Assembly (NCBI GenBank): GCA_019038645.1
Contig: JAHOYT010000042.1
Location: 1 to 40,451 of the forward strand
DNA length: 40,451 nt
Origin: Bacteroidales bacterium
GTDB lineage: Bacteria; Bacteroidota; Bacteroidia; Bacteroidales; UBA12077
Reading direction: 5' to 3'
Under the pieces are notes generated by a model. It searched no databases. It was given only the letters and a program-made list of their open reading frames with translations, and was not told the DNA's origin. The stretch's first letter is position 1; the number at the start of each line of letters is the position of its first letter. The position numbers and the translations under genes were made by a program. Below are positions 1 through 40,451 of this stretch, piece by piece.

Positions 1-3
1 CTG

Positions 4-1371
4 TTATAAGCCATATTTTTTCATTTTATTGTACATGGTCTGACGTGCAATTCCTAATTCTTTGGCTGCAAATGTTAATACGCCATTGTTATTTTGCAAT
101 GCCTTTTGTATTGCTTCCTTTTCAATATCATCTAACTTTAAAAGCTCGTTATTATCCTTAATTTGATTATATGGTTTTAGCATTAAATCGTTTTGAGATA
201 TAATATCTGATTCGCACATAATTACTGCTTTCTCTATCGTGTGTTGCAATTCTCGAACATTTCCTGGCCAGTTGTGGTTTATTAACTGATCGTAAACAAT
301 CTTATTGAATTTTAAGTTAGGTTTATCATATTTCTTAGCGAAAATATCCAGAAAATGATCAGCAAATAAAACTATATCGTTTCCTCGTTCTCGTAATGGG
401 GGAAGTTCAATAATGATTGTATTTATTCTGTAGTATAAATCTTCGCGAAACAGATTTTTTTGAATCATACTTTCGATGGATTTATTTGTTGCACAAATGA
501 GTCGTGCATTAAAATGAATTGGAATGTTTGAACCTAACGGGATTACTTCTTTTTTTTGTAAAGTGGAAAGTAATTTTGATTGTAAAGGAAGAGGAATATT
601 ACCAATTTCATCAAGGAATAAGGTTCCTTCATTAGCAATTTCGAACCTTCCTGTTTTGTTATCCTTTGCATCGGTAAATGCGCCTTTTGTATGACCAAAA
701 AGTTCGCTCTCGAAAAGATTACTGCTTAACGACCCTAAATCAACGTGAATAAATGTTTTGTGTGATCGTTTTGATAAACGATGAATTTCGTGTGCAATGA
801 CTTCTTTTCCTGTTCCGTTTTCTCCTAAAATTAGAATGTTTGCATCCGTTTTTGCTACCTTTTTGACAGTGGAATATATCTTCTCCATAGCCGAAGATGT
901 CCCTTTGAATAATGAATGTTGTTTCTCTTGATCTTCTGCAAAAATTTTCTGTGTTTGTGTAAGCTTCTTAATCTGAACTTTTGATTTTCGTAGTGAAATA
1001 GCTGTATTTATAGTTGCAAGTAATTTGTCATTATCAAAAGGTTTTAAAATAAAATCTGTTGCACCTTCTCGAATTGCTTTTACAGCTAATTCAACATCTC
1101 CATATGCAGTAATTAAAATAACAATTGCATCAGGATCTGATTTTAAAATTCGATTAAGCCAATAAAAACCTTCGTTACCCGTATTTTGACCTTTTGAGTA
1201 ATTCATATCTAACAGAATTACGTCAAATTTTTCTGATCTTAGCATTGAAGGTAATTGATTCGGGTCTTTTAATGTAGTTATTTGCCCAAATTCAGTTTCA
1301 AGTAAAAATTCAAGAGTTTTTAAAACTTGTTTATCGTCATCAACTATTAAAATTTTGCTGTTTTTAATCAT
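4..1371 (-). CDS. Sigma-54-dependent response regulator (NtrC family)
   Basis: Two-component response regulator of 455 aa that should activate sigma-54 promoters. Visible parts in order: receiver domain (about 1-120) with the acidic DDD near residue 11, phospho-acceptor D55 in VILLDM and the conserved Lys in FILKPF; AAA+ domain with Walker A GENGTGKE (183-190), the sigma-54 contact loop GAFTDA (230-235, a minor variant of GAFTGA) and Walker B LFLDEI (251-256); and a C-terminal Fis-type helix-turn-helix (about 415-455, LTFAAKELGIARQTMYNKM). The length is normal for the family. It is transcribed divergently from an ABC permease that carries a sigma-54-like promoter, so that gene is the obvious candidate target. 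The cognate kinase is not visible and may lie left of the window. Confidence 0.95.
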   Translation of the reverse strand: MIKNSKILIVDDDKQVLKTLEFLLETEFGQITTLKDPNQLPSMLRSEKFDVILLDMNYSKGQNTGNEGFYWLNRILKSDPDAIVILITAYGDVELAVKAIREGATDFILKPFDNDKLLATINTAISLRKSKVQIKKLTQTQKIFAEDQEKQHSLFKGTSSAMEKIYSTVKKVAKTDANILILGENGTGKEVIAHEIHRLSKRSHKTFIHVDLGSLSSNLFESELFGHTKGAFTDAKDNKTGRFEIANEGTLFLDEIGNIPLPLQSKLLSTLQKKEVIPLGSNIPIHFNARLICATNKSIESMIQKNLFREDLYYRINTIIIELPPLRERGNDIVLFADHFLDIFAKKYDKPNLKFNKIVYDQLINHNWPGNVRELQHTIEKAVIMCESDIISQNDLMLKPYNQIKDNNELLKLDDIEKEAIQKALQNNNGVLTFAAKELGIARQTMYNKMKKYGL

Positions 1372-1408
1372 GGCAATTTAATTGTACGTCTAAAACATGT
1401 ACGGATCG

Positions 1409-1425
1409 CGTCTAATTATTAGGCG
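1409..1425. repeat. Imperfect palindrome, candidate regulator site
   Basis: An 8-bp inverted repeat with a 1-nt spacer (CGTCTAAT-T-ATTAGGCG, one mismatch) lies between the divergent regulator and permease genes. Just upstream, TGTACG occurs twice in direct orientation (1383-1388 and 1398-1403). Its position about 65-80 bp upstream of the predicted sigma-54 promoter suits an enhancer-type site, or autoregulation. Function is inferred from position only. Confidence 0.3.
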
Positions 1426-1458
1426 TTAACTTTGATTATTTTAATATTTTAAATCATA

Positions 1459-1468
1459 AAAGCGCTTT
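1459..1468. repeat. Perfect 10-bp palindrome AAAGCGCTTT
   Basis: A perfect palindrome in an otherwise AT-rich spacer, 22 bp upstream of the putative -24 element of the permease promoter. It could be an upstream activating site for the adjacent NtrC-type regulator. No functional evidence beyond symmetry and position. Confidence 0.25.
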
Positions 1469-1489
1469 AAATCAATATAATATGATTTT

Positions 1490-1505
1490 TGGCAAATATC
1501 TTGTT
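1490..1505 (+). promoter_or_regulatory. Putative sigma-54 (-24/-12) promoter
   Basis: The sequence TGGCAAATATCTTGTT matches the spacing of the sigma-54 consensus TGGCAC-N5-TTGCW. The -24 GG is intact and the -12 element reads TTGT instead of TTGC. Transcription would start near 1516, leaving about 30 nt before the permease ATG at 1547. A sigma-54 activator gene lies back-to-back with it, which raises the prior. The -12 mismatch keeps confidence moderate. Confidence 0.4.
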
Positions 1506-1546
1506 TATCACATAAATGTAAAATAAAAATTAATTACTTTAGAACT

Positions 1547-3916
1547 ATGTTAAGATATTTTTTTAAACTGGCTTTTCGAAACATTAGAAAATATAAAGTT
1601 AACACCTTTATTAGCTTGTTAGGTTTAACAGTAGGATTAGCTTCCTTTATACTTATTTCATCATATATAAAACATGAATGGAGTTTTAATAAATACAATG
1701 AAAACTACAAAAGGATATTTTTAGCTAATACCAATTATTATATGCCCAATGGTATTCAACAGGCGACCTTTACTTCTTATCCTCTGTTAGAAGGTCTGGT
1801 TTCCACTTATCCTGATGTAGAAAATGGAACTCGTTTTCGTCATATCAACGGTCAGTTTTCGAACGGTGATTTGTCATTCCTTGAAAGCAAAGCCAGTTAT
1901 GTGGATAATTCTTTTTTTAAAATTTTTACTATTAATTTCTTAAACGGCGACAAAGAAAATCCATTAAATGAGCCATATACTGTTGTTCTTACTAAAAAAA
2001 CTGCCCGAAAGTATTTTGAAGATGAAAATCCAATCGGAAAGAATTTATTATATGATGGAAAGTACGTTTTAAAAGTAACAGCTGTGATAGATGACTTGCC
2101 AATAAACTCGGATTTTAGGTTTGATTTATTTGTTTCAATGAAAACGATGTTAGCAATAAATTCAAACAGAGATTATTCAGTACTTTGGACTTATACGAAT
2201 TACACAACATTATTTTTATTAGATAAGAATAGCGATGTTGAGAAGTTAAATGAAAAAATTGCCGGTTTTCTTGAGAATCGCGGATTTAGTGTCAGAACTG
2301 CATTGTTTTTAAGTCCTTTATCCATGTATCATTTAAAACCCGAGAAAGATGCTAACTCTTTTAAAATATTAATAATATTTGGATTAATAGCAATATTTAT
2401 TTTAATAATAGCTTGTATAAACTTTATTAATTTATCGATTGCAAATGCATCAAATCGTATAAAAGAAACGAGTATACGCAGGATTGTTGGAAGTAAAAAA
2501 TCATCTTTAATTATTCAACAATTAGGTGAATCAGTATTATTATCGTTTATTTCTTTTGATTTAGCATATTTGTTAGCCGAAAGGTTATTACCAAGCTTCA
2601 ACGCAATACTCGGAACCCAAATACCTTTTAAAGTAATTTTTAATTTCTCATTTATTTTTGGCATGCTCTTAACTGCATTGTTGCTGGGTTTTGTATCAGG
2701 AATATTTCCGGCAATAAAAATAAGCAGAATCCAAATTTTGAGTGCATTAAGCGGGAAAAGGACAAGTTTTGATAGAGTTGGATTAGGGAAGAAAGTACTA
2801 ATTGTTGTTCAGTATACGGTTTCTGTTATTCTAATTATATCAACTATAATAGTATATCAACAATTCAATTATATAAAAAATAAACACCTGGGTTTTAATA
2901 AAGAGCAGCTAATTGCAGTTAATATTGGAGAAGAAAGTGGTAAGAGTAATTCGAAATTGAAGAACTTTAAAGATGAAGTATATGGATATGCAGGGGTTCA
3001 AAATATTACTCTTTGCTATACCATGCCTTTTTACGGTTATGGTAGTTCTACAATGCGAAAAGATGGTGCCGCTGAAGAAGAAGTTATATTGACTAATTTT
3101 AACGTAGCTGAATCATCATATTTAGAAACTTTTAATATCAAACTTATAACCGGGAAGGAGATTTCAGTAAGCGAAGATACTACAGTTAATGGATATTGTT
3201 ATATCAATCAAACGGCAGCGAATAAGCTGGCTTTTGAAAATCCAATTGGTGAAAGAATTATTATCTTGGGAGATAAATATGAGATTGTTGGAGTGTATAA
3301 AGATTTTCATGTTTCTTCATTACAAAGTAAGATACTGGCTCAGGTAATTTTCTTGGTGGATAATTACAAAGGATCTAACTGGATGGTTGTGAAGTGTGAA
3401 GAGCACAATTTGAATAAAATAAGTGAATTAGCATCGGCTGCGCTTAAAGAATATTTCCCTGATAATACGTATTCGTTTTTTAATTATGGTGATACCGATT
3501 TTAAAGCTGAAACACTTAAAAAAGTTGATGGTATTGAAAAATTATTCGGAGTATTCTCATTAATTGCAATAGTTATTGCTAGTATGGGCATTTTTGGATT
3601 GGTCGCATTAACCGTTAGAAACAAAACTAAAGAGATTGGAATTAGAAAAGCTCTAGGTTCATCTGTATTTGATATATATAAATTAATAGCGCAAGAATAT
3701 CTTCTTTTGGCAGTGTTTGGTAATGTTATAGCGTGGTTTCCAGCTTGGCATATAATAAATAAAATTCTTCAGGATTTTGCTTATCGAGTTGATATTAGTT
3801 TTTGGGTATTTGTATTAGGATTCTTTTCTTCGATTTTACTGACTATTGTAACAATTGCCTTTCATATTGTTAAAGCAGCAAGAACAAATCCTGTTGAGGC
3901 ATTGAGGTATGAGTAA
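1547..3916 (+). CDS. ABC transporter permease, MacB/FtsX type
   Basis: Large inner-membrane permease of 789 aa of the FtsX/MacB type common in Bacteroidota. The N-terminus (MLRYFFKLAFRNIRKYK) is the usual start of this family, followed by TM1 (about 20-40), a periplasmic MacB-like core domain (about 45-260), a first FtsX block with three helices (about 270-400), a second TM (about 418-440), a second periplasmic domain (about 445-665) and a C-terminal FtsX block (about 670-785) ending in the typical NPVEALRYE. This duplicated 8-TM layout suggests one polypeptide acts as a double permease. No ATPase, membrane-fusion or TolC partner gene is visible. MacB-type systems drive mechanotransmission or efflux rather than import, and the substrate is unknown. 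Expression is probably controlled by the divergent sigma-54 activator. Confidence 0.9.
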   Translation: MLRYFFKLAFRNIRKYKVNTFISLLGLTVGLASFILISSYIKHEWSFNKYNENYKRIFLANTNYYMPNGIQQATFTSYPLLEGLVSTYPDVENGTRFRHINGQFSNGDLSFLESKASYVDNSFFKIFTINFLNGDKENPLNEPYTVVLTKKTARKYFEDENPIGKNLLYDGKYVLKVTAVIDDLPINSDFRFDLFVSMKTMLAINSNRDYSVLWTYTNYTTLFLLDKNSDVEKLNEKIAGFLENRGFSVRTALFLSPLSMYHLKPEKDANSFKILIIFGLIAIFILIIACINFINLSIANASNRIKETSIRRIVGSKKSSLIIQQLGESVLLSFISFDLAYLLAERLLPSFNAILGTQIPFKVIFNFSFIFGMLLTALLLGFVSGIFPAIKISRIQILSALSGKRTSFDRVGLGKKVLIVVQYTVSVILIISTIIVYQQFNYIKNKHLGFNKEQLIAVNIGEESGKSNSKLKNFKDEVYGYAGVQNITLCYTMPFYGYGSSTMRKDGAAEEEVILTNFNVAESSYLETFNIKLITGKEISVSEDTTVNGYCYINQTAANKLAFENPIGERIIILGDKYEIVGVYKDFHVSSLQSKILAQVIFLVDNYKGSNWMVVKCEEHNLNKISELASAALKEYFPDNTYSFFNYGDTDFKAETLKKVDGIEKLFGVFSLIAIVIASMGIFGLVALTVRNKTKEIGIRKALGSSVFDIYKLIAQEYLLLAVFGNVIAWFPAWHIINKILQDFAYRVDISFWVFVLGFFSSILLTIVTIAFHIVKAARTNPVEALRYE

Positions 3917-3940
3917 ACGGAAAGTATTGAAACTTTAAAA

Positions 3941-3970
3941 TGAAACCCGGGCATCTAGCCTGGGTTTTGC
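3941..3970. terminator. Bidirectional intrinsic terminator
   Basis: A 10-bp stem (AAACCCGGGC with GCCTGGGTTT, one G-T wobble) with a 5-nt loop sits between the convergent permease and mnmH genes. A-rich and T-rich flanks allow it to work in both directions. Confidence 0.75.
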
Positions 3971-3976
3971 TATTTA

Positions 3977-5005
3977 TTAAATATTTTTCCTGGCAAACTC
4001 AATTAAAATTTCCGCATTTTCTTTAGGATTGTCGTTTTCAAATTTTACAGGATAAACAGTATTGTTTTTTCTTTGTTCTAAACCAAAATTGTAGCTTTTA
4101 TCATAATAACGGAGAGTTATATCAGCAACGTCATCTAATTGCCCCTTTTTGATCGATTCTATAGCTTGTTTTACGTTTTGTCCTCCAAGCTTCTTCCCAA
4201 TTCTTAAAATGCAATTTTCGAGATACTGAGCGTCAAATCCGGCATATTCATTTACCAGTCGTTTTACCCGAATAGTTTTATCAAGTTCCATTTTAATTGT
4301 AGGCGCAGTACGCATTAAGCTGAACAATTCATCAGGAATCCAGTTTGATCCTATGGAGTGACTTTCATCTTCGAGCCAGATTGGTCTTGAAACATCAAGT
4401 GATAACCACTCATAAATAAGATTATTCTCAAATTGTTCGTTGGTTGGTTGTGGTTCTTGTCCTAAAGCACCAAATGCAGATCCTTTATGATGAGCAATAC
4501 CTTCAAGGTCAACGACCTGCTCACCTTTTTCTTTAATATTCAGAAGGACTTCTGTTTTTCCGCTTCCTGTCAGTCCTCCAAGAATAATTAAGCTTTTTGA
4601 GGCTGAAAGCTGAGACTTTCCGAATTTTCGGAATGCTTTGTATCCACCCTCAAGCAAGAAAGTTTTAATTCCGACTGTCTCAAAGAGCCATGCCATGCTT
4701 GAGCTTCTCATACCTCCACGCCAGCAATGAACAAGTAAAGTATTGTTTTTTGAAAATTTTCTGGAAGTATCAGCAAATAACCGGAGCTTATTGCCGACAA
4801 TTTCTAATCCTGTTAATATAGCCGGCTCCCGGCCTTCCTGTTTGTATTTTGTACCAACAATGGCTCTTTCTTCGTTGCTGAAAATAGGAATGTTAAATGC
4901 ACCTGGGACATGTCCTGTCTCAAATTCTTTAGGTGAACGTACGTCAATAACAGGAATGTCTTTTGACATTTGAATAAATTCTTCTGTACTGATCTTTTGA
5001 GACAT
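3977..5005 (-). CDS. mnmH: tRNA 2-selenouridine synthase
   Basis: MnmH (SelU/YbbB) replaces the sulfur of 2-thiouridine at tRNA wobble position 34 with selenium, using selenophosphate, via a geranylated intermediate. The 342-aa protein has an N-terminal rhodanese domain (about 1-130) with the family-specific catalytic loop CWRGGMRS (Cys94), then a P-loop domain with GGLTGSGKT (about 143-151) that replaces the usual second half of a rhodanese. Length is close to the 364 aa of the E. coli enzyme. The selenophosphate synthetase gene selD is not nearby and must be elsewhere for the selenation step. It appears monocistronic, with its own upstream region and the shared terminator downstream. Confidence 0.95.
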   Translation of the reverse strand: MSQKISTEEFIQMSKDIPVIDVRSPKEFETGHVPGAFNIPIFSNEERAIVGTKYKQEGREPAILTGLEIVGNKLRLFADTSRKFSKNNTLLVHCWRGGMRSSSMAWLFETVGIKTFLLEGGYKAFRKFGKSQLSASKSLIILGGLTGSGKTEVLLNIKEKGEQVVDLEGIAHHKGSAFGALGQEPQPTNEQFENNLIYEWLSLDVSRPIWLEDESHSIGSNWIPDELFSLMRTAPTIKMELDKTIRVKRLVNEYAGFDAQYLENCILRIGKKLGGQNVKQAIESIKKGQLDDVADITLRYYDKSYNFGLEQRKNNTVYPVKFENDNPKENAEILIEFARKNI

Positions 5006-5049
5006 ATTGTAGCTTTTAATGATACGAAATTAATTAAAATTTGGACGCA

Positions 5050-5087
5050 AAAATAAAAACCTAACAGGTTTTCAAAAACTGTTAGGT
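5050..5087 (-). terminator. Intrinsic terminator of the Cache/kinase/AIM24 operon
   Basis: On the minus strand a perfect 9-bp stem (ACCTAACAG with CTGTTAGGT, arms 5059-5067 and 5079-5087) is followed by TTTTTATTTTTG. It lies 26 nt beyond the stop codon of the AIM24-family gene and separates that operon from mnmH. Confidence 0.8.
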
Positions 5088-5112
5088 CAGTATCATCAGT
5101 TATTAAAAAGGT

Positions 5113-5880
5113 TTAATCTTCTAAAAAGTTTCCTAAAATTGATCTGCTTCCCTTTTTTACATTACCACCCATAGGTGAAAGTCGTTGTATTAATTTTCGA
5201 ATTGGCATTGATTGCAGCCAGATTCTTCCTGTTCCACTAAGTGTCGTAAGAAACAATCCTTCTCCTCCAAAAACCATTGATTTAAGGCTTCCTGAAGTTT
5301 CAATATTAAAATCGATACAAGGTTCAAACGCAACAATACATCCGGTATCAATTCTTAATGTTTCGTTATTCAGCTTTTTTTCAATTATTGTTCCTCCAGC
5401 ATGAATAAATGCTTTTCCGTTACCCTCAAGCTTTTGTAATATAAAACCTTCACCACCCACCAAACCTGCACCTAAACGACGATTTAAATGAATTGATATT
5501 TTTGTTCCTAATGCAGCACACAAGAATCCGTCTTTTTGAACAATTATTTGTCCGCTGTAATCTTTTAGGTCAATCGGAATAATTTTACCCGGATAAGGTG
5601 CCGAGAAAGATACTTTTCTTTTGCCGGCGCCCCTATTTGTAAAATGGGTTAAAAATATCGATTCGCCAGTGATTAAACGGCTTCCGGCAGAAAACAACTT
5701 CCCCATTAAGCCCTGATTCGGTGTAGAACCATCACCCAATTTTGTTTCAAAAGAAATTCCTTCTTCCATGTAAAGCATTGCACCAGCTTCTGCAATTACA
5801 GATTCATTTGGATCCAGCTCAACTTCAACAAGCTGAATATCATCTCCAATTATTTTATAATCTATTTCGTGTGAATTCAT
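5113..5880 (-). CDS. AIM24/TIGR00266-family protein
   Basis: A 255-aa protein of the AIM24 (TIGR00266) family, beta-helical proteins of uncertain function named after a yeast mitochondrial protein. The typical elements are visible: an N-terminal block with [14 protein letters not shown], the central [20 protein letters not shown] region, repeated glycine-rich strands ([29 protein letters not shown]) and no signal peptide or membrane segment. Its start codon overlaps the kinase stop codon (TAATG), so it is probably translationally coupled as the last gene of the lipoprotein-kinase operon. That suggests, without proving, a role connected with the envelope or signalling output of the kinase. Family assignment is firm and function unknown. 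Confidence 0.85.
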
Positions 5881-8726
5881 TAATTAGAATTTGAATGTTC
5901 AGAAAAATAACGAATTAGCACTTCCTTAATTTGTTCAGTACGGACCGGCTTTGCAAGATAATGATTCATTCCACTATCAAATGCCTTTGTTTTATCCTCC
6001 TCGCGGGCATTTGCAGTCATAGCAACAATTGGCAATTTATGCCCGGCACTACGAATTTCGGCTGTCGCTTCCAGACCATCTTTTTCCGGCATCATAATAT
6101 CCATAAAAATAATGTCGAATTTATTTTTTTTCACCTTGTCAATACAATCTTTTCCGTTTTGAGCGATGGTAATTTCATATCCCAGATTTTTAAAGATTGT
6201 TTGTGCAACTCTTTGATTTATAATGTTGTCCTCTGCCAATAAAATATTTATTTTTTTCTTAAGCTTATTAAGCTCAGGAAGTACTTTTTCAGTAATTCTT
6301 AACTTCGTGAAATTATCCTGAAGTATTTCAAAAACTTCAGATGCTTCATAAGGCTTAATAAGATAATAATCAACACAATTCATTTTGCATTTCACATAAT
6401 TTCCGGGCTGATCGTTTGAACTTACAACTGCAATAAAGAATTTTTTTGAAAGACCTTTTTCGTGCAATTTTCGTGCAAAACCAATACCATCGAAACTGGT
6501 ATTGTCCTTAATTAAAATCAGATGATAAGGTTTATTACCCACAAGAGAGTCGCTAATTTTTTTCAGCGGGTCTGCATCAGGAGCAATTTGTTCGTTATTG
6601 GTTTCAAAGCTGGTAAAAGAATGTAATAAGGTTTTTTCCTCTTCAGGTTTATTATTTATTATAAGTACATTTATCTGGTGATACTCCTGAATTTTAGACA
6701 CATTAACTTCCTTTTCAAATTTTTCATTTGAGTAAACCTGGATTGAAAAAGAAAATTTTGATCCGCTATACTGAGGATCCTGAGATATGGATGAAGGGCT
6801 TTCAACCCACATTTCACCCCCCATAAGTTCGACAAGTTGTTTAGAAATTGTAATTCCCAGACCTGTTCCTCCGAATTTCCTTGTAGTAGACCCATCAGCC
6901 TGTGAAAATGACGTAAAAATATCTTGTAGTTTCTCTTTTGGAATACCAATGCCTGTATCTTCAATAGAAAATAATGCTGTTAAATATCCGTTGTATTTTT
7001 TTACTAATTCAACTGTCAGGACGATTTTTCCTTCGTAAGTGAATTTAATAGCATTTCCGATAAGATTAGATATTACCTGTTTAAGCCTGAAGGGGTCACC
7101 AATTATTTGATCAGGAACATTACTTTTTACATCTGAAATAAGCTGAATACCTTTTTCCTGTACTCGTGGATTAAATAAGGAAACTATAGCGTGTACTTCT
7201 TCCCGAAGCAAAAAAGGAGTCTCTTCTATAATCATTTTTCCGGCTTCTATTTTCGAGAAATCCAAAATATCATTAATAATTGAAAGTAATAAGTCGGCTG
7301 ATTTTAGGATAATATGAACTGCATCAGCTTGTTTATCATTTAATTTTAAACCTTCTAATGTGTTGGCCATTCCAACAATCCCATTCAAAGGAGTGCGGAT
7401 TTCATGACTCATTTTAGCCAGAAATTCCGATTTTGCTTTATTGGCAGCCATCTCCCGTTTTCGGGTAATTTCTATTGGAGTAATATCAATAAATGCCTCC
7501 AGCGAAACATCTTCTTCGTCAATTTTAAAAGGAATTTCCTTTTTGTAAAGAATAATTTCATTGTCGTTATCATCATAATATACATACTGATTAAGATTAT
7601 CGGTATACGAGAATGAGTCGCTGTCCTGGAAATTTCTGGATATCAAAAACTGATCTGTTATGGTTTTCCCAACCAGATCTTCTTCGTCATATAATCCAAA
7701 AATATCTATAGCAGTTCTATTAAGGCTTTTAACCACTTTGTTTTCTCCAAGCACCATTATTCCAATAGGAAGAGATTCAATTATTTCTTTCATTGAAGAT
7801 ATAGAATCCTGTAATTTTCCTTCTTCTTTATTCTTTTTTCGGATAAACAGAATGAAAAAGATAATTATAATAATCAGAATAAGGATGGTTGAGGCACCCA
7901 GAATAAGTGAGGTTGTAATTACAGAGCTGATAATGATTTCGGTTTCAAGGGAAAACACAACTCCCATGTCGTAGGTTAAAATACGGATGGGATAATATGC
8001 TGATAAATATTCTTTTTTAGAATTTTCTGCGGTAACAGTATGTAATACAGACCCGTTAAATCCGTTTTCAAGATCTTCTGCTATTTTATCAATTTTATTA
8101 ACCGATATGGTATCTTTGGAAAGATTGTTCGAAACAATCTTTCCATCCATATTAATAAGCCATTGCCACAACGTATTTCCTAAGTGGTAATTTTCAAATA
8201 CCGAAGTAATATAGTCATCAATATCCGATTTTATCAATATGTTAACAACAGGTTCGTTATCTTTAAAAACAGGTAAAATATAAGTATAGGTTCCGTCATT
8301 ATTTAAAGTAACCATTTCTTTATTAACCAGAGGTTTTTGTCGTTGAGAGACATAATAATCACTAATAAAATGATTGGTTTTATCCTTAAAAAGGCTGTAA
8401 ACATTTTTATTGTTGTCTGTTAATTTAATATTCCGGATTAAATTCTGATACTTAAAATAAAATAATTCCAGTTTTTTTACTTTATGTTCAGCATTGTCCG
8501 GATCTTCAAAAAAACGTGCTATATCTGTGGAAAAGACAATATAGTTAATTTCATTTTCAAATTCATAACCAGACTGTTCAATTTCCCAACCACAAATTTG
8601 CGACTGGTTTAAGAGCATTTCTTTGTGGAAGTTTAGTTGTTGATTATAAATATGATAGCCGTAATAAACATTAATACTTAGTATCATGATTATGATTGCT
8701 GATATCAGATAATAGAATTTTTTCAT
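5880..8726 (-). CDS. Hybrid sensor histidine kinase with PAS and receiver domains
   Basis: A 948-aa membrane-bound hybrid kinase. Order: TM1 (about 5-25); an extracytoplasmic Cache-like sensor (about 26-262); TM2 (about 265-295); PAS domain (about 305-425); HisKA with [11 protein letters not shown], phospho-acceptor His441; HATPase with the N box around IGNAIKFT and G boxes DTGIGI and GGTGLG; a degenerate receiver-like segment (about 690-805); and a canonical C-terminal receiver with acidic AEDN, phospho-acceptor D876 in FMDIMMP and Lys in LAKP. In the middle segment the phospho-Asp position appears to be Lys (HLILIKDN), so it is probably a pseudo-receiver. The gene follows a Cache-domain lipoprotein by 16 nt and overlaps the AIM24 gene by 1 nt. 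No DNA-binding output domain is present, so a separate partner must receive the signal. Confidence 0.93.
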
Positions 8727-8742
8727 GGATAAATTCTTTATT

Positions 8743-9729
8743 TCAATTAATAATTTTTAGTAATAGCCAGCTGGTTTCCCGAACTTCAGATTTATATATT
8801 GTGTATTTAATATTATCGATGTAAAATATTTCTTTCGATTCACCAGAGATTAATGACTTAACAGCATTACGCAGGTCATTGTTTTTATGTGCAAGCAAAG
8901 ATGGTGAATTAAATATATAAATATCGCTTGTAACTGGTTTGAAATATTGAAAATCTCTGTGTTGAGATACGTTCAGAATTCTTGAGGCTTCTCTGGTTGA
9001 GCAGATTACCTCACCTTCCTGATTGATTAAAACAAGAATTTCTGTATTTGACGAAAAATATCTGTTTTTTATTGAACGTAATGTAATATCTCCTGAAACA
9101 ATACCAAGAAACTGATCTCTGAAATGTACCGGCTCAACACAGGACACAATCCATCCTCTCCCATACGGATCGGCAAATGGCTGATTAACCCAATAGGCGT
9201 TATCAACTATAAAAGGTTTGTTTTTAGCTGTCTGAAAGCTTATTAAATTAGCAAGATTAACGGAAGGTTTCAGATAATTAATTACGTTTATGTAAGGATA
9301 AATCCTCAGAAAAGAAGATGTGTCAAGAAAATAAACCTGTGACAGGCAAGGATTGCATTTAATAACATTATTGAACAGAGAATCAAGTTGTTCAGTGTTG
9401 ATAATGAGTTTTTTTAATCTGTTTGTAATTTTTCGGTTAGCCGGATAATATACTGCGGAACATTTCTTATCATATGATGAAAATAAAATTTCTCCGGAAT
9501 GGTAATGGTATTTATTTTCGGGATTCCAGATTACTTCATTTTCAAATGGAATTTTGTATTGAAGAACATTAGTCAGATTTATTATATCAGATTTAACCGA
9601 AACAAGATCATTATTTATATTTTCTGCAATATGCTCAAGATGCTGAAGGTTCAGATCAGAATCCTGATTGTTATCGCAGGAAACTAAAAGCGAAAAGATT
9701 ATGGTTATAAAAATGACAGATCTTTTCAT
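8743..9729 (-). CDS. Periplasmic lipoprotein with Cache-type sensor domain
   Basis: A 328-aa protein with a lipoprotein signal peptide (Arg-Lys start, hydrophobic stretch, lipobox LLVSC with Cys18). The rest is a predicted extracytoplasmic sensor: a helical stretch (about 25-75), then a dCache/PDC-like fold. Its best marker is the segment around 180-225, where WVNQPFADPYGRGWIVSCVE and the later FLGIVSGDIT recall the membrane-distal pocket and following strands of dCache_1 domains. There are no cytoplasmic or enzymatic parts. It is first in an operon, 16 nt ahead of the hybrid kinase gene, so a role as accessory ligand-binding or co-sensor protein for that kinase is the natural inference. Cache assignment is by pattern only, and the ligand is unknown. 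Confidence 0.7.
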   Translation of the reverse strand: MKRSVIFITIIFSLLVSCDNNQDSDLNLQHLEHIAENINNDLVSVKSDIINLTNVLQYKIPFENEVIWNPENKYHYHSGEILFSSYDKKCSAVYYPANRKITNRLKKLIINTEQLDSLFNNVIKCNPCLSQVYFLDTSSFLRIYPYINVINYLKPSVNLANLISFQTAKNKPFIVDNAYWVNQPFADPYGRGWIVSCVEPVHFRDQFLGIVSGDITLRSIKNRYFSSNTEILVLINQEGEVICSTREASRILNVSQHRDFQYFKPVTSDIYIFNSPSLLAHKNNDLRNAVKSLISGESKEIFYIDNIKYTIYKSEVRETSWLLLKIIN

Positions 9730-9845
9730 TTGTATTTATAAATAGCTGATTAAAATTTAGTCATACAAGTTAAAAAAAATTATTAAGACGGCTAAAAGTT
9801 TTATGATAAAAGGATTCGAAATGAATTTGAATAGTTTGTTTATGT

Positions 9846-10778
9846 TTACAAACGATGTTTTGAATCATCGTCCAACAGAATTTTTAAATAGTTTTCGTAC
9901 CTCAGCTGGCTTACTTCTCCTGTTTTAACGGCACTTTTTACTTCACAGCCGGGTTCGTGTACGTGAGTACAGTTATGGTATTTACAATTATGTGAAACTC
10001 TGAATATTTCGGGAAAGAAATGAAATAGTTCTTCGTCGTCAATATTGTGCAGTCCAAATCCACGAATACCGGGAGTATCTATTATATATCCACCAATAGA
10101 AAGGTCAAACATTTCAGCAAAGGTAGTTGTGTGTTTACCTGATTTGTGATAATCTGATATTTCCGTAACTTTTAAATTCAGATCAGGGTCAATTAAGTTT
10201 ATTAATGATGATTTTCCAACTCCGGAATTACCCGAAATTACTGATATTTTATTTTTGAGCAGACTTTCAATTTTGTCAATATTGGTGTTGTTTTTAACCG
10301 AAATGGTGAAACACTCATAGCCAGCTTTTTGATAAATTTCGGTTAAGCAATTCAGGTATTCAGCTTGTTTTTCGTTGTACAGGTCTGTTTTGTTAAATAT
10401 TAACTTTGCCGGAATCCGGTATGCTTCAGCAGAAATCAAAAAACGATCAATGAAAATAGGATATGTTACCGGATATGCAATTGTAACCATTAAAATGGCC
10501 TGGTCAACATTTGCAGCTATAATATGGGTTTGTTTTGAAAGATTTGTTGATTTACGAATGATATAATTTTTTCGGGTTAAAACAGTTTTGATGATTCCCG
10601 TTTCGGTGTTTTCGAATATTTTATATTCAACATGATCGCCAACAGCAACAGGGTTGGTGCTTTTTATTCCCTGTATTCGTAATTTTCCCCGAATATTGCA
10701 AGATATTAGTTCTCCTGTTTCAATATCTTTAACAGAATACCAGCTTCCGGTTGATTTAATAACTAATCCTTTTTTCAA
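9846..10778 (-). CDS. rsgA: Ribosome small-subunit-dependent GTPase A
   Basis: RsgA (YjeQ) is a circularly permuted GTPase that helps mature the 30S subunit near the decoding centre. The 310-aa protein has an N-terminal OB fold (about 1-75), then G4 (NKTD) before G1 (GNSGVGKSS) and G3 (DTPG), which is the diagnostic permuted order, and a C-terminal zinc-knuckle region with Cys and His residues (CKYHNCTHVHEPGC). The start is a TTG codon: the reading frame has a stop 15 nt further upstream and no ATG in between, and the protein begins MKKGLVIKSTGSWY as expected for the family. It is followed after 116 nt by the Cache lipoprotein gene on the same strand; co-transcription is uncertain. Confidence 0.95.
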   Translation of the reverse strand: MKKGLVIKSTGSWYSVKDIETGELISCNIRGKLRIQGIKSTNPVAVGDHVEYKIFENTETGIIKTVLTRKNYIIRKSTNLSKQTHIIAANVDQAILMVTIAYPVTYPIFIDRFLISAEAYRIPAKLIFNKTDLYNEKQAEYLNCLTEIYQKAGYECFTISVKNNTNIDKIESLLKNKISVISGNSGVGKSSLINLIDPDLNLKVTEISDYHKSGKHTTTFAEMFDLSIGGYIIDTPGIRGFGLHNIDDEELFHFFPEIFRVSHNCKYHNCTHVHEPGCEVKSAVKTGEVSQLRYENYLKILLDDDSKHRL

Positions 10779-10817
10779 AACATCTTTTTTTCAACATACG
10801 AACAGAGAGATTCATCT

Positions 10818-10865
10818 TTCGACAAGCTCAAGATGACAACGACTTGTCACACTGAGCTTGTCGAA
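10818..10865. repeat. REP-like imperfect palindrome
   Basis: Two 21-nt arms (10818-10838 and 10845-10865) form an imperfect inverted repeat: TTCGACAAGCTCA on the left and its complement TGAGCTTGTCGAA on the right, with three mismatches further in. Elements with this core are, to my knowledge, common extragenic palindromes in Bacteroidota genomes. It lies between the divergent rsgA and xth genes. It may be a non-autonomous REP-type element; copy number in this genome cannot be seen here. Confidence 0.6.
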
Positions 10866-10981
10866 GTGTTTTAAAATTGAAGTTTTCTCTGTAAATCTTC
10901 ATAGATTATTCTAATAGCACGAAAGTATTAAATATTTCAATATTATTACCATATTTGTTATGAATTAAAGTTTAAAAGAGA

Positions 10982-11752
10982 ATGATAAAAAAAATAATTT
11001 CATATAACGTAAATGGAATCCGGGCTGCAATAAATAAAGGCTTTCCCGATTGGTTAAAAATAGAAAATCCTGATATTGTATTAATTCAGGAAACAAAAGC
11101 CCACAAGGAGCAAGTTGAAACAAAACTTTTTGAAGATCTTGGTTACAAGCATTATTGGTTTTCGGCAGAAAAGAAGGGATACAGCAGTGTGGCAATATTG
11201 TCAAAAAACGAACCCAATTATGTTGTGAATGGTATTGGATTAGAAAAATATGATATTGAGGGCAGAACCATTCGTGCTGATTTCGGAGATATAACAATCA
11301 TAAATTCTTATTTTCCATCCGGAACAACCGGAGGTGTTCGTCAGGATTATAAAATGGAGTATCTGGCAGATTTCCGGAAATACATTAATCTGCTTAAAAA
11401 AGAAAGACCAAAACTTATTGTTAGTGGCGATTACAACATTTGCCATAAGCCAATTGATATTAATCATCCGGAAAGGCATAAAAAAACTTCTGGATTTTTA
11501 CCTGAAGAAAGAGAATGGGTCGATCAGTTTATTGAAAGTGGATTTACTGATACTTTTCGGGAATTTAATCAGGAAGCTGAACAATACAGTTGGTGGAGTT
11601 ATAGAGCTGGCTCAAGAGCAAAAAACCTTGGTTGGAGAATCGATTATCACATGATTAGTGACGCCCTAAAGCCACAATTGAAAAATGCAAAAATTTTACA
11701 ACAGGTTTTTCATTCGGATCATTGTCCTGTGGTTATTGAGGTAGATTTTTAA
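10982..11752 (+). CDS. xth: Exodeoxyribonuclease III
   Basis: A 256-aa exonuclease III/AP endonuclease of the EEP superfamily, acting in base excision repair at abasic sites and 3' blocks. All expected motifs are present: [11 protein letters not shown] at the start, the metal-binding Glu in [15 protein letters not shown] with the catalytic Asp and Asn, the WWSYR substrate loop, WRIDYHMIS, and the terminal catalytic SDHCP. Length is normal. It stands alone on the plus strand between rsgA and typA and is followed by a weak terminator shared with typA. Confidence 0.95.
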
Positions 11753-11761
11753 ATATAGAAA

Positions 11762-11791
11762 AACCTGTGAAGAGTTTAATCCTGACAGGTT
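11762..11791. terminator. Weak bidirectional terminator candidate
   Basis: A 7-bp stem (AACCTGT with ACAGGTT) encloses a 16-nt loop between the convergent xth and typA genes, with A-rich sequence before it and T-rich sequence after it. The long loop makes it less convincing than the other terminators in the window. Confidence 0.4.
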
Positions 11792-11821
11792 CCTTTATAA
11801 TTAATATAAATATTTTAGTAT

Positions 11822-13621
11822 CTATTTATTTTGAAAACGCTTACGTTCGTATTCTTTCAAATATATTTTTCTTAACCTGATATGTTTTGGAGTAACTTCA
11901 ACATATTCGTCAGCCTGAATATATTCTAAAGCCTCTTCCAATGAAAATTTTATTGGTGGAGCCAGTCTTGCTTTATCGTCGGTCCCGGAAGCACGTACAT
12001 TAGAAAGCTTTTTAGTTTTTGTAATATTTACACCGATATCGCCTGCCTTGGCATTTTCACCAACTACCTGACCTTCATAAATTTCTTCCATCGGAGAAAC
12101 AAAAAACTTACCTCTGTCTTGTAGTTTGTCTAAGGAATAAGCAATTGCTGTTCCGGTTTCAATTGCGTTTAATGAGCCAACCTGTCGTTTTACAAAATCG
12201 CCTTTATATGGTTCAAAATCTTTAAAACGATGTGCTATTACAGCTTCTCCTGCAGTGGCTGTCATCATTATGTTTTTTAGTCCGATTATTCCGCGCGATG
12301 GCATATGGAACTCCAGTAAAATACGATCGTTTTTACGTTCCATGTTCATCATTTCGCCTTTTCGTTGCTGAATAATCTCAATAGCCTTTCCGGAATATTC
12401 TTCCGGCAAGTCTACGGTTAAGTATTCAATAGGCTCACATTTCTCACCGGCTATTTCTTTAATAATTACTTTAGGTTGCCCAACCTGTAATTCGTATCCT
12501 TCGCGACGCATAGTCTCAATCAAAACCGACAGGTGTAAAACCCCACGGCCAAATACAGTATGAGCATCGGCAGAGTCAGTTGGTTCAACTTTTAACGCAA
12601 GATTTTTTTCAAGTTCTCTGTCTAAACGTTCTTTTAAATGTCGGGAAGTAACGAATTTACCATCTTTCCCAAAAAATGGAGAGTTGTTGATAGTAAACAA
12701 CATACTCATAGTAGGTTCATCAATAGCAATAGGATCTAATGCTTCAGGTTCATCAATATCGGCAATTGTATCGCCAATTGAAAAACCATCGATACCAACT
12801 AAAGCACAAATATCTCCGGATTTTACAGACTCAACTTTTCTTTTACCTAAGCCTTCGTACGTAAGTAATTCTTTAATTTTTGTCTTTTTTATAGATCCAT
12901 CTCTCTGAACAAGAGATACTCTCATTGCTTGTTTTAGTGTTCCTCGTAAAAGTTTGCCAATAGCAATTCGTCCAACATAAGATGAATAATCCAATGATGT
13001 AATTAACATCTGAGGAGTTCCTTCAAATGATTTTGAATCTGGAATATGCTCAATAATTGAATCCATTAAAGCAGTAATGTCTGTTGTTGGTTTTTCCCAA
13101 CTATCAGACATCCAACCATTCTTTGCAGATCCATATATTGTTGGAAAATCTAATTGATCTTCATTTGCATCCAGGTTAAACATTAGATCAAAAACTTGCT
13201 CCTGAACTTCTTCCGGACGACAATTTGGTTTATCTACTTTGTTAATAACAACTATTGGCTTTAAACCTAATGCTAAAGCCTTTTGTAGAACAAATCGTGT
13301 TTGTGGCATGGTTCCTTCAAAGGCATCTACCAATAATAGAACACCATCTGCCATATTTAACACACGTTCTACTTCACCACCAAAATCGGCATGACCGGGA
13401 GTATCTATAATATTAATTTTATAATCCTTATAATCAACTGCAACGTTTTTAGAAAGAATTGTGATTCCCCGTTCACGTTCAAGATCATTACTGTCAAGAA
13501 TCAAGTCGCCGGGATTTTCATTTTCACGAAAGAGTTTCCCTAACAACAGCATTTTATCAACCAGGGTTGTTTTACCATGATCGACGTGCGCTATTATCGC
13601 TATGTTTTTGATTTTTTGCAT
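11822..13621 (-). CDS. typA: Ribosome-associated translational GTPase TypA/BipA
   Basis: A 599-aa translational GTPase related to EF-G and LepA that assists ribosome assembly and stress adaptation. The G domain has [10 protein letters not shown], the switch I region [17 protein letters not shown] and NKVD. It is followed by beta-barrel domain 2, two alpha/beta domains and the TypA-specific C-terminal domain (about 480-599, including [19 protein letters not shown]). Length matches the family. The gene is monocistronic, with a good -7 element 25 nt upstream of the start codon and a weak terminator downstream. Confidence 0.97.
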
Positions 13622-13645
13622 TTTTACCCTAAAAATTTAAGCGTG

Positions 13646-13653
13646 CAAAGGTA
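13646..13653 (-). promoter_or_regulatory. Bacteroidota -7 promoter element for typA
   Basis: The minus strand reads TACCTTTG (followed by CA), a perfect match to the TAnnTTTG -7 element of the Bacteroidota primary sigma factor. The start point would be about 18 nt before the typA ATG. A clear -33 TTG is not obvious at the expected 19-21 nt spacing. Confidence 0.5.
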
Positions 13654-13815
13654 CGAGAATTTAATTAATATAATACTAAACAGATGAAATAATGGAAATG
13701 TTTTTTAAATTACAGATTTTCAAGTTATAACTATATCAGAGATAAAACAAAAAATGAGAATGACAGATTGCGGTTTTCTGAACACCCCCATTTTAAAACA
13801 GTTAGATTTGACAGC

Positions 13816-16800
13816 TTATGGATTTCTGCTACTATATAAGCTAAAGGCGTTATTTAGCGCTTCTTCAATTTTAATTGTAACTTCAGGATCGCCAAAACGA
13901 TTTGAAAAATCATTTAGCCGCTGTAAATAATGTACTGCCAGTCTTAGTTCATAATCCAAACTACCTGTATATTTTGCAGGTAATGAAAAATAATAATTTA
14001 GTTCCTGCATTGTTATTTCAGCAAAATCTTCTAAAATTATATTTGCCTTTTCGTTTGCTCCAAGGATATAGTAATTTTCCAGAATATCCAGAGTAAACAA
14101 GTCGTATGGAATATTTTCTTTAGGCATGAGTTCAACACAGCGATCCAGAACAGCAACAGCAGAGTCAGGTTTGCCGACTTTTATTAATTCTTTTGCCAGC
14201 CTGTTAAAATTATTTCTGATTTTAATAACTGAAACTGTACGAATAGTTGTATGATCCATCCATGTTTCAGGTTTTTCCATGTTTCCCCAGCGGAAATCTT
14301 CCATCAGTTTTTGGTACATTATCTCTGCATCAACCCTACCCGTCTCTAAATATCCTTTCGAAGGTGTTTTTATCGGAACCAGTCTGTATGCAAAACCTTC
14401 CAGTTGTAAATAATCATCAATTCCAACATTGCCATCTCCGGCAGTTGATACAAAATATACAGGACGCTCCCAGTTATTATTTGCAAGAAGGTCAAGAATC
14501 ATAAGTTCATTTTTCATGATTCTTCTTTTGTTTAATACAAATTTAATCTCGGGAACAATTTTATCAGCATCTTCAGGCTTTACAGTTCCGTTTGCGATAA
14601 CTTTTTCTGCATCAACCGGAACAATAAACTTGTTTGTGGGTAAATAATCAATCCATTCGTTTTGACCAACCTGCAGTTTTGTTCTTACATCTTCAGATAC
14701 AACAAAATCGATTGCCTGATCAATCTCAACATATTCATTTATCCTTTCATTAATATATACAACATCACGAACACCGTTTAAATATTGCTCATGAGTAATG
14801 CCAAAAGGAACCGGATCAGAATCATATGCTTTACGTACCATTTGATCAATGTACCAGTCTGTATTTAGCAAAGATAAATTTACTACCCTAACATCGGTAC
14901 GAATACCTTCAACTTCCTGTGCGTACCATAACGGGAACGTATCGTTATCGCCATGTGTGAATAAAATTGCATTGGGAGCACATGAATTCAGATAGTTATA
15001 TGCAAAATCACGTGCGATGTATCTGTCAGAACGATCGTGATCATCCCAATTTTCTGATGCCATATTTGCAGGAACTGCAACAAGACACAACATTGTTGCC
15101 AGCGAAGCACTTATAATCGCATTTATTTTCTTATGTAAAAAGTTGTAAATGCCTAAAACACCCAAACCTATCCAAATAGAAAAAGCATAAAACGAACCGG
15201 CATAAGCATAATCCCTTTCACGGGGTTGCAAAGGATACTGATTCAGATAAACAACAATTGCTAATCCGGTTAAAACAAATAATAACAGAACAACGATGAA
15301 ATCATTAAAATGCCTTCGGAGATGAAAAAAGAATCCCACCATTCCTAACAACAAAGGCAACATGTAATACACATTTCTTGATTTAGCGTTTTTCATATGA
15401 TCAGGAAGATTTTCCTGAGGACCGATCAGATTCTTGTCAATAAAATTCAATCCGGTAATCCAGTTTCCGTTTAGCAATTCACCATGACTTTGAGTATCGT
15501 TTTGTCGTCCTGAAAAATTCCACATAAAATACCTCCAGTACATGTGTCCAAACTGGTATCTGAAAAAGAATTTTAAATTTTCCCCGAAAGTTGGCACAAT
15601 TCTTATTTCGGGTTCCGCGCTGTATCCGGTTACTGTAACTTTCTTTCCTTTTATATCTGCCCATTTTTTGTATTCGGTTGCATGATCAGGGTTTGACTGA
15701 CTGTACATCCTTGGAAAAATAGTTGTAAATCGTTCATCAAATTCATAGATCGAATTCAATGAAAATGATTTTAAATATTTCCCGTCTTTTTGACGATATG
15801 TGAATGGATCTTTACTATCTGTTACGGGGGCATTGTAATACTGTCCTTTAAAAAGAGGCCGGTTGCCATATTGTTCTCTGTTTAAATAATGTAAAAGGTT
15901 AAATACAGTTTCCGGATTGTTTTCATCCATAGGAGGATCAGCCAATGAACGAATAACAATCATTGTAAAGCTTGAGTAACCAATCATTATTACTGTAAAC
16001 GCAAGAACAATTGTATTTAATAATACTTTTTTCTTTTTATGAGTATAATGAATTGCCCATACCACAAAACCAGTTATTAAAATGATATAAAATATAACAC
16101 CGGATTTAAATGGCAAACCAAATCCGTTTACAAACATTAATTCGAACCATGTTGCAACGGTTATCACACCAGGAATTATTAAATACATTATAGAAGCGAG
16201 AATTGCAATTGCAACAATGAATGTTTTTATAACTCCATTTCTGGTTACAGGATATTTTTTAAAATAATAAACAAAAACAATGGCTGGTATAGCCAGAAGG
16301 TTAAGTAGGTGAACACCAATTGATAATCCCATTAAATATGCAATAAATATTAACCAACGGTTAGAATATTTTTCGTCCGCAATATTTTCCCATTTTAAGA
16401 TTGCCCAAAAAACAATTGCAGTAAATAATGAAGATAATGCATATACTTCACCTTCAACTGCAGAAAACCAGAAAGTATCAGAAAAGGTATAGGTTAATGC
16501 TCCTACAATACCGCTACCGATCACAACAATTAATTGTCCGGTTGTAAGTTCTTTGTCATTGGGAAACATTTTTTTTGCAAGATGTGTGATAGTCCAGAAT
16601 AGAAATAAAATTGTAAATGCACTTGCTAATCCCGACATAGCATTAACCATTTTAGCAACATTTGATACATCGCCGGCGAAAAGAGAAAATACTCTGGCAA
16701 TAATCATAAATAATGGAGCTCCTGGAGGATGTCCTACTTCTAATTTAAATGCAGTTGCTATAAACTCACCACAATCCCAAAAACTTGTAGTAGGTTCAAT

Positions 16801-16878
16801 GGTTAACAAATAAACTGTTGCTGCAATTAAAAACACAACCCAGCCTGTTATACGATTTGCAATTTTAAAATTTCTCAT
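13816..16878 (-). CDS. DUF2723/TMEM260-like GT-C family membrane protein
   Basis: A 1020-aa multi-pass protein of the DUF2723 (PF11028) family, related to TMEM260-type protein O-mannosyltransferases. The N-terminal half holds about a dozen hydrophobic helices. The first loop carries the conserved FWDCGEF, where the acidic residues correspond to the GT-C catalytic site, followed by LEVGHPPGAPLF. A large soluble part follows (about 600-1020), with HGDNDTFPLWY near 655-665 and a helical, TPR-like C-terminus (about 870-1015). In Bacteroidota such proteins are thought to transfer sugars from lipid carriers to envelope proteins, and the substrate here is unknown. It is monocistronic, with a -7 element TAGTTTTG upstream. 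No other glycosylation genes adjoin it. Confidence 0.85.
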   Translation of the reverse strand: MRNFKIANRITGWVVFLIAATVYLLTIEPTTSFWDCGEFIATAFKLEVGHPPGAPLFMIIARVFSLFAGDVSNVAKMVNAMSGLASAFTILFLFWTITHLAKKMFPNDKELTTGQLIVVIGSGIVGALTYTFSDTFWFSAVEGEVYALSSLFTAIVFWAILKWENIADEKYSNRWLIFIAYLMGLSIGVHLLNLLAIPAIVFVYYFKKYPVTRNGVIKTFIVAIAILASIMYLIIPGVITVATWFELMFVNGFGLPFKSGVIFYIILITGFVVWAIHYTHKKKKVLLNTIVLAFTVIMIGYSSFTMIVIRSLADPPMDENNPETVFNLLHYLNREQYGNRPLFKGQYYNAPVTDSKDPFTYRQKDGKYLKSFSLNSIYEFDERFTTIFPRMYSQSNPDHATEYKKWADIKGKKVTVTGYSAEPEIRIVPTFGENLKFFFRYQFGHMYWRYFMWNFSGRQNDTQSHGELLNGNWITGLNFIDKNLIGPQENLPDHMKNAKSRNVYYMLPLLLGMVGFFFHLRRHFNDFIVVLLLFVLTGLAIVVYLNQYPLQPRERDYAYAGSFYAFSIWIGLGVLGIYNFLHKKINAIISASLATMLCLVAVPANMASENWDDHDRSDRYIARDFAYNYLNSCAPNAILFTHGDNDTFPLWYAQEVEGIRTDVRVVNLSLLNTDWYIDQMVRKAYDSDPVPFGITHEQYLNGVRDVVYINERINEYVEIDQAIDFVVSEDVRTKLQVGQNEWIDYLPTNKFIVPVDAEKVIANGTVKPEDADKIVPEIKFVLNKRRIMKNELMILDLLANNNWERPVYFVSTAGDGNVGIDDYLQLEGFAYRLVPIKTPSKGYLETGRVDAEIMYQKLMEDFRWGNMEKPETWMDHTTIRTVSVIKIRNNFNRLAKELIKVGKPDSAVAVLDRCVELMPKENIPYDLFTLDILENYYILGANEKANIILEDFAEITMQELNYYFSLPAKYTGSLDYELRLAVHYLQRLNDFSNRFGDPEVTIKIEEALNNAFSLYSSRNP

Positions 16879-16905
16879 TGCTTATTAGTTAATTATATTT
16901 GGTGT

Positions 16906-16913
16906 CAAAACTA
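16906..16913 (-). promoter_or_regulatory. Bacteroidota -7 promoter element for the DUF2723 gene
   Basis: The minus strand reads TAGTTTTG, a perfect TAnnTTTG element, placing the start point about 21 nt before the ATG. No good -33 TTG was seen. The same octamer serves as the -7 element of the V-ATPase operon. Confidence 0.45.
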
Positions 16914-17077
16914 ATTTAAATTCTTATAATTAATAATTTCTTTTCAGGTTTATTGTATGAAACCAAAAAAAAATACAACTTCAGTCATATTGCTTCGAAA
17001 ATACGTAAATTAGCCAAATTCTGAAACCTTCATGCAAAAGGATTATGTAAAAAAAGAATTATTATATTAAATTGAAC
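16914..17077. other. Intergenic spacer, nothing recognised
   Basis: This is the remaining AT-rich part of the 307-nt gap between the DUF2723 gene and the SUI1-like gene. It holds no open frame with coding character and no hairpin followed by a T tract. Apart from the promoter on its left and the structured element on its right, I see nothing in it. Confidence 0.6.
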
Positions 17078-17150
17078 TTACTTGCTTGCCAGAGAGTACG
17101 GCCTGAAGGTTCACGAGCGGAATAAGTGAAGGGCCTGTGGGAGCGAGTAA
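17078..17150 (+). ncRNA. Possible structured RNA upstream of the SUI1-like gene
   Basis: A GC-rich island in AT-rich spacer that can fold into three nested helices. Outer stem: 17078-17087 (TTACTTGCTT) with 17141-17150 (GAGCGAGTAA), 10 bp including two G-U pairs, extendable by two C-G pairs past a bulge. Middle: GGCC 17100-17103 with GGCC 17132-17135. Inner: TTCAC 17110-17114 with GTGAA 17126-17130, closing an 11-nt loop. It ends 35 nt before the ATG of the SUI1-like gene and is not followed by a T tract, so it is not a plain terminator. It may be a 5' leader element, a small RNA or a REP-type hairpin. I do not recognise it as a known Rfam family, and strand is assigned from the downstream gene. 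Confidence 0.4.
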
Positions 17151-17185
17151 CAAAAAAAGACGGCATAATTCCAAAAAGTTTGACA

Positions 17186-17533
17186 ATGGCAAAAAAAACA
17201 CGAAGAAACAGAAAAGACATAGTTTATTCGACAAACCCGGATTTTAACTATGAGCATGAAAATGAAGAAGAAGTAAATGAAACTTTGTCGCCATCCAGGC
17301 AAAAACTTAAAGTTTATCTTGATTCAAAGGCAAAAAAGAAAGGGAAACAAGCTACTTTAATTAATGGTTTTATAGGAAGCGAAGATGATTTAAAAGAACT
17401 TGGGAGGTTGCTGAAAACAAAATGTGCTGTTGGTGGTTCTATTAAGAATGGTGAAATTTTGATTCAGGGAGATTTTCGGGATAAAATTGTTCAGATACTT
17501 ACCAAAGAAGGTTACAGCGCAAAGAAATTATAG
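17186..17533 (+). CDS. SUI1/eIF1-like translation initiation factor (YciH type)
   Basis: A 115-aa basic protein of the SUI1 family (bacterial YciH), related to eukaryotic eIF1, which affects the fidelity of start-site selection on the small ribosomal subunit. The C-terminal two thirds show the SUI1 fold: KLKVYLDSKAKKKGKQATLI, then DDLKELGRLLKTKCAVGGSI and ILIQGDFRDKIVQILTKEGY. The N-terminal 35 residues are basic, then acidic. I chose the ATG at 17186 (MAKKTRRNRKD) rather than the in-frame GTG 60 nt upstream, because the longer form would begin inside the structured hairpin and adds residues untypical for the family. The outer-membrane protein gene follows after 25 nt. Confidence 0.88.
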   Translation: MAKKTRRNRKDIVYSTNPDFNYEHENEEEVNETLSPSRQKLKVYLDSKAKKKGKQATLINGFIGSEDDLKELGRLLKTKCAVGGSIKNGEILIQGDFRDKIVQILTKEGYSAKKL

Positions 17534-17558
17534 TTATGTTGATTATATTAATACTTAT

Positions 17559-20471
17559 ATGAGTTTAATAAGAAAAATATTTTGCCTGTTTCTATTGTTT
17601 CTTTTAGTTTCGGGGAATACATTAAATGCACAATTCTATTCTACGGGGCAGGACCCAGCCTCAAACAAATGGATGCAGATTAATACGAATAATTTTCAGA
17701 TTATTTTTCAGAACGATTTTCACCAACAGGCACAACAAATAGCCAATATTCTTGAATTTTATTATCAAAAAGAGGGAATATCATTAAATCATAACCCCAA
17801 AAAAGTTTCGGTTATTGTCCATAATCAAACAATAAGATCAAACGGATATGTTGTGTGGGCGCCTAAAAGGATGGAGTTATTTACAACACCATCACCGGAT
17901 CATTATCCTGATCCCTGGCTTGAGCATTTATGTATTCATGAATTAAGGCATGTTGTTCAGATTGATAAATTAAATCAGGGAATCACCAAAATACTATCAG
18001 TAATATTTGGACAACAGGCAATAGGGCTTGTGTCCGGACAAATGCCAATATGGTATTACGAAGGCGATGCTGTGTGCACAGAAACTGCATTTTCAGAATT
18101 CGGTCGTGGACGTCTTCCGTATTTTCATCGAGGAATAAAAACTCATTTATTGAGCGACGAGGAAAGATATTCTTTTGATAAAATGCTATTCGGCTCGTTC
18201 CAGGATTATGTTCCGGGTTATTACGAACTTGGGTATAACCTTACTGCTTACGCCAGAAAGAAATACGGAGTTAATGTATGGGAGAAAACAGAAAATCATG
18301 TTGCACAAAACTCATACACTTTAGCTCCAACTCCTTTTGCTTTTTATCGTGGTCTTAAGAAAAACACAGGATTATCTCAAAAGCAACTTTTTATTGAAAC
18401 ATTCAATTATTTGGATAGCTCCTGGTCTGCTGAGGATATAGATAATAAAACGATTGAACCTGGGTTTTTTCAAAAGTACAATATTGACGAATATGAGGAT
18501 TATATTAATCCCCTAATAGTTGATAAAGAAAGTGGTATTGCACTTAAAAAGGGGAAATCACATATACCACAATTTGTTCTTATTAATGAAGATTCTGAGG
18601 AAGTATTGCTTGAGCCAGGCATCCTTATTTCAAATGATTTTTCTTTTGCAAATAATATTTTAACCTGGGCTGAATATAAGCCTGATTTACGATGGAACAA
18701 CAGGGAGTTCACATCCATAAAACTTTTCAATATCAGAACGAAACTATCCTATACTTTAGTGAAAAAGGGTAGGTTTTTTAGTCCTGACATAAGCAAAAGT
18801 GCAGAAAAAATAGCAGTAATCGAAGTTGATGAAAAGAACATTATAAGTTTGAATATATTAAGTGTTTTAACAGGAGAAATCACAAAGAAAATTCATTCTC
18901 CCAAAGGTAATTTAATTCAGAGACCAAAATGGTCCCATGACGAAAAATCCATCTACGTAATAGAGAGCACGCAAGGCATCAAACAAATATCAAAATATGA
19001 TTTGGACAAAGAAGAGTGGGAAACTGTGTTTACAGTAGAAGGTGTCGATATTCAGAGAATATTACCTTACAAAGACCAGGTTTATTTCCATTCGACAATA
19101 AACGGTACTGACAATATTTATGTTTTTAATGAAAACAGCAAGGATATTTACCAGTTATCAGCATCACGGTTTGGGATTTCAGAATTTGATCTTGATACGA
19201 ATAAATCCGAATTGTTTATTAATGAATATACTTCGCGTGGGTTCAGGCTGGCTAAAATACCTGTTGAACGTGCATTATGGAAGAAGATCAACAAGGCAGG
19301 GAATTATAAATTTGAATTTGCAGAAATTTTATCTGAACAGGAAACTTTTAAAACCACCCAAACAGTTAGGGAACAAAAGGAATTTCCTATAAAATCATAC
19401 AACAAAGCGATCAATTTATTTAATTTTCATAGCTGGCTCCCGTTATATTTTGATTATGATAATATTGATGTTGGAAATGTATTTGCTGATCCTTCTGAAA
19501 TTTATCGGAATATTCATCCCGGTATTATGTTGCTTTCTCAAAACAAATTAAGTACCACTGAATCCGTGCTAAGCTATGCTTACAAAAACGGAAATCATTA
19601 TTTATCATCGTCACTTGTTTTTAAAGGACAATATCCGGTTGTTAAACTAACTGCAAATTATGGCGACTATCAGCAAATTCAGGCTACCGGAGACGCTACC
19701 TGGAGCCCGGAAGCAAACATTGGTTATAGCTACGATCTCGATGTTTACGTTCCTTTGGATTTTTCAGAAGGTAAGTTTATAAAAGGTATCAGACCGTTAT
19801 TATCAGTTCAATATGTAGATAATTTATATTACAATTATCATAATGATTATTACATAAATGGATTAGAGTTTATACAGACAGGATTATTATTATACTCATA
19901 TCAGTTAAAAGCAGAACGGGATATAATTCCAAAACAAGGAGCAATATTTAAATTTAATTTATTTAACACTCCGTTTGATAAGGAAATATTTGGTTATTTA
20001 TACAATGTGGATGCGATTTTCTATTTTCCCGGAATAAAAAATGGTGGACTGAGAATTAATACCGGATATCAATATCAGAATCCGCGGCTTTATCTTTTTA
20101 ATTCTAATTTTGATTTTCCAAGAGGAATTCAGGATAAAAGAACCGAAAAGTTAACCAAATTATACACTGATTATGTTTTTCCCATAGCATACCCTGACTG
20201 GAGCCTTGGGTCGGTTTTATATTTGAAAAGAATTCGGGGAGATGTTTTTCTGGATTATGCTTATAATAGCTATCGAGTGGTTAATCAGTCACAAACAGCA
20301 TACATCTGGCCAAAGGAACATAATTACAGCTTTGGATTTGAGCTTACTGCAGATTACCATTTATTACGAATGACGTTTCCTTTAAACTCAGGATTAAGAT
20401 TAGGGTATACACCTACTGAAGGAAAATATTTTGTTGAATTTTTATTTGGTATTGACTTGTATAGTTTTTAA
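17559..20471 (+). CDS. Outer-membrane protein with HExxH metalloprotease-like domain, propeller region and C-terminal barrel
   Basis: A 970-aa exported protein with no product name I can give with certainty. It starts with a signal peptide (MSLIRKIFCLFLLFLLVSG, cleavage after NAQ). Residues about 30-300 look like a peptidase-MA/gluzincin domain: HELRH (127-131) fits HExxH, and E168 in WYYEGDAVCTE fits the distal Glu zinc ligand. Residues about 330-610 contain repeats of the TolB/WD40-like type (FSPDISKSAEKIAVIEVDE, PKWSHDEKSIYVIES). Residues about 640-970 are rich in alternating aromatic strands and end in Phe (GIDLYSF), as expected for an outer-membrane barrel inserted by BamA. The start at 17559 was preferred over a longer form reaching back into the SUI1 gene, because only it leaves the signal peptide at the N-terminus. 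It probably shares a transcript with the SUI1-like gene. Confidence 0.75.
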   Translation: MSLIRKIFCLFLLFLLVSGNTLNAQFYSTGQDPASNKWMQINTNNFQIIFQNDFHQQAQQIANILEFYYQKEGISLNHNPKKVSVIVHNQTIRSNGYVVWAPKRMELFTTPSPDHYPDPWLEHLCIHELRHVVQIDKLNQGITKILSVIFGQQAIGLVSGQMPIWYYEGDAVCTETAFSEFGRGRLPYFHRGIKTHLLSDEERYSFDKMLFGSFQDYVPGYYELGYNLTAYARKKYGVNVWEKTENHVAQNSYTLAPTPFAFYRGLKKNTGLSQKQLFIETFNYLDSSWSAEDIDNKTIEPGFFQKYNIDEYEDYINPLIVDKESGIALKKGKSHIPQFVLINEDSEEVLLEPGILISNDFSFANNILTWAEYKPDLRWNNREFTSIKLFNIRTKLSYTLVKKGRFFSPDISKSAEKIAVIEVDEKNIISLNILSVLTGEITKKIHSPKGNLIQRPKWSHDEKSIYVIESTQGIKQISKYDLDKEEWETVFTVEGVDIQRILPYKDQVYFHSTINGTDNIYVFNENSKDIYQLSASRFGISEFDLDTNKSELFINEYTSRGFRLAKIPVERALWKKINKAGNYKFEFAEILSEQETFKTTQTVREQKEFPIKSYNKAINLFNFHSWLPLYFDYDNIDVGNVFADPSEIYRNIHPGIMLLSQNKLSTTESVLSYAYKNGNHYLSSSLVFKGQYPVVKLTANYGDYQQIQATGDATWSPEANIGYSYDLDVYVPLDFSEGKFIKGIRPLLSVQYVDNLYYNYHNDYYINGLEFIQTGLLLYSYQLKAERDIIPKQGAIFKFNLFNTPFDKEIFGYLYNVDAIFYFPGIKNGGLRINTGYQYQNPRLYLFNSNFDFPRGIQDKRTEKLTKLYTDYVFPIAYPDWSLGSVLYLKRIRGDVFLDYAYNSYRVVNQSQTAYIWPKEHNYSFGFELTADYHLLRMTFPLNSGLRLGYTPTEGKYFVEFLFGIDLYSF

Positions 20472-20497
20472 ATAATTTCAAATTTTCACAATATTTT

Positions 20498-20527
20498 TTG
20501 AATAAAATTGTTTAACACAATATTCAA
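20498..20527. repeat. Inverted repeat overlapping the bactofilin promoter
   Basis: Arms TTGAAT plus ATTGT pair with ACAAT plus ATTCAA (11 bp, with a 3-nt AAA bulge and a 5-nt loop). The right arm is followed by CGTATATTTG rather than a T tract, so it is not an obvious terminator. It overlaps the predicted -33 element, so it could be an operator. Function is inferred from position only. Confidence 0.3.
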
Positions 20528-20537
20528 CGTATATTTG
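20508..20537 (+). promoter_or_regulatory. Putative promoter of the bactofilin-atpZ unit
   Basis: TTG at 20508-20510, a 19-nt spacer and TATATTTG at 20530-20537 fit the Bacteroidota -33/-7 pattern. The leader would be about 80 nt. A second TATATTTG at 20568-20575 lacks a partner -33 element. Confidence 0.45.
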
Positions 20538-20626
20538 ATTAAGCAAGGTCATAGATAAAAAATTATATATATTTGTCGGATCAAATGTTTATTAAGAGTA
20601 ACTAATTTTATAATAAGGATTGAAAG

Positions 20627-21034
20627 ATGGCAAAGTATAACGAAACAGAAACAGCTGCTGCAATTAATTTAATAGGAGCCGGAACGGAAATAACAGGAGA
20701 TATTAATTCTAACGGAGATATTAGAATTGATGGAATGTTAAACGGAAACTTAAAAACTGCAGGCAAAGTTGTTATCGGAGAAACTGGTAGGGCAAGCGGT
20801 GAAATTGAATGTAAAAATTCAGAAGTGTTAGGGGAAGTCCATGGCAAAATAAAAGTTAGTGAACTTCTTTCTCTTAAAGCAACCGCTAAAATATTTGGGG
20901 ACATTGTCACTAAAAAACTAGCTATAGAACCGGGCTCAAGGTTTACAGGAAACTGTAATATGGGCGAAGAATCAATTAAAGATGCCAGAACAGAAAAACC
21001 AAAATTCGGAACAGAAGAACAAAAAAGCGCCTAG
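20627..21034 (+). CDS. Bactofilin (polymer-forming cytoskeletal protein)
   Basis: A 135-aa bactofilin (DUF583, PF04519). These proteins form nucleotide-independent filaments from a right-handed beta-helix and organise envelope or morphology proteins in the cytoplasm. The core (about 18-115) shows the periodic Gly- and Ile-rich strands: GAGTEITGDINSNGDIRIDG, GNLKTAGKVVIGETG, ASGEIECKNSEVLGEVHGKI. The tails are polar and presumably disordered. Its 3' end overlaps atpZ by 53 nt in another frame. Bactofilin just ahead of atpZ and the F-ATPase genes is, to my knowledge, a recurring arrangement in Bacteroidota, but a functional link to ATP synthase is unproven. Confidence 0.93.
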   Translation: MAKYNETETAAAINLIGAGTEITGDINSNGDIRIDGMLNGNLKTAGKVVIGETGRASGEIECKNSEVLGEVHGKIKVSELLSLKATAKIFGDIVTKKLAIEPGSRFTGNCNMGEESIKDARTEKPKFGTEEQKSA

Positions 21035-21230
21035 CGAATTAGTAAAATATTCTGCTATTGGGTTTCAAATGATTGCGATCATTGTTGTTGGAATTCTAGG
21101 TGGAATGAAATTAGACAAATGGATAACAAGCATTGAGTTCCCTGTGTTTACAGTAGTTTTGTCAATTTCAAGTGTAGTATACGCTACATATTTTGCTATA
21201 AAAGACTTTATTAAGCCACCAAAAAAGTAA
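20982..21230 (+). CDS. atpZ: AtpZ/AtpI family protein (ATPase gene-1 like)
   Basis: An 82-aa membrane protein with two predicted helices (about 20-42 and 50-72) after a basic, Gln/Lys-rich N-terminus. It matches AtpZ, the small protein encoded at the head of many F-ATPase operons and implicated with AtpI in assembly of the c ring or in Mg2+ handling. Recognisable parts are YSAIGFQMIAIIVVGILGGM and the Lys-Asp in KLDKWI. It starts inside the bactofilin gene (53-nt overlap, different frame), and its stop codon overlaps the next start (TAATG), suggesting coupled translation. In relatives atpB would follow shortly after; here the V-ATPase operon intervenes. Confidence 0.85.
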   Translation: MPEQKNQNSEQKNKKAPSELVKYSAIGFQMIAIIVVGILGGMKLDKWITSIEFPVFTVVLSISSVVYATYFAIKDFIKPPKK

Positions 21231-21613
21231 TGCAGGCACTAAAAAAATTTATTATTCGGGAAATTGTATTTGCATCAATTCTTGGTGTAATTGCCTATAT
21301 TTTATTTCAAACAATTTTAGAAGAATACTATTTACCGATTTTCTGGATTTTATTCGGCTTAATAACTGTTTTTACGGCAGTTTTCCATTTTTCCGTTTTA
21401 CAGGTTAGCGAAAAAGAACCATCTAAATTCTCTTCAAGATTTATGATGGTTTCAGGCATAAAAATGATAATTTATTTAATAATAATTGTTTTTTATGCCT
21501 TTTCTTTTCCTGAGAAAGCAAAGATTTTTCTAATTTCTTTTTTTATTCTTTATTCACTTTATACGGTTTTTGAAGTTATTCTCATTATTAATTACTTCAA
21601 AAAAAGAAATTAA
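21230..21613 (+). CDS. AtpI-like four-helix membrane protein
   Basis: A 127-aa hydrophobic protein with four predicted membrane helices (about 9-30, 34-55, 72-92 and 97-121) joined by short charged loops. I do not recognise clear sequence signatures. Its size, topology and position directly after atpZ, with a TAATG overlap, match the AtpI-like gene usually found between atpZ and atpB in Bacteroidota, where it may assist F-ATPase assembly. It has no terminator of its own. The next gene starts 200 nt downstream from a separate promoter and belongs to the V-type ATPase. Confidence 0.65.
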   Translation: MQALKKFIIREIVFASILGVIAYILFQTILEEYYLPIFWILFGLITVFTAVFHFSVLQVSEKEPSKFSSRFMMVSGIKMIIYLIIIVFYAFSFPEKAKIFLISFFILYSLYTVFEVILIINYFKKRN

Positions 21614-21743
21614 TTTCCCTGCCTTTTTATATCTTACTACGAACATTAAATAAAATATTTTTTTGCAGATCATTATTTATGCGTATTTGGATAGTAAAAA
21701 GCCTATTACTGAAATATAATTATATGTAATAATTTAGATATTT

Positions 21744-21774
21744 ATTGCTAAATTAATTTAAGTTATTAGTTTTG
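21744..21774 (+). promoter_or_regulatory. Putative promoter of the V-ATPase operon
   Basis: The core is ATTG (21744-21747), a 19-nt spacer and TAGTTTTG (21767-21774), a perfect TAnnTTTG -7 element. The start point would be near 21781, giving a leader of about 33 nt before the E subunit ATG at 21814. It lies in the only sizeable gap (200 nt) upstream of the V-ATPase genes. Confidence 0.55.
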
Positions 21775-21813
21775 TATTCAATTTTTTATTTAAAACAATA
21801 AGATCTTATAAAT

Positions 21814-22431
21814 ATGGAAAACAAACTTCAGGAATTAACTCAGAAGCTTTATAACGAAGGAGTTGAAAAAGCGAATGCTGAGGCAGAAAAAATTATGGCC
21901 GAAGCAAAATCTGAGGCTGAAAAGTTAAAGCAGGATGCTAAGAAAGATGCACAAAAAATTATTGCTGATGCTGAGCAAAAATCTGCAGAGATCAAAAAGA
22001 ATGTTGATGCCGAACTTAGCCTTGCTACAAAACAATCAATTAGAACTGTAAAACAACAAATTACGGACGTTATAGTAAGTAAAGTGATTGATGGGCCGGT
22101 TAAAAAAGCTTTCGACGATATTAAATTCGTTAAAGAGATAATTGAAACTGTAGTAAAAAACTGGAATCCAAAAGGAAATGAAACAATAGATCTTTCAGTT
22201 TTACTTCCTGCAGATATGGAAAAAGAATTTGCTAAATTTTTCACTGCAAAATCAGGAAAAGAGTTAAACGCAAATCTTGAATTAAGTTTTAGCGAATCAA
22301 TTAAAGGCGGATTTAAAATAGGTCCTGCTGACGGATCTTATAAGATCAGCTTTAGCGATGATGACTTTGAGAATTTCTTCAAAACATATCTTCGTCCAAA
22401 AACAATCGAAATGTTATACCCGGGAGAATAG
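21814..22431 (+). CDS. V-type ATPase subunit E
   Basis: A 205-aa peripheral-stalk subunit of the V/A-type ATPase. The N-terminal half (about 1-100) is a long Ala/Lys/Glu-rich coiled coil (ANAEAEKIMAEAKSEAEKLK) that would pair with a G/H-type subunit in better-known enzymes. The C-terminal globular part (about 110-205) contacts the A/B head and includes GGFKIGPADGSYKISFSDDDF, typical of V-type E. It is the first gene of the V-ATPase unit, with the predicted promoter just upstream and the DUF2764 gene 2 nt downstream. No separate G/H stalk gene is visible here. The call rests on composition, the C-terminal motif and operon position. Confidence 0.9.
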   Translation: MENKLQELTQKLYNEGVEKANAEAEKIMAEAKSEAEKLKQDAKKDAQKIIADAEQKSAEIKKNVDAELSLATKQSIRTVKQQITDVIVSKVIDGPVKKAFDDIKFVKEIIETVVKNWNPKGNETIDLSVLLPADMEKEFAKFFTAKSGKELNANLELSFSESIKGGFKIGPADGSYKISFSDDDFENFFKTYLRPKTIEMLYPGE

Positions 22432-22433
22432 AT

Positions 22434-23285
22434 ATGTTTCGTAATTATTATCATTATTTCATAGCAGGGTTGCAGGACATTTTCCTGGATGATACTGAAA
22501 TTCATTTTTCAATGATTGATTTCAAGCAGATGTTAAAAGAGCATCTTCATCCGGAAGATAATAATCTGATAGAACTGTTGTTTTTACCATACGATAACCA
22601 GGAACTTCTGCGATTCGTGAATGGTGATTTTGAAAACAGGAACGATCTTGGACCGTTTTCGACACAGGATTTTGAAGTAGAGTTTTCAGATGAAAAACTA
22701 GGTATTCTGCCTTCATACATGTATAAGTTTGTTGAGTTATACAGAGATGAAGAATTATCAAAGAACATTACAAAAAGTTGGGAAACTGTTCTAACTGAAA
22801 TGTATTACGAATATGTTTTACAAACAAAAAATAAGTTCCTTAAACAATGGTTTGAATTCAGTCGGAATCTGAATAATATCTTAATAGGGCAAAATTGCCG
22901 CAATCACAATCTTGATGTTGAAAAACAACTGATTGGGAATAATTTTGTTACACAATCTATTCTTAATAGTAATGCGAAAGATTTTGGCCTGGATGTAGAA
23001 CTTTCTTACGTTTCAGAAATAATGACACATACCGATAACGAAAATTTATTGGCTCGTGAAAAAGGACTGGACCAACTAAGATGGGATAAGGTAGAAGAGA
23101 TTACTCTATTCGATTATTTTACAATTGAAGTTGTATTAGCATATACAATTAAACTCGATATGGCTTATCGATGGTTAGAGCTCGACGAAGAAACCGGTCG
23201 ACAAATGTTCGGTAAGATCATTGATGATTTAAAATCTGGTTTTGAATTTCCTAAAGAATTTGCAATAAATGGAAAAAATAAATAA
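22434..23285 (+). CDS. DUF2764 family protein of bacterial V-ATPase operons
   Basis: A 283-aa soluble, mostly helical acidic protein of the DUF2764 family. It starts with FRNYYHYFIAGLQDIFLDD and has later blocks EFSRNLNNILIGQNCRNHNL and ITLFDYFTIEVVLAYTIKLD. No enzyme motif is visible. A protein of this type sits between subunits E and A in V-ATPase operons of spirochaetes and chlamydiae, which lack recognisable C, F and G genes. It is therefore a plausible replacement for subunit C/d, the rotor connector between the central stalk and the K ring; that is inference. Spacing is 2 nt from E and 1 nt to the chosen start of A. Confidence 0.8.
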   Translation: MFRNYYHYFIAGLQDIFLDDTEIHFSMIDFKQMLKEHLHPEDNNLIELLFLPYDNQELLRFVNGDFENRNDLGPFSTQDFEVEFSDEKLGILPSYMYKFVELYRDEELSKNITKSWETVLTEMYYEYVLQTKNKFLKQWFEFSRNLNNILIGQNCRNHNLDVEKQLIGNNFVTQSILNSNAKDFGLDVELSYVSEIMTHTDNENLLAREKGLDQLRWDKVEEITLFDYFTIEVVLAYTIKLDMAYRWLELDEETGRQMFGKIIDDLKSGFEFPKEFAINGKNK

Positions 23286-23286
23286 A

Positions 23287-25041
23287 ATGACAAAAGGAAC
23301 AGTAGCAGGAATCATAGCAAACCTTGTATTTGTTGAGGTAGATGGACCTGTTCAACAAAACGAAATTTGTTACATTGATTTAGAAGGTACTAAATTAATG
23401 GCTGAGGTTATTAAGGTTAATGGAACACAGGCCTATGTTCAGGTATTTGAAAGTACCCGTGGACTTAAAGTTAATCATACGGTTGAATTTACTGGTCACA
23501 TGTTAGAAGTAACTCTTGGACCTGGTATTTTATCTAAAAACTACGACGGTCTGCAAAACGACCTGGATAAAATGGATGGTGTTTTCTTAAAAAGAGGAGA
23601 ACATACAAATCCATTAGAAGATGATAAAAAATGGGAATACAAGCCAATTGCAAAAGTTGGTGATGTTTTAGAAGCCGGTGGTTGGATAGGCGAAGTTAAA
23701 GAAAACTGGATGCCTCATAAAATCATGGTTCCTTTTAAGTTCGAAGGTAAATATACTGTAAAAAGCGTTACTAAAGCCGGTGAATATACTATTCATGATA
23801 CCATGGCTGTTGTTACGGACGAAAAAGGGAAAGAGATTAATTTAACAATGATTCAGAAATGGCCTGTTAAATTGGCTGTTAAAGCATATAAAGAAAAACC
23901 ACGACCATTTAAATTACTGGAAACAGGTGTTCGTGTAATCGACACATTAAATCCAATAGCTGAAGGTGGAACAGGATTTATTCCCGGACCGTTCGGAACA
24001 GGTAAAACAGTATTACAGCACGCTCTTTCAAAACAAGCCGAAGCTGATATGATTATTGTTGCAGCTTGTGGTGAACGTGCAAACGAGGTGGTGGAAATCT
24101 TTACTGAATTCCCTGAATTAGACGACCCTCGTACAGGACGCAAATTGATGGAGCGTACTACAATTATTGCTAACACTTCAAATATGCCTGTAGCAGCACG
24201 TGAAGCTTCTGTATATACTGCAATGACTCTTGGAGAATATTATCGTGCAATGGGATTAAAAGTACTATTACTTGCTGATTCAACTTCTCGTTGGGCTCAG
24301 GCACTTCGTGAAATGTCGAATAGAATGGAGGAATTACCTGGACAGGATGCATTCCCAATGGATTTACCTGCAATTATATCGAACTTCTATTCTCGTGCAG
24401 GATTTACTTATCTGAACAATGGCGAATCAGGTTCAATAACATTTATTGGAACAGTATCACCTGCTGGTGGTAACTTAAAAGAGCCGGTAACTGAGTCAAC
24501 TAAAAAAGCTGCTCGTTGTTTTTACGCTCTGTCTCAGCAACGTGCAGACAGTAAGCGTTATCCAGCAATTGATGCATTAGAATCTTATTCGAAATATGCT
24601 GAGTATCCTGAGTTACAGGATTATTTTAGAAAAAATATAGATCCGGACTGGCCGGAAAAAATAGCATTAGCAAGAGATATTCTTATCAGAAGTAGAGAAG
24701 TATCTGAGCAAATAAATATTTTAGGTGATGATGGTGTACCGGTTGAATATCACAATAGATTTTGGAAAGGCGAAGTAATCGACTTCGTAATTTGTCAACA
24801 GGATGCATTTGATGAAGTTGACCGCTCAGCATCACTGGATCGTCAAAAATATATGTTAAATAGAGTTTTAGATATTTATCATACTAATTTCTCCTTTGAA
24901 TCATTTGAAGATGTTGGTACTTATTTCAAGCGAATGATAAACAGCATGAAACAGATGAATTATGCTGTATACGAGTCAGATAAATATCACGATAGTGAGA
25001 AAGAACTTAATTCAATAATCGAAGAAAGAAAGACTGCATAA
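23287..25041 (+). CDS. V-type ATPase catalytic subunit A
   Basis: A 584-aa catalytic subunit of the V1 head, which hydrolyses ATP in alternation with subunit B. Visible are the N-terminal beta-barrel (TKGTVAGIIANLVFVEVDGP), the V-type nonhomologous insert (about 110-190), Walker A GPFGTGKT (234-241, Lys240), the catalytic Glu in ACGERANEV, and the SNMPVAAREAS and DSTSRWA blocks typical of A subunits. I chose the ATG at 23287 (MTKGTV), 1 nt after the upstream stop codon. The ATG at 23269, inside the DUF2764 gene, would add six residues untypical of the family. The stop codon overlaps the start of B (TAATG). Confidence 0.97.
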   Translation: MTKGTVAGIIANLVFVEVDGPVQQNEICYIDLEGTKLMAEVIKVNGTQAYVQVFESTRGLKVNHTVEFTGHMLEVTLGPGILSKNYDGLQNDLDKMDGVFLKRGEHTNPLEDDKKWEYKPIAKVGDVLEAGGWIGEVKENWMPHKIMVPFKFEGKYTVKSVTKAGEYTIHDTMAVVTDEKGKEINLTMIQKWPVKLAVKAYKEKPRPFKLLETGVRVIDTLNPIAEGGTGFIPGPFGTGKTVLQHALSKQAEADMIIVAACGERANEVVEIFTEFPELDDPRTGRKLMERTTIIANTSNMPVAAREASVYTAMTLGEYYRAMGLKVLLLADSTSRWAQALREMSNRMEELPGQDAFPMDLPAIISNFYSRAGFTYLNNGESGSITFIGTVSPAGGNLKEPVTESTKKAARCFYALSQQRADSKRYPAIDALESYSKYAEYPELQDYFRKNIDPDWPEKIALARDILIRSREVSEQINILGDDGVPVEYHNRFWKGEVIDFVICQQDAFDEVDRSASLDRQKYMLNRVLDIYHTNFSFESFEDVGTYFKRMINSMKQMNYAVYESDKYHDSEKELNSIIEERKTA

Positions 25042-26378
25042 TGGAAACAAAAGCATTTCAAAAAATATACACAAAAATCACCCAGATTACAAAAGCAACA
25101 TGTTCTTTAAAAGCCACAGGTATTGGTTACGAAGAAATGGCAATTGTACACGGGCGATTAGCTCAGGTTGTAAAAATTATGGGCGAAGATGTAACACTTC
25201 AGATTTTTTCGGGAACTGAAGGTATTCCTACAAATGCTGAGGTTGTGTTTTTAGGACGACCACCAGTATTAAAAGTAGGTGAAGAATTGTCAGGCCGTTT
25301 CTTTGACGCTTATGGTGATCCTATTGATGGCAGACCAGCCATTGAAGGTGAAGAACGTCAGATTGGAGGTCCTTCTGTGAATCCTGTTCGTAGAAAACAA
25401 CCATCAGAATTTATACCAACAGGTATCGCAGGAATCGACCTGAACAATGCTCTTGTTACAGGACAAAAAATTCCTTTCTTTGCCGATCCTGATCAACCAT
25501 ATAATGAAATAATGGCAATGGTTGCACTTCGTGCCGATGCCGACAAGATTATTCTTGGTGGTATGGGATTAACAAATGATGATTATTTATATTATAAAAA
25601 TGTATTCGAGAATGCAGGAGCATTAGATCGTATTATCAGTTTTGTTAATACAACTGAAAACCCTCCTGTTGAACGTATTCTTGTTCCTGATATGGCTTTA
25701 ACTGCTGCTGAATATTTTGCGGTAGATAAAAAGCAAAAGGTATTGGTTCTTTTAACAGATATGACGCTTTATGCTGATGCATTAAGTATTGTGTCGAATC
25801 GTATGGATCAGATTCCATCGAAAGATAGTATGCCGGGATCACTGTATAGTGATTTAGCTAAGATTTATGAAAAAGCAGTTCAGTTTCCTGATGGAGGCTC
25901 AATTACAATTATCGCAGTAACAACATTATCGGGTGGTGATATTACTCATGCTATTCCTGATAATACTGGTTATATTACTGAAGGTCAGCTCTTTTTACGT
26001 AAAGACACTGATATTGGTAAAGTTGTAGTTGACCCGTTCCGTAGTTTATCTCGTTTAAAGCAATTAGTTATTGGTTCAAAAACTCGTCCTGATCATCCTC
26101 AGGTGATGAATGCTGCAATTCGTTTATATGCAGACGCTGCTAACGCTAAAACCAAACAGGAAAACGGCTTCGACCTTACCGATTATGATGAGCGCACATT
26201 GAATTTTGCAAAAGATTATTCAAATAAACTATTGGCTATTGATGTAAACGTTGAGGTAGATCAAATGTTAGAAACAACATGGAACTTATTTGGAGAACAT
26301 TTTTCTCAGGTAGAAGTAGGTATCAAACAAGAATTTGTTGATAAACATTGGCCAACTGAAAATAGTTCAGAAGTTTAA
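25041..26378 (+). CDS. V-type ATPase subunit B
   Basis: A 445-aa non-catalytic head subunit. It has the barrel domain, the PSEFIPTGIAGIDLNNALVTGQKIPFF stretch (about 120-147) where the Walker A loop is replaced, DMTLYADALSIVSNRMDQIP in the nucleotide-binding core, and the C-terminal helical domain. Length is normal for bacterial V-ATPase B. Its start overlaps the A stop codon. Its own stop codon (TAA 26376-26378) lies inside the first copy of a repeat (GTTTAAAGTT) that belongs to the flank of the following four-helix-bundle gene, so insertion of that element may have reshaped the last codons of B. In uninterrupted operons D follows directly. Confidence 0.97.
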   Translation: METKAFQKIYTKITQITKATCSLKATGIGYEEMAIVHGRLAQVVKIMGEDVTLQIFSGTEGIPTNAEVVFLGRPPVLKVGEELSGRFFDAYGDPIDGRPAIEGEERQIGGPSVNPVRRKQPSEFIPTGIAGIDLNNALVTGQKIPFFADPDQPYNEIMAMVALRADADKIILGGMGLTNDDYLYYKNVFENAGALDRIISFVNTTENPPVERILVPDMALTAAEYFAVDKKQKVLVLLTDMTLYADALSIVSNRMDQIPSKDSMPGSLYSDLAKIYEKAVQFPDGGSITIIAVTTLSGGDITHAIPDNTGYITEGQLFLRKDTDIGKVVVDPFRSLSRLKQLVIGSKTRPDHPQVMNAAIRLYADAANAKTKQENGFDLTDYDERTLNFAKDYSNKLLAIDVNVEVDQMLETTWNLFGEHFSQVEVGIKQEFVDKHWPTENSSEV

Positions 26379-26840
26379 AGTTCATAGTTTAGAGTTATGG
26401 CAACTATAGAGAAATTTGAAGATTTAATCGCTTGGCAAAAAGCAAGACAGTTTGCTCATGAAGTTTATGAACTAACTTGTTTGGATAAATTTTCCCGAGA
26501 TTATTCTCTAGTTGATCAAACAAGAAGATCAAGAGGTTCTGTTATGGATAATATTGCAGAAGGTTTTGAAAGGGGAGGAAATAAAGAATTCATTCATTTC
26601 TTGTTCATTGCAAAAAGTTCTCTGGCAGAAACAAAATCACAATTGTATAGAGCTTTTGATAGAAAATACATTTTAGATGATGTTTTAAAAGAAAAACTAG
26701 AAAAAGCAGTAGAACTTTCCAAAGTAATAGGAGGATTTATAAATTACCTTTTAAAATCTGACATTTCCGGAAGAAAGTTCAATACGAAAAGTCCAAACTC
26801 AAAATTAGGAACTCAAAACGCATAACTTAAAACTCGAAAC
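26373..26840 (+). mobile_element. IVS-like cassette: four-helix-bundle gene between inverted repeat arrays
   Basis: The gene at 26397-26825 is bracketed by short repeat arrays in opposite orientation. Left: GTTTAAAGTT (26373-26382) and GTTTAGAGTT (26387-26396). Right: AACTCAAAAT (26796-26805), AACTCAAAAC (26810-26819), AACTTAAAAC (26824-26833) and an overlapping AACTCGAAAC (26831-26840). Within each array the main copies are spaced 14 nt apart. The two left copies are the reverse complement, with one mismatch each, of AACTCAAAAC and AACTTAAAAC. The cassette interrupts the V-ATPase operon between B and D. It resembles rRNA intervening sequences, whose ends pair and which may encode the same protein family. 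Exact ends and any target duplication cannot be defined by eye. Confidence 0.55.
26397..26825 (+). CDS. Four-helix-bundle protein (23S rRNA intervening-sequence type)
   Basis: A 142-aa protein of the S23/IVP four-helix-bundle family (TIGR02436, PF05635), first known from open frames inside 23S rRNA intervening sequences of Leptospira and related to the Avd protein of diversity-generating retroelements. Typical signatures are KFEDLIAWQKARQFAHEVYE, RRSRGSVMDNIAEGFERGG, EFIHFLFIAKSSLAETKSQL and GGFINYLLKS. The biochemical role is unknown; relatives form pentameric bundles that bind nucleic acid. The last ten or so residues (PNSKLGTQNA) are encoded by the right-hand flanking repeat. It is co-oriented with the V-ATPase genes and has no recognisable role in that enzyme. 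Its presence between B and D is best read as an insertion. Confidence 0.92.
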   Translation: MATIEKFEDLIAWQKARQFAHEVYELTCLDKFSRDYSLVDQTRRSRGSVMDNIAEGFERGGNKEFIHFLFIAKSSLAETKSQLYRAFDRKYILDDVLKEKLEKAVELSKVIGGFINYLLKSDISGRKFNTKSPNSKLGTQNA

Positions 26841-26849
26841 TAAATATAT

Positions 26850-27449
26850 ATGGCAATAAAATTCCAATATAATAAAACATCATTACAGCAATTAAACAAG
26901 AATCTCAAAATTCGTTTAAGAGCTTTGCCTACACTTCAAAGCAAGGAAGCAGCTTTACGAATGGAAGTTAAGCGGGCAAAAGATCAATCGGAGGAGTTGC
27001 TTAGAAAGTTGGACGCAGGCATGAAAGAATATGATGCTATGGTTAGGCTTTGGGGTGAGTTCGAAGATGATTTAATTACAGTAAAAGATGTAAAAATGAC
27101 AGTTAAAAAAATCGCAGGTGTACCTACACCAATTTTAGAAGATGTGATTTTTGAGACTAAGGAATTTAGCCTTTTCAATAAACCAGGTTGGTTTTTAAGC
27201 GGAGTTAAGATAATTGAGTCTTTGGTTAAGATTTCTATTGAAAGTGAATTTTTTGTACGAAAAATGGTGCTTTTAGATTTTGCCAGAAAGAAAACAACTC
27301 AAAAGGTTAATTTATACGAAAAGGTACAAATTCCAGGATACGAGGAAGCTATTTCAAGAGTAAAACGATTTCTTGAAGATGAGGAAAATCTTTCCAAATC
27401 ATCTCAAAAAATTGTTAAGAAACGACAACAACAGAAGGAGGCCGCATAA
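26850..27449 (+). CDS. V-type ATPase subunit D
   Basis: A 199-aa central rotor subunit of V1, made mostly of two long antiparallel helices that turn inside the A3B3 head. The N-terminal helix (FQYNKTSLQQLNKNLKIRLR, then LPTLQSKEAALRMEVKRAKD) and C-terminal helix (YEEAISRVKRFLEDEENLSK, then KSSQKIVKKRQQQ) flank a short globular middle, as in other D subunits. The ATG lies only 9 nt after the last repeat of the inserted cassette, so its ribosome-binding region was probably supplied or altered by the insertion. The stop codon overlaps the I start codon (TAATG). Confidence 0.93.
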   Translation: MAIKFQYNKTSLQQLNKNLKIRLRALPTLQSKEAALRMEVKRAKDQSEELLRKLDAGMKEYDAMVRLWGEFEDDLITVKDVKMTVKKIAGVPTPILEDVIFETKEFSLFNKPGWFLSGVKIIESLVKISIESEFFVRKMVLLDFARKKTTQKVNLYEKVQIPGYEEAISRVKRFLEDEENLSKSSQKIVKKRQQQKEAA

Positions 27450-29434
27450 TGATTACTCCAATGATGAAATATTCTTTCTTAATTTATCACAAGGAGTATA
27501 TCACTTTTCTTGAGAAACTTCAGGAATTGGGAGTGCTTCATATTATAGAAAAGAAGAAAGATATTGATGATAACATCAAATTATCTTTACAACAAATAAG
27601 CGAAATCAACAAGGCCCTAAAATTTCTTGGTAAAAGAAATCAGGAGGAAGTTGCCGGTAATTCTGAAATGGATGGATTGGATTTGGTTGAATCAATCAAA
27701 AATTTAACTGAAGAAATTTCAATCATAGAGCAGGAACAACTTTCATTAAATAAAGAAATTCAAAAGGCGAATCCCTGGGGAAATTTCACTCCTGATATTT
27801 ATGAGAAATTTGCAGATTTGCAAATTAAGCTTAGATTTTTTGTTTGTAGCGAGAAAAAGTTTAATCCCGAATGGAAAGAAAAACATCCTCTTGAAATAGT
27901 AAACACTATTGATGGGACAACCTACATTGTTGCTTTCCAAAGAGGAGCAAATCCAATTGATATTGATGCTGAAGAAGTAAAACTTCCTGAAACATCATTG
28001 TCAGAACTGATTGCAAAAGATAATTCGAATAAGGCTCGTGTTAAAGAAGTTGAAAATATTTTTGATGAATATGCAATTAAACATCAAAGTAGATTAAAAG
28101 ATACAAGGAAGGAATTACAAGCAAAGGCTGATTTTGATTTAGCATTAAATCACACCCAAAAGGAAGCGGAAGAGAAGGTTATGCTTTTGGAAGGTTGGAT
28201 TCCAACTGAGAAAAAAGAAGAACTTGAAAAATCACTTGATGAACAGAATGTTTATTATGTTTCGGCAAGAGCAAGTGTTGAGGATAATGTGCCAATTAAA
28301 CTTAAAAACAATAAGTTTATGAAGCTCTTCGAACCAATAGGTGAGTTATTTGCTTTACCTGATTACAAAGAAATGGACTTAACGCCGTTTTTTGCACCAT
28401 TCTTTTTGCTCTTTTTTGGTTTTTGTGTTGGCGATACAGGATATGGAATACTGTTTTTAGTTGGCGCAACAATTTTTAAATTCAAGGCTTCAAAAGAAAT
28501 GAAACCAATCTTGTCATTACTTCAGATTTTAGGAGTTTCGACAATATTATTAGGAGCTGTGTCAGGAACATTATTTGGGATTAATTTAATTGATACCGGA
28601 TATGTTTTAAATGAGATTTCAATTTCAAACTTAAAAGTTCTTTTACCATCGGATGTATTGGCAAATATTCAACCGATAATCGGAGAACATTTTACAACTA
28701 AAGATGAGTTTGTAAAAGCTGTAACGGCAGTTCTTGGAGAAGAAAGCTTTTTATTATTTAAAACAGACTTATTAAAGAGTGCTATTTCTGATTTCAACTT
28801 TTTAAACAAGTTTAGATATTTGTTATTAGATGCAAACAGCATGTTTAATTTTGCTCTTGTTCTTGGTGTTATCCAAATTATTTTTGGAATTAGTGTGAGA
28901 GCTGCAAATAAAATTAAGCAGTTCGGATTTGTTCATGGCTTATCAAGTATTGGGTGGGCGATGGCGTTTATTGTTCTTATTGTATTTAAGGGAGGTGAAA
29001 GCGCAGGCTTAATAAACTTAGAAAAATATAAGATTCTATTTTATGCTTTATTAGGTTTAAGTGGAGTTTTTGTAATCTTTTTTAATAATCCATCTGCAAG
29101 TATTTTTGCTAGTTTTGGAGGCGGAATTTACGATATTTATGGAACAGCAACTGGTGTTTTTGGTGATCTGTTATCGTACATTCGTTTGTTTGCTTTGGGA
29201 ATTTCAAGTGCAATTCTGGGTTTAGTTTTTAATCAGATTGCGGTACAATTCTTAGAAATTAAATATATTGGTTGGTTACCATTTGTATTGTTATTAATAT
29301 TCGGACACGGAATAAATATATTTTTAGCTTCGCTTGGTGCATTTATACATCCAATGCGTTTAACATTTGTAGAATTTTATAAAAATGCCGGTTTCGTTGG
29401 AGGCGGTAAACAGTATAAACCTTTTTCAAAATAA
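27449..29434 (+). CDS. V-type ATPase subunit I (a-type stator)
   Basis: A 661-aa stator subunit that combines a cytoplasmic arm with the membrane ion channel. Residues about 1-310 are soluble with coiled coils (LVESIKNLTEEISIIEQEQL and 200-270). The membrane domain (about 310-650) has around eight helices, starting at LTPFFAPFFLLFFGFCVGDTGYG, the family hallmark. The essential Arg of the penultimate channel helix is R579 in SYIRLFALGISSAILG. It is shorter than archaeal or eukaryotic a subunits, as usual for bacterial enzymes of this type. Its start overlaps the D stop codon, and the K gene follows after 33 nt. Confidence 0.96.
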   Translation: MITPMMKYSFLIYHKEYITFLEKLQELGVLHIIEKKKDIDDNIKLSLQQISEINKALKFLGKRNQEEVAGNSEMDGLDLVESIKNLTEEISIIEQEQLSLNKEIQKANPWGNFTPDIYEKFADLQIKLRFFVCSEKKFNPEWKEKHPLEIVNTIDGTTYIVAFQRGANPIDIDAEEVKLPETSLSELIAKDNSNKARVKEVENIFDEYAIKHQSRLKDTRKELQAKADFDLALNHTQKEAEEKVMLLEGWIPTEKKEELEKSLDEQNVYYVSARASVEDNVPIKLKNNKFMKLFEPIGELFALPDYKEMDLTPFFAPFFLLFFGFCVGDTGYGILFLVGATIFKFKASKEMKPILSLLQILGVSTILLGAVSGTLFGINLIDTGYVLNEISISNLKVLLPSDVLANIQPIIGEHFTTKDEFVKAVTAVLGEESFLLFKTDLLKSAISDFNFLNKFRYLLLDANSMFNFALVLGVIQIIFGISVRAANKIKQFGFVHGLSSIGWAMAFIVLIVFKGGESAGLINLEKYKILFYALLGLSGVFVIFFNNPSASIFASFGGGIYDIYGTATGVFGDLLSYIRLFALGISSAILGLVFNQIAVQFLEIKYIGWLPFVLLLIFGHGINIFLASLGAFIHPMRLTFVEFYKNAGFVGGGKQYKPFSK

Positions 29435-29923
<489 letters not shown>

Positions 29924-29948
29924 GGAAACAATATTTTATTACGTAACA

Positions 29949-29980
29949 GGACAGTGCAAATTTTTGCACTGTCCTTTTTT
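29949..29980 (+). terminator. Intrinsic terminator of the V-ATPase operon
   Basis: A perfect 12-bp inverted repeat (GGACAGTGCAAA with TTTGCACTGTCC) followed by TTTTTT, 25 nt after the K stop codon. It separates the V-type genes from the F-type genes, so the two machines are separate transcription units. Confidence 0.93.
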
Positions 29981-30014
29981 GTAATATCTGCAAGCATTTT
30001 TGTTATTAATTGCA

Positions 30015-30022
30015 TAAATTTG
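30015..30022 (+). promoter_or_regulatory. Candidate -7 element for the F-ATPase genes
   Basis: TAAATTTG fits TAnnTTTG and lies 21 nt before the atpB start codon, downstream of the V-operon terminator, where a promoter is needed. No convincing -33 TTG is found at 19-21 nt spacing, so confidence is limited. Confidence 0.35.
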
Positions 30023-30043
30023 TAAATACTCAATTTTCGTAGT

Positions 30044-31153
30044 ATGTATAAAATCCTTTTAAATATTTCATTCGTTCTTGCGATATTGATTTTATCTCAG
30101 GAAAACATATTTGCAAACGAAATCACTGAAGAAAAGGATCCGGAACACACACAATCAAATGGTGAAGAACATAAAGATGAGGGATTTAATCCCGGCGATT
30201 TTATTTTTGATCATATAAGAGATAACTACAATTGGCATTTATTTTCTTATAAAGGGCATCATGTTGCCATTCCGTTACCGGTAATTTTGTATAGTAAAAC
30301 ACAGGGCATTGTTTCTTTTTGGTCAAATAAGCTTGATCATAATCATACCTATAAAGGGTTTATAATTGCTCAGGAGGGAGATTATGAAGATAAAATTATT
30401 GAAGTAGATAGTCACGGAGAATTTATTGCCAGACCATTCAATATTTCAATTACAAAAAATGTTACAGCAATTTTATTTAGTTGTTTTTTTCTGATATATA
30501 TTTTTGTATCGGTTGCAAACTCTTATAAAAAAAGAAAAGGATTGCCACCTAAAGGCTTACAATCATTATTAGAACCAGTAATTTTATTTATTCGTGACGA
30601 TGTTGCAAAGTCCAGTATTGGTGAAAAGCATTACGAGAAATACACACCATTTTTGTTAACTATATTCTTTTTCATTTTATTGAACAATTTACTCGGTCTG
30701 GTTCCTTTATTCCCTGGTGGTGCAAACGTAACAGGAAATATTACGGTAACAATGGCTTTAGCTCTTTTCACCTTTTTTATTACAACCATAACCGGAAATA
30801 AAACTTATTGGGGTCATATATTTAATACACCGGGAGTTCCCTGGTGGCTAAAATTACCTGTTCCCTTAATTCCTTTTATTGAACTGTTTGGTGTGTTAAT
30901 TAAGCCATTTGTTCTGATGGTTCGTTTATTCGCGAATATATCTGCCGGACATATAATTGTTTTAGGATTCTTTAGTTTGATTTTTATTTTCGGAAACATG
31001 AGTTCCGGATTAGGACTTGCCGTTTCGCCTGTGTCCATTTTGTTTACCATATTTATGTCAATACTTGAGTTATTAGTAGCATTTATTCAGGCATATGTAT
31101 TTACAATATTATCAGCCATTTATTTTGGGATGGCATCAGAAGAAGATCATTAA
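30044..31153 (+). CDS. atpB: F-type ATP synthase subunit a
   Basis: A 369-aa membrane stator subunit holding the proton half-channels. It has the long N-terminal extension usual in Bacteroidota: a signal-peptide-like start (MYKILLNISFVLAILIL, possible cleavage after NIFA), then about 110 His- and acid-rich periplasmic residues. The channel domain begins near 143 (NVTAILFSCFFLIYIFVS). Near 220-225 is the LLNNLLGLVPLFPGG region, and the essential Arg is R294 in LMVRLFANISAGHII. It opens the F-type transcription unit after the V-operon terminator. In related genomes it directly follows the AtpI-like gene, which here lies about 8.4 kb upstream. Confidence 0.96.
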   Translation: MYKILLNISFVLAILILSQENIFANEITEEKDPEHTQSNGEEHKDEGFNPGDFIFDHIRDNYNWHLFSYKGHHVAIPLPVILYSKTQGIVSFWSNKLDHNHTYKGFIIAQEGDYEDKIIEVDSHGEFIARPFNISITKNVTAILFSCFFLIYIFVSVANSYKKRKGLPPKGLQSLLEPVILFIRDDVAKSSIGEKHYEKYTPFLLTIFFFILLNNLLGLVPLFPGGANVTGNITVTMALALFTFFITTITGNKTYWGHIFNTPGVPWWLKLPVPLIPFIELFGVLIKPFVLMVRLFANISAGHIIVLGFFSLIFIFGNMSSGLGLAVSPVSILFTIFMSILELLVAFIQAYVFTILSAIYFGMASEEDH

Positions 31154-31188
31154 AAATATAAATTATACTCACCATTAAAATTAATATT

Positions 31189-31446
31189 ATGACTACTCTG
31201 GGAATTATTTTACTCGCAATTGAAGGTGCGGCTATTTCAAAAGCTGCAGCAGGTTTTGGAGCTGCTTTTGCTGCTTTTGCTGCTGCTATGGGTATTGGTA
31301 AAATCGGAACATCAGCGATGGAGTCTATTGCCCGTCAACCTGAAGCCGCCGGCGACATCAGATCTAACATGATTGTTGCAGCAGCTCTTATTGAAGGTGT
31401 AGCCTTTTTTGCAATTGTTGTGTGTTTCCTTATTTTATTTGTATAA
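31189..31446 (+). CDS. atpE: F-type ATP synthase subunit c
   Basis: An 85-aa hairpin proteolipid forming the Fo rotor ring. TM1 is Ala/Gly-rich (GFGAAFAAFAAAMGIGKIG), the polar loop is ARQPEA, and TM2 carries the ion-binding carboxylate E69 (AALIEGVAFF). By alignment with the Na+-type c subunit of Ilyobacter tartaricus, the Gln32 position is Ile36 and the Ser66 position is Gly70, so the Na+ signature is missing and H+ coupling is expected. A strong terminator-like hairpin follows 8 nt after the stop codon, ahead of the b subunit gene. This could raise c expression relative to the downstream stalk and F1 genes. Confidence 0.96.
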   Translation: MTTLGIILLAIEGAAISKAAAGFGAAFAAFAAAMGIGKIGTSAMESIARQPEAAGDIRSNMIVAAALIEGVAFFAIVVCFLILFV

Positions 31447-31454
31447 GGATTTTG

Positions 31455-31500
31455 CTTTACAGAGCAGCGGTTGGCTGCCTGTAAAGTTTTTTATTTTTTA
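31455..31500 (+). terminator. Terminator-type hairpin between F-ATPase c and b genes
   Basis: Stem CTTTACAG (31455-31462) with CTGTAAAG (31479-31486), then after one bulged A, GCAGC (31464-31468) with GCTGC (31474-31478): 13 bp with a 5-nt loop, followed by TTTTTTATTTTTT. It meets all criteria of an intrinsic terminator, yet sits inside the F operon with no clear promoter after it. Partial read-through is therefore expected. Confidence 0.88.
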
Positions 31501-31511
31501 AATCGGAAATT

Positions 31512-32006
31512 ATGGAACTGATAAAACCGGATATTGGATTATTGTTTTGGATGATTGTTTCGTTCAGCATTTTGCTTTATGTGCTTATCAAATTTGCGTG
31601 GAAACCAATACTTAATGCGTTAAAAGACCGTGAGAGGTCAATTAGCAAAAGTCTTTTGGCTGCTCAAAGAGCAAAAGACGAAATGGCTAAAATAGAGTTT
31701 GGTAATGAGAAAATTACCCAATTAGCAAAAATCGAAAAGCAAAATATACTTAAAGAAGCCAAAGAATTAAAAAATAAAATTATTGAAGAAGCACGTGAAA
31801 ATGCAAAGCTGGAAGCAAAAAAGATTGTTGAAGAGGCCAGACAAAGTGTCGAGCATGAAAAAAATCAGGCAATAAATGAGATTAAAAACCAAATTGCTGC
31901 ATTATCAGTTGATATAGCTGAAAAAATCATAAAGCAAAAACTTGGCAAAGAATCTAAACAAAAAGAGTTAATTGATGATCTCGTAAAAGATATCGATTTG
32001 AATTAA
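31512..32006 (+). CDS. atpF: F-type ATP synthase subunit b
   Basis: A 164-aa peripheral-stalk subunit. It has one N-terminal membrane helix (about 8-27, LLFWMIVSFSILLYVLIKFA), the KFAWKPILNALKDRE junction typical of b, and a long charged coiled coil (about 35-150) ending in a C-terminal segment that would bind delta. Length is normal. It starts right after the terminator-type hairpin, so its level probably depends on read-through from atpB-atpE. The delta gene follows after 14 nt. Confidence 0.94.
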   Translation: MELIKPDIGLLFWMIVSFSILLYVLIKFAWKPILNALKDRERSISKSLLAAQRAKDEMAKIEFGNEKITQLAKIEKQNILKEAKELKNKIIEEARENAKLEAKKIVEEARQSVEHEKNQAINEIKNQIAALSVDIAEKIIKQKLGKESKQKELIDDLVKDIDLN

Positions 32007-32020
32007 GCTTTTTATAATTA

Positions 32021-32578
32021 ATGTACCACAGCCAAATAAATATCAGATATGCACGATCTCTGTTTCTTCTTGCGGAGGAAAAGGATCTGGTTGACGAAAT
32101 TAAGCAGGATATTGGTCTGATTCTTCAATTGCTTGAAGAAAACCAAGAGATTAATATTTTACTGGAACATCCTGTTGTAAAGGCATCAAAAAAAACAGAA
32201 ATATTAACCAATTTAGTTAAAGATAAAGTTCACGCTTATACAGTGTCGTTTTTGCATCTTATCGTTAAAAATAAACGCGAAAAACACCTTAAAAACATGT
32301 GTAGAAACTTTAATGATTTATATAAAGCACATAAAGGGCTTAAAACGGCTGTTTTAACCACAGCATTTGAATTAACAAGAACACATAAAACAAATATCAA
32401 AAGAGCAATTGAGAAGGCTTTTAACGCTTCGGTTGAGCTAAATACGAAGATCGACGAAGACATACACGGAGGAATGATTATTCAGGTGGAAGACAAACAG
32501 CTGGATTTAAGTGTAGCAAGACAAATTCAGCAATTAAGGAATCAATTTTTAAATATTGATTTCAATAAAAAAGGCTAA
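32021..32578 (+). CDS. atpH: F-type ATP synthase subunit delta
   Basis: A 185-aa subunit that fixes the peripheral stalk to the top of the alpha/beta head (OSCP homologue). The N-terminal six-helix domain (NIRYARSLFLLAEEKDLVDE, LEHPVVKASKKTEIL, FLHLIVKNKRE) is followed by the C-terminal strand pair and the conserved Gly-rich DEDIHGGMIIQVEDKQLDLS, then VARQIQQLRNQF. Length and motifs are typical. It lies between b and alpha, as in other Bacteroidota. Confidence 0.94.
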   Translation: MYHSQINIRYARSLFLLAEEKDLVDEIKQDIGLILQLLEENQEINILLEHPVVKASKKTEILTNLVKDKVHAYTVSFLHLIVKNKREKHLKNMCRNFNDLYKAHKGLKTAVLTTAFELTRTHKTNIKRAIEKAFNASVELNTKIDEDIHGGMIIQVEDKQLDLSVARQIQQLRNQFLNIDFNKKG

Positions 32579-32602
32579 AATTAAAACATTAAAATAATAA
32601 CT

Positions 32603-34186
32603 ATGGATGGAATTAAACCCGGAGAAGTCTCACAAATTTTAAAGAAAGAATTAGAAGGCTTCACAACAAATTCCGAACTTGAAGAAGTTGGTAGTGTTTT
32701 ACAGGTAGGTGATGGAATTGCAAGAATATATGGTTTATCAAATGTTCAGTCGAACGAACTAATTGAGTTTGAGAATGGTATGATGGGTATTGTTCTGAAT
32801 CTCGAAGAAGATAATGTGGGAGCAGTTCTTTTGGGGTCATCCGAAGAAATTAAAGAAGGAGATCAGGTTAAGCGTACCAAAAGAATAGCTTCAATTAAAG
32901 TTGGCGAAAGTGTTTTAGGAAGAGTTATTAATACTATTGGAGAACCTATCGATGGCAAAGGACCACTTAGTGGAGATCTGTATGAAATGCCTCTGGAAAG
33001 GAAGGCTCCAGGGGTAATATACCGCCAACCGGTAAACGAACCTATTCAAACCGGAATTAAACCAATTGATGCCATGATTCCAATCGGTCGTGGACAACGG
33101 GAATTAATTATTGGTGACCGGCAAACCGGGAAAACAGCTATTGCAATTGATACAATTATTAATCAAAAGGAATTTTACGATAAGGGAGAGCCGGTTTTTT
33201 GTATTTATGTTGCTATCGGACAGAAAAGCTCAACTGTAGCAAATATAGCTGATACTTTGGAAAAACATGGAGCTATGGCGTATACTGTTATCGTAATGGC
33301 AACAGCATCTGATCCAGCTGCATTACAGTTTTTTGCTCCTTTTGCCGGTGCTTGTATAGGTGAATATTTTAGAGATACCGGCCGTGCAGCTTTAATTATT
33401 TACGACGATCTTTCTAAACAAGCTGTTGCATATCGCGAAGTTTCTCTTTTACTTCGTCGTCCGCCAGGACGGGAGGCTTATCCGGGAGATGTATTTTATT
33501 TGCATTCAAGACTTCTGGAGCGCGCAGCTAAAATTATTCAATCAGATAAGATAGCAGCCGAAATGAACGACTTGCCTGAATCATTAAAAGGAAAAGTAAA
33601 AGGCGGAGGTTCATTAACAGCGCTGCCAATAATTGAAACTCAGGCTGGTGATGTGTCGGCATATATTCCTACCAATGTAATTTCCATTACCGATGGACAA
33701 ATATTTTTGGAATCTGATTTATTTAATGCAGGAGTAAAGCCAGCAATTAATGTTGGAATTTCTGTTTCTCGTGTTGGAGGAAACGCTCAGATAAAATCGA
33801 TGAAAAAGGTTGCCGGGACTTTAAAACTGGATCAGGCGCAATACAGGGAATTAGAAGCATTTGCTAAATTTGGTTCCGATTTGGATGCTGCTACTATGGC
33901 AATATTGGATAAAGGTGCAAAAAATGTTGAGATACTTAAACAGGGACAGTATTCACCAAACACAGTTGAAAAACAGATTGCAATTATTTATTGCGGAACA
34001 AAAGGCTTATTAGGAAATGTTCCGGTCGAAAAAGTGAAAGAATTCGAAACAGATTTTCTGGATATGATGGAGTTGCAGCACAAAAAAGTGTTGGACACTC
34101 TAAAATCAGGCAATCTTACCGATGAGGTTACAAGTACAATAGAAACCGTTGCAATGGAAGTAGCAGAGAAATATAAAGCTGTTTAA
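32603..34186 (+). CDS. atpA: F-type ATP synthase subunit alpha
   Basis: A 527-aa regulatory nucleotide-binding subunit of the F1 head. The N-terminal segment ([16 protein letters not shown]) binds delta. Walker A is GDRQTGKT (171-178, Lys177), and the core has [29 protein letters not shown] (containing the alpha-family signature region) and [20 protein letters not shown]. The C-terminal helical domain is intact. Its partner beta is not in the window. Gamma follows after 12 nt. Confidence 0.97.
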
Positions 34187-34198
34187 CCTGATATTTGA

Positions 34199-35077
34199 AT
34201 GGGTAATTTAAAGGAAATACGAACACGGACTGCTTCTGTAAAGTCTACCAGACAGATTACCAGTGCTATGAAAATGGTGTCGGCATCTAAATTAAAAAGA
34301 GCTCAGGATGCTGTTATTAACCTTAGGCCCTATGCCGGGAAATTACACCAAATATTATTTCACATCAATCAATCCATTGAACAGGAAGAGGAAAATATTT
34401 ATACACGTTCCGGGATTTCGGACAAAATACTGATTGTTGCTATTACATCGAATAAAGGACTATGTGGTGCTTTTAATGCAAATATTACGAAACAGGTTTC
34501 AACCCTGATTAATGAAAAGTTTCCGGGAGAAAATAAAGAAGGAAATGTTTCAGTTTTGTCTATTGGTAAAAAAGGCACTGATTTTTTTAAATCACGAGGC
34601 TTTAAATTGCTGAGGTTTAATAATGAAATTCTGGATGATTTAAGTTTTGTTAATGCGGTTCCTCTTATTGAGGACGTAATGCAACGTTTTGTGAATAAGG
34701 AATTTGATAATGTAATGCTTGTTTATAATAAATTTAAAAATGCTGCAGTTCAAATATTAACAACAGATAAATATTTACCGATTGAATTGCCTGAAGACAT
34801 TGAAACGGATGATAATTTCGATTACATTTTTGAACCAACGAAGGAATATATAGTGAAGGAGTTAATTCCAAAATCCCTGAAAATTCAGTTTTACGAAGCG
34901 ATGCTTGAATCTTTAGCGGCAGAACATGGCGCACGTATGACAGCTATGCACAAAGCAACGGATAATGCATCTTCTTTAATAAAAGACTTGCAGCTAACTT
35001 ATAATAAAGCCCGACAAGCAGCAATTACAAATGAAATATTGGAAATTGTTGGTGGAGCAGAAGCTTTAAGCAAGTAA
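34199..35077 (+). CDS. atpG: F-type ATP synthase subunit gamma
   Basis: A 292-aa rotor shaft of F1. The N-terminal helix (LKEIRTRTASVKSTRQITSA, then MKMVSASKLKRAQ) and C-terminal helix (ARMTAMHKATDNASSLIKDL ending in KARQAAITNEILEIVGGAEAL) form the coiled coil, with a Rossmann-like domain between them including ITSNKGLCGAFN. Length is normal. It is the last gene of this F-type unit; beta and epsilon are absent. It ends only 8 nt from the convergent ATPase gene, and no terminator hairpin is visible in between. Confidence 0.97.
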   Translation: MGNLKEIRTRTASVKSTRQITSAMKMVSASKLKRAQDAVINLRPYAGKLHQILFHINQSIEQEEENIYTRSGISDKILIVAITSNKGLCGAFNANITKQVSTLINEKFPGENKEGNVSVLSIGKKGTDFFKSRGFKLLRFNNEILDDLSFVNAVPLIEDVMQRFVNKEFDNVMLVYNKFKNAAVQILTTDKYLPIELPEDIETDDNFDYIFEPTKEYIVKELIPKSLKIQFYEAMLESLAAEHGARMTAMHKATDNASSLIKDLQLTYNKARQAAITNEILEIVGGAEALSK

Positions 35078-35085
35078 TTATTCTA

Positions 35086-37410
35086 TTAAATATTTACAGA
35101 GCTTTCAATTAAGGCAATTAATTTAGTTATTGCAGAAGTAGTTTGCTCATCCAAATGATTTTGCTGGATTTCCCCGTTATCAACCATAGTTGCAAACTGT
35201 GAAGCAAGATAGTTCCCTGCCAGGTTATTAATTTCTATATACTCACTGTTGGCCTCAGGAATACCTATTCGTTTATTAAGAATGTATTTTTTGAAATCAA
35301 ATTTTGAAAATAGATCTACAATATTTTCTTCCTTCATTAAAATTAGCTTGCTTTTGCAAAGGTCTACATCATTAATAAAGACGCTGTTTTTAAGCTCTTC
35401 AAAGACCTTTTGCCCTTCTGTCGTTCCTGGTAGTAGTACAGAAAAATCTGTTCTCCATCCGGTTAATAAATTTGTCATTACAGGGATTTCATTTACTCCA
35501 TTGGATGGAATGTAATGAACCTCTCCTTTATTACCAATAAGCTTTGAGAATGCAGATAAATAATAGAAAGTGCTTATGTTATCAACGATAAGATTTCTAG
35601 CTTTTAATATACTTTTTTCTTTGATAATATGGCCACTAAAAACAGAATGTACAGGCATCATTGTTTCATTATTTGCTGCCTTTAAAGATTTTGAGTCAAG
35701 AATAACGGATTGGCTGTTTATACCTTTTCCTTCTTTTCTCTCAACTGCCAAAATTCGAAACATTTTTTCTTTATCTATTAACTGAGTTGAGTGTGTGCAG
35801 TAAATGATTTGCAAATCATTTTTCATATTATCAAAAACCTTCAACACATCGTGCTGGGCTTTAGCGTGCAAACTTAAACCCGGTTCATCAATAAGTAAGA
35901 CTTTCTTTTGCTTACTCATCGCAATTGATTTAAGTTCTAAATAGAACGATAAAAACCAACGTACACCTCTGCTTCTTTGTTTTGGATAGAGTCGTTCATA
36001 ATTATCTTTTATCCAAAATTCAAGATACGGCTTGCCACTTTTTTCAGGGATACTATCGTTATAATGTTCTAACTCAAAATTTAAGTGAATTTTATTTTGT
36101 TTGCCAATCTTTTGACTCCAGAATTCATGAAAATCGATAGTAATTTCACCGTTGAGATTTTCAATTCTTTGTTTAAGAATCCGATCATTTTCCTGCTTGA
36201 AAAAACTTGAATTTAATCCTGATATAGAAAGAAAATTATTAACCGCCTTATAGCCTTCGGCAGAAATGTTTTGATCGAATAAATCAGCTAAATCAATTCT
36301 ATTTGGTAACAAGCTTGAAAAATCTTCAAAAAACTCAAATATTGGAAGATGTTTACTCAATACATCACCAATTTCTTCGAGTGTATAAAATTCTTTTTGT
36401 TTTGAAAGTTCAATCTTAACTTCACTTTCAGCTACGCGAGTATTTTTCCCAACTAATACTTTCTCAGTTACTCGCTCAATAAAATCAAGTTTATTTTGTG
36501 TTTCAATGAAGTTATTCTGAAGTTTTTCTTGTTCTGTTTTTAAATATTCAATATTATTAGCAAGTAACTCTAATTCTTTAGGATTAATAGTTTTAGAACG
36601 CAGATTCTCAAAATAATGCAATTCCTCGATACGTTTATTAAAGTTTTCATGCTCAGCATCAAAATTTCTTTTTATTTCAAGGAAACGCTCTGCAAGTCTG
36701 TCCTTTTCGCCATATGCTTCTAGTTTTTGCTGCTTTTCATTTAGTATCTTAAGGATTTCATCCAAATCATTTTTCTTTTGGATATAAATCTTATTTGTTG
36801 CTTCAAATTCATTTTGATATAGTAGAATTAAATCCGGCTTTTTTGCTCTATCAATACTTCTTTTAGTTTTGTTTAATCGTTTTGTTAAATCTTCGGTTTC
36901 TTTGACTAGATCTGTTTTATCTTTTTCAATAATTTTGATATCTGCTCTTAATTCATTTGTTTCATCATTTATTTGCTGAATATTCTTGTAGATTGTTTCA
37001 ACCCGGCTGTGATGCGACTCACTTAGGTTCTCGTAGAAATCAACCAGCTCACTATCACTGCATCTGAAAACATTCTTAGTTAAAGTCTTCCATTTCCTTT
37101 CTAGCCAAATACCAGTCTTTTTTTCCAGTTTCTTTTTTAATCCATTAGGTATTTTATCCAGATCAAGGTATTCTTTTAGGTATTTATCGTTGAATTCAAA
37201 ATAACATGCAATTTCTGGAAAAGCACTATCACTTCGTAACATATCTTCACTAATTATTCCATTTGAAAAGCTGTGCAAGCCTTCCAGAATAGTAGTTTTC
37301 CCAGATTCATTTTGACCAATTAATGCAGTAATGTTGTCACTAGAAAGATGATTGACTTTGGAATCAACCATTGATCGGAAATTTCTAATGCGAAAAGCAG
37401 ATAGTTTCAT
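35086..37410 (-). CDS. RecF/OLD-like AAA ATPase with long coiled coil and degenerate Toprim region
   Basis: A 774-aa protein of the RecF/SMC-OLD type. It opens with MKLSAFRIRNFRSM and Walker A GQNESGKT (32-39). Residues about 120-330 form a charged coiled coil. The second half of the ATPase has the RSRGVRWFLSFYLEL signature-like segment, Walker B VLLIDEPGLSLH (Asp508, Glu509) and the switch His in CTHSTQ. The C-terminal part (about 600-774) sits where OLD nucleases carry Toprim, but the motif positions read LIVDNISTFYY (D610 in place of the catalytic Glu) and VLLPGTTEG (no DxD), so nuclease activity is doubtful. It could be a DNA repair, chromosome or defence ATPase. It follows the SpoIIE phosphatase gene by 48 nt on the same strand. 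No defence partner gene is seen. Confidence 0.75.
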   Translation of the reverse strand: MKLSAFRIRNFRSMVDSKVNHLSSDNITALIGQNESGKTTILEGLHSFSNGIISEDMLRSDSAFPEIACYFEFNDKYLKEYLDLDKIPNGLKKKLEKKTGIWLERKWKTLTKNVFRCSDSELVDFYENLSESHHSRVETIYKNIQQINDETNELRADIKIIEKDKTDLVKETEDLTKRLNKTKRSIDRAKKPDLILLYQNEFEATNKIYIQKKNDLDEILKILNEKQQKLEAYGEKDRLAERFLEIKRNFDAEHENFNKRIEELHYFENLRSKTINPKELELLANNIEYLKTEQEKLQNNFIETQNKLDFIERVTEKVLVGKNTRVAESEVKIELSKQKEFYTLEEIGDVLSKHLPIFEFFEDFSSLLPNRIDLADLFDQNISAEGYKAVNNFLSISGLNSSFFKQENDRILKQRIENLNGEITIDFHEFWSQKIGKQNKIHLNFELEHYNDSIPEKSGKPYLEFWIKDNYERLYPKQRSRGVRWFLSFYLELKSIAMSKQKKVLLIDEPGLSLHAKAQHDVLKVFDNMKNDLQIIYCTHSTQLIDKEKMFRILAVERKEGKGINSQSVILDSKSLKAANNETMMPVHSVFSGHIIKEKSILKARNLIVDNISTFYYLSAFSKLIGNKGEVHYIPSNGVNEIPVMTNLLTGWRTDFSVLLPGTTEGQKVFEELKNSVFINDVDLCKSKLILMKEENIVDLFSKFDFKKYILNKRIGIPEANSEYIEINNLAGNYLASQFATMVDNGEIQQNHLDEQTTSAITKLIALIESSVNI

Positions 37411-37458
37411 AATAGCAATTATAATAATTTAGTCCATTTTAATTTTTAAAAAAGTTCA

Positions 37459-38283
37459 TTATTGAGCAATATAGCGAATACCTATTATTAATATGTCATC
37501 CACCTGACCGTGGCTCCATTTCCACTCATGGAATGACTGATTAATCATTTCTTTTTGATCTTTCAATGGTAGTTCGCTTGCAGCAACTAATAACTCTCTA
37601 AATGGTTTGTATTTGAATTTCTTTCCTTTTTTACCACCAAATTGATCAGCAAAACCATCAGAAAACATATAAAGCATATCATTACTTTTTAATGGAATAT
37701 CATGGTTTTTAAAAGGTTTTTCTTCAAGAGGATCTATCCCTATAGGCATCCTGTCTCCAGGAAAATTAATTAAATGACCTTTTCTAACCAAATACAAAGG
37801 ATTATATGCTCCGGCAAATTGCAACTGATTTGTTGAGAGATCAAGAATGCCCAGGGCAATATCCATTCCATCCTTTTGTTCACCTGAAGAGCCTGTTTGA
37901 TGAAGAGATTTCATAACGTGTTCGCGAAGAAGATCTAAGACGCCTCCTGCGGAAATATTTTTATGGCTAAGAACAATTTGATTAAGTATTGATATTCCTA
38001 ATACACTCATGAAAGCACCGGGCACACCATGTCCTGTACAATCAGCAACAGCAAATACAATTTTATTTTTTAAGCGATAAAACCAGTAAAAGTCTCCACT
38101 TACCACATCTTTTGGTAAATACAAAATAAAATTTTGCGGAAAGTATCTGTCAATTTCCTTTTGAGACGGCAACAAGGCTTTTTGGATATAACTTGCATAG
38201 TGAATACTGTCATTGAGTTCCTTTTTATGTTTCTCAATCAAAGAAAATTCTCCCACCTCATTTATAGATGACAACGAATCCAT
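37459..38283 (-). CDS. SpoIIE/PP2C-type serine phosphatase
   Basis: A 274-aa phosphatase of the SpoIIE/RsbU group. A short N-terminal helical lead (KHKKELNDSIHYASYIQKAL) is followed by the PP2C core. Metal-binding motifs are KDVVSGDFYW (first Asp pair), ADCTGHGVPGAFMS (second) and MFSDGFADQFGG (third). There is no fused sensor domain or membrane segment, unlike many Bacteroidota relatives that carry TPR or 7TM modules. Such enzymes typically dephosphorylate anti-sigma-factor antagonists, but no anti-sigma, antagonist or sigma gene adjoins it. The ATPase gene follows 48 nt downstream and may share its transcript. Confidence 0.92.
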   Translation of the reverse strand: MDSLSSINEVGEFSLIEKHKKELNDSIHYASYIQKALLPSQKEIDRYFPQNFILYLPKDVVSGDFYWFYRLKNKIVFAVADCTGHGVPGAFMSVLGISILNQIVLSHKNISAGGVLDLLREHVMKSLHQTGSSGEQKDGMDIALGILDLSTNQLQFAGAYNPLYLVRKGHLINFPGDRMPIGIDPLEEKPFKNHDIPLKSNDMLYMFSDGFADQFGGKKGKKFKYKPFRELLVAASELPLKDQKEMINQSFHEWKWSHGQVDDILIIGIRYIAQ

Positions 38284-38424
38284 GTAGTTTAGGTTTTTAC
38301 AATAATTTCTAAAAAATTAATAAAGAAATTACCAGGCCTAATTTAATGTATTAGGACATGAATTACAAGAATATGAGCTCAAAATCAAGACCTAAGAGGA
38401 ATTAGGATTGAAAATTGATTGTTT

Positions 38425-38454
38425 TTGGTTTATTTAAAAATACTCATAACTTCG
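38425..38454 (+). promoter_or_regulatory. Putative promoter of the AlbA_2-type gene
   Basis: TTG (38425-38427, within TTTTTG), a 19-nt spacer and TAACTTCG (38447-38454, one mismatch to TAnnTTTG). The start point would be near 38461, just ahead of the ATG at 38478 and downstream of the alternative ATG at 38415. This favours the shorter protein. Confidence 0.45.
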
Positions 38455-38477
38455 CTTTTCGAATTTATTTAATCGGC

Positions 38478-39119
38478 ATGAACGAGTATATTCATAATTT
38501 AATCAAACAAGGCGAACATCAGAAACTGGATTTTAAGCACTCCATAACAGATTCAAAAAAAATTGCCAGATCGCTGGCTGCTTTTGCAAATACTAATGGT
38601 GGGAAATTATTGGTTGGCGTAAGAGATAATGGATCGATAGCAGGAATTCAGTCTGACGAAGAGTTTTACATGGTACAGGCTGGAGCAGAATTATATTGCA
38701 AACCAGAATTAAGTTTTGAAACAAAAGTCTGGCATCCTGATGGAAAAACGGTTTTGGAAATTACAATATCGAAAACCGAGGCAGACCAGTTGTTTACTGC
38801 ACCAGATAAAGACGGAATATTTCGTGTTTTTATTAGGGTAAATGACAAGAACTTTATCGTTAATAATATATACCTCAAAGCCTGGAATAGAAAAAAATAT
38901 GGAAAAGGTGTATTAATAAGATATAATAAACCGGAAAAACTTTTATTTGAATATTTGCAAATAAACAATGAAATTACATTTTCAAAGTTTATTAAAACTG
39001 CAGGATTATCGAAATACAAAGCTGAGAAGGTTCTTGTTAATTTAATTGCTCTTAATATTATAGAGATTGTGTTTACCGAAAATCACGTAAAATACAGGCT
39101 TGTTCAACATAAAGAATAG
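38478..39119 (+). CDS. AlbA_2 (schlafen-like) domain protein with C-terminal helix-turn-helix
   Basis: A 213-aa cytoplasmic protein. Residues about 1-110 match the AlbA_2 fold (PF04326): GEHQKLDFKHSITDSKKIAR, then AFANTNGGKLLVGVRDNGSI. This domain occurs in putative nucleic-acid-binding regulators and schlafen-like nucleases. Residues about 145-210 resemble a winged helix-turn-helix (LLFEYLQINNEITFSKFIKT, then SKYKAEKVLVNLIALNIIEI). Targets are unknown. The start at 38478 (MNEYIHNLIKQGEHQKLDF) fits the family and the predicted promoter; the ATG at 38415 adds 21 residues that would lie upstream of the start point. The gene stands alone between the phosphatase and the TPR protein. Confidence 0.8.
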   Translation: MNEYIHNLIKQGEHQKLDFKHSITDSKKIARSLAAFANTNGGKLLVGVRDNGSIAGIQSDEEFYMVQAGAELYCKPELSFETKVWHPDGKTVLEITISKTEADQLFTAPDKDGIFRVFIRVNDKNFIVNNIYLKAWNRKKYGKGVLIRYNKPEKLLFEYLQINNEITFSKFIKTAGLSKYKAEKVLVNLIALNIIEIVFTENHVKYRLVQHKE

Positions 39120-39277
39120 ATCGTTAAAATAGCGAAAGAGCATAACATATTGTTATTTATTAATATATATAACAAATTAAATCTGAAAATAATTTTATTA
39201 TTAATTACGTTTTTATATTTTAGAGCCGGAAAAAAAGTGATCAGATATAAAATTAAATTTTAACAAAAAAAACAACC

Positions 39278-40258
39278 ATGAAATTCAAATTAATGAGCAA
39301 ATTAACTGTAATGATAATTCTATTGGGTTTTGCAGTTAGCGTAAACGGACAAACAGCTACTGAAGCTGTAGATGCATTAAAAGATGGTGTGGCTAAATCA
39401 CAGGCGAAAGATTATTTAGGAGCTATCGAATCTTTTAAACAATGTATTGATATTTATGATCAATTAGATGAACCGGAAAATGAGAACAGAGCTACTGCTA
39501 TTACTCAGATTCCTGGCATGCAGTACAAACACGCAATTGGCTTTTATAAAGAAAAAAAATATGACGAATCTATAGCAGCTTTTGAAACTTTAATAGAGTA
39601 TTCAGAAACTTACAATAATCCGAAAAATTTAAAGAAAGCGAAATCAACAATACCTAAATTATATTATGCTAAAGGGGTCGATTTATTAAAGAAAAAAGAA
39701 TATGCAGGCGCTATTGAAGCTTTAGATAAGTCGTTAGAACTTGATCCAAGATATCCAATGTCATATGTAAGAAAAGCACAGGTTTATAAAGATCAGAATG
39801 ACGAGGCAAACTTTAAGCTTTCTATTGACGGTGCTATTAACGCTTCTGTGGCAAAAAATGATACTAAATCAGAAGGAACTGCTAAACAATTAGCCAGCAG
39901 TTTTTATTTAAAAGCTGGTGTGAATGCAGTGAAATCTAAAAATTATACAGAAGCGGAAAAGAATTTTAAAAATTTAATGGAATATAAAGAGGTTGATTCT
40001 GATATTTATTACCAGTTAGCAGTAATTTATAACAAGCAATCTAAGTGGGAAAGCGCAATTGAAGCAGGAAATAAAGCTGTAGAATTATTTGCTAATGCCG
40101 GAACAACAAAAGATGCAAAAATTTATTATGAATTAGGTAATTCATATTTTGGAAAAGGCGACAATACGGCTGCCTGTGATGCATACTCAAAAGCAAATAA
40201 AGGTGATTATGCAGAAGCTGCAAAATATCAAATGGAGCATGTAGTTAAATGTAAATAA
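39278..40258 (+). CDS. Exported TPR-repeat protein
   Basis: A 326-aa protein with a signal peptide (MKFKLMSKLTVMIILLGFAV, cleavage near SVNGQ at 25), predicted to be periplasmic. The rest consists of about six TPR-like helical pairs, clearest at AKDYLGAIESFKQCIDIYDQ (about 42-61), KKYDESIAAFETLIEY, KKEYAGAIEALDKSLELDPR (about 139-158), KNYTEAEKNFKNLMEY and SKWESAIEAGNKAVELF. TPR arrays mediate protein contacts and no enzymatic motif is present. The gene is flanked by 158 nt of AT-rich sequence upstream and a very strong terminator downstream, so it is probably monocistronic. Partners cannot be inferred from the neighbourhood. Confidence 0.9.
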   Translation: MKFKLMSKLTVMIILLGFAVSVNGQTATEAVDALKDGVAKSQAKDYLGAIESFKQCIDIYDQLDEPENENRATAITQIPGMQYKHAIGFYKEKKYDESIAAFETLIEYSETYNNPKNLKKAKSTIPKLYYAKGVDLLKKKEYAGAIEALDKSLELDPRYPMSYVRKAQVYKDQNDEANFKLSIDGAINASVAKNDTKSEGTAKQLASSFYLKAGVNAVKSKNYTEAEKNFKNLMEYKEVDSDIYYQLAVIYNKQSKWESAIEAGNKAVELFANAGTTKDAKIYYELGNSYFGKGDNTAACDAYSKANKGDYAEAAKYQMEHVVKCK

Positions 40259-40285
40259 ACCATATTGTTAAAATAATATTAAGAT

Positions 40286-40325
40286 AAAAAGAGCGCTCCC
40301 GATAGTTTTCGGGAGCGCTCTTTTT
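40286..40325. terminator. Strong bidirectional intrinsic terminator
   Basis: A perfect inverted repeat of 17 bp including the A and T tracts (core GAGCGCTCCCGA with TCGGGAGCGCTC, 6-nt loop, flanked by AAAAA and TTTTT). It lies between the convergent TPR gene and the partial PAS gene and can serve both. Confidence 0.96.
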
Positions 40326-40342
40326 ATCGTCATAATTGAAAG

Positions 40343-40451
40343 CTATTTTTTTTGAAATTCAGTTATGTTATTCGATATTTTTAGGATCTTATAAATTTCA
40401 CCGTCCGCATTCTTGATTGGAGTATATGTTTCCGCAAAAATATATTCTTTA
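40343..40451 (-). CDS. C-terminal end of a PAS-domain protein (partial)
   Basis: An open frame enters from the right edge on the minus strand and stops at TAG (40343-40345). The 35 visible residues include FAETYTPIKNADGEIYKILK and end SNNITEFQKK, which matches the last strands of a PAS domain of the type found in Bacteroidota signalling proteins. The rest of the protein lies beyond the window, so its output domain is unknown. Ending just after a PAS domain is unusual for a kinase, so a sensor with an N-terminal effector or repeated PAS domains is possible. Confidence 0.7.
   Translation of the reverse strand, partial: KEYIFAETYTPIKNADGEIYKILKISNNITEFQKK

Follow-up and report, generated by a model that had tools for sequence, protein, structure and literature searches.

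The closest described systems are the intervening sequences (IVS) of ribosomal RNA. The available text of PMC4990558 presents these as parasitic elements of 16S and 23S rRNA with complementary borders that are cut by RNase III; some of them carry an S23p ORF, and transposition has been proposed as their origin. The same text describes the 23S IVS of Coxiella burnetii as 428 nt long, with an S23p ORF, one 28-bp stem and a demonstrated excision by RNase III, and gives the function of S23p/IVP proteins as not known (PMC4990558). The likeness of the protein family, PF05635, to the accessory protein Avd is already in print (PMC10053308, accessible part), and the accessible part of a report on Flavobacterium columnare provides an example of such a gene between neighbours, with a guanylate kinase, a four helix bundle protein and a nicotinic acid mononucleotide adenylyltransferase entered in that order under phage elements (PMC5524665). 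In most of the plasmid records listed in our searches, PF05635 products are labelled merely as four helix bundle or S23 ribosomal protein. Heptamer repeats (TAACTGA) have been described in Beggiatoaceae, Cyanobacteria and Bacteroidetes, in a paper whose main text, as available, contains none of the terms four helix, S23 and S23p (PMC4679880). An exact-word search of the open-licence literature, part of it accessible in excerpt, returned no description of operon-borne S23p cassettes flanked by inverted heptamer arrays, which is weak evidence of absence.

The locus considered here lies in a stretch of 40,451 nucleotides from a Bacteroidales bacterium, the whole of which is referred to below as the window. 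Its features are as follows:

25041-26378, + strand: V-type ATP synthase subunit B, the upstream host gene (NF002555, E 1.1e-206)
26372-26399, + strand: 5' arm of four degenerate AGTTNNN heptamers, in inverse orientation to the 3' arm (lag-7 identity 0.71)
26397-26825, + strand: S23p/IVP four-helix-bundle gene, 142 aa (PF05635, E 4e-32; TIGR02436, E 7e-31)
26796-26844, + strand: 3' arm, seven degenerate heptamers (lag-7 identity 0.60)
26850-27449, + strand: V-type ATP synthase subunit D, the downstream host gene (NF002565, E 6e-61)

A preliminary description of this DNA had recognized a four-helix-bundle gene of the IVS family between the V-ATPase B and D genes, bracketed on both sides by inverted arrays, and both the family assignment and the arrays were borne out. 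It had defined the repeated unit as a 10-mer of AACTYAAAAC type with a 14-nt period; the arrays are as described, but the basic unit is 7 nt long and the 10-mer represents every second unit. The left array reads AGTTTAA AGTTCAT AGTTTAG AGTTATG, and the right array, mostly of AACTNNA type, reads AACTCAA AATTAGG AACTCAA AACGCAT AACTTAA AACTCGA AACTAAA. The lag-7 identity of each array was equalled in 1 of 5000 dinucleotide shuffles, and a 7-periodicity equal to that of the right array was found in one other 49-nt stretch of the window (at 16845-16897). As had also been noted, the stop codon of B (26376-26378) lies inside the left array and the final codons of the cassette gene lie in the first part of the right array, while the start codon of the cassette gene (26397) falls in the last heptamer of the left array; from array to array, the cassette measures 473 nt. 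Its arms pair imperfectly, at best at 19 of 24 positions (score 14, equalled in 10 of 2000 shuffles), and a repeat search on the window returned 21-nt arms that are 76% complementary. Since the periodicity of the arrays and the pairing of the arms are both rarely equalled in shuffled sequence, the observation made on the window stands. A listing of the window's 25 best short-loop hairpins included no other of the cassette kind, and no Rfam match reached the gathering score there. The host site is the junction between the V-ATPase B and D genes and not an rRNA gene, and neither in the window nor in the plasmid cases described below was a transposase or reverse transcriptase (RT) found between the arms, where the S23p gene is the sole gene.

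PF05635 genes are numerous, with 9 in the genome of origin (3.39 Mb, 102 contigs) and one or more in 157 of the 198 genomes in a sample of the class, up to a maximum of 22 per genome. We scored the complementarity of their flanks by local alignment of the upstream flank with the reverse complement of the downstream flank, permuting the partners 20,000 times. Flanks similar to those of the window, which the preliminary description had proposed to look for around homologous genes, were present in every set of loci: (i) for 78 of 80 named loci, a biased sample made up of the loci whose proteins are closest to that of the window (Bacteroidota apart from one record each from Balneolota and Planctomycetota), the mean score with the own partner was 21.6 vs 12.12 (sd 0.41) with foreign partners (0/20,000 permutations); (ii) for 32 of the 39 loci taken from the own genome and from relatives, the values were 20.3 vs 11.5 (sd 0.58; 0/20,000); (iii) for 29 loci retrieved from the class as the best hits to the family, by which the wider family was sampled, they were 18.7 vs 10.5 (0/20,000); and (iv) for eight cyanobacterial cassettes, they were 21.6 vs 11.3 (0/20,000). 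A same-orientation control was also above all its permutations in the first set (11.9 vs 10.3) and in the class-wide set (12.8 vs 10.0), and was raised in the 32-locus set (17.5 vs 11.2), there mostly through two loci, L024 and L033, with repeats in both senses. A score of at least 17 was reached by 58 of 78 cassettes (20 scored lower); of the control genes, 3 of the 193 others in these loci and 7 of the 231 from a 399-kb portion of the own genome did so. Chance pairing of the arms is thus disfavoured by the permutations and the control genes alike, and the complementary ends that had been proposed to pair around the ORF are found across the sets of loci.

The 7-nt rhythm is likewise a property of the family. 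On either side, the autocorrelation of the flanks of the 78 loci has its maxima at lags 7, 14, 21 and 28, a pattern not seen in this analysis in coding, distant or shuffled sequence, and lag 7 was the best of lags 4-12 in 47 upstream and 37 downstream flanks. The unit itself varies: the dominant 3' heptamer falls into 41 classes in 62 loci, the other 16 having no dominant unit by that measure. Even within the sufB-sufC site alone (16 loci), arms scored higher with their own partner than with the arms of other species (18.9 vs 13.3; 0/20,000), with an unremarkable same-orientation control (3186/20,000), which suggests that complementarity has been kept while the arm sequence changed. For sufA/iscA-sufB (7 loci), the value observed for own arms was equalled in 118 of 20,000 permutations; in the mixed group of this within-site test, the same-orientation similarity of the flanks again exceeded its permutations.

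Partition-function folding of 30 random loci of the 78 together with the window, with own or foreign 3' arms, gave 26.2 expected arm-arm pairs with own arms vs 14.3 with swapped ones, the own value being higher in 22 of 31 cases (p = 0.0005). RNAduplex energies on long flanks, computed for 32 loci, separated these poorly, and local alignment scores were used instead. The locus-specific pairing signal comes from the set of loci and not from the window arms, which scored 14 with each other vs a mean of 12.3 with the partners of other loci, were equalled by 10 of 31 and 8 of 31 foreign partners, and gave 26.7 expected pairs on folding vs 27.2 when swapped. By RNAduplex energy on long flanks the window pair was unremarkable (z 0.3), and the folding stability of its whole element was not unusual (z -1.4).

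With regard to placement, 68 of the 75 loci with scorable neighbours (of 78) lie in sense between two same-strand genes, vs 177 of 265 gene triples in the same loci. A second count, in which close same-strand neighbours were required, gave 68 of 78 loci, in about 40 neighbour contexts named from a reading of the proteins; this number is approximate because the "downstream gene" of one locus (L107) is part of a cassette gene with an early stop. The leading contexts were sufB-sufC (16 of 68) and sufA/iscA-sufB (7 of 68), and the single ones included hisA-hisF-like, phosphofructokinase-pyruvate kinase-like and ATP synthase c-b junctions.

The preliminary description had called for a comparison with empty sites, and these were found at sufB-sufC and on plasmids of the Nostocales. 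Among 18 sufB-sufC loci of the genus, 4 contain a cassette, whose gene is broken in one of them, and 7 have a bare spacer 38-52 nt long, while a one-sided array is present in 2 (58 and 72 nt), AGCTTNN arrays in 4 (82-97 nt) and another hairpin in 1 (166 nt); a search for sufB-sufC in the own genome returned distant ABC matches only. In a TrbI-type operon of Nostocales plasmids that is about 97% identical outside the insert, the Trichormus and Scytonema plasmids are filled with arms and gene, while only 13 nt separate the two genes in Aulosira, Nostoc carneum and Microchaete (3 records read of the 6 listed without insert at 97% identity); in this operon, an apparent remnant of a decayed cassette is present on a plasmid of Nostoc C052. 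In a second plasmid operon, compared among records 90-94% identical, each of two adjacent junctions has its own cassette, the two being in different plasmids: the first junction is filled in 2 records, filled but broken in 1 and bare in 4, with a short other ORF in the eighth, and the second is filled in 1 and bare in 5. These filled/empty pairs differ by arms and gene together. Moreover, three cyanobacterial cassettes at three sites, with proteins 79-83% identical, have common arms, and a fourth, whose protein is 37-39% identical, is without them, which indicates that the arms go with the gene. A defined unit is hence present or absent at orthologous sites and the same element occurs at different sites, as expected of a mobile element. 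That arms and gene would form one mobile unit is well supported by these comparisons; each filled/empty difference would be a gain or a loss, and we infer its direction, as we infer mobility itself.

The B-D junction gave a different picture. Subunit D was found in 19 of 20 genomes of the genus searched, and at the 19 junctions the gene is present in 6 (G000, G009, G010, G011, G015 and G005, the copy of the last being cut by a contig end), a longer spacer without the gene is present in 12 (62-109 nt, counted from where the conserved part of B ends to where D starts), and one junction, that of G014, is nearly bare (30 nt). The internal pairing of 10 of the 12 gene-less spacers was equalled in at most 5 of 100 shuffles, that of G018 (25/100) and G003 (69/100) not being outstanding, and spacer halves paired better with their own partner (12.9 vs 10.8 with the halves of other species; 12/20,000). 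A reading of these spacers as plain empty sites, as anticipated in the preliminary description, was rejected since most of them pair. In a tree of D and I, the gene is patchily distributed, G000 standing beside the gene-less G018. Five of the six B-D genes form one clade (support 100/99), which makes a long residence with losses likelier than recent jumps; within this clade dN/dS is 0.05-0.12 (381 nt), pointing to purifying selection on the cassette protein while it is present. A recent transfer of the cassette between G000 and G009 was unsupported, synonymous divergence being 0.47 in the cassette gene, 0.69 at the end of B and 1.32 in D. The sixth gene, that of G015, groups with sufB-sufC genes (98/81, the bootstrap not having settled, and 93/88 in a second tree). 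We read the junction as the site of an old cassette that lost its gene several times, leaving hairpins, and was replaced once.

The AlphaFold2 model of the cassette protein is a four-helix bundle (pLDDT 88) with a tail of low confidence. Its best fold matches among solved structures (Foldseek) were 2gsc and 2rld of the S23 family, the sequence also matching 2gsc (E 5e-8). The next, at E above 0.05, were Avd (4dwl) and the DGR ribonucleoprotein 8ube; for 4dwl_D, the TM score by target length was 0.87 (E 0.058).

From the structure of the unit, its element-specific complementary arms, its sense placement, the empty sites, the arms travelling with the gene, the purifying selection on the protein and the junctions that have arms and no gene, all of which the comparisons show, we consider it likely that the locus contains a small mobile cassette, of the same type as the rRNA IVS but living at junctions of protein operons. 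The unit consists of an inverted array of degenerate heptamers, an S23p/Avd-like four-helix-bundle gene and a matching array. It lies in sense between one gene's stop codon and the next gene's start codon, and it would be transcribed together with the host operon. In the mRNA, the arms would pair across the gene and loop the cassette out, which might leave the neighbouring cistrons largely undisturbed, and RNase III may cut the stem; both looping and excision are plausible by analogy with rRNA IVS and from the folding predictions. The protein, given its Avd fold, probably acts on the cassette's own RNA, and a helper acting in trans is assumed to move the cassette. The preliminary description, which had proposed an IVS-like mobile element in a protein-coding operon, is partly supported as a whole: arms and empty sites agree with a mobile unit of protein operons, and of the three outcomes that it had named as refuting, two, a lack of similar flanks around homologous genes and a lack of empty sites, did not occur.

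The explanation that competes best, possible but doubtful in our judgement, takes the arms as terminal inverted repeats at the DNA level of a MITE-like passenger moved by a transposase in trans, RNA pairing being a by-product. It draws on the TrbI-type operon, where GTAAT stands at both flanks of the insertion and only once in empty sites, an exact 5-bp duplication (two filled plasmids compared with one empty, the three empty ones reading alike), and on gene-less hairpins with the same arm units as the cassette in the same Nostoc operon. We computed by script the overlap in eleven filled/empty comparisons at seven sites: TrbI gave 5 and 5; J1 gave 5, -2 and 6; J2 gave 3; and the four strongly diverged sites gave -11 and 1 (integrase), -232 (cas6-cas4), -32 (cas10-cmr3) and -22 (Aulosira). 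Target duplication is clear at one of the seven sites and doubtful at two, the J1 letters possibly belonging to the array, so a general 5-bp duplication was not established. Transposases read fixed ends, unlike the arms of these cassettes, whose sequence differs widely between elements (the 41 heptamer classes), and the strong sense bias also argues against such a passenger, although selection could cause a bias of this kind.

Two further explanations are each unlikely. One regards the protein and the hairpin as a host regulatory device, in which an RNA-binding protein with its own stem tunes the expression or stability of the operon; the low dN/dS of the gene, the repeated use of the suf junctions and the match of arms within a single site would suit such a device, but its patchy presence among close relatives, the spread over about 40 contexts and the existence of broken copies would not. 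The other lets the unit spread mainly by homologous recombination or gene conversion between heptamer arrays instead of transposition. The B-D copy of G015 fits it, since besides its sufB-sufC-type gene it has, by eye, a 3' unit of the sufB-sufC type and a 5' arm end like that of the resident B-D family, and so do the B-D hairpins without a gene, but cassettes also occupy junctions that are bare and array-free in relatives. Ordinary intergenic heptamer microsatellites around a vertically inherited gene, with complementarity arising from shared A/T-rich units, are very improbable, for although some Bacteroidetes and Cyanobacteria are known to carry heptamer direct repeats (PMC4679880, available text) and the window arms are not locus-specific, the permutation controls and control genes disfavour them, filled and empty sites differ by arms and gene together, and gene-less heptamer hairpins, far from being an abundant repeat of the own genome, are rare in the 399 kb of it that were covered, where inspection by eye of 27 hairpins gave 1 clear and 1 partial case.

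Beyond the cassette of the rRNA-IVS type at this locus, we suggest tentatively that Bacteroidota and Cyanobacteria could harbor a large unrecognised class of RNA-organised mobile elements. In these, an Avd-like protein and a heptamer-array stem would make up a minimal selfish unit that colonises junctions in important operons, is looped out of the mRNA or excised from it with little harm, keeps its arms complementary under free sequence turnover and leaves hairpin scars after loss of the gene, the rRNA IVS being its rRNA-dwelling branch. If PF05635 genes are part of mobile cassettes whose heptamer arms are self-complementary, a very common uncharacterised gene, the intergenic heptamer repeats and the rRNA IVS are parts of one question, namely what enzyme mobilises the unit, why its period is 7 and what becomes of the mRNA. 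This could be addressed in cultivable Bacteroidota and in Nostoc, for which the closely similar plasmid operons with and without a cassette are ready-made material.

When set beside known systems, the cassette resembles MITEs and REP-type palindromic repeats, which are short, have inverted ends, lack a transposase and exist in gene-less forms; it is unlike them in enclosing a conserved gene under purifying selection and in that its ends are not conserved between elements. In the four-helix-bundle fold of its protein it is like the DGR accessory protein Avd (PDB 4dwl, 8ube), but the identity to the Avd chains listed is 8-10%, and no RVT_1 match, as expected of the RT in a diversity-generating retroelement, was found in the own genome (96.9% complete), by which a resident RT was rejected as the mover; RVT_1 is present in 6 of 19 genomes of the genus. 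The S23 structures that are its best fold matches, 2gsc (X. campestris XCC0516) and 2rld (B. thetaiotaomicron BT_0352), were deposited as hypothetical or of unknown function. With the TAACTGA repeats the cassette shares intergenic arrays of 7-nt period, but those are direct repeats of one unit, with one inverted case in the main genome studied according to the available text (PMC4679880). Like the rRNA IVS, finally, it is a few hundred nucleotides long, carries an S23p gene, has complementary ends and lies inside a transcript that the cell needs; unlike them, it resides in protein operons, its arms are 7-nt arrays particular to each element and it occurs in several copies per genome. On this reading, the cassette is an IVS-type element of protein operons.

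Four-helix-bundle genes were also found within CRISPR operons on cyanobacterial plasmids, at two cas6-cas4 junctions and one cas10-cmr3 junction:
L220, 1495-1863: four-helix-bundle gene
L222, 1492-1851: four-helix-bundle gene
L223, 1501-1857: four-helix-bundle gene
The loci L241 and L242, relatives of two of these three, are without the four-helix-bundle gene. On two further loci, stretches devoid of a gene were recognised by eye:
L232, 458-700: heptamer units in inverted arrangement
L234, 458-747: heptamer units in inverted arrangement
Inspected in the same manner, these units are the same as those in a cassette from the same operon family. Within 399 kb of the window's own genome, the sole clear heptamer hairpin without a gene, again judged by eye, lies at 185-312 of locus L184.

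In Nostoc N6, additional sequence with hairpin and array units splits a cassette gene, whose annotation is that of a short four helix bundle protein (L231, 1049-1612). One clear-armed cassette (L100) comes from a record labelled as a Planctomycetes MAG, and its protein is close to Bacteroidota proteins; its occurrence under this label could reflect either transfer or a binning error.

Repeats of other kinds were also encountered:
sufB-sufC spacers of L189, L191, L197 and L198: distinct 7-nt array, AGCTTNN type
window, 10818-10865: palindromic repeat around TTCGACAAGCTCAGTGTGACA
The former occupies the sufB-sufC junction in four genomes of the window's genus. The latter, with two inverted copies in the window versus none expected, recurs, with variants, among own-genome hairpins (L170, L172, L176 and L187).

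As for the window cassette's neighbourhood, the V-type ATP synthase operon is followed directly, on the same strand, by F-type ATP synthase genes (21814-35077 together), the latter named from our own reading of the ORFs.
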